This document shows positions 1-64,000 of a stretch of DNA of 64,000 nucleotides, piece after piece. Position numbers and translations under genes: made by a program. The notes beneath the pieces are model-generated. The model saw only the letters and a program-made list of their open reading frames with translations. It searched no databases and was not told where the DNA came from. Location: assembly GCA_948144175.1 (NCBI GenBank), contig CANXME010002073.1, positions 62,001-126,000 of the forward strand, read 5' to 3'. Numbering within the stretch: the first letter of the stretch is position 1; each line of letters opens with the position of its first letter. The DNA is from Closterium sp. NIES-65. Its lineage: Eukaryota; Streptophyta; Zygnematophyceae; Desmidiales; Closteriaceae.

Positions 1-3000
1 CGCGTCTCACAGTCAGCTGCAGTACCCCCAGACTCAGCAACTCCAGGCTCAGCACCCCCAGACTCAGTAACCCCAGGCTCAGCACCCCCAGACTCGGCAA
101 CCCCAGGCTCAGCACCCCCAGACTCAGCACCCCCACGCTCAGTACCCCCGGACTCAGCACCCCCAGGTTCCGCACGCTCAGGCTCCGCACGCTCAGGCTC
201 AGAACCCCTAGCCGGACGCGAGTCGACAGCTACCTCGGCAGGCTCAACTGGGTCTACCTGGGAGACACCTGAAGGAGCGGCACCCTGAGGGGGGAGGGGG
301 TCTACCACTGCAGCACCTGGCGCGAGGAAGAGAGGCGGGGGAGGGAGCGGGGCAGTGCAGTAGGGGAAGAGGCGGTAGAAGGGCACGAACTCGTCAAAAG
401 TGACGTCCTGAGAGGGGAAGACGCGGTGCGAGGCGGGGTGGTAAAACTGCCAGCCAGACGCATCCGGGACAAAGCCAAGAAAGACACACGGAGCAGTGCG
501 GGAGGAGAGCTTGTCCGCAGACGTGTCGCGAACAAAATCTCGGGATCCCCAGACACGGAAGCGTGACGCATCGCCAACCTCCCCCGTCCACAGCAGTGTG
601 GGCGAGGTCTCCGGAGCGGAGACACGGGGCCAGAGGTTGAGCTGATGCGCAGCGTACCGGACCGCAAACGGCCACAGAAAGTGGGGGGCAACCGCGTGGA
701 CTAAGGAGGTACGAGCGACCTCCATGACCAAGTCAATGCGGCGCTCAGCAACTCCATTCTGCTGTGGAGAGGCCGGAAGCGTGAACGACTGGCGAATGCC
801 GTGCTCGGCACAATAGGCTGCCAAGAGGTCGGAGGAGAACTCACCACCTCTGTCAGAGTGCAAGCGCAGGACAGGAAACTCCGAGCGAAAACGCTCTCGC
901 AGCTGAAGACGTGCTCTGCTGATCTAAGGGATCAGAACATCAGGGACTTCACCCTTGGTGCGCAAGGGGAAGACCGTGGTGTAGCGCGAGTAGTCGTCAA
1001 CGACGATCAAGAAGTACCTCTCCTGGCCCTGACCACGGACGCGGGCTGGGCCCCACACGTCCATGTGGAGCGTCTGCAAAGGAGCAGTCGTCGGGGGGAA
1101 CGAGGAGGAGTGAGGGGCAGCGCGCTGCCGCCCCTCGACACAGGGAAGACAAGGAGGAGCAAGGGAGGGTGGGAGGGGAGGGAGTACCCGAGGAAGACCA
1201 GAGACAAGGTACCGGGCGTGCATGCCCCGAAGGCGCTGCACTGACGGGTGACCAAGTCGATGGTGCCAGAGGACTGTCTTGTGCGCCAGAGAGCGACACG
1301 AGCAGGGGGCTGACAGCTGACCTGACGCGGACGCAGACGCCGCTACCTGAAGGGACTCAGTGGTCACTGTGTACAGGTCCGACCCCGGCTGCCGAGTGAA
1401 GGTAGCCAGGTGACGGCCCGTCCGAGCACACGTGCAGTGTGTCACGCGCTCGTAGGAAGGGGTGAACTGGTGAACACCCCCATCCTGAAGCGCACAACCC
1501 GCCACCAAGTTCGTAGAGAACGAGGGGAGGTGGAGACCTGACAGTGTGCCCGACGGGACAGCAGGACAAGGAAGGACAGTGGAGGAGGTCGCAATGACCG
1601 GACCCCCAGAGGGGTCAGCGAGCGAGACAGCGACTGGTCGAGCAAGGGGCTCAAGAGCAGTGCGGTCACGAAAGAAACAGCGCGAAGCGCCTGAGTCTAG
1701 AGTGAAGGTGTGCAGTGCCTCAGTGGACTCAGTAGTACCTGGGGTGGCGGACACACAAGCACCTAGAGCAGTAGCCTCACCAGCACCTGGGGCAGCAGAC
1801 ACGCAAGCACCTAGGGCGGCAGCCTCACTCGTGCGGATGCCTGGGTCAGGCGGAACACACAGGTACTGGTCCTCCTCTCCACTAATAGTCAATGCATACA
1901 TGGCTTTGAGAATAACGTCAAAATCAAGAGCATAGATATCGATATCCTTCATGAGGAGATCAGCCCACTGAGGGAGCTCAGGAGCGTCAGGAAACTGAGC
2001 ACGCCAAGCGTCATCTAGGCGAGAGAAGCAGCGCTGCGCAGTGTGCGCCCTCCCGCACGTCTGTCCCTTGCGGCGACCAGTGCGGATGACGTACGTGCAG
2101 CTAAGGCTACCCCCCCCACCCCCGTGCTGTAAGTACCACTCACGAAGCTCCTGGGAGGACTGAGGGTGCTGCGTGCTCTGGCCAGTGCCAGAGCCTCCAC
2201 GACCACCACCGCCGCCGCCACCACGACCACCACCGCCCCTGCCGCCGCCACGTCCTCCGCCGCCACCACCACCGCCCCCACCCCGGCCACCACCGCCGCC
2301 GCTGCTTCCACCACCCCCACCGCTGCCACTAGCCCCTCCAGCCCCGCCACCGCCCCCACCGCCGCCACCACCCCCACCACCGCCTCCCCCGCCATCACCC
2401 CCACCGCCCTTGCCTCCCCTGCCCCTGCCGCTGCGGCGCCCGCTGGGAGCGGACGCAGACCCGACCTGCTCAGCACCAAGGAGGTCGACAGCAGCAGCAG
2501 AGGCGACAGAGGGGAGCAGGGGGGAGGGGGAACACCCCTCGAAGAAAGGGGTGCGGGGGTCACCACGAGAGGCACCTACAGCTACAATACTCTTCTCAGC
2601 TGCAAGGAGTTCCTTCTCGAGGGTGGCAATGGTGAGCTCAGTGGGGCAGCGGGCTAGGAAGCTGTCCCTGACTGAGCGCAGAGTGTCAGGGAGGCGGGTA
2701 ACTAGGTGGTAGAGAGTGAGCCAGAGCGGGGGAGGGTTGGAGGCAAGAAACTCAGCAGGCATAGCGGCACGGAAGCGGGCCTCACTAGTGCGGAGGTGCG
2801 TGATGAGGTCAGCGACTGTCTGGAAGGCGGACAGGTCAGGGAACAGGTAGGGAAGCGAGAGACGGCCTAGCGCAGCAGAGGCTGGGGAGGAGTAGCGCGC
2901 AACTACAGCAGTGTACAGTGCCTGGGCAGTCCTGTGCTGGCCGAAGTGCTCGCGCTCATCTACAGGCAGGGAGTTGCGAATAGCGAAGCGAGCGTGGGCG

Positions 3001-3197
3001 TCACGAGTCTGCCACTGGGAGCGGGTAGTGGCGTCAGCATCAGTAGCAGGGGCAGCAGCTTTGCCTAGTGCATGATCGTACAGCGAGACATCCTCCCTGG
3101 CAGTGAGCTGGAGGAACAGGTGCAGATCATCGAGCCAGATCTCAAACTTAATCGGGCGGCCCTCAGTATCGAACGAGAGAACTTTAGGGCTAGCCAT
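1..3197 (-). pseudogene. Element A gag-pol polyprotein (partial, one nonsense codon)
   Basis: Retrotransposon polyprotein for particle assembly, processing and integration. It starts at the ATG ending at 3197, with the opening MASPKVLSFDTEG shared in form by the other elements here. Order: copia-type gag domain (about 2680-3197), Gly-rich tract (about 2166-2430), C-x13-C-x3-H-x4-C motif (about 2030-2105), protease FTLDSGAS (about 1690), GAG-pre-integrase WHHRLGHPS (about 1270), integrase core HMDVWGP (about 1065). An in-frame TAG at 924-926 stands where sister copies have Trp (LIPW or LIHW). After it the same frame stays open to base 1 through the integrase core, its C-terminal part and the start of a GGAES-type repeat linker. 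The single stop could be recent, but RT is not visible. Confidence 0.88.
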
Positions 3198-3873
3198 AGC
3201 TGAAGTAGCAGCAGCAGTAGCAGTAGCAGGAGGAGCAGTTCAGTCCAGTACTGGCCCTGCTGCTCAGGTAAGGAGGGCGCAGCTCGGCTAGGACGGCGCG
3301 GCTCGGCTAGGGCGGCGCGGCTCGGCTAGGGCGGCGCGGCTCGGTCGGGTCGCGCGGTTCGGCTCGGGTCGCGCGGTTCAGCTGGGGTCGCGCTGCGCGG
3401 CTCGGTCGTAGAGGGGCGAGCGCGGGGGGCCGTTCGAGGCGAGCGCGGGGGAGGGGCCGTACGAGGCGAGCGCGGGGGCCGTTCGGGGCTAGTGCGGGGC
3501 CAATCAGGGGCCGTGAGAGGCTAGCGCGGGGCCTTAAGGGGCCGTGAGAGGCTAGCGCGGGGGCCGCAAGGGGCCGTTCGGGGCTAGCGCGGGGCCGTTC
3601 GGGGCCGTAGGAGGCTAGCGCGGGGCCGTAAGGGGCCGGGGGAGGCTAGCGCGGGGGCCGCACGGGGCCGTTCGGGGCTAGCACGGGGTCGTAAGGGAGG
3701 GGCCGTGAGAGGCCTTAAGGGGCGACGCGAGGGGCCGTGAGGGGCCTTAAAGGGCGACACGAGGAACGAGGCGCACGAGGGCGCTAGGAAAAGGCGGCGC
3801 ACTAGGGCGCGGCTAGCGGAAACGGTGGGCCCTAACGTTTCGGTCCTAGGTGAAACCTAGGCTCGTAATACCA
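3198..3873 (-). repeat. Leader of element A with GC-rich tandem repeats
   Basis: Non-coding stretch between PBS and gag start. It holds tandem variants of a GGCTAGGGCGGCGCGGCTC unit (about 3280-3420) and then of GAGGCTAGCGCGGGGCCGT (about 3430-3770). No conserved protein is seen. Every copia element here has a leader of this kind, with a unit particular to its family. Confidence 0.75.
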
Positions 3874-4050
3874 TGTCAGAATGAGAAACGAGAATGGTGT
3901 GACTAACAGGAACAAGAGTATGTCAGAATGAGAAACGAGAATGGTGTGACTAACAGGAACAAGAGTACAAATATGAAACCCTAATCTGGTGTACCCCCTA
4001 AGGTGTAACCCACTACAGCCTAGAACCACATAAACATATAATGTTTGACA
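3874..4050 (-). repeat. 5' LTR of element A with an internal 47-bp duplication
   Basis: On the minus strand it runs TGTCAAACATTATATG... to ...CATTCTGACA and abuts the PBS. The block 3874-3920 is repeated exactly at 3921-3967, so the LTR is 177 bp instead of the about 130 bp typical here. The duplicated block is the U5 end next to the PBS. It carries the core shared by all LTRs in the window (GGCTGTAGTGGGTTA..., GGGGGTACA). Confidence 0.9.
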
Positions 4051-7000
4051 CTACGGACTCATCCGAAGGCAGAGCTGAGAGCGAGTGGCGAGTTGACAGA
4101 GGAGTGGCCTAAGGCGAGGAGTACGTGAAGTTGAAGCGCTTAAGGACCTGCTGCACCATATGTGACTGAGTCAAGGTAATGGTGCGCTGTGCTCTGTCCC
4201 GGGTGATCTGCAAGCCAAGATAGCTGCGCAATTCACCCAGGTCTGTGCACGTGTGTCTCTTCTACAGCTCGGACTTCACGTGGGCGAGTCCAGCAGTGTC
4301 AGCAGTAGCAAAGACCAAGTCGTCGACGTACACGGGGATGTAGAACGGTGCGCAGAATGAGCGACGGGTCAGTAGTAGAAAGAGCAAACCCAAGAGCCGC
4401 AAGTGTAGTCCTTAGTGTGTCGTGCCACTCACGGGGCTCCTGGTGGAGACCGTAGACTTGCCGCCGGAGGCTCCACAGGGTACCAGGAGGAAACAACGCA
4501 GTGAAGCCAGGTGGGCAGCGCAGCCATATCTCCTCGTGCACGCTGCCCTGTACGAAAGCAATGCTGAAGTCAAGAGAGTGAAGCTCGTAGTCACGCTCAG
4601 CAGCGAAGAGCAGCAGTATCCGAAGAGTGGTCATCTTCAGGGTCGGGGAGAAGGTCTGGAAGAATTCAACTCCCTCTCGCTGACTGAAGCCTCGAGCAAC
4701 GTAAGGTGCCTTGAAGACAGGCGGAGAACCCGGCGGCCACTTCACCGTGAAAATCCACATGCCACTGACGATGTTCGCCCCAAGAGAGGGAACCTCATCG
4801 ACGAACGTGCCTGTGGACTTCTAGGATGCCATCTCTGCGTCCATGGTTGACTACCACTGAGAGGAGTAGGGACGCTCTATCGCCTCTGCGTAAGAGCGCG
4901 GGGTCGGGATGTCTGGTGCATCCGGGTCTCCCTCAGGTGCAATCAGCATGGACACAAGATGAGGTACAGTGGCTGCAAAGCACTCAAAGTCCACCTGCTT
5001 GTCCTCAAAGACGTCCATGCTAAGAGCACACTCACCCCCGACGGACGAAGGACAGACAGACTCAGACTCAGCAACATGACTAGCGGAGCAGTCGAGACGA
5101 CAGTGAGCAGCAAAGTCGACAAGCTCAGCAACTAAGGCAGACGCAGCAGAGGACTCAAAGAAAGGGTAAGTGACAGCACTGGCCAGTATACGCGTGACAG
5201 TAGGACTAGCAGCACGAAGGGAGTCAGACTTTGGGTGAGAAAGGGCAGGAAGAGAGGACCCAAGAGGAGACGGTAGAGGGACACGCTCTGGAGTAGTGGA
5301 AGGGCGCAGAGCCATCAGGTGCGTGCCAGGGACAGGAGGAGGACGCTGACGCGAACCACGACGACTAGTGCTAGCAGCACGAACAGGCGACGCAGGACGA
5401 GACGCAGGCTCACGACACTCAGTAAGACCTCCGGTCAGAACAATGTAAGGAGAAGGAGCAGTCAGTGGGGAGGCGAGCAGTAACTTTCACTGCGACTGGA
5501 CAGGCGGTGGACACTCTAAGGAAGGAGCAGGACCAATAGAAGGCGAAAGACCAAGAACCTGCTGAAGGAGCGGAACGTAGTACGGCCACGGCCGCGCAGC
5601 GCCTCCAGAACCAGCAGGGTCAGAACCAGCACCCCCAGTGGCAGCTCCAACTCAAGCAGTACCACCATCTCCAGCAGCACCTCCAACAGCACCAGAATCG
5701 CCAACTTCAGCACCCACAAGAGCACCGGCTTTAGCAGCACCTCCAGCTCCAGCATTCCCAGCAGCTCCAGCTCGAGCAGGACCACCAGAAGCCCCAGCAG
5801 CGCTAGCAGCTCCAGCTCTAGTACCTCCAGCAGCACCTGCCCCAGCAGCACCGCCAGCCCTAGCACCTCCAGCAGCTCCGGCTCCAACAGCACCACCAGG
5901 CCCAGCAGCTCCAGTACCTCTAGTACGAGCACCTCCACGACCAGTGGCTCCAGAACCCCCAGCAGCTCCAGCAGCGGCAGGACCTCCAGCAGCAGCAGGG
6001 CCTCCAGCGCACGTAGAAACACCAGCTCCAGCAGCACGGCTCCAGCACCAAGCACACCATTCGCCGCCGGGACCAAGCACCCGAAGGACCTCCAAGCTCA
6101 GCACTGCCAGACTCCACACAAGCAGGCCCAGCACCCTAATGCTCCGCAACCCCGGACTCAGCAACCCCAAGCACAGCACACCCACACTCAGCACCCCCTG
6201 ACTCAGCACCCCCAAGCTCCGCACGCTCAAGCTCAGCACCCCCAGACCCGGCACCCGCAGGCTCAGCACCCCTAGCAGCACCATAGTCAATAGCTGCCTC
6301 GACAGGCTCGACTGCGTCTACCTGGGACACACCAGAGGGGGCACGACCCTAAGGGGGGAGGGGGCCTACTGGGGGAGGAACTGGCGCGAGGAAGAGCGGC
6401 CGGGGGGGGGAGGGGGGCAGTGCGGTAGGGGAAGAGACGGTAGTAAGGAACCGACTCATCAAACGTGACGTCCTGAGAGGACACAACACGACGCGAGGTG
6501 GGATGGTAAACTGCCAACCAGGCGCGTCAGGGGGGAAGCCAAGGAAAACGCAGGGAACAGCACGGGGGGACAGCTTGTCCGCAGACAAGTCGCGGACGAA
6601 AGCTCGAGATCCCCAGACACGGAACGCAGACCCATCGCCAACCTTCCCCGTCCACCGCAGACTAGGTGTGGTCTCCGGCATGGAGACCCGGGGCAGGAGG
6701 TTGAGCTGATGCGCCGCGTACTCAACCGCGAACGGCCACAGAAAATGGGGAGCAGCCGCATGGATCATGAACGTATGAGCGACATCCGTGACCATGCCAA
6801 TGTGGCGCTCAGCAATCCCATTTTTCTGCGGAGAGGCCGGAAGCGTGAACGTCTGGCGGATGCCCTCGGCACGACAGAAGGCTCGCAAAAGGTCGGAGGA
6901 AAACTCTCCACCTTTGTCGGAGTGCAGACGCAGAACAGGAAGGTCCGAGCCGAAACTCTCGCTGAGCTGACGACGGGCAGCGCGGATCCAGTCTTTCAGC

Positions 7001-8425
7001 ACCTCAGTGACCTCACCCTTGCGGCGCAAGGGGAAGAATGTGGTGTAACGCGAGTACTCGTCAACGACCAGCATAAAGTAGCGCTCGTGACCTTGGCCAT
7101 GGACGCGGGCTGGGCCCCACACGTCCATGTGAAGCGTCTGCAAGGGAGCCTCCGTCAGAGGGAACTCGGAGGAGTGAGGAGCAGCGCGCTGCCGTCCCTC
7201 AACGCAAGGAACGCAGATAGGGGCAGGCCCCGGGGGAAGGGGAGGGAGAGACCGGGGAAGACCAGTGGCAAGGACACGGGAGGCCATGCCTCGGAGACGA
7301 GGCAGGGAGGGGTGACCAAGGCGGTGGTGCCAGAGGAGAATCTTGTGAGACAGGAGGCGAAACGAGCAGGGGGCAGTCTCAGGACGAGACTTGGACGCTG
7401 CAGCAAACACCTGACCCGACGCAGCTACCTGACCAGACTCGGCAACCGCAGGAGACACAGTACTCAGTGTGTACAGGCTCGACCCAGGCTGACGGGTGAA
7501 CGTGGCCAGGTGCCGGCCCGTCTGAGTGCACGAACAGTGGGTCACCCGCTGACCTCCAGGAGTGAACTGGTCAACCCACGCGTCCTGAAGGTCAGCTCCA
7601 CTCACCGAGTTCGTGGAGAACGAGGGGAGGTGGAGGCCAGACAGAGAGCCAGACGGGACCGCCGGACGCGGCAGATCCGTGGAGGAGTGTGCAAGGACCG
7701 GACCCCCAGAGGGGTCAGCCAGAGAGACTGCCACTGGCCGCCTGAGCGGCGTGAGTGTGGTGCAATCGCGATAGAAGGAGCGGGAAGCTCGTGAGTCAAG
7801 CGTGAAGGTGTGCAAGGCCGCAGCAGGCGTAGTACCAGAGAGAGCAGACTCACCAGCACCTGGAGCAGTGGACTCACTAGCGCCTAGAGCAGCAGCCTCA
7901 CCAGCACCTAGAGCAGCAGACTCTATACCTGGGGCAGGCGGCACACACAGGTGACAGGCACCCTCAGCATTAGTTGGCAATGCATACATGGCAGTGAGGA
8001 TAGTTCATAGTGAAGAGCAAAGATATCTACCCTCTGCCTAAGCAGCTCCAGCCAGGAGGGGAGCTTAGCATCGTCGCCAAACTCTGTACGCCAGGCGTCA
8101 CTCAGACTGGCGAAGCAGCGCGACTCTGTGTGACCAATCGTCCCGCAAGGCTGACCAGCCCGAGCACCAGTGCGAATGACGTACGGGCAGCGAGCAGTAC
8201 TCCGTGACCCTGTACTCTGGGTGTACCACTCACGAAGCTGCTGGGGCGAAAGGACCGCGAGCGGACGCTGCTGAAGCTGCACCTCGTCACTACAAGAAGC
8301 TCCCGAACGACCCGCCCCAGGGGGACTCCCACCACGACCACCCCTACAACCCCAACTAGCGTAACACTCACGAAGCTGCTGGGGCGTGAGGGACTAACGT
8401 GGACGTCGCTGGAGCTGCATCCGGC
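4051..8425 (-). pseudogene. Element B gag-pol remnant
   Basis: Degenerate polyprotein without the N-terminal gag domain. It begins near the LREWY segment, which is present twice (about 8229-8281 and 8366-8420), as in H. A long open piece (7989-6349) carries protease, GAG-pre-integrase and most of integrase. The protease motif is LDSRAS rather than LDSGAS, so the catalytic Gly is changed. A 1-bp deletion near 6510 shifts frame after the integrase (WQFY in relatives). A repeat-rich linker fills about 5500-6345. RT is at 4299-4760; a TAG at 4851-4853 replaces the Gln of SSQWQ, and about 17 bp is missing just before YVDD. The remnant stops at 4050, where A inserted. Confidence 0.85.
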
Positions 8426-8900
8426 CGCCAGGAGCAGCAGTAGCAGTAGTAGCAGTAGCAGCAGCAGTAGCAGCAGCAACAGCAGTAGCAGCACGGGCAG
8501 GGCGTGTGGCTCAGTAGAGCAGGGCTGCACAGCCCGGCAGCACGACATGGCTCGGCCGGGCGGCTCGGCGCCGCTGAGCGGCTCGGCTCAGCTTGGCGGT
8601 GCGGCTCGGCTGGCAGGCAGGCGAGGTAGGCAGGCTAGCGCGGCAGCGCGCTAGTAAGGCATGCGCGCGGGAAGCGGGGGTATGGCAAGTGCTCACCAGT
8701 GGCGGGAAGGGCAGTCGCTCGCCGGGCGAGCAGGGTAGGCGCACAACGGCGGCGACGGCAGGGTCGCGACAGCTGCAGGGCGGGGCCGCGACAGCGGCAG
8801 GGAGAGGGGGGGGGGCAACACGGCAGCAGCCGCACGGCGGGGCCGCGACTGCGGCAGGGGGCTCCGCGGCAGCTGCTGCTGGGCGGGGCCGGATGGCGGC
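8426..8900 (-). repeat. Element B leader, first piece
   Basis: GC-rich non-coding sequence between B's truncated gag and the point where C inserted. It begins with CAG/CTG-type triplets (8430-8500), then GGCTCGG and GGGGCCGCGAC-type repeats. The last five bases (GCGGC, 8896-8900) are the target duplication of C. No conserved protein is seen on either strand. Confidence 0.65.
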
Positions 8901-9024
8901 TGTGAAATTGAACGAGGATGAAAAGACTAGGAAAAATTGGGTACAAGTACAAACCCTAGAAAGCTGTACCCCATATGTGCTACCCCACTATAGCCTACAG
9001 CAGCTAAGTCATATAAATCTGACA
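8901..9024 (-). repeat. 3' LTR of element C
   Basis: On the minus strand TGTCAGATTT...TTTCACA, 124 bp, preceded by the polypurine-like CCTATGGGGGTG. It matches the copy at 15491-15615. Confidence 0.95.
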
Positions 9025-9056
9025 CACCCCCATAGGCAACGTGGGTGAGGACAAGG

Positions 9057-9148
9057 GGTCACAAGACCAGTCAAGCAAAGCAAAGCAAGCTCAGGGTGGA
9101 TCACAACGTCACCACACATTCCGAGCACAAGTTCAAGGCCACAAGGCC
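9057..9148 (-). other. Twin TTGT-loop hairpins, 3' non-coding block of element C
   Basis: On the minus strand, GGCC-TTGT-GGCC (9137-9148) is followed by GGTC-TTGT-GACC (9057-9068). Between them is the conserved GATCCACCCTGAGC block. The same arrangement stands between RNase H and the polypurine tract in D, E, F and G. Confidence 0.6.
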
Positions 9149-9231
9149 AGTTCACATTCAGGATTACATATATATATAAGGCTAAAAAAGCAAGAGCAGG
9201 TGTATATATATATGTAACAATACAAACAAGG

Positions 9232-12200
9232 TCAAGGGGTGAGCAAGTGAGGCAAGGTAGGCACAAGACCGAGCTAAGTACAGAAACGCTGATGATCACA
9301 AGGCGCAAGTGCCTTCGTGAAGATATCAGCAGTGTTGGCCTCAGAGGCCACGTACGCAAGGCGCAGCTGACCACACTACTGTAGCTCACGAGCAAGGAAG
9401 TAGCGAAGAGGAATGTGCTTCGTTCTGTGCTCCAGTCTCTGCTCGCGACACAAGGCCAGCATGGCCTTGTTGTCTACGTACAGCACTGGAGGAGAACGAG
9501 GCGGCTCTCCGAGGTCAGTCAGCAGGTAGGTGAGCCAGCGTAGCTCCTGTGCAGCCATGGCCCCTGCGTAGATCTCAGCCTCACAACTGGAGCCGAGAAC
9601 AGAAGACGAGCGGGTAGCCCGCCACGAAACTGAGCCGGAACCAAGGCTGAAGGTGTAACCCTGTGACGACCGCTGCGTAGCCAAGTCGTCAGCCCAAGAA
9701 GCGTCTGCGTGCCCAGTGAGGACCACTGGACTCTGCCCTCCAAGCACAAGCCCCATGGCCGACGTACTACACAAGTAGCGCAACACCCTCTTCGCTGCAG
9801 CCATGTGCTCCGGTCTGTATCTCCCACGAGCAACATAGCGTGCGAGAATGCTAAGAGGGTATGCAAGGTCAGGTCGTGTGCAGGTCATCAGGTACATGAG
9901 GCAGCCAACAAGCTCTGGGTACGGGCCACTCGACTCTACGGACTCATCCGAAGGCAGAGCTGAGAGCGAGTGGCGAGTAGGCAGAGGAGTGGCCTGAGGC
10001 GAGGAGTACGTGAAGCGGAAGCGCTGAAGGATCTGCTGCACCATGTGTGACTGAGTCAGGGTAATGGTGCGGCGTGCTCTATCCCGGGTGATCTGCAAGC
10101 CAAGATAGCTACGCAGTTCACCCAGATCTGTGCACGTGTGTCTCTTCTGCAGCTCGGACTTTACGTGGGCGAGTCCAGCACTGTCAGCTGTGGCAATGAC
10201 CAAGTCGTCGACGTACACGAGGATGTAGAACGGCGGCAAAGAAGTGTCGGTGCGCAGAAACATCGACGGGCCGGCAGTAGAGGGAGCAAACCCAAGAGCC
10301 GCAAGCGTAGTCCTCAGTGTGTCGTGCCACTCACGTGGTGCCTGGCGGAGACCGTAGACTGGCCGCCGGAGGCTCCACTAGGTGCCAGGAGGAAAAGTCC
10401 CAGTGAAGCCAAGTGGGCGGCGCAGCCAGATCTCCTTGTGCAGGCTGCCCTGCAAGAAAGCAGTGCTGAAGTCAAGAAAGTGTAGCTCGTAGTCACGGTG
10501 AGCAGCAACGTGCAGCAGTACCCGAAGAGTGGTCATTTTTAGGGTGGGAGAGAAGTTCTGAAAGTAGTCAACTCCCTGCCGCTGACTGAAGCCACGAGCC
10601 ACGTAACGCGCCTTGAAGACAGGCTGAGAACCCGGCGGCCGCTTCACCCTGAAAATCCACATGCCACTGACGATGTTCGCCCCAGGCGGTGGAACCTTGT
10701 CAACGTAGGTGCCTGTGGACTTCCAGGAAGCCATCTCTGCGTCCATGGCTGCCTGTCATTGAGAGGTGCAGGGACCCTCTATCGCCTCCGCGTAAGAGCG
10801 CGGAGTCGGGATGTCAAGTGCATCCGGGTCTCTCTCAGGGGTAAGCAGTACGGACATGAGATGAGGTGAAGCAGCAGCCAAACACTGGAACTCCTCCTGC
10901 GTGTCCTCAAAGACGTCCCTGCCAAGGGCACACTCACCCCCGACGGACGGAGGACAAACAGAATCAGACGCAGAAACAAGACTAGCAGCGTAGTCTAGAC
11001 GACAGCGAGTAGCAAAGTCGACGAGCTCAGCAACTAGGGCAGACGCAGCAGTGGACTCAAAGGAAGGGTCGGTGACAACAGTAGCAAGGAGACGCGTGAC
11101 AGTCGGACTGGCAGCACGAAGGGAGTCCGACTCTGGGTCAGCAAGAGCTGGAAGAGAGGACTCAGGAGGAGAAGGCAAAGGGGCACGCAGAGGAGCAGTG
11201 GACGGACAGAGAGACATCCGGTGCGTGCCGGGCACAGGGGGAGGATGCGGACGCGAACCACGACCACTAGCGCGAGCAGCACGGACAGGCGACGCAGGAC
11301 GAGACGCAGGCTCACGACGCTCAGCAAGACGTCCAGTAGGACCAGTGAAGGGAGAAGGAGCAGGCAGTGGGGAGGCCGGCTGAAACTGTAACTGTGACGG
11401 GACAGGGTGTGGACACTCTAAGGGAGGAGGAGGACCAGTAGAAGGCGGGAGACCAAGAACCTGCTCAAGGAGCGGAATGAAGTACGGCCGAGGCCGCGCA
11501 GCGACTCCAGACACAGCAGGGACAGCTCCAGCACCCCCAGCAGCTCGAGTAGCTTGAGGACCTCCAACAGCACCAGTAGTACCCCCAGCAGGACCGCCTC
11601 CAGTACCGATAGCGCCAACACCCTCAGCAGCTCCAGCTCTAGTCGGACCACGAGAAGAAGCAGTGGCTCCAACTCCAGTAGTACCCGCAGGCCCAGCAGC
11701 TCCAGTACTCCCAGTACGAACACCTCCAAGACCCGTGGCACCAGCACCCTCCGTAGTCGAAGAACCTCAAGCTCCAGAAGCACGCCTCCAGCGCCAGGCA
11801 AACCACTCACGCACATCCTGTGGAGAGAGTGGCTCCCGTCGAGACGGAGCACCCGGAGAACCTCCAGGCCCAGCACCGCCAAACGCCACACGAGCAGGCC
11901 TAGCTCCCTCAGGCTCCGCACCCCCAGGCTCAGCACCTCCAGGCGTAGCATCCCCAGGCTCAGCACCCCCACTCGTAGCACCCCCTGGCTCAGCACCCCC
12001 AGACTCAGCACCCCTTGGCTCAGCACCCCCAGTCATAGCACCCCCAGACTCAGCACCCCCAGACTCAGCACCCCCAGACTCAGCACCCCTAGACTCAACA
12101 CCCCCAGACTCAGCATCCCCAGGCTCAGTACCCCCAGGCGTAGCACCCACACGCTCACCATCCCCAGAGTCAGCACCCCCAGGCTCAGCACCCTTAGCAG

Positions 12201-14513
12201 CACTAAAGTCACCAGCGACCTCCACAGGCTCGACTGCGTCTACCTGGGACACACCTGAAGGGGCAGGACCTTGAGAGGGAAGGGGGTCTACCGGGGGGGA
12301 CCTGGCACAAGGAAGAGCAATGGCGGGGGGAGGGACAGAGTGCGGTAGGGGAAGAGACAGTAGTAGGGGACCGACTCATCAAACGTGACGTCCTGGGAGG
12401 ACAGAACACTGTGAGAGGTGGGGTGGTAGAACTGCCACCCTGGTGCGTCAGGGGGGAAGCCAGGGAAGACGCAGGGAGCAGCACGAGGGGACAGCTTGTC
12501 CGCAGACAAGCCGCGGACAAACGCCCGAGATCCCCAGACACGGAACGCAGACGCATCGCCAACCTTCCCCATCCACAGCAAAACTGGGGAGGTCTCCGGC
12601 ATGGAGACCGTGGGCTGAAGGTTGATCTCATGCGCCGCGTACCGAACCCCAAACGGCCACAGAAAATGGGGGGCAGCCGCATGCATCATGGACGTACGAG
12701 CGACGTCCATGACCATGCCAATGGGCGCTCAGCAATCCCATTTTGCTGTGGAGAGTCCGGAAGCGTGAAGGTCTGGCGGATGCCTCGTGCACGACAGTAG
12801 GCTCGCAGAAGGCCAGAGGAGAACTCTCCGCCTCTGTCAGAGTGCAGATGCAGAACAGGAAAGTTCGAGCCGAAACTCTTCCTAAGCTGAAGACGAACTG
12901 CGCGGATCCTGTCGATCAACACCTCAGTGACATCACCCCGAGTGAAGGGTGAAGGTGTGGGAGGCCGACGCCAACGCAGTACCTGAGAGAGCAGACTCAC
13001 CAGCACTTGAGGAAGCAGACACACTAGCACCTAGAGCAGCAGCCTCGCTAGCACCTAGAGCAGCAGCCTCACGAGTACCTAGAGCAGCAGTCCGAATGCC
13101 CAGGTTGAGCGGAAAACACCGGTAACAGTCACCCTCATCACTAATAGTCACATCATACATGGCAGCAAGAATTGCATCTAAGTCAAGGTCAAAGATAGCT
13201 ACTCCCGCCCTAGACAGCTCGCCCCAGCGAGGGATCTCAGTGGCCTCAGGAAACTGGTGACACCAAGCGTCCGTCAGGCGGCCAAAGCAGCGCTGGGTGG
13301 AGTGCGCACCCCCGCACGGCTCACCCGTGCGGTCGCCGATGCGTAGGACGTAGGTGCACGGACCAGTACCCCCACCCCGCTGGCGTGCAGTGTACCACTC
13401 ACGAAGCTGCTGAGGGGGGGGGATCTCACGAGTACGTTGCTGCTGCTGCTGCTGCTGCTGGCGCTGACCACCACCGAAGCCGACCCTCTGCGCAGCGCCA
13501 CCCCGACTAGCTCCACCTCCTCCGCCGCCGCCTCCTCCACCGCCGCCACCTCCACCGCCGCCACCTCTGCCACCTCTGCTCCCACCGCCACCGCCGCCGC
13601 CGCCTCCGCCTCCACTGCCGCCACGGACGCCCCCACCCCCGCCACCACCCCCACCGCCACCCCCACCCCCTCCGCCGCCTCCACCGCCGCCTCCACCGCC
13701 CCCGCTAGCTCCTCCAGCGCCCCTGCCCCCCTTGCCCTTGCCAGTGCGGCGTCTCCCGCTAGGGGCAGATGCCGCACCGACCGACTCAAGACCAACGAGG
13801 TCGGCCGCAGCAGCAGAGGCAACAGAGGGCAAGAGAGGAGAGGGGGAGCACCCCTCAAAGACAGGGGCACGAGGGTCACCACGAGAGGCTCCTACAACGA
13901 CTATGCTCTTCTCTGCTACTAGGAGGCGCTCCTCGAGGAGGTTAACGGTGAGGGTGGTGGGGCAAACAGAGAGGAAGTGGTCCTTGACCGGGCGAAGGGT
14001 GTTACGGAGCCGGGTGACTATGTAGTAGAGGGTGATGTACATAGGGGGGGGGTTCTTGGCGCAGAACTCAGCGGGAAGGGCAGCGTGGTAGGGAATGTCA
14101 CTAGTGCGAAGGTGCGTAATGAGGTCACCGACTGTGGGAAAAGCAGCGAGGTCAGGGAAGAGGTACGGCAGGATGAGGCGGCTAAGTGCAGCAGTGGCAG
14201 GGGAAGAGTAGCGTGCAACTACAGTGTCGTACAAGGTCCTAGCACTCTTGTACTAGCTAAAGTGTGCACACTCAGAGGTAGGCAAGTGGCGACGCACAAC
14301 AAGACTTGCAGCAGCATCGCGTGTGGCCCACTGTGAGCGAACAGTGGCGTCAGCATCAGCAGCAAGGGCAGGAGAGGCACCAGAAGTGAGGTCAAAGAGG
14401 GAGAGACCGTCTGCCCTATCGCACTGTAGGAAAAGTTGCAGGTCATCTACCCAGACGTCAAAGTCAATGGCCCGACCCTCAGCGTCAAAAGCGAGGACGC
14501 TGGGGGTAGCCAT
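9232..14513 (-). pseudogene. Element C gag-pol polyprotein (broken)
   Basis: It starts at 14513 with MATPSVLAFDAEG. Gag continues after a frame break near 14235-14250 (a TAG replaces a Gln-like position). A Gly-rich tract (about 13500-13730) and a C-x13-C-x3-H-x4-C motif (about 13290-13365) follow. The protease motif reads FTLHSG instead of FTLDSG, so the catalytic Asp is gone. It is fused near 12937 directly to GDVTEVLID of integrase, which means about 0.8 kb is missing compared with D. Integrase continues with a frameshift near 12720. The linker is at about 11420-12260, RT at 10746-10264 and on into RNase H, ending at 9232. In-frame stops: 10756-10758 (TGG to TGA), 10378-10380 and 9376-9378 (CAG to TAG). 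Confidence 0.88.
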
Positions 14514-14519
14514 GACAGC

Positions 14520-15480
14520 AGTAGACTAGCAGCGCGAGCAGTAGGCTAAGGGCAGCGCAGTGGTAGAGGTGCCGCTCTTACCGGACAGGGCGGCTCGGGC
14601 GGTTCGGTGGTTCGGCGGCTCGGCAGCAACTGCAGCTCGGCGGCTCCGCGACTCGGGCGGTTTGGGCGGCTCCGGTGGCTCGGCAGCAGCGGCGGCTCGG
14701 CGGCTCGGGCGGCTCGGGTGGCTCGGGCGGCTCGGCAGCAGCGGCGGCTCGGCAGCACAGCGGCAACGGCGGCTCAGCGGCGCCGGCGGTTTGGTGGAAA
14801 CGGCGGGGCCACGTAGGGTGGCAGGGCCGCTGAAGGGACGGCGGCGGGGCCGGTTGGGGCGGCGACAAGGCCGCTGAGGGCGGCGGCAGGGCCACGAAGG
14901 GTGGCGACCAGCGCCTTAAGGGTGGGGCCGCGGGGTCGCAAGGGTGGGGCGACGGGGCCAGCACAGGCGGCGCCGGGGCCGCAAGGGTAGGTGACGGGGC
15001 CGTGAGGGTAGGCGACGGGGCCGTGAGGGTAGGCGACGGGGCCGCGAGGGTAGGCGACGGGGCCGCGAGGGTAGGCGCCGGGGCCGCAAGGGTAGGCGAC
15101 GGGGCCGCGAGGGCAGCGTGGAGGGGTCGCTAGGGCGGCTCGAAGAGGCCGCGAGGGCGGCGCGAAAGGGCCGCAAGGGCGGCGCGACGCGACGGGGCCA
15201 CGAGGGCGGCGGAACGGGGCCGCGTGGGCGGCGCGACGAGGCCGCGAGGGCGGCGCGACGTGATGGGGCCGCGAGGGCGGCGCGACGGGGTCGCAAGGGC
15301 GACTCGACGAGGCCGCTAGGGAGGTGCGACGCGACGGGGCCACTAAGGCGGCGCGACGGGGTCGTAAGGGCGACGCGACGGGGTCGTGAGAGGGGAGCGC
15401 GACTCGGGCAGAGGCTGAGCGCGCTCCGGGCAGGAAAAAAAAATCGGTGGGCCCTAGGAACAGTTCCTAAGGGGAACCTG
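14520..15480 (-). repeat. Leader of element C
   Basis: GC-rich tandem repeats: GGCGGCTCGG-type units (about 14580-14800), then a 21-bp unit of the form GTGAGGGTAGGCGACGGGGCC (about 14980-15110), then GGCGGCGCGACG-type units to 15400. It lies between the PBS (15477-15490 region) and the gag start. Open frames across it have only repeat-encoded composition, so no gene is called. Confidence 0.75.
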
Positions 15481-15490
15481 CTCTATACCA

Positions 15491-15615
15491 TGTGAAATTG
15501 AACGAGGATGAAAAGACTAAGGGAAAGTTGGGTACAAGTACAAACCCTAGAAAGTTGTACCCCATATGTGCTACCCCACTATAGCCTACAGCAGCTAAGT
15601 CATATAAATCTGACA
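15491..15615 (-). repeat. 5' LTR of element C
   Basis: 125 bp, TG...CA on the minus strand, next to the PBS TGGTATAGAGCAGG. It is followed by the target duplication GCGGC (15616-15620). Confidence 0.95.
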
Positions 15616-15777
15616 GCGGCAAGGGGCTCCGCGGTAGCTGCTGCAGGGCGGGGCCGCGACTGCTGCAGGGGGGCTCCGGGACGAGCAGGGACGGCGCCCA
15701 GGGGGCGCCGCGACGAGCAGGGGCGACGAGCGCCGCGATGAGTAGGGGCGGCGTCCAGGGGGTGCCGCGACGAGCAG

Positions 15778-15810
<33 letters not shown>

Positions 15811-15948
15811 CGCGCGGGTCCCGTAGGGGCGTCGCGACGAGTAGGAGCGACGCGCGGCTCGGCAGGGCGGTGCGCGGGCTGCAGAGGCAGCGCCCACGGG
15901 CTGCAGGGGCGACATGTGGCTCGGCAGGGCGGTGCGCGGGGTGCAGAG
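15616..15948 (-). repeat. Element B leader, second piece, with a 29-G run
   Basis: Continuation of B's GC-rich leader between the C insertion and the solo LTR. It includes a run of 29 G at 15779-15807 and several copies of GGCTGCAGGGGCGAC-like units. The last five bases (CAGAG, 15944-15948) are the solo LTR target duplication. Confidence 0.65.
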
Positions 15949-16045
15949 TGTGAAAAGTTACTAGGAAGGCTTAGGAGCCATAGCTAGTAGATCGAGTGAG
16001 TTGAGTATCGAGCAAGTTGGAGAGGAGAAAGTCGAGAGAAATGGG

Positions 16046-16176
16046 TGTCAGAACATTATAGCTTACTTATTTGTGTAGGCTATAGTGGGGTATCCCATAG
16101 GGGGTACAACCCAATTAGGGTTTCCTATTTGTACTCACTTCGTTCATAGTCATTCATTCTCGTTCGCTTCTTCTCA
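16046..16176 (+). repeat. 5' LTR of element D
   Basis: 131 bp, TGTCAGAACATTATAG...CGCTTCTTCTCA. It contains the shared core GGCTATAGTGGGGTATCCC and GGGGGTACAACCC. The PBS follows directly. Confidence 0.97.
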
Positions 16177-16191
16177 TGGAATCAGAGCAGG
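16177..16191 (+). other. Primer-binding site of element D
   Basis: TGGAATCAGAGCAGG directly follows the LTR. It matches the plant initiator-tRNA-Met type PBS (TGGTATCAGAGC) except at one base. Other elements have TGGTAT at the same place. Confidence 0.75.
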
Positions 16192-17094
16192 TTCCCCTGT
16201 GGGAACTGTGCTTAGGGCCCACCACTTAAAATTTTTTTTCTGCCCTAGCGCCTTGCGCCCTAGCGCCTACCCTAGCGCCCTAGCGCCCGCCCTAGCGGCC
16301 GCCTTAGCGCCCGCCCTAGCGCCTGCCCTGGCGTCCTAGCGCCCGGCGCCCGCCCTAGCGCCCTTTCGCCGCCCGCGGCCTGTCCGTGCGCTGCCGCCCG
16401 TGCGCCGCCGCCCGTGAGCGCCGCCCGTGAACGCCGCCCGTGAGCACCGCCCGTGAGCGCCGCCCGTCAGCGCAGCCGCCCGTCAACCGCCGCTGGTGCA
16501 CCGCCGCCCGTGACGCCGCCGCCCGTGAGCCGCCGCCCGTGAGCCGCCGCCCGTGAGCCGCTCGCCGGTGAGCCGCCCGCCCGTGAGCCGCCCGCCCGTG
16601 AGCCGCCCACGACGCCGACGCCGCCGACGCCGCCGACGCCGCCCGTGCACCGCCGACGCCGCCGACGTCACCCGTGAGCCGCCGACGCCGCCGACGCCGC
16701 CGACTCCGCCCGTGAGCCGGTGACGCCGCCGTCGCCGCCAACGCCGCCCGTGAGCAGCCGACGCCGCCCTCGAGCCGCCCGTGCAGCCGCCCCAGCCGCC
16801 CGTCAGCCGCCCGTGCGCCGCCCGCGAGCCGCCCCAGCCGCCCGTGCTGTCGCCCGCAAGCCGCCCGAGCCGCCCGAGCCGCCCGAGCCGCCCGAGCCGC
16901 CCGAGCCGCCCGAGCCGCCCGAGCCGCCCGAGTCGCCCGAGCCGCCCGAGCCGCCCGAGCAGCCTGAGGCGTCGGCCTCCTGTTCCTGTGGGGGCTGCTG
17001 CTGCTCCTGGGCCGCCGTAGCTGCTGTGCTGCTGTGTGGCTGTACTCCTGAGCTACCCGACTCTTCCCGCCCGGTGAGACTGTCAGCTGCTATA
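16192..17094 (+). repeat. Leader of element D
   Basis: Non-coding stretch between PBS and gag. It holds CCCTAGCGCC units (16250-16370), CCGCCCGTGAGCCG units (16370-16860) and GAGCCGCCC units (16860-16950). The last are open in the gag frame and would read as PPE repeats. The likely gag start is at 17095, because MATPSVLSFDAEG matches the start of the other elements, so this part is treated as untranslated. Confidence 0.7.
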
Positions 17095-18138
17095 ATGGCC
17101 ACCCCTAGTGTCCTGTCTTTTGACGCTGAGGGTCGCGCCGTTGACTTTGCAGTCTGGGTCGAGGACCTCCAGCTGTACTTACTGTGCGATGCGATCGATG
17201 AGGTTTCTCTCTTTGACTTTGTCTCTGGCGCTGTCCCTGCCCCTCCTGCTGATGCTGACCCCTCTGTTCGCTCCAAGTGGGCCACGCGCGATGCTGCTGC
17301 ACGTCTTGCTGTGCGTCGCCACCTCCCTTCCTCCGAGCGTGCACACTTTAGTCAGTGCAAGACCGCTCAGGCCTTGTACGACGCTGTAGTTGCGCGCTAC
17401 TCCTCCCCTTCCTCCGCTACGCTGAGCCGCCTCATGCTACCGTTCCTCTTCCCTGACCTCGCTGCCTTTCCCACAGTCGCTGACCTCTTTACCCACCTCC
17501 GCGCTAGTGACACTCGCTACCGCGCTGCGCTTCCTGCTGAGTTCCGCGCCGCAAACCCTCCTCCCATGTACATCACTCTCTACTTTCTAGTCACCCGTCT
17601 CCCTGAGTCCCTTCGTGCCGTTAGGGACCAGTTTCTCTCTGTCTGTCCCACCACCCTCACTGTCGACCTCCTTGAGAAGTCCCTGCTAGCGGCTGAGAAG
17701 AGTATCGTCGCTGTAGGGGCCTCTCGTGGTGACCCTCGCACCCCCATCTTTGAGGGGTGTTCTCCTTCCCCCCTACTTCCCTCTGTCGCCTCTGCTGCTG
17801 CGGCCGACCTCGTTGGTTTGGAGTCGGTCGGTGCGGCGTCTGCCCCCAGCGGTAGGCGCCGCCCTGGCAGGGGCAAAGGGGGCAAGGGAGCGGGTGGAGC
17901 TAGCGGGGGCGGTGGCGGAGGCGGTGGAGGCGGCGGGGGGAGTGGGGGTGGCAGTGGAGGTGGTGGCGGGAGTGGAGGTACGAGTGGCGGCGGTGGAGGC
18001 GGAGGTGGTGGTGGTGGTGGCGGTGGGAGCGGCGGGGGCGAGGGTGGCGGTGGCGGCGGTGGCGGCGGAGGCGGAGGTGGCGGTGGTGGAGGTGGTCGGA
18101 GTGGCTCGTCCCAGCGGAGCACCACTGGAGGTAGTCAG

Positions 18139-18170
<32 letters not shown>

Positions 18171-21100
18171 CTCTCGCGACGTCCTCACCCCTCAGCAGCT
18201 CCGTGAGTGGTACTCCCAGCGTCAGCGTGGTGGGGCGTTCGGTCCCTGCACCTACGTCCTTCGCACCGGCGACCGTGCGGGTGAGCAGTGTGGGGGCACC
18301 CACACCGCCCGCCGCTGCTTTGCCCGCTTGACCGACGCTTGGCGCCAGCAGTTTCCGGAGGCCTCTGAGATCCCCCGCTGGGGAGAGCTGTCTAGGGCTG
18401 GTGTAGCTATCTTTGATCTTGACTTTGATGCTATTCTTGCTGCCATGTATGCTGTGTCTGCTAGTGATGAGGGTGACTGTTACCGGTGTTTCCCGCCCGA
18501 TCCGGGCATTGAGTCTGCTGCTCTAGGTACTGGTGCGGCTGCTGCCCTAGGTGCTTGCGACGCTGCTGCTCTTGGTGCTAGTGTGTCTGCGTCCTCAGGT
18601 ACTGGTGAGTCTGCGCTCTCAGGTACTACGTCGGCTTCGGCCTCCCTCACCTTCACCCTTGACTCTGGGGCTTCTCGCTCCTTCTTTCGGGACCGCACCA
18701 CTCTCACGCCGCTTAGTCGGCCGGTTGCGGTGTCCCTGGCTGACCCCTCTGGGGGTCCTGTCCTGTCTCGTTTCTCCACAGTCCTCCCGTGTCCGGCGGC
18801 TCCCTCTGGCACCCTGACTGGTCTCTACCTCCCCTCGTTCTCTACGAACCTGGTGAGTGGTGCTGACCTACAGGATGGGGGTGTCCACCAGTTCACTCTT
18901 GCTCGTCAGCGGGTGACACACTGCACAGAGGCTAGCACAGGTCGCCACCTAGCTACGTTTACACGTCAGCCAGGGTCGAGCCTGTACACACTGACCACTG
19001 CTTCTCCTCCCGGTGCTGAGTCTGGTAGAGTCCCTTCGTCTGGTCAGGTGTTTGCTGCAGCGTCCAGGTCTGGTCCTGAGTCTGCCCCCTGTTCGTGTCG
19101 CCGTCTGTCTCACGAGACTCTCCTCTGGCACCACCGCCTTGGCCACCCCTCTTTGCTTCGGCTCAGAGGCATGGCCTCCCGTCTCCTTGTGTCTGGTCTC
19201 CCCCGGTCCCTCCCTCCCCTTCCTCAGGGCCCTGGCCCTGCCTGTGTCCCCTGCGTCGAGGGGCGCCAGCGTGCTGCCCCTCACTCCTCCCAGTTTCCTC
19301 CGACAGAGGCTCCGTTGCAGACGCTTCACATGGACGTGTGGGGCCCTGCCCGCGTCCGTGGACTCGGTCACGAGTGCTACTTCCTGCTGGTGGTTGACGA
19401 CTACTCGCGTTACACCACAGTCTTCCCCTTGCGCAGCAAGGGTGATGTCACTAAGGTGCTGATCGACTGGATCCGCGCAGCTCGTCTCCAGCTCAGGCAG
19501 AGCTTTGGCTCGGACTTTCCTGTGTTGCGTCTGCACTCGGACAGAGGCGGAGAGTTCTCCTCTAGCCTTCTGCGTGCCTTCTGTCGTGCGCGAGGCATCC
19601 GCCAGACCTTCACGCTTCCGGACTCACCGCAGCAAAATGGGATTGCAGAGCGCCGCATTGGCATGGTCATGGACGTCGCTCGTACGTCTATGATGCATGC
19701 GGCTGCCCCCCATTTTCTGTGGCCGTTTGCGGTCAGGTACGCGGCGCATCAGATCAACCTCCACCCCAGGGTCTCCAGGCCGGAGACCTCCCCAGCCCTG
19801 CTGTGGACGGGGAAGGTTGGCGATGCGTCGGCGTTCCGAGTCTGGGGATCTCGGGCGTTTGTCCGCGACTTGTCTGCGGACAAGCTGTCCCCTCGCGCTG
19901 CTCCCTGCGTCTTCCTGGGGTTCCCCCCCGACGCCCCTGGGTGGCAGTTCTACCACCCCACCTCTCGACGTGTTCTGTCCTCCCAGGACGTCACGTTCGA
20001 CGAGTCGGTGCCCTACTACCGCCTCTTCCCCTACCGCACTCCGTCCCTCCCCCCGCCCCCGCTCTTCTTGGTACCAGGTTCCCCCCCGGTAGACCCCCTC
20101 CCCCCTCAGGGTCCTGCCCCTTCAGGTGTGTCCCAGGTAGACGCGGTCGAGCCTGTCGAGGTCACTGGTGACTCTGGTGCTGCTGCGGGAGCTGCGCCTG
20201 GGGGTGCTGAGACTGGAGGTGCTACGCCTGCGGGTACTGACCCTGGGGGTGCGGAGTCTGGAGGTGCTGAGCCTGGGGGTGCTGAGCCTGGGGGTGCTGA
20301 GCCTGGGGGTGCTGAGCCTGGGGGTGCTGAGCCTGGGGGTGCTGAGCGTGGAGGTGCTGAGCCTGGGGGTGCTGTGCCTGGGGGTACTGAGCCTGGGGGT
20401 ACTGCGTCTGGGGGTGCTGAGCCTGGAGGTGCTGCGACTGGGGGTGCTCCGCCTGGAGGTGTTTCGTCTCGCCGAGAGCCACTTTCCCCTCTGGAGCTAC
20501 GTGAGTGGTTTGCCAGGCGCTGGAGGCGTGTTGCTGGTGCTAGAGGTTCTTCGGCTGCAGAGGGTACTGCTGCCGAGCGTCCTGGCGGTGCTCGTACTGT
20601 GGGTGCTGGAGCTGCTGGGTCTGAGGGTTCTCCTGGAGCTGGTGCTGCTGAGGGTGTTGACCCTGAGACTGCCACTGGAGGTCCGACTGGTGGTGCTCCT
20701 GGTGGTGCTGCTGGAGGTTCTGGAGCTACTGGAGGTGCTGCTGGAGCGGGTACTCCTGCTGGGGGTACCGGTGCTGTCTCTGCTGTTTCTGGCGTCGCCG
20801 CGCGGCCCCGGCCGTACTTCGTTCCGCTCCTGCAGCAGGTTCTTGGTCTTACACCTTCTCCTAGTCCTCCTCCTCCTCCCTTAGAGGGTCCACAGCCTGT
20901 CTCGTCACAGTCACAGCTACAGCCTGCCTCACCTTTGCCTGCTCCTTCTCCCTACGCTGGTCCGACTGGAGGTCTTACTGAGCGTCGTGAGCCTGCGTCT
21001 CGTCCTGCGTCGCCTGTTCGTACTGCGCGCACTAGTGGTCGTGGTTCGCGTCAGCGTCCTCCTCCTGTCCCTGGCACGCACCGGATGTCTCTGCGTCCGT

Positions 21101-23071
21101 CTACTGCTCCTCTGCGTGCCCCTTTGCCTTCTTCTCCTACTTCCTCTCTTCCTGCTCTTGCCGACCCGGAGTCGGACTCTCTTCGTGCTGCCAGTCCTAC
21201 TGTCACGCGTCTTCTTGCTACTGCTGTCACTGACCCTTCTTTCGAGTCTTCTGCTGCGTCTGCCCTTGTCACTGAGCTCGTCGACTTTGCTGCGCGCTGT
21301 CGTCTAGACTACGCTGCTAGTCTTGTCGCTGAGTCTGAGTCTGCCTGTCCTCCGTCCGTCGGGGGTGAGTGTGCCCTTGGCACGGACGTCCTTGAGGACA
21401 GGCAGGAGGAGTTCCAGTGTCTGGCCGCCGCTTCACCTCATCTTGCGTCTGTACTGCTAGCCCCTGAGGGAGACCCGGATGCACTAGACATCCCGACTCC
21501 GCGCTCTTACGCGGAGGCGATAGAGGGTCCCTACTCCTCTCAGTGGCAGGCAGCTATGGATGCAGAGATGGCTTCCTGGAAGTCCACAGGCACCTACGTC
21601 GACGCTGTTCCCCCTCCTGGGGCGAACATCGTCAGTGGCATGTGGATTTTCAGGGTGAAGCGGCCGCCGGGTTCTCTGCCTGTCTTCAAGGCGCGTTACG
21701 TGGCTCGTGGCTTTAGTCAGCGGCAGGGGGTTGACTACTTTCAGACCTTCTCCCCCACCCCGAAGATGACCACTCTTCGGGTACTGCTGCACGTTGCTGC
21801 TCACCGTGACTACGAGCTGCACTCTCTCAACTTCAGCACAGCTTTCTTGCAAGGCAGCCTGCACGAGGAGATCTGGCTGCGTCGCCCACCTGGCTTCACT
21901 GGGTCTTTCCCTCCTGGTACCCAGTGGAGTCTCCGGCGTCCAGTCTACGGTCTCCGCCAGGCTCCACGTGAGTGGCACGACACACTGAGGACTACGCTTG
22001 CGGCACTTGGGTTTGCTCCTTCTACTGCTGACCCGTCGCTGTTTCTACGCACCGACACCTCTCTGCCGCCGTTCTACATCCTCGTGTACGTCGACGACTT
22101 GGTCTTTGCCACAGCGGACACTGCTGGACTCGCTTACGTGAAGTCCGAGCTGCAGAAGAGACACACGTGCACTGACCTGGGTGAACTGCGCAGCTACCTT
22201 GGCTTGCAGATCACCCGGGACAGAGCACGCCGCACCATTACCCTGACTCGGTCACACATGGTGCAGCAGGTCCTTCAGCGCTTCGGCTTCACGTACTCCT
22301 CGCTTCAGGCCACTCCTCTGCCTACTCGCCACTCGCTCTCAGCTCTGCCTTCGGATGAGTCCGTAGAGTCGAGTGGCCCGTATGCAGAGCTTGTTGGCTG
22401 CCTCATGTACCTGATGACCTGCACACGACCTGACCTTGCATACCCTCTCAGCATTCTCGCACGCTATGTTGCTCCTGGGAGACACCCGACCAGAGCACAT
22501 GGCTGCAGCGAAGAGGGTGTTGCGCTACTTGTGCAGTACGTCGGGCATGGGGCTAGTGCTTGGAGGGCGCAGTCCAGTGGTCCTCACTGGGCACGCGGAC
22601 GCTTCTTGGGCTGACGACCAGGCTACGCAGCGGTCGTCACAGGGTTACACCTTCGGCCTTGGTTCCGGCTCTGTCTCGTGGCGGGCTACTCGCTCGTCTT
22701 CTGTTCTCGGCTCCAGTTGTGAGGCTGAGATCTACGCCGGGGCTATGGCTGCTCAGGAGCTTCGCTGGCTCACCTACCTGCTGACTGACCTTGGAGAGCC
22801 GCCTCGTTCTCCTCCAGTCCTGTACGTAGACAACAAGGCCATGCTGGCCTTGTGTCGAGAGCAGCGACTGGAGCACAGGACAAAGCACATTGCTCTCCGC
22901 TACTTTCTTGCTCGTGAGCTGCAGCAGCGTGGACAGTTGCGACTTGCGTACGTGGCCTTTGAGGCCAACACTGCTGATGTCTTCACCAAGGCACTTGCTC
23001 CTTGTGATCATCAGCGTTGCTGCACGCAGTTGGGTCTTGTGCCTGTCTTGCCTCACTTGCTCACTTCTTGA
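17095..23071 (+). CDS. Element D gag-pol polyprotein (one frameshift near 22485)
   Basis: About 1990 codons. Residues 1-190 form the copia-type gag domain and about 264-337 a Gly-rich tract. C385-x13-C399-x3-H403-x4-C408 replaces the usual knuckle. Protease D523-S-G follows, then GAG-pre-integrase with H679 and H680. The integrase triad is D747, D816, E852 with D-x35-E spacing. A GGAEP repeat linker lies at about 20210-20460. RT has YVDD at 1665-1668. RNase H (HADASWADD, YVDNKAM, ANTADVFTKA) ends at TGA 23069-23071. All catalytic residues are present. One extra C near 22484-22487 shifts frame between RT and RNase H (GRHRPEHMAAAKRV in relatives). The start at 17095 was chosen by alignment with sister elements. 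The frameshift could be real or an assembly error in a CCC run. Confidence 0.93.
17880..18110 (+). repeat. Gly-codon (GGN) tract in gag of D
   Basis: About 74 nearly uninterrupted Gly codons with a few Ser, Thr and Glu lie between the gag domain and the zinc-binding-like motif. A short (CAG)8 Gln tract follows at 18145-18168. Equivalent tracts exist in A, C, F and G with different lengths. Confidence 0.85.
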
Positions 23072-23157
23072 CCTTGCTTGTACCTTGTCCTATATATACT
23101 CTTGCTCTTGCTTGCTTGACTCTTTTATATCTCTATATATGATCTTGCATGCGAACT

Positions 23158-23256
23158 GGCCTTGTGGCCCTTGACCTTGCGCTCGGAATGTGTGGTGACT
23201 TTGTGATCCACCCTGAGCTTTGCTTTGCTTTGCTTTGCTTGACTGGTCTTGTGACC
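23158..23256 (+). other. Twin TTGT-loop hairpins, 3' non-coding block of element D
   Basis: GGCC-TTGT-GGCC (23158-23169) and GGTC-TTGT-GACC (23245-23256) are 75 bases apart. They frame the conserved block with GATCCACCCTGAGC. The block lies between the RNase H stop and the polypurine tract CTATGGGGGTG (to 23288). Confidence 0.65.
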
Positions 23257-23350
23257 CCTTGTTCTCCCCCACTTTGCCTATGGGGGTGTGCCAGAACATT
23301 ATAGCTTACTTATTTGTGTAGGCTATAGTGGGGTATCCCATAGGGGGTAC

Positions 23351-23460
23351 TGTCAAATGTTGTAGCCTGTAGTGAGGTTTGTCTTAGGGGGTACAGAAGT
23401 TAGGGTTTGTCATATGTACCCCAACCAACATCAATGCAACATCCATTCCTCATTCTGACA
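23351..23460 (+). repeat. 5' LTR of element E
   Basis: 110 bp, TGTCAAATGTTGTAGCC...CATTCTGACA. The PBS TGGTATCAGC follows directly. Confidence 0.97.
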
Positions 23461-23579
23461 TGGTATCAGCTAGGTTAGGATCCTGTGGGATCCCGTTCCT
23501 CCGTTCTCCGTTCGTACCTCCCGAGCCTGATCCTACCTCTCGTTCGTACCAGTTTAGTTGTTACCGCGCCTAGTACCGA

Positions 23580-24296
23580 GCCTAGCGTCATCTCCCCCGT
23601 CGCGTCACGCCCGTTCCCCCCCGTCGCGTCGCGCCCGTTCCCCCCGTCGCGTCGCGCCCGTTCCCCCCGTCGCGTCGCGCCCGTTCCCCCCGTCGCGTCG
23701 CGCCCGTTCCCCCCCGTCGCGTCGCGCCTGTTTCCCCCGTCGCGTCGCGCCCGCCTGTTCCCCCCCCGTCCCGTCGCCCTGTCCCGTCGCGTCGCCCTGC
23801 CCTGTCCCGTCGCCCTGTCCCGTCGCGTCGCCCTGTCCCGTCCCGTCGCCCTGTCCCGTCGCGTCGCCCTGTCCCGTCCCGTCGCGTCGCCCTGTCCCGT
23901 CCCGTCCCGTCCCGTCGCCCTGTCCCGTCGCGTCGCCCTGTCCCGTCGCGTCGCCCTGCCCTGTCCCGTCGCCCTGCTCCGTCGCGCCGCCCTGCCCCGT
24001 CGCGTCGCCCTGTCCCGTCGCGTCGCCGTGCCCCGTCGCGTCGCTCCCGCCCTTTCCCCCGTCGCGTCGCCCTCCCTAGGCCCTAGCCCGTCGCCCTCCC
24101 TAGGCCCTGGCCCGTCGCCCTCCCTAGGCCCTGGCCCGTCGCCCTCCCTAGGCTCTGGCCCGTCGCCCTACCCTAGGCCCTGGCCCGTTGCCCTACCCTA
24201 CGTTTTGGCCCGTCGCCCTAGCCCGCTCTTCCGCTGCGACTGAGTCCTCTTCCCCCCCGGTTGTTACTCGCCTGTTCGTTCGCGTTGGTTCTCACT
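23580..24296 (+). repeat. Leader of element E
   Basis: Tandem CCCGTCGCGTCGCCCTGTC-type units (about 23590-24060), followed by CCCTAGGCCCTGGCCCGTCG units (24070-24220). Open frames here are repeat-encoded Pro/Arg/Ser strings. The gag ATG follows at 24297. Confidence 0.75.
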
Positions 24297-26221
24297 ATGG
24301 CGACTCCGCGAGTTCTTCGTTTCGACGCTGACGGTAGACCCCTTGACTTTTCCGTCTGACTTCTTCGCGCTCGTCGTCTGTTAGAGAGTCAGGTCCAGGG
24401 GGGCGAGACCCTCTGGTCACACGCTACTGGTGACCTCCCCGAGCCCCCCGAGCCTACCGCTTTAGGCCCTGCTCCTGACGACGCTGCTACGGCTCGCTTT
24501 GCCCGTCAGCGCGCTGACCGGACGGCTTGGACGTCGCGTGACACTACGGCCTGCATCGCACTCAGCAGCCTCCTCCCTGAGTCCGAGGAGGTCCACTTTA
24601 CTCAGGTTCGCACCGCTGCTGCGTACCTCACTGCGATTAAGGCCCGCTACTCTACTCCCGCTACTGTCTCTCTCGGCCGTCTTTTCCTCCCGTTCCTGTT
24701 TCCTGATCTTGCCTCGTTTGAGCGCTCTGCTGACTTGATCGCTCACCTCCGCTCGCTCGACGCTAGTTACCGCGCTGCTTGCACTGAGGCACAGCTTGCA
24801 CTGCTTCCTCCCCCCATGGCGATTACTGTCTATTTCATCGCCACTAGCCTCCCTGACCGCCTTGCCTCCGTCCGTGACGCGCTTCTGCTGAAGCACCCTA
24901 GTGAGCTGACTATCGAGGTCCTTGAGTCTGCACTCAAGGACGTCGAGAGCAACCTTCGTTCGGTAGCTGCCGCCTCTGGTACTGTGTCCCCCCCACTCTT
25001 CCACGGGTGCACAGTCCCGCAGTTACCCACCTTCACTGCCTCTCTTGCCACTGCCGCTACTGACGCGACTGCGGCTGCTGTTACGACTGCGTCGCGGTCC
25101 CGCGGCAGGGGGGGCAAGAAAGGTGGTTCCGGTGGAGGTGGAGGCGGAGGTAGCGGAGGTAGTGGGGGTGCTGTTGCGACTGGCGGTGGTGGGAGTGCAG
25201 CGTCTGGAGAGACCCCTCGTGCAGCGGCTGGTGACTCCACTGCACCTGCTGGTGGCGGCGACCCTCGAGCTCGTCAGTCGCCTCCTGTACTGCCGGCCCC
25301 GCTAGGTGGAGCAGCGGCGTGGTACCAGGCTCAGCGTCAGCAGCACCTTCAGCAGCAGCAGCAGCCCCTTTCCTCCCAGCAGCCTCAGCAGCAGCAGCGT
25401 CAGCAGCTGGCTCCGGGGTCGGGCCTGCGTCAGCCCCAGCGCGGTGCTGCTTACCCTCCCTGCCCCTACCAGGTTCAGACAGGTCCTCGTCGGGGCCACC
25501 CTTGTGGCCGCTTTCACCCCCCTGGTCAGTGCTTTGCTCAGCTCACTGACATGGTCCGGTTGACCTACGGGGTTGGCGGTCCTGCTCCTGACTGGCTTCC
25601 TCTGGTTCAGCGCTACGGCTCCGCTCTGTGGGGCATGTCTGCTGAGCAGTTAGTTGATCTGATTAGTGCTCCTTATGCTATGTATGCTGTTGTTGACTCT
25701 AGTGTTTCTGACTATGTTTACTCTGGTGTTGTTAGCTTAGGTGCTAGTCTTGCTCAGTTGCCTGTTGCTAGTGTAGGTACTTGTGTAGACTCTAGACCAG
25801 CGACTACCTCAGAGGACGCTTCGCTGTCGTTCACACTGGACTCTGGAGCCTCCCACTGCTTCTTTCGGGACAGCACGACACTTACACCACTTCCTGCGCC
25901 TGTTTCTGTAGCGTTGGCTGATCCCACTACGGGACCAGTCACTGCACGTCACACTACCACTTTACCGTGTCCTGCTGCTCCCTCCGGGTCTCTCACTGGG
26001 TTTCACGTCCCCTCGTTCTCCCGGAACTTGGTGGGCGTGCGACCCCTCGTGAGTCAGCACGTGGGTGTGTGGTTTGAGCCTTCTGGAGAGACTGCGGTGT
26101 GTGTTGACGGAGACTCTTACCAGCCTCTTGCTACCTTTACTGCTGAGCCGGGCTCGGGTCTCTACACTCTTCACACTGGCCCGCGTGCGCCGCAGCAGCA
26201 GCCGCAGCAGCAGCAGCAGCC

Positions 26222-26302
<81 letters not shown>

Positions 26303-29300
26303 CCAGCGGCCGCACCAGCAGCCCCCCCTACTGCCACTGCCCCCGGTTCCCCCCCCCCGTTCGGGTCCCCGCGTCTCACCAGGTTGCTACGTCCCCCCAG
26401 GTGTCTGTGTCGTGTCAGGTTCCTACGTCTGTTCCAGTCGCTGCGTCGTGCTCCTGCCGGTCGCTTGCCCACCCCACCGTTCTGTGGCACCACCGGATGG
26501 GGCACCCGTCCCTTCCACGTCTGCGCGCTATGTCTAGTCAGCGTCTTGTCCTAGGCCTCCCACGTGTCTTGCCGTCGCTGCCGCCTTCGCCTGCGCCGCC
26601 GTGTCGTCCCTGCGTCGAGGGTAGGCTGCGCGCCACCCCTCACTCCTCCTCCCTTCGTCCGGCCACCGAGCCTTTTGAGACGCTTCACTTGGACGTCTGG
26701 GGCCCAGCCCCTCGTCTAGGCCCTGAGCGTGAGCGTTACTTTCTGGTGGTAGTTGACGACTTCTCCCGCAACACCACAGTGTTCCCTCTGGCGAAGAAGT
26801 CTGAGGTGACTTCTACGCTGATCAGGTGGTTGCTCACCACTGAGGACACTCGTGGTCGTCGTGTCAGCTGTCTCCACTCCGACCGTGGGGGTGAGTTTCG
26901 CTCCGGCATTCTCGCTGGATTCTGTCGCGAGCAGGGCATTCGTCAGTCCTGGACGCTTCCAGAGTCCCCACAGCAGAATGGGGTTGCTGAGCGCCGCATA
27001 GGCCTGGTCATGGAGATCGCCCGCACCTCCCTGACTCACGCCTGTGCCCCCCATTTTCTGTGGCCCTACGCGGTCAGGTACGCCGCGCACCAGCTGAACC
27101 TCTGGCCACGTGTCTCTCGACCAGAGGTTTCACCGACTAGTCTTTGGACAGGGTCCATTGGTGTTGCGTCGCGGTTTCGTGTCTGGGGGTGCTTGGCTCT
27201 TGTCCGCGACACCTCCGCGGACAAGCTCTCGCCTCGTGCCGTCCCCTGTGTCTTCCTTGGTTTCCCTGAGGACTCCTCTGACTTCACCTTTTACCACCCT
27301 CCCTCTCACCGGTTCTTTGACTCCCGTGACGTCCGTTTCGAGGAGTCCACTCCGTACTACGTCAGGTACCCCAGTCGAGGTCTCCCGGTTCCTCCTCCCC
27401 CCCTCTTCCTGACTGCCGTTCCCCCTCCTGCTCCCCCGGTACAGCCTCCCCCCCCTGGTCCAGCCCCGTCAGGTGTGTCCCAGGCTACCCCTCCTCCTTC
27501 GGTAGCCCCTCCGGTACAGCCTCCCTCCCCACAGTCCTCCTCGCAGCGTGCCGCTGGTGCTAGCTCTCGAGAGGTTGGTGCGGCGCCTGTTCCTGTACCG
27601 GTTTCTGGTTCTGGGGGTGCTGGAGTTGGAGCTGGAGTTGGAGCTGGAGTTGGCACTGGAGTTTCTGGTTCTGGGGGTGCTGGAGTTGGAGCTGGGGTTG
27701 GAGCTGGAGTTTCTGGTTCTGGAGTTGGAGCTGACCCGGTGGGTGCAGAGGACTCTTGTCATCCGGGAGCAAGTGCTGGCCGCGCGGACACTGGGGGTGC
27801 TGCGTCTGGGGGTGAGGGTGCGCCTCCTTCGGGTTCAGGTGAGCCTGGTTCTGGAGTTGGTGTTAGTGCTGCCTCTGGGGGTGGTGCGCCTAGTTCTTCT
27901 GAGGTGGACTCTGGAGCTGCCGCTGCTTCGGACACTACTCCACCCCCCCACCCCTACCCGACTAGGCACCAGGCTCGTGTTCGCCGTGCCCGTGACGAGC
28001 AGCTGGAGTTGGAGAGAGAGGAGAGGGAGTTACAGCGGCTGGAGGAGCAGCAGCAGCAGCTGGAGCCGCAGGAGCAGCAGCAGCAGCAGCAGCAGCTGGA
28101 CCCGTAGGAGCAGCAGTCCCAGCAGCAGCCGCGTCCGCAGCAGCAGCAGTCGCAGCCGCAGCAGCAGCAGCCACTTCCTCCTCCTGTCTCGGGTCTTCGG
28201 ATCCTTGGTCTCCCCTCCCCTTCTCCTCCCTCCTCCGCCTCTCCTCCTGTCTACGGTCCCACGTTTCCTCCTCCTGACTCCTCCCCCGCTGTTTTCCCCA
28301 GTTCTCCGCCTTTGTCCTCTCCTCCTCCGTCTCGTTCTTGGGCTACTCGTCGCTCCCCTCGTGCTCGTCCCTCGTCTCCTGTTCCCTTCACTGACCTTCG
28401 TACTGCCTTCCTTCTTTCTAGTCCACCTCGTCCGTCTCAGTCTATGCTTCCGTCTCCTCCTGAGTCGGCCCTCACTGTGTCGCTCCCTACTCCTGTCACT
28501 GACTACTACCGCACGTACCGTCCTGTTCTCTCTCGTGTTCTCGCCTCTCTTGTTACTCACCCTCGTGCCTCTGTGTCCTCTGTGTCCGCTCTTACTGCCG
28601 CAGTTACTGACTTTGCCTCTACCCGCCGCCTTGACTACGCCACCACGCTTGTGGCTGCTCCTCCTACCAGTCCTCTGGCCGTCGGGGGTGTGTCTGCCCT
28701 TGGCTGTGACGCCCTAGAGGACAGGCAGTTTGAGCTAGAGTTCCTGGCGGCCGCTTCCCCTCATCTCTGTGCCATGCTCCTCGCCCCTGAGGGTGACCCC
28801 GACGCCCTTGACATTCCGACTCCTCGCACTTACGCTGAGGCAGTGTCAGGGCCTTGGGCCTCTCAGTGGAGAGCTGCCATGGACGCAGAGATGGCCTCCT
28901 ACAGATCCACAGGCACCTACGTCGATGAGGTTCCCCCCCCTGGGGCGAACGTAGTCGACGGCATGTGGATCTACAGGGTGAAGCGGCCACCGGGATCTCC
29001 CCCGGTCTTCAAGGCGCGCTACGTGGCTAGAGGTTTCAGTCAGCGCGAGGGAGTTGACTTCTTTCAGACCTTCGCACCTACCCCGAAGATGACCACTCTT
29101 CGGGTGTTACTACACGTAGCAGCACAGAGAGACTACGAGTTACACTCTCTCGACTTCTCCACTGCTTTCCTTCAGGGCAGCCTACACGAGGAGGTCTGGT
29201 TACGTCGTCCCTCGGCCTTCACTGGCACTTTCCCTCCTGGGACCCAGTGGAGGCTGAGGCGACCTGTTTACGGTCTTCGCCAGGCCCCTCGTGAGTGGCA

Positions 29301-30380
29301 CGACACTCTGCGTTCTACCCTCTCTGACCTTGGGTTCCAGCCGTCTTCTACCGACCCGTCGCTGTTCGTTCGTCGTGGCTCCACACCGTTCTTTGTCCTG
29401 GTCTACGTCGACGACCTCGTTTTCGCCACTCCGGACAGGGTTGCTTTGGCAGACGTGAAGTCCGAACTGCAGAAGAGACACACGTGCACTGATCTTGGTG
29501 AGCTGCGCCACTACCTTGGCCTGCAGATCACCAGGGACAGAGCCGCTCGCACCATTACACTCTCACAGTCACACATGGTGCAGCAGGTCCTTCAGCGGTT
29601 CGGGCTTCAGCACTCCACCGTACAGCGCACACCTCTAGCTGTTGACCACAGACTCACTGGTCCCTTTCGTGACGAGCCGTTTGAGCCTAGTGGTCCCTAC
29701 GCAGAGCTTGTGGGTTGCCTCATGTACCTGATGACTTGTACTCGCCCGGACCTCGCCTTCCCTCTCAGCATCCTTGCGCGCTTTGTTGCGCCAGGGAGAC
29801 ACCGTCCTGTTCACTGGACGGCAGCTGTGAGGGTGGCGAAGTACCTAGCGACTACATCAGGCGTGGGGCTAGTCTTGGAGGGCAGCAGTCTGTCGTACTC
29901 ACTGGTCACTGTGACTCCTCTTACGCTGACGACGCTGAGACTCACAGGTCTACTCAGGGGTACTGTTTCAGTATGGGTTCTGGAGCTGTTTCCTGGCGTT
30001 CCACGCGCTCCTCTTCTGTCTCGACCTCTACAGCTGAGGCTGAGATTTACGCTGGTGCCATGGCGGCACAGGAGTTACGGTGGTTGACCTTCTTGCTCGC
30101 CGACCTTGGTGAGCGGCCGAGCTCTGCACCGACCTTGTTTACTGACAACAAGGCGTCGATCCTCCTCTGTCGTGAGCCGCGACTGGAGAGCAGAGTGAAG
30201 CACATTCACGTCAGGTACTTTCTTCTGCGAGAGTTGCAGAGGCGTGGACAGGCTCGCTTCGAGTTTGTAGAGTCCGAGGCCAACACTGCAGACATCTTCA
30301 CCAAGGCGCTTCCGCCTTGTGACCACCAGAGGTGTTGTGTGCAGTTAGGCCTTGTTGACACAGGTTCTAGTCATGCGTAG
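24297..30380 (+). pseudogene. Element E gag-pol polyprotein (two stops, two frameshifts)
   Basis: Gag starts at 24297 (MATPRVLRFDADG). TGA at 24357-24359 replaces the Trp found in sisters at codon 21, and the frame is then open to 26537. Gag has a shorter Gly-rich tract (about 25105-25190) and the motif C-x13-C-x3-H-x4-C (about 25460-25535). Protease is LDSGAS at about 25845. After a long CAG tract the frame changes within the C runs at about 26320-26370. GAG-pre-integrase, integrase (LHLDVWGP, LHSDRGGEF, NGVAERR) and linker follow to a TAG at 28105-28107 (Gln codon expected). RT with YVDD (about 29405) is intact. A base is missing near 29871, and RNase H continues in another frame to TAG 30378-30380. 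The stops argue against autonomous mobility, while the young LTRs suggest recent transposition, possibly in trans. Confidence 0.9.
26191..26303 (+). repeat. CAG tract in E between protease and integrase
   Basis: Nearly pure (CAG)n with a few CCG interruptions encodes a poly-Gln run of about 35 residues in the gag frame. The frame shift to the integrase frame occurs just downstream, in C homopolymers. Shorter CAG tracts recur in the linker at 28045-28160. Confidence 0.85.
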
Positions 30381-30442
30381 ACTTGAGTTTATTGCCTGCT
30401 TCGTCTGTACACTTACTATATATACTTGTGATCTCTTGGACT

Positions 30443-30534
30443 GGCCTTGTGGCCACTGTTGCTTGTGCTCAGAGTGTGTGGTGACGTTGTGATCCACCCT
30501 GAGCTTTGTTTTCTTTTGGACTGGTCTTGTGACC
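30443..30534 (+). other. Twin TTGT-loop hairpins, 3' non-coding block of element E
   Basis: GGCC-TTGT-GGCC (30443-30454) and GGTC-TTGT-GACC (30523-30534) frame the conserved GTGATCCACCCTGAGC stretch. The block sits between the RNase H stop and the polypurine tract at about 30576-30586. Confidence 0.65.
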
Positions 30535-30586
30535 GTACTCTTTTTTTTGTTTTTGCTAGACACCCCTCACTTAGGCTATGGGGGTG

Positions 30587-30696
30587 TGTCAAATGTTGTA
30601 GCCTGTAGTGAGGTTTGACTTAGGGGGTACAGAAGTTAGGGTTTGTCATATGTACCCCAACCAACATCAATGCAACATCCATTCCTCATTCTGACA
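30587..30696 (+). repeat. 3' LTR of element E
   Basis: 110 bp, one difference from 23351-23460 (TTTGTCTTAG against TTTGACTTAG). It is followed by the target duplication GGTAC. Confidence 0.97.
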
Positions 30697-30905
30697 GGTA
30701 CAACCCAATTAGGGTTTCCTATTTGTACTCACTTCGTTCATAGTCATTCATTCTCGTTCGCTTCTTCTCAATGGGGGTTTCACTATGGAATGTTGTACAA
30801 GATATAGTGAAGGAAAAGGGTGCACCACCTAACATAAAAGCGATATAACTACACTAGGTCTACACTACAGGCAGTTATAGTAATGCATACAATTACATTC
30901 TGACA

Positions 30906-31154
30906 CAGAGGCAGCTGCAGAGGCTGCGCCCACAGGCTGTAGGGGCAGGGCAGGCACAGCTGCAAGGGCAGTACGGTCGCAGGGGCAGGCACGGCTGCAG
31001 GGGCAGGCACGGCTGCAGGGGCAGCACGGTGACAGACGCAGCACACGGGCTGCAAGGGCAGCGCGGCTGCAGGGGCAGCTAAAAAAAAAAAATTTCCAGT
31101 TAGGGCAGAACGGAACGTTCGGTGGGCCCTAGGAACGATTCTGCTCTAATACCA
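30906..31154 (-). repeat. Element B leader, third piece, and PBS
   Basis: CTGCAGGGGCAGG-type repeats continue B's leader after the solo LTR. Then come an A-run, a GC-poorer stretch and, on the minus strand, the PBS TGGTATTAGAGCAG adjoining the LTR. Confidence 0.65.
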
Positions 31155-31261
31155 TGTTAGAATAATAACGAGGAATGGATGAATTAGCAAGCAGGTGGGT
31201 ACAAGTATGAAAACCTAAAAGACTTGTACCCCATATTGTCTACCCCACTACAGCCTACAAT
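31155..31261 (-). repeat. 5' LTR of element B (outer end truncated)
   Basis: On the minus strand it ends ...TTATTATTCTAACA beside the PBS and has the shared core (GGCTGTAGTGGGGTAGAC, GGGGTACAAG). The outer end stops at TATATTGTAGG without the TGTCA start of the other LTRs. About 15-20 bp therefore seem to be lost at the junction with the gag-like fragment. Confidence 0.75.
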
Positions 31262-31505
31262 ATAGTTCCGAGAGCTTGAGCGCGTTTCGACGTTCCGACA
31301 CTTCTGCGCTAGTCGACGTGTGGGGTGCAGGAGTTGGTGTGGCATGACTACGGGGGTTAGAAGCCAAATTACGAAGCTGTTGCATTTCAGCTCGCATCTG
31401 ACGATTTTCCAACGTCAACTGTTTGAGTTGGCGCATGAGATCGGGAAGCGTGTTGCCCATGTTGTGGGGGAGAGCGTGTAACTCTGGCGAAAGAACTATT
31501 GGCAA
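31262..31505 (-). pseudogene. Gag-like fragment with a short coiled coil
   Basis: A minus-strand open frame begins at 31505. It has a probable coiled coil (LKQLTLENRQMRAEMQQLRN) followed by a Ser/Thr/Pro-rich stretch and ALKLSEL, where it is cut by B's LTR. The layout, a coiled coil before an ALK.. motif, resembles the N-terminus of some Ty3/gypsy gag proteins, but the fragment is too short to be sure. It may be the gene into which B inserted. Confidence 0.35.
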
Positions 31506-31986
31506 AATAGGCGAAAAAGTTACTGAGTGATAGAAGAGTTAAATGAGAATTAGTTTATCATGGCGAATACAAACAAGGTTGATTTTGCATGCAAGGGAGA
31601 ATGTCGGAAAGTAGTTCGTGGGACTAGGAATTGGAAGGCAAGAAAACTAGAGTGACACGTGGCACTAGGAAATATAAGAAGATATGGATAAGGGTGAGTT
31701 GGAAAGTAATGTTCAAAGTGAACAGTAATTCCCCCCTTAATGGTCTTTATGGTGTGAAAGATTAACTAGTTCTGTTTTAGGGTCTAGCATAACTCGGTAT
31801 CTCCGTACATTCTATTCCTGGAAATACCTAGACAAGGCATGGTAGCCCTTTCGTCGATTTTGGGCGCTCCATTTTATGTAGAGAAGCGACTCGCACTCAA
31901 GCGAATCCCGCACTAGCCAGCCACGATCAATCGAGTCGCAGTTCAGCTAGTCACGCCGCCAGCAGTCGTCGCCGCACGCAGCACGG
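31506..31986 (+). promoter_or_regulatory. Upstream region of the fucosyltransferase gene
   Basis: About 480 bp of lower-GC sequence between the gag-like fragment and the gene's ATG, likely promoter and 5' UTR. A G-box core CACGTG within GACACGTGGC lies at 31656-31661, about 330 bp upstream of the ATG. It resembles a bZIP/ABRE site, but one 6-bp motif is weak evidence. No clear TATA box is seen. The last 90 bp are GC-rich, as in the coding exon. Confidence 0.4.
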
Positions 31987-34900
31987 ATGCTCTTTCCTGG
32001 CGGGCTCATGCGCGTGGGTGGCCGCCACCTGCGCGGCAGCAAGCTGCTGCCGCTGCTGCAACGCCGCCTCGCGCTCGCCGTGGGGACGAACCGCTTCAGC
32101 CGCCAGGTGGTGGCGCTGGCGGCGGTGCTGTGCGCGCTGCTGGCGCTGAACGTGCTCTTCTACCTCTTCGGCGGCATCTCCATCGAGTTTGTCACCGACG
32201 ACCCGCTCCCCGACCTCCCCTCGCTCTGGCGCGGCGACGCGCAGCCGCCCCCGCGCGGGCGGCAGTGCGCGGCGTGGCTGGCGGAGGTGGACCCCACGGG
32301 CGCGGGGAGCGAGCAGCGCGACTGGCAGCGCCAGCCCGTGGTGGTGGCGGCGGGGGAGAACAGGCGCGTGCAGGGCTGCGCCGTCGGCTGCCTCTTCACG
32401 CGCGCTCCTCGTGAGCCCCTTTAGTCTCTCCACCCATCCTGACCCCTCTTCACCGTCGTGAGCGCTCTTCACCCTTGCATGATGACTCTGAGTTACAACA
32501 CCGCAAGTTCAGGCAGCTGAAAGAAAATCCGGGCATGGGAACGAAATCCTGGAAAACGCCGAGATGGGGGAGGGGAGCGTTGAGAGAGAGGGGGCGGTGG
32601 AGAGAGGAGGATGGGGGGGATGGGGGAGGTTGCGGGACGGAGGGTAGGGGGTGATAATTTCCAGGTTTTTCTTTAAATGCTATATCACAATTACACAGTT
32701 GAGATCTATCATCAACTCCAGCATTATAGAATACCCAGCCAGCCTCCTAATTTGGTTGTACCCTCTCCCCTCTCAACTCGCTCCTCTCGCCTCTCCCCTC
32801 CTCTTTTCTCTCCTCTCCGCTCTCTTTTCTCTCCTCTCCCCTCTCTTTTCTCTCCTCTCCCCTCTCTTTTCTCTCCTCTCCCTTCTCTTTTCTCTCCTCT
32901 CCCCTCTCTTTTCTCTCCTCTCCCCTCTCTTTTCTCTCCTCTCCCCTCTTCCCTCGCCCCTCTCCCTTCGCCCCACTTCAAACTCACCTCTCCCATCGCC
33001 CCTCTCCCCCATCCCTCCTCCCCTCCCCCCTCCCTTCTCCCTCTCCTCTCTCCCCTCTCCCCCTTCCCCTCTCCCCTCTCCCCTCTCCCCTCTCCCCTCG
33101 CCCCTTTCCCATCTCCCCTCTCCCCCTTCCCCTCTCCCATCCCCCCTTTCCCCTCTCTCCTCTCCCCCTTTCCCCTCTCCCCTCTCCCCCTCTCCCCTCT
33201 CCCCCTTTCCCCTCTCCCCTCTCCCCCTTCCCCTCCCCCCTCTCCCCCCCTCCCCCCTCCCCCTCCCCCCCTCCCCGCCCAGCGGACCACGACACCTGCA
33301 ATGCGCCGTGACAAGCAGAGCAGCGGCAGCTCCGATGTGCCCCATTTCAAACTCCACTCTTGCCTCCCCGCCCTCCTTTTTCCTCTACCCCTCGCCACTC
33401 AGCAGACCACCGCACATGCGATGCCGCTGTGGTAGCGAGGGAGGGGGGACGGGGTGCCCTGACAAGGAGCCTCCTCACCTCCGACCCCATGTGACCCTCT
33501 TCAAACTCAGCCTCCCCCCTCCCCTCGCCCCTCCCCTTTCCTCTCCCCTCTCCCCGCTCAGCGGACCATGACGCCTGCGATGCCGCTGTGGTAGCCTCGC
33601 CAGCACCAGGAGCAGGGGAGGCGGGCACTGGAGCAGAGGAGGGGGAAGGGGAAGGGTCAGCAGCGCCACCGGGGGTGGCAGAGGAGGGGGCGGCGGCGTG
33701 TGGGTACGCGGTGGTGTGGCAGCGCGGGCCCAGGGGCGCCGTGGTGATGCCCAACGCATCTAGAGTGGTGGCCATGACCAGCAGCCTCAGCTCGGATGTC
33801 CCCCTTGGTACGTCCCATGTCGTCATGGCCCTTGGTCCGTCCCATGTCGTCATGGCCCTTGGTACGTCCCATGTCGTCATGGCACTTGGTGCGTCCATTT
33901 GATTGATACGCCCCCCTTGGTGCGTGCCGTACCATGTGCCCCTTGGTATGCCCCACGTCGTACCATGTGCCCCTTGGTATGTCCCATTTTGTGCCATGTC
34001 GTGCCGTGTGCCATGGGTAGGCGCTAATGCTGTGTTGTGCCTGGTGATGCACTGTGTGCTTCTGGCCAGGATGCCATGTAATTTTGACGCATGTGACATG
34101 CCATGTGCACGTTGCGTGTCAGTGTATCATGACTGCTCACTCAACTCTCCTTGCATGTGCTGCTGTGTGGCATGTCATGGAATGGAATGCAATGGGCTGG
34201 CATGGGTTGTTATGGCGTGGCTTGGTATGGCAGCATGGCATGGCATGGCATGGCACGGTATGGCATGGCATGGGCTGTTATGGCATGGCATAGCACGGCA
34301 TGGCATGGTGTGACATGGCACGACATGGCACGGCATGGCATGACATGGCACGGCATGGTGGTGTGGCATGGCACGACATGGCACGGCATGGCATGGCATG
34401 GCACGGCACGCACGACACGGCACGACATGGCATGGCATGGCATGGCACGGCATGGCATGGCATGGCATGGCATGGCTCGGCATGGCATGGCACGGCACGG
34501 CATGGCATGGCATGGCACGACATGGCATGCAGGGCAGCCATCATGGAGGGACCATGCGTTTATGGATCCGCCCACTCCCAAGCATGCGTCGCGTGCCATT
34601 GTGGCCGTGCTCACCAACCCCTGCTCCAGCCTGCAACTCAAGTCAGCCCCACCACTCCCATTGCACCCCTTTCCTGCCGCTGCCTGCCTGCATCGTTTCA
34701 TCTGTTCATCTTCTCTGCCTGCTTCAATGCTGGATGGGTGATGTTACTCTCAAGCATGTGCTCTTCCTTGTTCATCTCCAATCCCCCCTCATTTCCCAAT
34801 CCCCCCTCATTTCCCAATCATCCCCTCCCGCTCTACCCCCTTTTTTTTCTCTCCTGCCAACCCATTCAAACGCAACCGCTCCACAAGCCACTCACTTGCC

Positions 34901-37900
34901 GCCGGCCCTTGCGGCAGCCAGGCTGGACTTCATAGCACAGGTGGAGTGCCAGGGCTTGCCCGTGCAGCTGGTCGACCCCTGCCTGCCCGCCGTCCACCCC
35001 GGCCTTCTCCCTTGCAATCCCCCCCTCCCTTCCCTTCCAATCCCCCCCTCCTTTCCATTCCGCCCCTCCCTTGCCATCCGCCCCGCCCTTGCAATCCCCC
35101 CGCCACCCAAAGCCAGGCTGGACTTCATAGCACAGGTGGAGCGGCAGGGTGTGGCCGTGCAGGCACTGGGCCCCTGCCTGCCCGCCTCTGACCCCGGCCA
35201 CGCCTCGCCGGCAGTGCTGCAGCGGCGGCTGTGCGACCACCGCTTTGCGCTGCTGTTTGAGGAGCTGGCGCCGCTGCACGTCATGTCGCCACACTTCTGG
35301 GCTGCGCTGGCGTGCGGCACCGTGCCCCTCGTGGTGGCCAAGGGCAGCATCGCGCTCTTCTCCCCCGCTGACAACGCCTTCCTGCAGGTGCTTGGTGCTG
35401 CACGCATGAACAGTGTTGCAATCCGTGCTGCACTTGCCGTACCCGTGACTTGGTGCCGTCCCTTATCACTCGGTGAAGCGTATCAATCCTTTCCATTCTT
35501 CGTCGCTGCTAGCCAGTCTTTTTTTTTTGTTTGTTTTATTTTTTTTCTGTTTCTTGCTTCGGAGATGAATGCGAGTTTTACTTTCCTCCCACCCCTCCCT
35601 CTCTCCCTCCCTCCCTCCCTCCCTCCCTCCCTCCCTCCCTGACACCCCTGCCCACCTATACGGCCGACCAGGTGGGGCGGGGGGACGAGGTGCGGCAGGT
35701 GGGGGAGTGGGCGGGGTATCTGCAGCAGTCACAGCGGGCCTACAGCGACATGACGCGCTGGAAGGCCGACGTGCCCTCCGATGCCTTCCTCGCCCTCCTC
35801 GACCTCTCCATCGTCCCGCCGCGCTGCCGCCTCTGCATCCACCTCGCCACCAAGGTGTGTCCACCTCGCCACCAAGGTGTGTCCACCTCGCCACCAAGGT
35901 GTGTCCACGTCGCCACCAAGGTATGTCCACGTCGCCGTCAAGGTGTGTCCTCCTTGCCACCAAGGTGTGTCCACTTTACCAAGGTGTGTCCACGTCGCCA
36001 CCAAGGTGTGTCCACCTCGCCACCAAGGTGTGTCTACGTCGCCACCAAGGTGTGTCCACGTCGCCACCAAGGTGTGTCCACCTCGCCACCAAGGTGTGTC
36101 CACGTCGCCACCAACGTGTGTCCACGTCGCCACCAACGTGTGTCCACGTCGCCACCAAGGTGTGTCCACGTCGCCACCAAGGTGTGTCCACGTCGCCACC
36201 AAGGTATGTCCATGTCGCCACCAAGGTGTGTCCACGTCGCCACCAAGGTGTGTCCACGTCGCCACCAAGGTGTGTCCACGTCGCCACCAAGGTGTGTCCA
36301 CGTCGCCACCAAGGTCTGTCCACGTCGCCACCAAGGTGTGTCCACGTTGCCACCAAGGTGTGTCCACGTCGCCACCAAGGTGTGTCCACGTCGCCACCAA
36401 GGTGTGTCCACGTCGCCACCAAGGTGTGTCCACGTCGCCACCAAGGTGTGTCCACGTCGCCACCAAGGTGTGTCCACGTCGCCACCAAGGTATGTCCACG
36501 TCGCCACCAAGGTATGTCCACGTCGCCACCAAGGTGTGTCCACGTCGCCACCAAGGTGTGTCCACGTCGCCACCAAGGTGTGTCCACGTCGCCACCAAGG
36601 TGTGTCCACGTCGCCACCAAGGTGTGTCCACGTCGCCACCAAGGTGTGTCCACCTCGCCACCAAGGTGTGTCCGTACTTCTTAGGACCCAACATAATCAT
36701 GAAGTTACGCGTAACGTATATCGCACTCGTACACATGAGCAAAAATTGGCTGGACAAGGAAAAATATGCATCCTTGCATGATTTTTGTTGCAAGTGAACG
36801 GAGCTGTTGTGTGAAGGTTCAACTTTGAGCAGCAAAACAAAAAAATCCCTGCCCTCTAACGTAAACCCATTTTAAGGGAGAGAAAGTAATGTACGACGTA
36901 AAACGCACATAAACGTACGATCCAACTGATGTCTCTTGCCACACATTGCTGCCATTGTCATTCGTTGCCACACGTTGGATGTGGATGTTGTGCACGCGTT
37001 ATGCCGCCTTTCTGTGAAGGAAACACCGGTCATCCTTCTGTGTTTTTTCCCATTGTGCTGTCTTCTCTGTCGCTCTGCTGTTAGCCATGCAGCCCCAAAT
37101 GTCTTCTCAAACTCACTGATGTGAACCTGTTTCCTCAATTAATTATTGGCATCGTGGCAATGGCATGGCATTGGGCACATGGCATGGGGCACATGGCATT
37201 GGGCACATGGCACTGGGCACATGGCATTGGGCACATGGCATTGGGCACATGGCATTGGGCACATGGCATTGGGCACATGGCATTGGGCACATGGCATTGG
37301 GCACATGGCATTGGGCACATGGCATTGGGCACATGGCATTGGGCACATGGCATTGGGCACATGGCATTGGGCACATGGCATTGGGCACATGGCATTGGGC
37401 ACATGGCATTGAGCGCATGGCATTGAGCACGTGGCTTCCCGCACGTGAATGGCAGCAACTGGTGGCGTGGGATGAGAGCAGCACGCGGAAGGTGTGTCGG
37501 TGCTGGGAGGAGGGCACCAACACCACCCTCTACCACCTCTACGTGCGCGAGCGCGGCACCTTCGCCTTCCACTCCCTCTTCCTCAAGTAAGCTCCACCAT
37601 CCCCACCATCCCCACCATCCCCACTGTCTCCACCATCCCCTCTCGCATGGATCGCCAGTGTCTTTCTCAAGCACACAGCCTTAAGGACCCTCACGGGCAC
37701 ATGAGCATCGTAGCTCATACAGTGAGCGTGCATGCATGCCGGCATTCATCAGACACAGAGCGTGCATAGAACCATCTCACATAACCTCGAAGGGGACGAC
37801 CTCTTTAGCTGGGCATCTCGTATGTGCCCTTCTCCTTCCTTATTGAATGCTCATTCTCCTCTTTCCCTCTTCCCCCCCACCCACCGTTCACTCCCCTCCC

Positions 37901-38375
37901 CCCCCCCACCCGTTCCCCCCCCCTCCCCCTTCCCCCTCCGCACTCCCTCCACCCCCGTGCAGGTCATCAGACCTCACCACGGCTCACCTACATGGGTTAC
38001 AAGCGCTCGCCATCTACCGCCTCTACCACCGTATGGGTCCCCCCCCTTCACCCCCCCACTCCTTCCACCCCCCTCCCCCACCTCCTCCCACCCGCCACCC
38101 CTCTGCACAGGTCATCGGAGCTCACCATGGCGCACCTAGTGCGGGCCATCTACCGCCTCTACCACCGCCTCGACTACCGCCCGCTCTGGCACGGCCACCG
38201 CCCCGACGCGCTGTCCGCAGGCGGGGCGGCAGCGGTGCGTGTGCTGCGCGTGTACCCGGTGGAGTCATCCCAGGAGATGGTGCTGCACGGGTCGGGGGCC
38301 TTCCGCCGCGACCGCCAGCTGCAAGATTTTGTGGAAGCCACTCCGTGCCCGCGCCTGGAAGTGATCCTCGTGTGA
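31987..38375 (+). CDS. Plant-type core alpha-1,3-fucosyltransferase (GT10, FUT11/FucTA-like), seven exons
   Basis: Known family role: Golgi transfer of fucose from GDP-fucose to the innermost GlcNAc of N-glycans. Inferred exons: 31987-32410, 33562-33807, 34533-34641, 35117-35387, 35672-35854, 37456-37586, 38111-38375. All have GT/AG borders, all phases agree, and the total is 542 codons plus TGA (plant homologues are about 500-515). Residues about 41-62 form a single membrane anchor after a short basic N-terminus (type II topology). Homology is clear at GCAVGC (130-135), SSLSSDVP (215-222), DPPTPKHASRAI in exon 3, GTVPLVV (327-333), C402-RL-C405, YVRERG in exon 6 and the C-terminus CPRLEVILV. 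The GT10 signature is altered: FEELAPLHVMSPH stands where plants have FEN...DYVTEK, so catalysis is uncertain. Five introns carry duplicated exon edges. No neighbouring host gene is seen. Confidence 0.85.
32759..33280 (+). repeat. Pyrimidine tract in intron 1
   Basis: More than 500 bp of almost pure C/T on the plus strand, built from CTCTCCCCTCTCTTTTCTCT and CCCCTCTCC units. Long open frames on either strand are repeat-encoded (Ser/Pro/Leu or Gly/Glu/Arg). Intron 1 spans 32411-33561. Confidence 0.85.
33281..33561 (+). repeat. Extra copies of the exon 2 acceptor in intron 1
   Basis: Sequences like the true exon 2 start (CAG then CGGACCATGACGCCTGCGA at 33562) occur at 33283 (CGGACCACGACACCTGCAA) and 33403 (CAGACCACCGCACATGCGA), each after CAG and a pyrimidine tract. 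The copies are 120 and 159 bp apart. Joined in phase to exon 1, the first copy meets a stop after about 10 codons and the second after about 30. Only the third stays open, which supports 33562 as the exon start. Confidence 0.7.
33803..34010 (+). repeat. Tandem copies of the exon 2 donor in intron 2 (27-bp unit)
   Basis: Exon 2 ends ...CCCCTTG at 33807, followed by GTACGT. The unit CCTTGGTACGTCCCATGTCG plus 7 bases repeats with CTTG/GT at 33807, 33834, 33861 and 33888. Looser copies with CCCCTTGGTRYG follow to about 34000. Each copy regenerates a plausible 5' splice site. Confidence 0.75.
34168..34531 (+). repeat. Pentanucleotide (TGGCA)n array ending at the exon 3 acceptor
   Basis: Degenerate (TGGCA)n, also read as CATGG, fills the last 360 bp of intron 2. 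It runs to within a few bases of the acceptor (GCATGCAG before 34533). There is no pyrimidine tract before this acceptor. Several open frames across the array on both strands reflect only the repeat. Confidence 0.85.
34922..35116 (+). other. Duplicate 5' part of exon 4 (exon 4A)
   Basis: After CCAG at 34918-34921 the sequence encodes LDFIAQVECQGLPVQLVDPC, nearly the same as the start of exon 4 at 35117 (LDFIAQVERQGVAVQALGPC). The two copies are 195 bp (65 codons) apart and the space between is open in the same frame. The exon could therefore begin at either acceptor and stay in frame. The intervening part is CCCTTCCAATCCCCCCTC-like repeat, so use of 35117 gives the more family-like protein. 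Confidence 0.7.
35855..36673 (+). repeat. 22-bp minisatellite made of the exon 5 donor (37 copies) in intron 5
   Basis: Exon 5 ends TCCACCTCGCCACCAAG at 35854. The unit GTGTGTCCACSTCGCCACCAAG plus variants then repeats 37 times to 36665 (one unit is 3 bp short), followed by a partial GTGTGTCC. Every unit therefore holds the exon's last 17 bases and the start of the intron, a fresh 5' splice site each time. Two units read AAC before the GT and a few have GTATGT. Because 22 is not a multiple of 3 and the unit has no stop, all six frames are open through the array, with a 22-residue period. Confidence 0.92.
37154..37435 (+). repeat. 14-bp minisatellite near the end of intron 5
   Basis: About 18-20 copies of GGCATTGGGCACAT, with a few variants at both ends, finish about 20 bp before the inferred exon 6 acceptor (AATGGCAG, exon from 37456). 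As in intron 2, the array is built on ATGGCA and takes the place of a pyrimidine tract. It is open in several frames with a 14-residue period. Confidence 0.85.
37963..38030 (+). other. Duplicate start of exon 7 (exon 7A) in intron 6
   Basis: After GTGCAG the sequence reads in the exon 6 phase SSDLTTAHLHGLQALAIYRL, then YHR and GTATGG. It is a close copy of the true exon 7 start at 38111 (SSELTMAHLVRAIYRLYHR). Both copies follow C/T-rich tracts. If 7A were spliced to 7B the phase would be wrong, so 7A is probably skipped or is a decoy. Confidence 0.65.
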
Positions 38376-38700
38376 TGTGATGCGCAGAAGATGAACTCAA
38401 GGCAGGGCTGATTTTATCAGGGTAATTACCCTGATTTCAGGGTGATTTCAGACTTGTCACATTCTGGTCCCTGTAATTTCAGGTTTATCGTCCTCTGAAC
38501 ACTGATCTTGTCAGAGTTGTACTTTAGCGAACCCTGGAATTTTGTATACACTCACAGAGTAGTGTTCTTAAGGACCCTGTCCATACAGAGTATGCGCCTT
38601 GTTGACCCTGAATGCAACGTTATCGGGACGAAGCCTCCAGGAACCTTCGTCCCGATAACCCCCATGTGCGTAATCATGATTACGCTTGCACCCATCTCAG
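38376..38700. repeat. Gene-distal region with three perfect inverted repeats
   Basis: Just after the fucosyltransferase stop lie a 20-bp perfect palindrome (38416-38435, centre TAATTA), a hairpin with 15-bp perfect arms and an 11-base loop (38619-38633 with 38645-38659, arm GTTATCGGGACGAAG), and an 18-bp perfect palindrome (38668-38685, GCGTAATCATGATTACGC). They may be in the 3' UTR or in a degraded mobile element. No canonical AATAAA is seen. Confidence 0.7.
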
Positions 38701-39860
38701 GGACTCCATGCGCGCTATCCAGGTTATCGCAGTACACTACTTTTTTGATAGAATGACTAAAATTCAGTTTCTGATTTTTGTTGGCTGTAAACTTAAGCCG
38801 AGAAACAAGTCGTGATCTGGCGGATCGCAAAGTGATTCGGCAGGAGATTAAAAAAAACCATCCGTAGTGAAAGATCTTATTGCCATGTGACTGATAATTT
38901 ATAGTCATCAGCTGTTTTTCGTTAACTTTTGAGAAAAAGACTTGTGTAAATTATAATAACTGTGAAACTAAACGAGCGACTAATATTGAAAAACGTCTCC
39001 CCTCACCAAAACCAGGTCGAGTCTCGACACCCCTCCCATGAGTAGTCCGTTCCCCCATTTCCTCCCCCCCTTCTCCCCCTTTTGTGCGGACGACCCGCGG
39101 TCACGAAATAGCCCCCACCCACCCCACTCACTTGCTCCCTCCCCCTTTGCACACCCCTCGCTCTCGCCCCTGCGCCCCTATGAGATCCTCCCACGCCACG
39201 TGCACTCCCTCCAGCCAATCCGCCAATCCAGCTAGATTTCTCGCGTCAAACACGTCACTATTTTTCTCGCCAAACTAGAAAGAAGAAAAAAATCAACCCT
39301 GATTTCAATTCGCCAACCCTGACAGCCGAGACTTCCGATTTCGTGAACCTTGAACATCGCAAGAAGGCTCAGGCTTGGCGTTATGCGGAAAATGTGCCTT
39401 CAGAGTAAATCTCTTTTTAGGGGATTGAAAACAGGGTACCCATATTTGAATCGTCAGCCTTGACTCAAGGGTCTCCAGGTGAACAGCGCAATGACTCATT
39501 CGCGCTGGATGTCCTTCACTTTTGGGCAGTCGGTGATGCGCGTCTGTCTGATCAGTTGCGGCTTGCTCCGCAATCGACAGCCTCCTAACGGAGCGTTTGT
39601 TGGTGCTACCTTGATTGAAATAAGGAATCTTTGTACCCTCGTTGCAGGTAAGGCAACCCTTGAAGTTCCTTGGAGTCATCGCGATAAGGTTGGTCAAGAG
39701 GCTCAAACCCCAGGTACATTGTACGCCAATGGAATGAACGCCCTCACACCAAGGTGTCTACACAACCAACCACTGGAAAGGCTCCCCCTGGTCTGAAACC
39801 AACGCGACAACATCTTTGGCCTGAGACTGACAACCCCTTTGCACTAACAAGTCTCGAGCT
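38701..39860. other. Intergenic stretch without a recognised gene
   Basis: Lower-GC sequence between the fucosyltransferase gene and element F. It has short open frames (for example 39305-39706 minus and 39479-39796 plus) that overlap on opposite strands and show no recognised domain. AACCCTGATTTC and CCAACCCTGAC near 39297-39325 echo, inverted, the CAGGGT motifs at 38418-38443, which hints at a decayed element. The last five bases (GAGCT, 39856-39860) are the target duplication of F. Confidence 0.5.
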
Positions 39861-39995
39861 TGTCAAACATTATATATGTTGTTATGTTTATTTAGGCTAC
39901 AGTGGGTTAGCCTATAGGGGGTACACAATTCTAGGGTTAGGTACTTGTACTGTTTTCACTGCTAGTCCATTCATTCTTGTTCCGTTATTTCAACA
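39861..39995 (+). repeat. 5' LTR of element F
   Basis: 135 bp, TGTCAAACATTATATATG...TTATTTCAACA, followed by the PBS TGGTATGGAGCAGG. Confidence 0.96.
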
Positions 39996-40109
39996 TGGTA
40001 TGGAGCAGGTCCTTCCTAGGATCGAATTTTTAAGGGCCCACCACTACCTACCAACCCACCTACCTACCTACCTGGACCCTAGGGCGCCTCGGTTTTTTTT
40101 GTTTTGTTT

Positions 40110-40981
40110 TTTTTTTTTCACGGCCACCTAAGGCCCCGACAGCGCGCCCCTAGAGGCCCCGAACGGCCCCCGCGCTCACCTCCCTAGAGGTCCCCTACGG
40201 CCCCGCTGGCCCCACGCTTACCTCCCTAGAGACCCCGTACAGCCTCGTGATCGCCCCTAGAGGCCCCGTCGGCCCCACGCTTACCTCCCTAGAGGCCCCG
40301 TACGGCCCCGCGATCGCCCCTAGAGGCCCCGTCGGCCCCGCGCCTGCCTCCCTAGAGGCCCTCCTTACGACCCCGCAATCGCCCGTAGAGGCCCCGTCGG
40401 CCCCGCGCTTATCTCCCTAACGGCCCCTTACGGCCCCGACCTCGCCCCTAGAGGCCCCCTCGGCCACGCACTCGCCCTTAACGGCCCCGACCGGCCCCGC
40501 GATCGCCCCTAACGGCCCCGAACAACCCCGCGCTCGCCCCTAGAGGCCCCGAACGGCTCCGCGCTCGCCCCTATGAACCCCAACGGCCTTGCACTAGCCC
40601 TTCACGTCCCCTTACGGCCCCGCGCTCGCCCCTAACGGCCCCTTACTGCCCCGCGCTCGCCCTTCACGGCCCCTCACGGCCCCACGCTCGTCCTTCACGG
40701 CGAGTACCATCGTGTCTAGGCTTACCATCGTGTCTGGGCTGTACCATCGTTAAGGGCTCAAACATCGTATCGGGGCTGTACCATCGTTAAGGGCTCAAAC
40801 ATCGTGTCGCGCGTGTACCATCGTTAAGGGCTCAAACATCGAGTCGCGGCTGTACCAATGTTAAGGGCTCAAACATCGTGTTTTGGGCTGTAACATCGTG
40901 TCTTGGCTGTACCATCATGTACGAGCTATAACAACGTGTCTCGGCCGTCCTACTTGCCTGCCTACTCCTACTGCTACTCCT
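40110..40981 (+). repeat. Leader of element F with two repeat types
   Basis: First come units of the form GCGCTCGCCCCTAGAGGCCCC (about 40130-40690). Then a different unit, CTGTACCATCGTTAAGGGCT plus CAAACATCGTGTCG, runs to about 40940. Neither encodes a recognisable protein. The gag ATG follows at 40982. Confidence 0.75.
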
Positions 40982-43900
40982 ATGGCTAGTCCTTCGTTGC
41001 TAGTTTTCGATGCTGAGGGCCGCCCAGTGAAGTTCAACACCTGGCTAGATGACCTGCACCTCTTCCTACGGCTCACTGCCAAGGAGGACATCTCACTGTA
41101 CGATCACGCCCTAGGCCATACCCCTGCCCCTGCTGCTACTGCTGACAGCAGTGCTCGCTCACAGTGGCAGACTCGTGATGCCCACGCTCGCTTCGCTATT
41201 CGCAACTCCCTACCGATAGACAAACCCGAGCACTTTGGCCAGCACAAGACTGCATAGGCACTGTACACAGCTGTCGTTGCTCGCTACTCCTCACCTGCCT
41301 CTGTTGCGTTAGGCCGTCTCTCCCTCCCCTACCTGTTTCCCGACCTGGCCTCGTTCCACACAGACGCTGACCTTATCACGCACCTCCGTACTAGTGAGGC
41401 CCGCTTCCGTGCCGCCATGCCCGCTGAGTTCCTAGCCACGCACCCCCCCCACTCTGGCTCACTCTCTACCACCTAGTCACCCGCCTCCCTGACACACTGC
41501 GTGCTATCAGGGACCACTTCCTAGCTTGCTGCCCCAATGAGCTCACTATTGCCCTCCTCGAGAAGGAACTGCTTGCAGCTGAGACTAGCATAGTCGCTGT
41601 AGGTGCCTCTCGTGGCGACCCCCGTACCCCGTTCTTTGAGGGGTGTTCTCCTTCCCCCCTTCTTCCCTCTATCGCCTTTGCTGTTGCTGTCGACCTCCTT
41701 GGTGCTGAGAAGGTCGGTACTGCGTCTGCTTCGAGCGGGCGCCGCAGCGGCAAGGGCAAAGGGGGCAAGGGTGGTGGCGGTGACGGCGGAGGAGGTGGTG
41801 GTGGGGGTGGTGGAGGCGGTGGGGGTGGTGGCGCGACTGGAGGGGCTAGTGGCAGCGGTGGGGGTGGTGGCGGCAGTGGTGGGGGAGGTGGCAGGGGCGG
41901 AGGCGGTGGTTGGGGTGGCGGTGGACGAGGCGGCGGCAAGGGTTAGGGTGGTCGAGGAGGTGGCGGCGGCGGTGGTGGTCGTGGAGGCGCTGGCGTTGGC
42001 CTGGGCCAGCAGCACACTCCGTCGCCCCAGGAGGTCCGTGAGTGGTACTCTCTGCATGCGGGGGGGGGGGGGGGGGGGGGGGGGGGTGGCCTTAGCTGCA
42101 CGTACGTCATTCGCACTGGTGACTGCACTGGTCAGCAGTGTGGACGACCGCACGCCACACAGCGCTGCTTCGCTCGTCTCGACAACGCTTGGCGTATTCA
42201 GTTCCCTAAGGCCACTGAGCTGCCCCGCTGGATTGATCTCCTGAAGAAGGGGATTGATATCTATGCTCTAGAATTTGATGCTATTCTATCTGCTATGTAT
42301 GTGATGTCTACTAGTGGAGAGGGTGCTGAGTACCTGTGTGTGCCGCCCGACCCGGGCATTAGGACTAGTGTGTCTGCCGCTCCAGGTACTCGCGTGTCGG
42401 CTACCCCAGGTGCTGGTGAGGCAGCTGCTCTAGGTGCTTGTGCGTCTGCCCCTCTTGGTACTAAGTTGACTGCAGCACTGCACACCTTCACACTGGACTC
42501 AGATGCTTCTCGCTGCTTCTTTCGTGACCGCACTGCCCTTGAGCCGCTTGCTCGGCCAGTTGCTATCTCCCTTGCTCACCCCTCTGGGGGTCCGGTCATT
42601 GCGACCTCTTCCACTGTCCTTCCCTGTCCTGCGGTCCCGTCGGGCACACTGACACTGTCGGGCACACTGTCCCCTCGTTCTCTACGAACTTGGTGGCAGG
42701 ATGTGCGCTCCAGGACGGGGGTGTTCACCACTTCACCCCTGCCTACGAGCGCGTGACACACTGTACGTGTGCTCGTACGGGCCGTCACTTGGCTACCTTC
42801 ATTCGGCAGCCGGGGTCGGACCTGTACACAGTGACTACTAAGTCCCCTCAGGTTGCTGCGTCTGCGTCTGCGTCCGCGTCAGGCCAGCTGTCGGCCCCCT
42901 GCTCGTGTCGCTCTCTGGCACACGAGACTGTCCTCTAGCACCACCGCCTTGGCCACCCGTCTGTGCAGCGGCTTCGTGCCATGCACTCCCGGTACCTTGT
43001 CTCTGGCCTGCCCAGGGTCCTTCCTCCCCTCCCACCCTCACCTGCCCCTACCTGTCGTTCCTGTGTCGAGGGACGGCAGCGCGCCGCTCCTCACTCCTCC
43101 TCGTTTCCCCCGACGACAGCTCCCTTGCAGACGCTCCACATGGACGTGTGGGGCCCAGCCCGCGTCCGTGGTCAGGGTCAGGAGAGGTACTTCCTGATAG
43201 TTGTTGATGACTACTCGCGCTACACCTCGGTCTTCCCCTTGCGCACCAAGGGTGAGGTCCCTGATGTCTTGATCCATTGGATCCGCAGAGCCCGTCTCCA
43301 GCTCAGCGAGCGTTTTCACTCGGACTTTCCTGTCCTGCGCTTGCACTCTGACAGAGGTGGTGAGTTCTCCTCCGACCTCTTGGCGGCCTACTGTGCTGAG
43401 CACGGCATTGAGCAGTCGTTCACGCTTCCGGCCTCTCCACAGCAGAATGGGGTTGCGGAGCGCGGCATTGGCCTGGTCATGGAGGTCGCCCGCACCTCCT
43501 TGATCCATGCGGCAGCCCCCCACTTTCTGTGGCCGTTTGCGGTCCGGTACGCTGCGCATCAGCTCAACCTCTGGCCCCGTGTCTCCTTGCGGGAGACCTC
43601 GCCCACACTGCTGTGGACGGGGGAGGTTGGCGATGCGTCGCGTTTCCGGGTCTGGGGATCTCGAGCTTTTGTCCGCGATACGTCTGCGGACAAGCTCTCC
43701 TCCCGTGCTATTCCCTGCGTCTTCCTCGGCTTTGTCCCGGACGCGTCTGGTTGGCAGTTTTACCACGCCACCTCGCGCCGAGTCTTGCCCTCTCAGGACG
43801 TCACTTTTGACGAGTCCGTCCCCTACTACCGCCTCTTCCCCTACCGCACTGCCCCGCTCCTCCCCCCGCCTCTCTTTCTCGCGCCAGGTGCTGCTATTGT

Positions 43901-46900
43901 AGACCCCCTCCCCCCTCAGGGTGCCGCTCCCTGAGGTGTGTCTTAAGTAGACACGGTTGAGCCTGTTGAGGTAGCTGTCGACTCTCTTCCTGCTGGGGGT
44001 GCTGAGCGTGGGGGTGCCGGGAGTGGGGGTGCTGAGCCTGGGGGTGCGGAGCCTGGGGGTGCGGAGCCTGGGGGTGCGGAGCCTGTGGGTGCGGCGCCTG
44101 GGGGTGCTGAGCCTGGGGGTGCTGAGCTTCCGGGTGTTGAGCAGCAGAGTCCGGCGTCTGGGGGTTCTGAGTCTGGAGGTACTGAGCTCGGGAGTCCTAC
44201 ACCTCGGGGAGCCCTCTCCTCGGAGCAGCTGCGTGAGTGGTACTTACAGTACTGCAGCATCAGAAGAGGCACCTCTGGAGCCGGACGTGCTACTGAGACT
44301 GGTGCTAGTAGTTCTCCTAGTCGGGAGCTCCCCTCCCGTGAGCGGATCCGTGAGTGGTACGAGCGGTGCTGCACTCTTCGGAGTGGCGCGCCTCGTGTCG
44401 CGGACCCCGCTGCTGCTGGTGCTGCGGACCCAGGTGTTGGAGCTACTGCTGGTGCTGAGGACCCGGGTGTTGGAGCTGCTGCAAGTGCTGCGGACCCGGG
44501 CGATGGAGCTGTTGCTGGTGCTGAGGACCCGGGTGTTGGAGCTGCTGCTGGTGCTGCGAACCCGGGCGTTGGAGCTGCTGCTGGTGCTGGGGACCCGGAC
44601 GTTAGAGCTGCTGCTGGTGCTGAGGACCCTGGTGCTGGTGTCTCTACTGGTTCTAGTGTCATTGCACGGCCGCGTCCATACTTTGTTCCGTTCCTTCAGC
44701 AGGTTCTTGGTTCGCTCCCTCCTGCGTGTCCTCCTCCCTCCTTAGGGTGTCCTCCGTCTGCCCAGCTGCCGTCGAAGCTACCGTCTGCCTCCTCTCTCTC
44801 TAGTCCTGCTCCTTACTTTGGTCCAACTGGAGGTCTTACTTATCGTTGTGAGCCTGAGTCTCGTCCTGCGTCGCCTATCCGTGCTGCTCTCACTGGTAGT
44901 CGTGTCCAGCGTCAGCGTCTTCCTGCTGTTCCAGGCACTCACCGGATGTAGCTTCGTCCGTCCACTGCTCCACAGCGTGTCCCACTGCCGTCTCCTCGTG
45001 CTTCCTCTCTTCCTGCTCTTGCTAACCCTGAGTCAGACTCCCTTCGTGCTGCCAGTCCTACTGACACGCGTCTCCTGGCTACTGTTATCACTGACCCTTC
45101 TTTTGAGTCCGCTGCTGCGTCTGCCTTAGTTGCTGAGCTTGTTGACTTTGCTACCACCTGTCGTCTAGACTAAGCCACTAGCCTAGTTGCTGAGTCTGAG
45201 TCTGTCTGTCCTCCGTCCGTCGGGGGTGAGTGTGCTCTTGGCACTGACGTCCTTGAGGACAGGCAGGAGGAGTTTGAGTGCTTTGCTGCCGCTTTGCCCC
45301 GTCTCGTGTCCATGCTTGTTGCCCCTGAGGGAGACCCGGATGCACGAGACATCCCGATCCCACGCTCTTACGTAGAGGCGATGGCCGGTCCCTACTCATC
45401 TCAGTGGCAGTCGGCCATGGACACAGCGATGGCTTCCTGGAAGTCCACAGGCACCTACGTCGACGAGGTTCCCCCGCCTGGGGCGAACACCGTCAGTGGC
45501 ATGTGGATTTTCAGGGTGAAGCGGCGGGCGGGCTCTCTGCCTGTCTTCAAGGCGCGTTACCTTGCTCGAGGCTTCAGTCAGCGAGAGGGAGTTGACTTCT
45601 TCTAGACCTTCTCCCCGATCCCGAAGATGACCACTCTTCGGGTTCTACTGCACGTCGCCGCTCAGCGTGACTACGAGCTCCACTCTCTTGACTCCAGCAC
45701 TGCTTTCCTACAAGGCAGCCTGCACAAGGAGATCTGGCTGCGCCGTCCACCTGGCTTCACTGGGTCGTTCCCTCCTGGTACCCAGTGGAGCCTCCGATGG
45801 TCAGTCTATGGTCTCCGCCAGGCGCCATGTGAGTGGCACGACACACTGAGGACTATACTTGCGACTCTTGGGTTCGCACCTCTTACTGCTGACCCGTCGC
45901 TGTTTCTACGCACCGACATCTCACTGCCGCCGTTCTACATCCTCGTGTACGTCGACGACTTGGTCTTTGCCACTGCTGACACTGCGGCACTCGCCCACGT
46001 GAAGTCGGAGCTGCAGAAGAGACACACGTGCACAGACCTGGGTGAAGCGACAAGCTATCTTGGCTTGCGGATCACCCGGGACAGAGCACGCCGCACCATC
46101 ACCTTGACTCAGTCACACATGGTGCAGCAGGTCCTTTAGCGCTTCCGCTTCACGTACTCCTCGCCTCAGCCCACTCCTCTGCCTACTGGTCACTTGCTCT
46201 CAGCTCTGCCTTCGGATGAGTCCGTAGAGCCGGGTGGCCCGTATCCTGAGCTTGTAGGCTGCCTCATGTACCCGATGACCTGCAGTTGACCTGACCTTGC
46301 ATACCCTCTTAGCATTCTTGCACACTATGTCGCTCCCGGACGTCACCGGAAGGAGCACATGGATGCAGTTAAGAGGGTGTTGCACTACTTGTGCAGTACG
46401 TCGGGCATGGGGCTAGTGCTTGGAGGGCGAGATGCAGTTGTTCTCACTTGGCACTCAGATGCTTCTTGGGCAGACGACCAGGCTACTCAGTGGTCGTCTC
46501 AGGCTTACACCTTCAGTCTTGGCTCTGGTTCAGTTTCTTGGCATTCTACTCGCTCTTCTTCTGTTCTCAGCTCCAGTTGTGAGGCTGAGATCTACGCCAT
46601 AGCCATGGCGGCTCAAAAGCTACGCTGGCTCACCTACTTGCTTACCGACCTTGGAGTGTGGCCTCGTTCTCCTCCAGTGCTGTACGTCGACAACAAGGCA
46701 GTCATTGTCTTGCGCCAGGAGCATAGACCGGAGCACAGAACGAAGCACATTGTTCTGCGCTACTTCCTTGCTCGAGAGCTGCAGCAGCGTAGTCAGCTTT
46801 GTCTGCGTTACGTGGCCTCAGAGGCCAACAGTGCTGATGTGTTCACCAAGGCGCCTCAGCCTTGTGACCATCAGTGCTTTGGCACCCTTCTAGGCCTTGT

Positions 46901-46931
46901 GCCTACTAGACCTCACTTGCTTACTTTTTGA
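40982..46931 (+). pseudogene. Element F gag-pol polyprotein (many stops)
   Basis: It starts with MASPSLLVFDAEG. Breaks in order: TAG 41255-41257 (Gln of TAQALY), a frameshift in the C run near 41445, TAG in the Gly tract at about 41944, and a 27-G run in the Gly-rich region. The protease motif is LDSDAS. A frameshift near 42690 follows, then TAG 42936-42938 (Trp of VLWHH), an open integrase piece (42963-43934), the GGAEP linker, TAA 45171-45173, TAG 45603-45605 (FFQTF) and TAG 46137-46139 (QVLQRF). YVDD is at about 45950. TGA 46287-46289 (CTRPD) follows, and RNase H ends at 46929-46931. The copy cannot make its own proteins. Confidence 0.9.
42060..42086 (+). repeat. Run of 27 G in gag of element F
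   Basis: A homopolymer in place of the short Gly stretch that precedes the zinc-binding-like motif in element A. It would read as Gly in one frame. Exact length may be unreliable in any assembly. Confidence 0.85.
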
Positions 46932-47032
46932 GTCTGTTTGTACTGTGATCTCTATATATATACCTGCATGTTTACTCTTGCTAGGTTGTGATCATTGTAC
47001 CTCTTGCTCTATTATAAACCTGCATGTGAACC

Positions 47033-47130
47033 GGTCTTGTGACCACTTGCTTGTGCTCGGAATTTTGTGGTATACTTGAGATCCACCCTGAGCTTGTTTT
47101 GCCTTGCTTTGCCTTGACTGGTCTTCTGAC
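47033..47130 (+). other. Twin hairpins, 3' non-coding block of element F
   Basis: The first hairpin is GGTC-TTGT-GACC (47033-47044), where D and E have GGCC-TTGT-GGCC: both sides of one base pair have changed. The second (about 47119-47130) reads GGTC-TTCT-GACC. The block lies before the polypurine tract CCTATGGGGGTG. Confidence 0.6.
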
Positions 47131-47162
47131 CCCTAGTTCTCCCCACTTTGCCTATGGGGGTG

Positions 47163-47297
47163 TGTCAAACATTATATATGTTGTTGTGTCTGTTTAGGCT
47201 ACAGTGGGTTAGCCTATAGGGGGTACACAATTCTAGGGTTAGGTACTTGTACTGTTTTCACTGCTAGTCCATTCATTCCTGTTCCGTTATTTCAACA
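47163..47297 (+). repeat. 3' LTR of element F
   Basis: 135 bp with four differences from the 5' LTR. It is followed by the target duplication GAGCT. Confidence 0.96.
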
Positions 47298-47302
47298 GAG
47301 CT

Positions 47303-47457
47303 TTGTTCCACTGCTAATGAAATACCTGCTGTATGTTTACAATGGCCGCGTTCTGCAGGCATCTCCCTTGGGAGGGAGGTGGGGGGGCGAAGGGAGATGA
47401 CGATGGTTCCGAGGCAGTTTCCCCTTCGAACCCCCCCCCCCCTTCCCCCCCCCCCCC
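47303..47457. other. Short spacer between F and G with C runs
   Basis: About 155 bp of flanking sequence, ending in two poly-C runs (47431-47442 and 47445-47457) into which G inserted. No gene is seen. Confidence 0.6.
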
Positions 47458-47585
47458 TCTTAGAATAGGAATGCAACGGAATGGGCGAAACTAGAAAGTG
47501 TGAGAGTACAAATGTGCAACCCTAACAACTGTACTCCCTATTGTGCTACTCAATGTAGCCTACAAGCATAGAATTACATTTGACA
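47458..47585 (-). repeat. 3' LTR of element G
   Basis: 128 bp; minus strand TGTCAAATGTAATTC...CTATTCTAAGA. It is preceded on the minus strand by CCTATGGGGGTG. Confidence 0.9.
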
Positions 47586-47635
47586 CACCCCCATAGGCTT
47601 AGTGAGGGGCATCAAAGCAAGGAAGGTGAACAAAT

Positions 47636-47731
47636 GGTCACAAGACCAGTCAAAGCAAGAAACAAGGCAAGCTCAGGGTGGATCTCAAGGACAACACACA
47701 AATTCCGAGTAGAAGCAAGCGGCCACAAGGC
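47636..47731 (-). other. Twin TTGT-loop hairpins, 3' non-coding block of element G
   Basis: On the minus strand, GGCC-TTGT-GGCC (47720-47731) then GGTC-TTGT-GACC (47636-47647), with the GATCCACCCTGAGC block between them, as in C, D and E. Confidence 0.6.
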
Positions 47732-47791
47732 CAGTTCAAGAGTTCACTAGGATATAAATAGGAAGCACAACAAGTAGAGCAAACAACAAGA

Positions 47792-50700
47792 CTACAGCAA
47801 CCAAGGGCCTACCTCCACAAGCCCCAATTGCACACAGAACCTGTGGTGATCACCAAGCGCCAAGGCCTTGGTGAAGACGTCTGCAGTGTTGGCCTCTGAG
47901 GCCACAAAGTCCAGGCGTGCTTGGCTGCGTCACTGCAGCTTTTGCAGGAGGAAGTACGTCACGTTAATATGCTTCACTCTGCTCTCCAGTCGAGGCTCTC
48001 GACACAGGAGGATCATGGCCTTGGTGCCAGCGTACAAGGTCGGTGCAGAGCGAGGCTGCTCACCAAGGTCGGCGAGCAAGAAGGTCAACCAGCGAAGCTC
48101 CTGTGCCGCCATGGCACCAGCGTAGATCTCTGCCTCTGCACTGGAAGTAGCGACAGACGACGACCGTGTAGACCTCCACGACACAGCACCAGCTCCCAGA
48201 CTGAAGCAGTAACCCTGAGTCGAGCACCGAGTCTCCACGTCGTCAGCGTAGGAAGAGTCGCAGTGACCAGCCAACACCACTAGCTGAGTCCCTCCAAGCA
48301 CAAGCCCCATGCCTGATGTAGTCGCCAGGTACTTCGCCACCCTCACAGCAGCTGTCCACTGGACAGAACGGTGTCTCCTAGTCGCAACAAAGCGAGAGAG
48401 GATGCTGAGGGGAAAGGCGAGGTCCGGCCGAGTACAAGTCATCAGGTACATGAGGCGGCCCACAAGCTCTGCGTAGGGACCACTGGGCTCAAAGGGCTCG
48501 TCAGGAAAGGGGCCAGTGAGTCGGTGGTCAACAGCAAGAGGAGTGGGCTGTGTGGTGGAGATCTGGAAGTTGAACCGCCGAAGGACCTGCTACGCCATGT
48601 GTGACTGCGTCAGTGTGATGGTGCAAGCGGCTCTGTCCTTGGTGATCTGCAGACCAAGGTAGCGCTGCAGCTCACCCAGGTCAATGCACTTGTGTCTCTT
48701 CTGCAGTTCGGACTTCACCTGAGCGAGGGCTGCCCTATCTGGAGTAGCAAACACCAAGTCGTCGACGTAGACAAGGATAAAGAAAGGAGTAGAACCCGCT
48801 CGAACAAACAGTGACGGGCCGGCGGAGGACGGGCCGAACCCAAGGTCACAAAGCGTGGAGCGAAGAGTGTTGTGCCACTCACGGGGCGACTGGCGGAGAC
48901 CGTAGACTGGTCGCCTTAGGCTCCACTGGGTCCCAGGTAGGATGGTGTCAATGAAGCCAGGAGGACGGCGCAGCCAGATCTCCTCGTGCAGTCGGCCCTG
49001 GAGGAATGAAGTGGAGAAGTCGAGGGAGTGCAGCTCGTAGTCATCTTCGGGGTCGGGGAGAAGGTCTGGAAGAAGTCAACTCCCTCACGCTGACTGAAGC
49101 CCCTAGCCACGTAGTGCGCCTTGAACACTGGCGGTGCTCCAGGGGCGGCCGCTTCACCTTGAAGAGCCACATGCCATCGACTATGTTCGCCCTGGGAGGG
49201 GGAACTACGTCGACGTAGGTGCCTGTGGATCTCCAAGACGCCAACTCCGAGTCCATAGCCGCTTTCCACCAAGAGGCCCACGCCCCTGACACTGCCTCGC
49301 GGTAAGTGCGAGGAGTCGGTATGTCAAGGGCGTCGGGGTCTCCCTCCGGGGAGAGCAGCATGGCACACACAGAGGGAGAAGCGGCTGCCCAGTACTCCAG
49401 CTCAGACTCTCTGTCCTCTAGGACGTCACAGCCAAGGGCAAACCCACCCCTGACGGACAGAGGACGGGAGGGAGGACATGGCACCACACGGGTGGCGTAG
49501 TCAAGGCGGCTGGCGGCAGCAAACTCAGCGACAGCGGCAGTGAGAGCCGAGGCAGACGACGGAGGGAAACGAGAGTCGGTGACAAGAGTGGCGAGGACAC
49601 GTGCGGCAACAGGACGAACAGCGCGTAGTAGTCAGAGATAGGTGTGGGGAGGGCTGTGAGAGAGGACGGAGGAGGAGACGAGAGAACGGACACTGGAGAA
49701 GGAGAACGACGACGAGACTAACAAAGGAGGGCAGTGTGGAGGTCAGTACAGGGGACGAGTGACGAGCACGCGAAGCACAATGGGTGATCAAGTCACGACG
49801 GACAGAAGGAGGAGGAGACTGAGGAGAAGGAGAAGACCAGACCGTCGGACAGCCGTCAGGAGGAGGCAACGGAGGAACAAACACAGGAGGAGACTGGGAG
49901 CAGACAGGAGAAGAGGAGGAAAGGCCAAGGGCCCGCAGGCCACTCACAAGCGGGAACAACTGCCGCTCCAGAGGAAGCTGCGGAGGCGGCTGCGGCTGCT
50001 GCTGCTGCTGTTGCTCCTGCTGCTGCTGCCGTTGCTGCTCCAGAAGGTCCAGCACCCGCAGCTCCTGCCGCTCCCTCTCCAACCGCTCCTGCTCCCCACG
50101 CTCACGCCGACGGGCAGCCTGGAGACGCGTGTCGTGGCGGTGGGGAGGCGGAGTGGACTCCGCAGAACTAGGGTCTCTAGCTCCAGTCTCCTTAGACTCA
50201 GCACCCCCAGAACAACACCTCCAGTGTCAGGACCCCCAACTCCAGCACCCCCAAAACTAGCACCTCCAGCGCTAGCACCTCCAACTCTAGCACCCCCAGC
50301 TCCAGCACCCCCAGAGCTAGCGCCACCTGCACCAGCTCCTCCAGACCCCTGCGTCGGGGCAGGGCCCCAGATGTCCAAGTGGAGAGTCTCGAAGGGAGCA
50401 GTGGCCGGACGAAGGGAGGAGGAGTGGGGAGTGGCACGTAAGCGACCGGCGACGCACGGAGAGCAAGGAGGGGCAAGCGAGAAAGGGAGCGACGGGAAGG
50501 TGCGTGGGAGATTTGTGACAAGTCCCTGACTGAGCGTGCCACAAAGGCAAGGGATCGATGGGTGGCCAAGGCGGTGGTGCCACAGGACGGTGCGGTGGGC
50601 TAGAGAGCGACAGGAGCAAGACGCAGCGACTAGACTGGACACAGCGACCAGACTGGACACGACTACCTGGCTAGACACCGCAACTGGACTGGGGACCTGG

Positions 50701-52753
50701 GCCGGAGGGGACGCAACTACCTGAAGGGAGGACACGACCGGGGAGCGCTCGGGGTGGAGAACGTAGAGACCGAAGCGGGGCTCCCTGGTGAACGTGGCCA
50801 GAACAGCACATGTGGTAGCGTCTGTACAAACTGCAGTCCGTCCCTGTTCCACGAAGGTAACCGTGATCCCCCTGTCCTGGAGGTATCCAACACCCACCAA
50901 GTTCCAAAAGAACGAGGGGATGTGGAGGCTGCGCAGGACACCAGAGGGGACCACAGGGCACGCGAGGGTGGTGGAGCTACGCGCAGCGGCTGGTCCAGAG
51001 GTCAGATCAGCCAGAGCTACTGACACAGGAGTGAGGAGTGGCGTAAGGGTCGTGTGGTCGCGGAAGAAGCACCGAGACACGCCCGAGTCTAGCGTGAACG
51101 ACAGAGAGGCCTCAGCCGGAGGGTCACCTGACCCAGTCGCTACACAAGCACCTAGAGCAGCAACATAAGCATCTAAGCTAGACAGGCACAAGGCTACACT
51201 AGCAGGAGGCGAGCATGCTAAACTACGAACACGCGAGCACATAGATCCCTCAGCACTAAAGTCAGCATCAACATACAAAGTATGTTGACGCGCATCATCC
51301 ATGGACAAATCAAAGACATCAATCTTACGGGTTAACAGATGAGACCAGCGAGGCGTGACCGCCAGGGGGGCCCCAACGAGCCCGGTAGAGGTCGTCGAGG
51401 CGGCGGAAGCACCGCGTGGCAGAGTGGTCGTCGCGACCACAGAGACAGGGGCTGCCCGGCCCGCTGAGGCACCAGTCGGTGCAGGGGCCAGCGTCACGGC
51501 GAGGGGGGCGAGGGGCCCAGCCGGAAGAGCTGCTGCTGCGGCCGGTGCTCCCAGGGCCTCCCGGACCCCACTGCGGCGGGGGACCCTAGTGCTGCTGCGG
51601 ACCCCACTGCAGCGGGGGCCCCGACAGCTGGAACTTCTGCAGTGCCTACTGCTGCTGCTATCCCTGATGCTGCTGCTGTCCCTGCTGTGGCTGGTGCTGC
51701 TGTGGCTGCTGCTGCTGGGGGCCAGCGCCCCCACCGGTCAGGCCACCACCTGTGGGTGGACCTGTCTGTCCTGCGCCTCCTCCAAGGCCCCCTCCCCCTG
51801 GTGCACCACCACCGCCGCCGCCGCCTCCACCACCACCGCCGCTCCCACCTCCACCGCCCCCTCCACCGCCACCTCCTCCGCCCCCACCTCCCCCCTTCCC
51901 GCCCTTCTTGCCACTCTTGCCCCGTTTCTGCCAGTCTACGGCAGAAACGGCAGCAGTGTCCTCAGACACCGACACAGCAGCAGAAGCTCGGGTACCGGTG
52001 AAAGTGGGAAGCTGAGGGGCAGCACACCCCGCAAAGAGACGGAGGGCCACTGCATCAGTGGCGGAGGCAACGGTGAGGAGGCTGCTCTCGATGGTGCCGA
52101 GAGCAGTTCGAAGGAGGTCTATAGTGAGTTCAGTGGGGTGCTTCTGAAGAAGCGCGTCGCGGGCAGTGGCAAGGCGGTCAGGGAGGCGGGTGACTAACGA
52201 GTGCACAGTGAGCCACATGGGGGGGGGGAGCAACAAGACGTTGTGCGTCGGTACAGGCCGAACGAAAACCGGCGTCAAGCGAGCGGAGGTGAGTCACTAG
52301 GTCGTAAACAGTCGCAAACGAGCCTAGATTGGGAAACACGAACGGCATGAGGAGGCGACTGAGGGAGGCGGAGGAGGGGGTGGATTAGCGAGCCACAATA
52401 GCATCCCAAACCCCCTTGGCTGTCTCCACCTAGTCAAAGTGAGCGGCCTCAGTCGGGGGGAGAAGCTCGGATAGCGTGAGGGCGGCGGCCGCGTCACGAG
52501 AGAGCCACACGTCCCGAGCCAGGACTCGACGGTCGTAGTTCGCCTGGGCCGTAGGAGTCGGCTCCGGGGCGGTCGGCACGACGGCGGGGGACGGGGGTGC
52601 CGCGAGAGCACCCGACGCGTGGGCCCACAGAGTAGAGCCGTCCTAACGCTGGCTGGTGAGGAAACGTGTGGCCTGGCGCTGCCAGGTACCGAACTCGATC
52701 GGGCGTCCCTCAGCATCGAAACGGAGGCGACGGGCCTCCATAGCGGAGCCCAT
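47792..52753 (-). pseudogene. Element G gag-pol remnant (integrase deleted)
   Basis: Gag starts at 52753 (MGSAMEARRLRFDAEGRP). Stops include TAG 52430-52432 (Gln of a TAxQ-like site) and others nearby, with frame breaks. A Gly-rich tract lies at about 51800-51900, and protease reads LDSGVS (about 51090). GAG-pre-integrase (WHHRLGHPS, about 50570) is followed by LHLDIWGPAP. The frame then jumps straight into the GGAGAGGAS linker, so the integrase core is missing. RT has a further deletion near 49045, between the PKMTT and DYELHSL motifs, and a frameshift. TAG 48590-48592 (MVQQVL) and TGA 47930-47932 (ELQRRG) interrupt the end. RNase H stops at 47792. Confidence 0.85.
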
Positions 52754-52779
52754 GCTAGAAGCGACTGGAGCACGGCGGA

Positions 52780-53602
52780 GGCGAAGCTAAGAACAAGGAG
52801 GAAAACTACGGAGGGCTAGGGACGCTAGCGGGAAAACCGACGAGAGACAGTCGGCGAGAAAATAGTCGTGGGGCGGGGCTCTAACCGAAATTAGGTGGCG
52901 CTACTGGAGGGAAGAGCGGCTGCCAGCTGCTGAGCCAGGACCCAAGAGCAGTAGGAATGGCGTGGGACTGGTGCACAGGTGAAGGAGAGAGAGATGCAGT
53001 AAGCGTACAGAGTGATGCGGTAAGTGTACGCAGGTGTGCGGTAAACGCACGCAGGTGTGCGGTAGGTGCACGCAGGTGTGCGGTAAGTGCACGCAGGTGT
53101 GCGGGAAGCGCACGCAGGTGTGCGGGAAGCGCACAAAGTGATGCGGTAAGTGCACGCAGGTGTGCGGTAAGCGCACGCATGTATGCGGTAGGTGCACGCA
53201 AGTGTGCGGTAAGCGCACACTTGTGTGCGGGAAGCGCACGCAAGTGTGCGGGAAGCATTGACGGAGGAGGGCGCGCGACAGGCGGAGGGGAGGGCATGCA
53301 CCGGTCTAAGGAGGGCGCACGACGGTTGAGGAGGGCGCGCGACGGTTGAGGAGGGCGCGCGTCGGTGGGGGAGGGCGCGCGGCGGTCTAAGGAGGGCGCA
53401 CGACGGTTTTGGAGGGCGCCCAGCGGTGGGGGAGGGCGCGCGGAGGTCTAAGGAGGGTGCCCGACAGGCTGGACAGCGCGGGAGGGCGCGGGCTAGGCGC
53501 AAGGAGGGCGCGGAGGGCGCGGAGGGTGCAAGAGCACGGAGGGCACGTAGGGCACGGAGGCTAGCTAAAAACGAACGAGGATCTAACCTACTCGTGATAC
53601 CA
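52780..53602 (-). repeat. Leader of element G with 21-bp repeats
   Basis: About a dozen copies of CGCACGCAGGTGTGCGGTAAG-like 20-21-bp units lie at 52990-53255. GGAGGGCGCGCGACGGTTGAG-like units follow to about 53560. Open frames with seven-residue periods on both strands are repeat products. The PBS (minus strand TGGTATCACGAG) lies at about 53590-53602. Confidence 0.75.
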
Positions 53603-53729
53603 TCTTAGAATAGGAATGCAACGGAATGGGCGAAACTAGAAAGTGTGAGAGTACAAAATGCAACCCTAGCAATTGTACTCCATATTGTGCTACTCACTGT
53701 AGCCTACAAGCATAGAATAACATTTGATA
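53603..53729 (-). repeat. 5' LTR of element G
   Basis: 127 bp, similar to 47458-47585. Its outer end is TATCAAATG where the other copy has TGTCAAATG. It is followed by the C run that forms the target duplication. Confidence 0.9.
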
Positions 53730-53734
53730 CCCCC

Positions 53735-54618
53735 CCCGCTACAACTGAAAGTTGGAAATTCTGGGTTTAGGGTGCAAAGCTGCTGAAGATAAATGCCGAA
53801 AAAAACAGCCACAATTTCCAACGCACAGAGGTGGGGTACAGAGAACTGTACGAAATCAGAAAAGGATTGAAGTTTAGCAAAGGGCTACCACGTAGAAAAG
53901 GGTTTTCAACTCTGTTCGAGGAGGTTGGTGGCTTGTGCTTTTTTTACCTAGGTTGACGCGTCCCTGTTTGGGCTACTTAAGGAAGGGGCTGTTTGCTTTC
54001 TAGGGTTCAACCTTGGTGTTCCCTAACCCAGCGCCTCCCTCCCCCCTCCGTCTCACATCCCGGGCAAGAGCAGTTTTCGAAGGGGGGGAGGAGGAGGCAA
54101 ATTTTGCCAAAGAAGAAAGTTGGGGTGGGGAAATAGGCAGCTTCCTACGCCCTCATATCCACAAAGGTAAAGGGTTGTTCTGTTGCCATTTACCTTCGTT
54201 TACGTTCGGAGAGTAAATGGGAGGCTCGGATCCATTTTCCGGGCTGACCGGGCGTTTGATCAAAATAACGCAGTTGGAGGAAGGTTCCTATTTACCGCCC
54301 CCCCCCCCCCCCCCCCCTCTGTCGTGCCCGCAGAACACAGCCAATTTGTATGTCTGCTTGTACGGTAGAGCTGGACTTTTTTTGTTCAACTTGTTGCCAA
54401 GTCAATCAAAATGGGTTCCCAATCTATATGAGGTCATACAATAAGGTCATGTAGTTTCACCAGAATGCATGGTATATTCATCATTAAGGAAAGCATAGTA
54501 CTGTACAACTTCAATCATATTACGGTGATGAAAAAGAAAACAATGGTGAGATGAGACACCTAATATTCTCGTGTGATCATGTCTGATTGTTCATGCGAAA
54601 GGGGCTGTGTCTATAGCA
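53735..54618. other. Intergenic stretch without a recognised gene
   Basis: Mixed, lower-GC sequence between elements G and H. It holds a run of 20 C (54298-54317) and only short open frames. I recognise no domain, RNA gene or element end here. It is likely old flanking DNA. Confidence 0.5.
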
Positions 54619-54752
54619 TGTCAAAATATGGCAGTAGGAATGATCAACTAAGAAAGAGATGGGTACAAATATAAAACCCTAAAAGGGGATGTACCCCATA
54701 TTGGCTACCCCTACTACAGCCTAAGCATATATAGTACATATATCATTTGACA
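54619..54752 (-). repeat. 3' LTR of element H
   Basis: 134 bp; minus strand TGTCAAATGATATATG...CCATATTTTGACA, with the shared core GGCTGTAGTAGGGGTAGCC. The partner LTR lies outside the window. Confidence 0.88.
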
Positions 54753-55269
54753 CACCCACATAGGCAAAATAGGGGAGAGCAAGGGGTCACACGACCAGTC
54801 AAGAGAAGCAAAGCAAGCTCAGGGTGGATCACAACGTCACCACACACACTGAGCACAAGTAAAGGGCTACAATGCGAGTTCACATGCAGAGGTATATATG
54901 CAACAACAACAACACGGTGATCTCTACCTAGCAGAGCAAACAAGCAAATATATATATGGATCACAGTACAAACAACGTCTACAGCAAGTGAGGAAAAGTG
55001 GGCACAAGGCCTAACAAAGTGCAGAAACGCTGATGATCACCAGACGGAAGTGCCTTGGTGAATATATCAGCAGTGTTGGCCCGAGTGGCCACGTGAGCAA
55101 GACAAAGCTGACTACGCTGCTGCAACTCTCGAGCCAGGAAGTAACGCAGAGCGATATGCTTCGTTCTGTGCTCCAGTCTATGCTCCTGACACAAGGCAAT
55201 GGCGGCCTTGTTGTTGACGTACAGCACTGGAGGAGAACGAGGCCGCTCTTCCAAGTCAGTCAGTAGGTA

Positions 55270-55293
55270 CCGTCATCGCCCGGATAGAAGACA
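55270..55293 (+). repeat. Left terminal inverted repeat of the pogo-like element
   Basis: CCGTCATCGCCCGGATA then GAAGACA. It pairs with 58991-59014, which has TAAGACA. One mismatch in 24. Confidence 0.92.
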
Positions 55294-55791
55294 TATATGT
55301 CTTATCTTATACATTAGAAAAAATGCTTGCTGTGTCTTATATCTAGGATGGTTTGGGGTGTCTTATAGTTCTTATAAATAGGCAAAATTTATAAGAACCA
55401 TGTAACATTCGGGAAGATTGTAGAAACCACCCACGGGGCGGATTCATTGAATACAGCCACATATTGATGCGATTCAAGCGCCGCCACCTCGTGCCACGTG
55501 ATGTAAAGCATCAATGCTGCTTGTGCTGGCAGAATCCCGCCCTATTGGTAGCATCTCATGATGCTTCTAGTGTCGTTTTGCTGCCAGCCAGGAACAGAGC
55601 CTTCTAGAACGCTGCCAACAGAACGATGGCAGCATCCTCCCATCCTGAGCTACGAGCAAATTTTCTGTAGAGGAGCGGCTTGTCTTCCAAGGGAGGGGGC
55701 ACTCTAGAACGGGGGGTAGTCGAGGTTGAGCTTCATTTTTAGCTCTTGGAACTCGGAAGTGGCTCAAGCTTAGCTCTAAGCAGGCTTTATC

Positions 55792-58621
55792 ATGCGTAGT
55801 AAGCACCCTTCAATTGTGCCGTCTCCTCTCCCTAACGTCCAGGTTACCAACTATGGGCGCATCAACTCGCCCGGTGACGACATCCGGATAGACATGGCGA
55901 AAGAGAAGCGCCAACCGGCGGGGTGCTCCAGTGCCGGCTCTGGTGCAAGTTGTGACGAGGATGAGGGCGACAAAGACGCTGACGACGAAGATCATGGCGA
56001 CGAGGACGAAGAGGACTGGCCGGAGAACGGCCACGACGACAGCCAATCTGGTGACGAGGTGCCTGCTGGAGGCATCTACGATGACGACTGGTGGATGCAG
56101 CCGATAGGCTCCGGCGTCGATGTGGAGGAGTGGTGCGCAAGTGACGATGAGGACGATGGAGGCGCGGATGCAGTTGCTGATGCGGCGGCGGATGCGACGG
56201 AAGAAGCAAAGGCGGCGGCTACTATGGATGTGCCCACGGGAGCGATGCGTGATTCGGTTGCGGATGCGGATCCACCAGCGCATGGGGATGCGGAGGCGGA
56301 GGCAGATGACGAAGCGGGATCGGATGCGGAGGCGGATGCAGATGCGGATGCCGAAACCGGCGCAGATACGGCTGCTGTTGTGGTGGCGGAGGCGGGTGAT
56401 GGCCGTGATGCTGTCTTCTTTGACGGCGAGGACGACGCGGACGACCCATGGCGCATCTCGTCAAATGACCACGTGCCTCTGTTGAAGAGGCAGCTGCGTC
56501 ACCGCCAAGGCGTGTCGCGGAAAAAAACCCGGGTGGTGCTCTCGGACGACGACAGCCCGGATGAGGAGCAGCGACCCCGCCTCTCTGCTGCTGACAAGGG
56601 GAAGGGTAAGGTGGTGGAGGTTCCTGCTAAGGTCGCCCGCGCGTCTGCCAGAGCAAGAAGAAGCGGAAGGACAATGGCGACCCGGGTTCAAGCAAAGGCG
56701 CGAAGAGGTAGAAGAAGAAGGCTGGCAAGAACAAAGACGACATCCTGGTCAACAAGGCGCAGGGCAGTGACGACGACTACGCGGAGGGTGCAGGCCCCAT
56801 GCCTTCATTCCCTGAGAAGGCGAAGCCAAAAGACCCCACCATCCGTAATGCTAACTCCCGCCCCCCTTCCCCACGCAGTCGCGGGATTAAGAGGACCAGG
56901 CGGAGCTGGTCCATGCGCGAAAAGGTGAAGTGGGCACGTCGCTACGCGGAGCTCGACTCCCTCAAGAAGACCTCGGCCGAGTCTCCGGCGAGAATCGCGT
57001 GCATTAGACGCTGGAGCGCGCACGCTGCAAATTCTTGCAAGCGCATGCATGAGGCGGGCCGCCACTCACACCACCCCGACACGGAGGCGGCGCTGTACCG
57101 CTACATCTGTCTGCATCGCGCGAATGGGGTGGCGATCTCTGTCAAGGACACGCAGAAGTGGAGCCGTGAGTGGATGAAGAAGCACCACCTCGAGAAGAAT
57201 TGGAACGCGAGCTCCCGTTGGAGCCAACGTTTCCGCGACTGCTAGAATCTCGTCATGTGAGTGAAGACAAAGGTTGGCCAGCGGTTGTCTGCTGGTGAGT
57301 AGTTCTAGGCTGTGAATTTACCGCGGATTGTCAACTCCCTGTGCTTACCACATTTTAAACCTGCATATCCCGACTCATCCCCTCCTTGTGTGTGCTTTTT
57401 TTGCCTTGGCAGAATGCGCAAAAGAGTGCGAGTATTTTTGGAAGTTTGTAAGAATCAGCTGGGCGCGGCACAACATAGACCTAAGCCGCATCATCAATGC
57501 AGATCAGACGCCCCTCTTCGTTGAGATGCCTGCCGAGAGGACCCTTGACCACCGTGGTGCGCGCTTGGCCCCGATCAGCACGGCAGGCTACAAGAAGACG
57601 CGGCTGACAGTGATGCTCGCGTGCACGGCATCCGGGGAGAAGTTGCAGCCGTGGGTTTGGTTCAAAATGAAGAACGTGGCGAACTGTGACGTCCCCGCAG
57701 GTGAGCTAAACGAATTTGGGATGGATAGAGACCACCGTAGCCTTGTTTTGTTGACTCCCCTATCTCCATTTGTGCCTGGCAGGAGTGGTGGTCCAAGCAC
57801 AGGACAACGGTTGGATGGACGAGACCGCTGTGTAGACTTGGCTGACGAAGGAGGTGCTGCCCCATGTCAACCCCCAGCGCGGCCAGTGCGCACAGCGCGC
57901 GATGTTGGTGCTGGACTCGTACCGTGGCCACATCACCCAGGGCATGCTTCGCTCCTATCGCACGCACAGCATCACCCCCGCTGTAATCCCTGCAAGTTGC
58001 ACTAGTCAAATTCAACCACTTGACGTTTCCATCAACCGGTGTTTCAAGGCCGGGGTGCGAGCTCGCTACGCTAGGTGGTTCATGCGTGAAGGCCTTTACC
58101 TGAAGATGAAGCACGGTGAGTCCACTGTCGGTGATTAGTAAATGCCAGCCAGTTACCTCTTGATGAACCGTATCTGACGGCACGCTTGCCCTGCATGTGA
58201 CCCACCCGTAGGGAACTTGAGGAGACCCCCGCATCCCGTGGTGCTGCAGCGGATAGTGGAGGCGTGGGATCAAGTTCATAGGCAGGTGATCAATGACGCG
58301 TTCCGCCACTGCGGCATCTCAATCAAGCTGGATGGGACCGAGAACCATCTGGTGATGTCCCACCTGCGCGCGAGGAGCACCACCGATGTCACAGAAGACA
58401 TGTGCCTCAAGGGCACCACTGGTGACAACACGCGCCTGCTTAGGAAGGCCCCCAAGGAGGAGGAGGAGGAGGAGGAGGAGGAGGAGGAGGAGGAGGAGGA
58501 GGAGGAGGAGGAGGAGGAGGAGGAGGAGGAGGAGGAGGAGGAGGAGCTGCAGGCGGAGGGCATCAGAGAGGTGGGCGCGGCAACTGGCCTGGATGTGCTG
58601 TACCAGGAGACCCTCCACTAG
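55792..58621 (+). pseudogene. Pogo/Tigger-like transposase gene (nonsense codons)
   Basis: Order: a long acidic Asp/Glu/Ala-rich N-terminal region (55792 to about 56600), a Lys-rich stretch in another frame (about 56650-56730), a helix-turn-helix DNA-binding region (RRSWSMREKVKWARRYAELD from about 56900), a CENP-B-type HTH (about 57080-57290), then a DDE_1 catalytic domain. Catalytic Asp candidates are in INADQTP (about 57500), MLVLDSYRGH (about 57905) and IQPLDVSIN (about 58020). ISIKLDGTEN and a poly-Glu tail end the protein. Inferred introns with agreeing phases: 57295-57412, 57701-57782, 58116-58211. In-frame stops: TAG 56709-56711, TAG 57243-57245, TGA 57258-57260, TAG 57833-57835. The start is uncertain (55792 or the ATG near 55894), and a frame change or unseen intron lies near 56640. 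The gene is probably inactive. Confidence 0.8.
58457..58546 (+). repeat. (GAG)n tract encoding poly-Glu in the transposase tail
   Basis: About 30 consecutive GAG codons near the C-terminus of the transposase. They extend the acidic character of the protein. The opposite strand reads poly-Ser or poly-Leu, which is not a gene. Confidence 0.88.
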
Positions 58622-58990
58622 CGGAGAGCGGCGGCGGAGGCTAACCGCATGATCGAGCCCGTGCAGACGGCCCGGCACGCTTGGCGAGTCCCAGATCTGG
58701 GGATTCAGGAGCCTGCATCTGCTAGTGCAAATGAGGAAGGCGTAACCGGGGGGGGCTAGGTAGAATTAGTAAGATTGGATAAATGCATGCATGTACCCCC
58801 CCCCCCCCCCCTCCTGAATGAGAGAACCGCTTTAAAGACACCCCTCCCCTTTATCACGAAACCCTAAACCCTAGTACTGTTTAGAAGACGTTGTCTTAAG
58901 TCGTACATGCATGTAGGTGGCTTATAATCAAGAACACCCATCTATAAGATACACTCGTTTAAAAGACATCCCCTGTCTTCAATTCGACAT

Positions 58991-59014
58991 TGTCTTATAT
59001 CCGGGCGATGACGG
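58991..59014 (-). repeat. Right terminal inverted repeat of the pogo-like element
   Basis: Reverse complement begins CCGTCATCGCCCGGATA, then TAAGACA. It is followed by the TA duplication and then copia sequence TAGGTGAGCCAGCG. Confidence 0.92.
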
Positions 59015-62000
59015 TAGGTGAGCCAGCGTAACTCCTGTGCAGCCATGGCTGTGGCATAGATCTCAGCCTCACAAGTGAAGATGAGAACCAAAGACGAGCG
59101 TGTAGAACGCCAGGAAACTGAACCAGAGCCAAGGCTAAAGGTGTAACCCTGTGACGACCGCTGCGTAGCCTGGTCGTCAACCCAAGAAGCGTTTGAGTGC
59201 CCAGTTAGGACAACTACGCTCCGCCGTCCAAGCACGAGCCCAATGCTCGATGTACCGCACAAGTAGCGCAGTACCCTCTTCGCAGCATCCATGTGAACTT
59301 TTCGGTGCCGACCAGGAGCCACGTAGCGAGCCAGAAGGCCAAGACGGTTTGCAAGATCAGGTCGAGTGCAGGTCATCAGGTACATGAGGCAGCCCACTAG
59401 CTCTGGATACGGGCCACTCGGCTCTACGGACTCATCCGAAGGTGGAGCTGAGAGTGAGTGACCTGTAGCCAGAGGAGTGTGCTGTGGCGAGGACCAGGTG
59501 AAGCCGAAGCGCTGAAGCACATGCTGCACCATGTGTGCCTGAATCAGGGTGACGGTGCGGCGTGCTCTGTCTCGGGTGATCTACAAGCCAAGGTAGCTAC
59601 GCAGTTCACCCAGGTCTGTGCACGTGTGTCTCTTCTGCAGCTCCGACTTCACCGGGGCGAGAGCCTCAATGTCAGCAGAGGCAAAGACCAAGTCGTCGAC
59701 GTACACGAGGATGTAGAACAGCGGCAGCAACGTGTCGCTGTGCAGAAACAATGACGGGTCAGCAGTCGACGGAGCAAACCCAAGAGCCGCAAGTGTAGTC
59801 CTCAGTGTGTCGTGCCACTCACGCGGTGCCTCACGGAGATCGTAGACTGGCCGCTGGAGGCTCCACTGGGTACCAGGAGGGAACGACCCAGTGAAGCCAG
59901 GAGGGCGTCGCAACCAGATCTCCTCGTGCAGGCTGCCCTATAAGAAAGCAGTGCTGAAGTCAAGAGAGTGAAGCTCGTAGTCACGCTGAGCGGCAACGTG
60001 CAACCGCACGCGAAGAGTGGCCATCTTCGGCGTGGGGGAGAAGGTCTGAAAGAAGTCTACTCCCTCTCGCGGACCAAAACCTCGAGCAACGTAACGAGCC
60101 TTGAAGACAGGCAGAGAACCTAGCGGCCGCTTCACCCTGAAAATCCACATGCCACTGACGATGTTCGCCCCAGGAGGGGGAACCTCGTCAACATAAGTGC
60201 CTGTGGACTTCCATGAAGCCATCTCTGCGTCGATGGCTGTCTGCCACTGAAAGGAGTATTCACCCGCGATCGCCTCAGTGTAAGAGCGCAGGGTCGGGAT
60301 GTCTAGTGCATCCTGGTCTCCCTCAGGGGCAAGCAGCATGGACACGAGATAAGGCGCAGCGGCTGCAAGACACTCAAGGCCCTCGTGCCTGTCCTCAAGG
60401 ACGTCCGTGCCAAGAACACACTCACCCCCGACGGACGGAAGACAGATAGACTCACACTCAGGAACAAGACTGGTGGCGTAGTCTAAACAACAGGCAGCAG
60501 CAATGTCAACAAGCTCAGTGACTAAGGTAGACGCAGCAGTAGACTCAAACGACGGGTCAGTGACAATTGTGGTTGGAAGATGGGTGACAGTAGGGTGAGC
60601 TGCACGGGTGCGATCAGACTCAAGCTCAAGAACGGTAGGGAGAGAATACGTAGGAGGGGATGGCAGGGGAACACGCTGCGGACAAGAGGAAGGACGACAA
60701 ACTACAAGGTGGGTGTCGGTGATAACCGGCTGACGCGAATGAGGAACACGATGACCAGGACGACCAGGATGACCAAGACGGACAGGAGAGACAGGACGCG
60801 ACGCCGGCTCACGACGCTCAGTAAGAACCCTTGTCTGCTCAGTGTAAGGAGAAGGAGCAGGCAGCGGTGAGCCAGGTTGTAACGGAAGACGAGTAGACGA
60901 AGGGAGTATAAGAACTTGGCGTAGCACAGAGTCAGTCGGTGGCTGAAACGACGGAGACAGTGGAGCAAAGAACAGGCGCGGCTGTGTAGTGCCACCAGCA
61001 CCAACAGCTCCAGCACCTCCAGCAGCTCCAGAACCCTTAGCTCCAGCTCCTACAGGACCAGCTCCACCAGCAGCAGCACCCCCAGAACCAGCACCTCCAG
61101 TCCCACGATCTCGAGCCTCAGTGTTTGCAGCAGCAGCACCCCCAGACCCAAAACCTCCAGTAGTAGCACCCTCAGGCTCAGTACCTCCAGCCCCAGCAGC
61201 TCCAGTACCTCCAATAGGAGCACCTACAGGACCAGCACCACTCCCAGCTCCAGTGACGTTAACAGAAGTACCTCTAGCGGCAGAGCCCCGAGTTCCAGAA
61301 GCGCGACCCTGACAGCGACCGTACCAGCCGTGCAACTGCTGTGAGGTGAGAGGCACACGCGGACAAAGGCCGCTACTCCAAGGAGACCGCGCAACAGCAG
61401 ACTCAGAACCCTCAGCGCCAACACCCGCAGCAGCTCCACAAACTCTAGCACCAGGACCCGCAGCAGCTCCAGGACCTCAAGCTCCAGCACCCTCAGCAGC
61501 TCTAGAACCTCCAGCAGAAACAACTTCAGTAGCATAGTCACCAGCTCCAGCGCCTCCCGCAGCAGGGCCCCTAGCTCTAGCAGCGTGACTCTGACGGCCA
61601 ACGTACCACACACGCAGTTACTGTGAGGAGAGAGGGAGTCGATGATGAGAGTGCAGCGGCGAGGTACAAGCGGGGCGGCTACAGAGACGGCCGCCCCAGG
61701 GAGACTGCTCACCAGACGCCTCAGCGCCCCCAGGTGCAGCACCCCAAGACTTAGTACCCCCATGCTCTGCACCCCCAGGCTCAACACCCCCAGGCTCCAC
61801 ACCCTCAGGCTCAGCACCCCCAGAAGCAACACCTCGAGCACGACCACCCTCAGCAGGACCTGAGTCACCAGTGACCTCAACCGACGCAGTCAAGGGAGGA
61901 GGGTCTACCTGAGACACACCTGAAGGAGCAGGACCAGGTGTGGGGAGGGGGTCTACCTTGGGAGCACCTGGAGCAAGGAAGAGCGGCGAGGGGGGGAAAG

Positions 62001-64000
62001 GGGCAGTGCGGTAGGGGAAGAGACGGCAAAAGGGAACCGACTCGTCGAACGTGACGTCATGAGAGGGGAAGACACGGCGCGAGGTGGGGTGGTAAAACTG
62101 CCAACCAGGCGCGTCAGGGACAAAGCCAAGGAAGACACAGGGAATAGCTTGTCCGCGGTGGTATCGCGGACAAAGGCACAAGCACCCTAGAATCGGAAAC
62201 ACGACGCATCGCCAACCTTCCCCGTCCAAAGCAGTGTGGGCGAGGTCTCCGACAAGAGACACGGGGCCACAGGTTGAGCTAATGCATGGCGTACCGGACC
62301 GCAAACGGCCACAGAAAATGGGGGGCAGCTGCATGGATCATGGAGGTACGAGCGCCCTCCATGACTAAGCCAGTGCGGTGCTCAACAACCCCATTGTGCT
62401 GCGGAGAGGCCGGAAGCGTGAACGTCTGGCTGATGGCGTGCTCCGCACAGAAGGCTGCCAAGAGGTCCGAGGAAACTCCCCACCTTTGTCAGAGTGCAGA
62501 TGCACGACGGAAGACTCCGTCCCGAACCGCTCGCGGAGCTGGAGACGAGCAGCACTGATCCGAGGGATCAAAACATTAGGGACCTCACCCTTGGTGCGCA
62601 AGGGGAAGACCGTGGTGTAACGCGTGTAGTCGTCGACGACCAGCAGGAAGTACCGCTCGTGGCCCTGTCCACGGACGCGGGCTGGGCCCCACATGTCCAG
62701 GTGGAGAGTCTGCAAGGGAGCCTCTGTGGGAGGGAATGAGGAGGAGTGAGGAGCGGCACGCTGCCGCCCCTCGACACAGGGAAGACAAGGAGGAGCAGGC
62801 GTGGGTGGGAGGGGAGGGAGAACCTTGGGAAGACCAGAGACAAGGACACGGCAGTGCATGCTGCGAAGGCGTTGCACCGAGGGGTGACCAAGGCGGTGGT
62901 GCCAAAGGAGGGTCTGGTGCGACAAGGCGCCACACGAGTAGGGGGCCAACAACTGACCTAACGCAGACGCAGATGCAGTTACCTGAGGGGACTCAGTGGC
63001 AGTGTGTACAGGCCTGACCCCGGCTGCCGAGTGAAGGTAGCCAGATGACGACCCGTCTGAGCACACGTGCAGTGTGTCACACGCTTGTAGGCACGGGTGA
63101 ACTGGTTAACACCCGCGTCCTGGAGCGCAGAACCCGCCACCAAGTTCGTAGAGAACGAGGGGAGGTAAAGTTCCGACAGTGTGCCGGACGGAACAGCAAG
63201 ACAAAGGAGGACAATGGAGGAGGTCGCACGGACTGGACCCCCAAAGGGGTCTGCCAGGGAGACTGGAACCGGCCGAGTGAGCAGCGTGAGGGTGGTGCTG
63301 TCACGAAAGAAGGAGCAAGAAGCACCAGAGTCAAGTGTGAAGGTGTACAAGGCCTCAGTAGGCGTAGTAACAGAGAGAGCAGACTCACTTGCACCTGGAG
63401 TAGCAGCCTGACCCGTACCTAGAGCAGGAGACACACTAGCCCCTAAAGCAGCAGCCTCACTAGCACCTAGAGCAGCATGCTCGATACCTAGGTTAGACGG
63501 TACGCACAGGTAACAGGCACGGTCAGCACTAGTAGGCAATGCATACATGGTAGTGAGAATAGCTTCATAGTCAAGAGCATAGATATCTACCTTCTGCCCA
63601 AGCAGCTCCACCTAGTCGGAGAGCTCAGCCTCGTCGCCAAACTCGGTACGCTAGGCGTCGCTCAGACTGGCGAAGCAGCGGGAGTGTGTGTGACTAGGCA
63701 TCCCGCAAGCCTGACCAGTCCGAGCACCAGTGCAAATGACGTACGGGTAGCGAACGGTACTTCGAGACCCTCTACTCTGAGCGTACCACTCACGAAGCTG
63801 CTGGGGCGTGAGAGACTCGCGCGGACATCGCTGGAGCTGCATCTGGCCACCGCCAGTAGTAGCAGGAGCAGCAGTAGCAGCAGTAACAGCAGTACCAGCA
63901 GTAGCAGCAGTAACAGTAGTTTCAGTAGTAACGCGGCCACCCCTACAACCCCAACTAGCGTACCACCCACGAAGCTGCTGGGGCGTGAGGGACTCACGCG

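Follow-up and report, generated by a model that had tools for sequence, protein, structure and literature searches.

A variable-length array of splice donors across an exon-intron border of a putative fucosyltransferase gene in Closterium, and copies of exon borders in other genes

A variable-number tandem repeat demonstrably straddles the border, as placed by homology, between exon 5 and intron 5 of a putative fucosyltransferase gene of Closterium sp. NIES-65, so that 38 copies of the exon's splice donor stand before one acceptor. An array of 38 copies is not a product of chance. We put at roughly two in three the probability that it descends from a duplication across the border that survived selection and then grew by slippage, that the first donor is the normal one and the remaining sites are decoys, and that the same process left partial exon copies at other borders in several genes of this genome. 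The window, by which we mean the whole 64-kb stretch of DNA analysed, lies on contig C1775 of a genome assembly of 874 Mb in 2400 contigs.

The host gene has seven exons, with borders set by homology and by GT/AG sites, which join to give an open frame of 542 residues. The exons and the array are as follows.

31987..32410, + strand: exon 1, with a hydrophobic N-terminal stretch
33562..33807, + strand: exon 2
34533..34641, + strand: exon 3
35117..35387, + strand: exon 4, Glyco_transf_10
35672..35854, + strand: exon 5, 61 codons, phase 0 at both ends, last residues CIHLATK; colinear with paralogue L022 and with 9s6a
35838..36673, + strand: minisatellite with a 22-bp unit spanning the border of exon 5 and intron 5; 38 copies of the donor, the first being the exon end by homology
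37456..37586, + strand: exon 6
38111..38375, + strand: exon 7, including the stop codon

The predicted protein matches PF00852 (Glyco_transf_10) with an E-value of 1.4e-9 and 38.3 bits, against a curated cut-off of 23.9. Residues 211-542 of 542 match 9s6a_A, a glycoprotein 3-alpha-L-fucosyltransferase A, at E 4.9e-59, and residues 93-156 give a weak match to the same chain. By similarity, then, the gene would encode a GT10 fucosyltransferase of the core alpha-1,3 kind, and the hydrophobic stretch in exon 1 suggests a type II membrane protein.

Tandem Repeats Finder reports positions 35838-36673 as a repeat of period 22 with 38.1 copies, 95% matches and a score of 1490, and a direct count gives 38 donor-bearing units, the first bases of their GT dinucleotides running from 35855 to 36666. 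Both confirm the preliminary description of this DNA, which had read the array as the exon 5 donor repeated in 22-bp units with 17 exon bases (TCCACSTCGCCACCAAG) in each; the five intron bases that complete the unit are GTGTG. Its remark that one unit is 3 bp short corresponds to a single donor spacing of 19 bp beside 36 of 22 bp, and it was right that every copy offers AAG/GTGTGT or a close variant: 36 of the 38 units read AAG/GT and the remaining two AAC/GT, with position +3 being A in four donors and C in one. When the units of both copies of the region (see below) are taken together, GT is invariant in all 66 (one aberrant unit excluded), but this is not decisive as a sign of selection on the donor, given that 12 of the 22 columns are invariant anyway.

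The absence of stops from the array, to which the preliminary description had drawn attention, holds for the plus strand, where all three frames are free of them in both copies of the region, but it carries no weight as an argument for coding. Because 22 leaves a remainder of one when divided by three, the three frames read one identical string of 22 residues, and their openness therefore amounts to one test and not three; furthermore, shuffled 22-mers are equally stop-free in 51% of trials, which rules the observation out as evidence of coding. On the minus strand the three frames contain 0, 2 and 1 stops in the window array, and 0, 1 and 0 in the second copy.

That second copy is found on contig C1745 in the opposite orientation; its blocks are colinear with the window at about 93-99% identity and are interrupted by unmatched stretches and retroelement-like repeats. 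All seven exons align between the two copies over their full length, gap-free and at 98-100% identity. The C1745 array has 29 donors, all of them (29/29) AAG/GT, and its units follow a different order; a smaller donor array at the end of exon 2, described below, has 3.5 copies in the window and 5.5 on C1745. The donor arrays behave as length-variable repeats beside conserved exons, and the presence of 29 donors beside gap-free exons on another contig indicates that the exon 5 array is both real and variable in length. Most of the glycosyltransferase and chaperonin matches discussed below occur in contig pairs of this sort, which may be alleles or duplicated segments.

Homology provides the means of choosing among the 38 donors. 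The paralogue L022, from the same genome, has no intron at the exon 5/intron 5 position; when donor 1 is used, the predicted protein crosses the junction in alignment with L022 with a gap of one residue, and a gap of four residues follows past the next conserved CRC. Against PDB entry 9s6a the alignment is continuous over the junction, with two extra 9s6a residues shortly after it. Colinearity with both proteins places the end of exon 5 where it had originally been put and suggests that the ancestral exon ended at donor 1, from which we infer that the normal protein is made.

Predicted properties of the donors themselves do not single out the first. An array donor has a predicted U1 pairing of -5.7, which is second best among the gene's six donors (-6.8 to -1.0), and 35 of the 38 sites, including donor 1, reach this value or better. 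Local folding predicts all 38 donors to be paired, with unpaired probabilities between 0 and 0.033; accessibility is thus near zero at every site and no better at the first, and RNA structure was rejected as the selector of donor 1. Where two donors are equally strong, the intron-proximal one is often preferred, and this rule would favour the last donor, which is out of frame in both copies of the region. Folding does not favour donor 1 either, so that any preference for it would need exon-side signals. The exon 6 acceptor, at 37456, is outside the array, 783 bases past its end.

With respect to frame, the preliminary description had supposed that the third, sixth and further donors would lengthen the protein by multiples of 22 residues. 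The step of 22 residues is correct, but the donors that keep the frame are the first, fourth, seventh and so on, making 13 of 38 in the window array and 10 of 29 in the second copy. Use of the fourth donor would insert VCPPRHQGVSTSPPRCVHVATK. Among ten donors for which the outcome was tabled, translation from the four in the +1 frame would terminate 111 nt short of the last junction, and from the two in the +2 frame inside the last exon.

The exon 5 border is not alone in having been copied. Further arrays and copies within the host gene, of which the 27-bp array at the exon 2 donor was absent from the preliminary description, as were the border copies in other genes, are listed here.

33268..33436, + strand: two upstream copies (33268 and 33388) that take in the exon 2 acceptor and some 35 exon bases, the real one being at 33547
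33802..33896, + strand: second donor-seeded array, exon 2 end CCCTTG/GTACGT, 27-bp units, 3.5 copies
33928..33989, + strand: 31-bp pair with CCCCTTG/GTATG, a relative of the exon 2 donor (71% to 33790-33820)
34168..34529, + strand: 5-bp TGGCA array reaching the exon 3 acceptor (Tandem Repeats Finder)
34916..35004, + strand: 89 nt duplicating the exon 4 acceptor and the beginning of that exon, 83% identical to 35111-35199
37164..37435, + strand: 14-bp array of CATGGCATTGGGCA, 19.4 copies, stopping 20 bases short of exon 6 (Tandem Repeats Finder)
38002..38031, + strand: partial exon 7 copy, 30 nt, 90% (real 38138-38167)

The exon 2 acceptor with its 35 or so bases is therefore present three times, counting the real one, and the exon 7 copy, judged by eye, extends back to the acceptor. 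The 14-bp and 5-bp minisatellites occupy the place where a pyrimidine tract is expected before the acceptors of exons 6 and 3.

Comparable copies are found in other genes. Ten other GT10 groups (13 loci, one contig per group) include three with clear copies and one with a weak copy of 36 nt, every one on the same strand as its exon. L024 has two donor-side copies after its exon, at steps of 210 and 220 bp, together with a further fragment. In L026 (reverse strand, 2150-2940), the acceptor with about 90 exon bases forms a row of five, of which the last is the real exon; the last three copies are 146 bp apart, the first two are degraded, and the upstream copies terminate in CTCGAGTGA, which reads as a stop in the frame of the exon. 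This acceptor array is the mirror image of the 38-donor array. The chaperonin search returned at least 93 matches, on 22 contig-strands that were grouped into 11 genes, and a partial exon is repeated beside itself in at least three; candidates were scored in part, making these counts a lower bound. DNA was read on one contig per positive gene. All three cases share a profile edge with their exon. In L053 (reverse strand, 203-324 and 427-548) the last 117 nt of an exon, with GTGAG, are duplicated into the intron (122 nt, 97%), a donor repeat at the two-copy stage. Copied acceptors comprise one of 159 nt at 91% and another of about 246 nt at 83%. The partial exon copy of L054 (46-204 and 268-426) differs from its exon by 14 synonymous changes and one nonsynonymous change, as if it were coding now or had been until recently. 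At the sensitivity used, no border copy was seen in six of the ten other GT10 groups or in eight of the 11 chaperonin genes; a protein-profile search cannot detect copies of the length of the 22-bp unit.

Kinesins gave 135 matches on 57 contig-strands and only four same-strand overlaps, three of which share an edge (two of them probably representing one gene pair), the fourth covering 15 positions with no shared edge. On C511, C1725 and C1052, kinesin exon fragments also form inverted repeats separated by no more than about 100 bases, and such pairs are not explained by tandem duplication. The genome contains rbcL, whose best PDB match is 9chz and which marks the organism as photosynthetic; rbcL and the fucosyltransferase both look streptophyte in sequence, while a search with an 18S end pattern gave 0 matches. 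Several full-length rbcL matches of the same score lie in both orientations on each of the single contigs C75, C97, C162, C824, C1848 and C2174, which look like plastid DNA concatenated in the assembly.

Comparison of copies with their exons gives a dN/dS of 0.17 over 411 codons (11 rows), against a mean of 0.47 (sd 0.09) for simulated neutral copies, none of 300 runs being as low. We have set this aside as evidence of constraint, since several rows come from one gene and the rows are biased towards protein-like copies: five of the 11 were first found by protein profile and three more lie in the same genes. The three rows of the host gene, which were detected at the DNA level only, come to about 0.6. 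The L054 copy, with its 14 synonymous changes to one nonsynonymous, is striking all the same. Gaps caused the host gene's exon 7 copy to be left out; its 17 codons show 4.0 synonymous and 4.0 nonsynonymous changes. One stop was seen in the copies where 3.0 were expected, but 58 of 300 neutral runs were as low, so that stops do not discriminate.

In proposing how such copies arise, we suggest that their position reflects what selection would tolerate. A duplication inside an exon would usually be harmful and one inside an intron mostly free, while one across the border would spare one exon end; with an intact exon end still beside the exon body, it would pass the selection that purges duplications within exons. 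Border copies would then be survivors of a generally high duplication rate. The 22-bp unit, once duplicated, would grow by slippage or unequal exchange as any minisatellite does, and the same process at other borders, over distances of 22 to about 270 bp, would leave partial exon copies in several genes. The other 37 sites would be mostly equal decoys, each step of occasional use adding about 22 nt to the mRNA, and leakage into the array would produce a 22-nt ladder of mRNA. The third of the donors that keep the frame would place extra residues, in multiples of about 22, between CIHLATK and QLVAWD, and the rest would shift the frame.

The array might be supposed instead to generate isoforms, with several donors in normal use and a ladder of proteins extended by n x 22 residues within their C-terminal part. 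AAG/GT is retained in 36/38 and 29/29 units, frame-keeping donors recur along a stop-free plus strand in both copies, and the human 6-16 (PMC4526556) and UBC (PMC10809524) genes offer precedents. We regard this as unlikely nonetheless, for two thirds of the donors break the frame, a 22-bp unit is not divisible by three, openness is expected by chance, neither L022 nor 9s6a has an insert here and the two region copies have unequal numbers of units. A far less probable reading is that exon 5 itself runs through part or all of the array, with the repeats coding; a stretch open in the exon 5 frame does extend from 35513 to 36781, but homology is colinear without an insert, the region copies differ by nine units and the last donor of each is out of frame.

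Another explanation would deprive the overlap of meaning. The array could be an ordinary intronic minisatellite that happens to touch an exon in repeat-rich DNA: for the 64-kb window Tandem Repeats Finder lists 184 tandem-repeat rows, which overlap in part, a density at which some border overlaps are expected anyway, and the 14-bp and 5-bp arrays adjoin acceptors of the host gene. We consider this improbable when the unit includes 17 coding exon bases, when the host gene shows copies of another donor and of two acceptors (a third by eye) as well, and when copies in six other genes adjoin their exon, mostly sharing its edge. Long near-identical repeats are hard to assemble, but an assembly artefact, a concern raised in the preliminary description, is scarcely credible when two contigs carry the array at different lengths and in different unit orders, within colinear blocks about 93-99% identical. 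Intron gain by tandem duplication was rejected, the acceptor being outside the array. The border-straddling repeat that survived and expanded, with donor 1 in normal use, remains our preferred account.

Contrary to the preliminary description, which knew of no minisatellite seeded by a donor at this copy number, this kind of structure has a precedent in the human 6-16 (IFI6) gene, whose minisatellite reportedly has a 12-bp unit in about 26 copies. By its title, the paper of Turri, Cuin and Porter (1995), cited in PMC4526556, PMC2572611 and PMC3618361, has that minisatellite supplying multiple splice donors, and according to PMC4526556 downstream units serve as donors to give three mRNA species. 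The two arrays are alike in that their units hold 5' splice-site-like sequence, the first unit being the exon end (here by homology), and in that copy number varies, here between 38 and 29; they differ in that the 22-bp unit is not a multiple of three, the genes are unrelated, the present host is photosynthetic and its array is known from DNA alone. Human UBC is described by Duan et al. (2024, PMC10809524) as a tandem array of AGGT units, each a possible donor or acceptor, which is spliced stochastically; its units are coding, and its intron, a whole number of units long, begins and ends inside the array. AGGT is found here in 36/38 and 29/29 units, two units reading ACGT, but unlike UBC the fucosyltransferase gene has its main acceptor, 37456, outside the array. 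Tandem genomic duplication, as outlined in PMC4974935, can create introns where duplicated gene sequence creates duplicated splice sites, but intron 5 is not bounded by two copies, and here only donors were added, the acceptor being elsewhere. A donor-carrying minisatellite is therefore already known as a kind, and what is new is the recurrence of border copies across genes; no description of border-anchored arrays recurring across one genome's genes was found among the open-licence literature matches listed, which is weak evidence of absence.

With 38 near-identical donors, or 29 in the second copy, ahead of a single acceptor, the gene constitutes a natural test of how the spliceosome chooses among equal 5' splice sites, in which the array offers a 22-nt ruler and the frame an internal readout. 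Should border-anchored tandem duplication be common here, it would afford a live view of the origin of alternative splice sites and partial exons. A bolder possibility, which we advance tentatively and think less likely than not to hold in full, is that tandem duplication of borders is systematic, affecting donors and acceptors over 22 to about 270 bp and here and there expanding the copies into arrays, with some copies under coding constraint and used and the 38-donor array as the extreme case; were this true, additional splice sites and partial exons would build up in introns as a reservoir.
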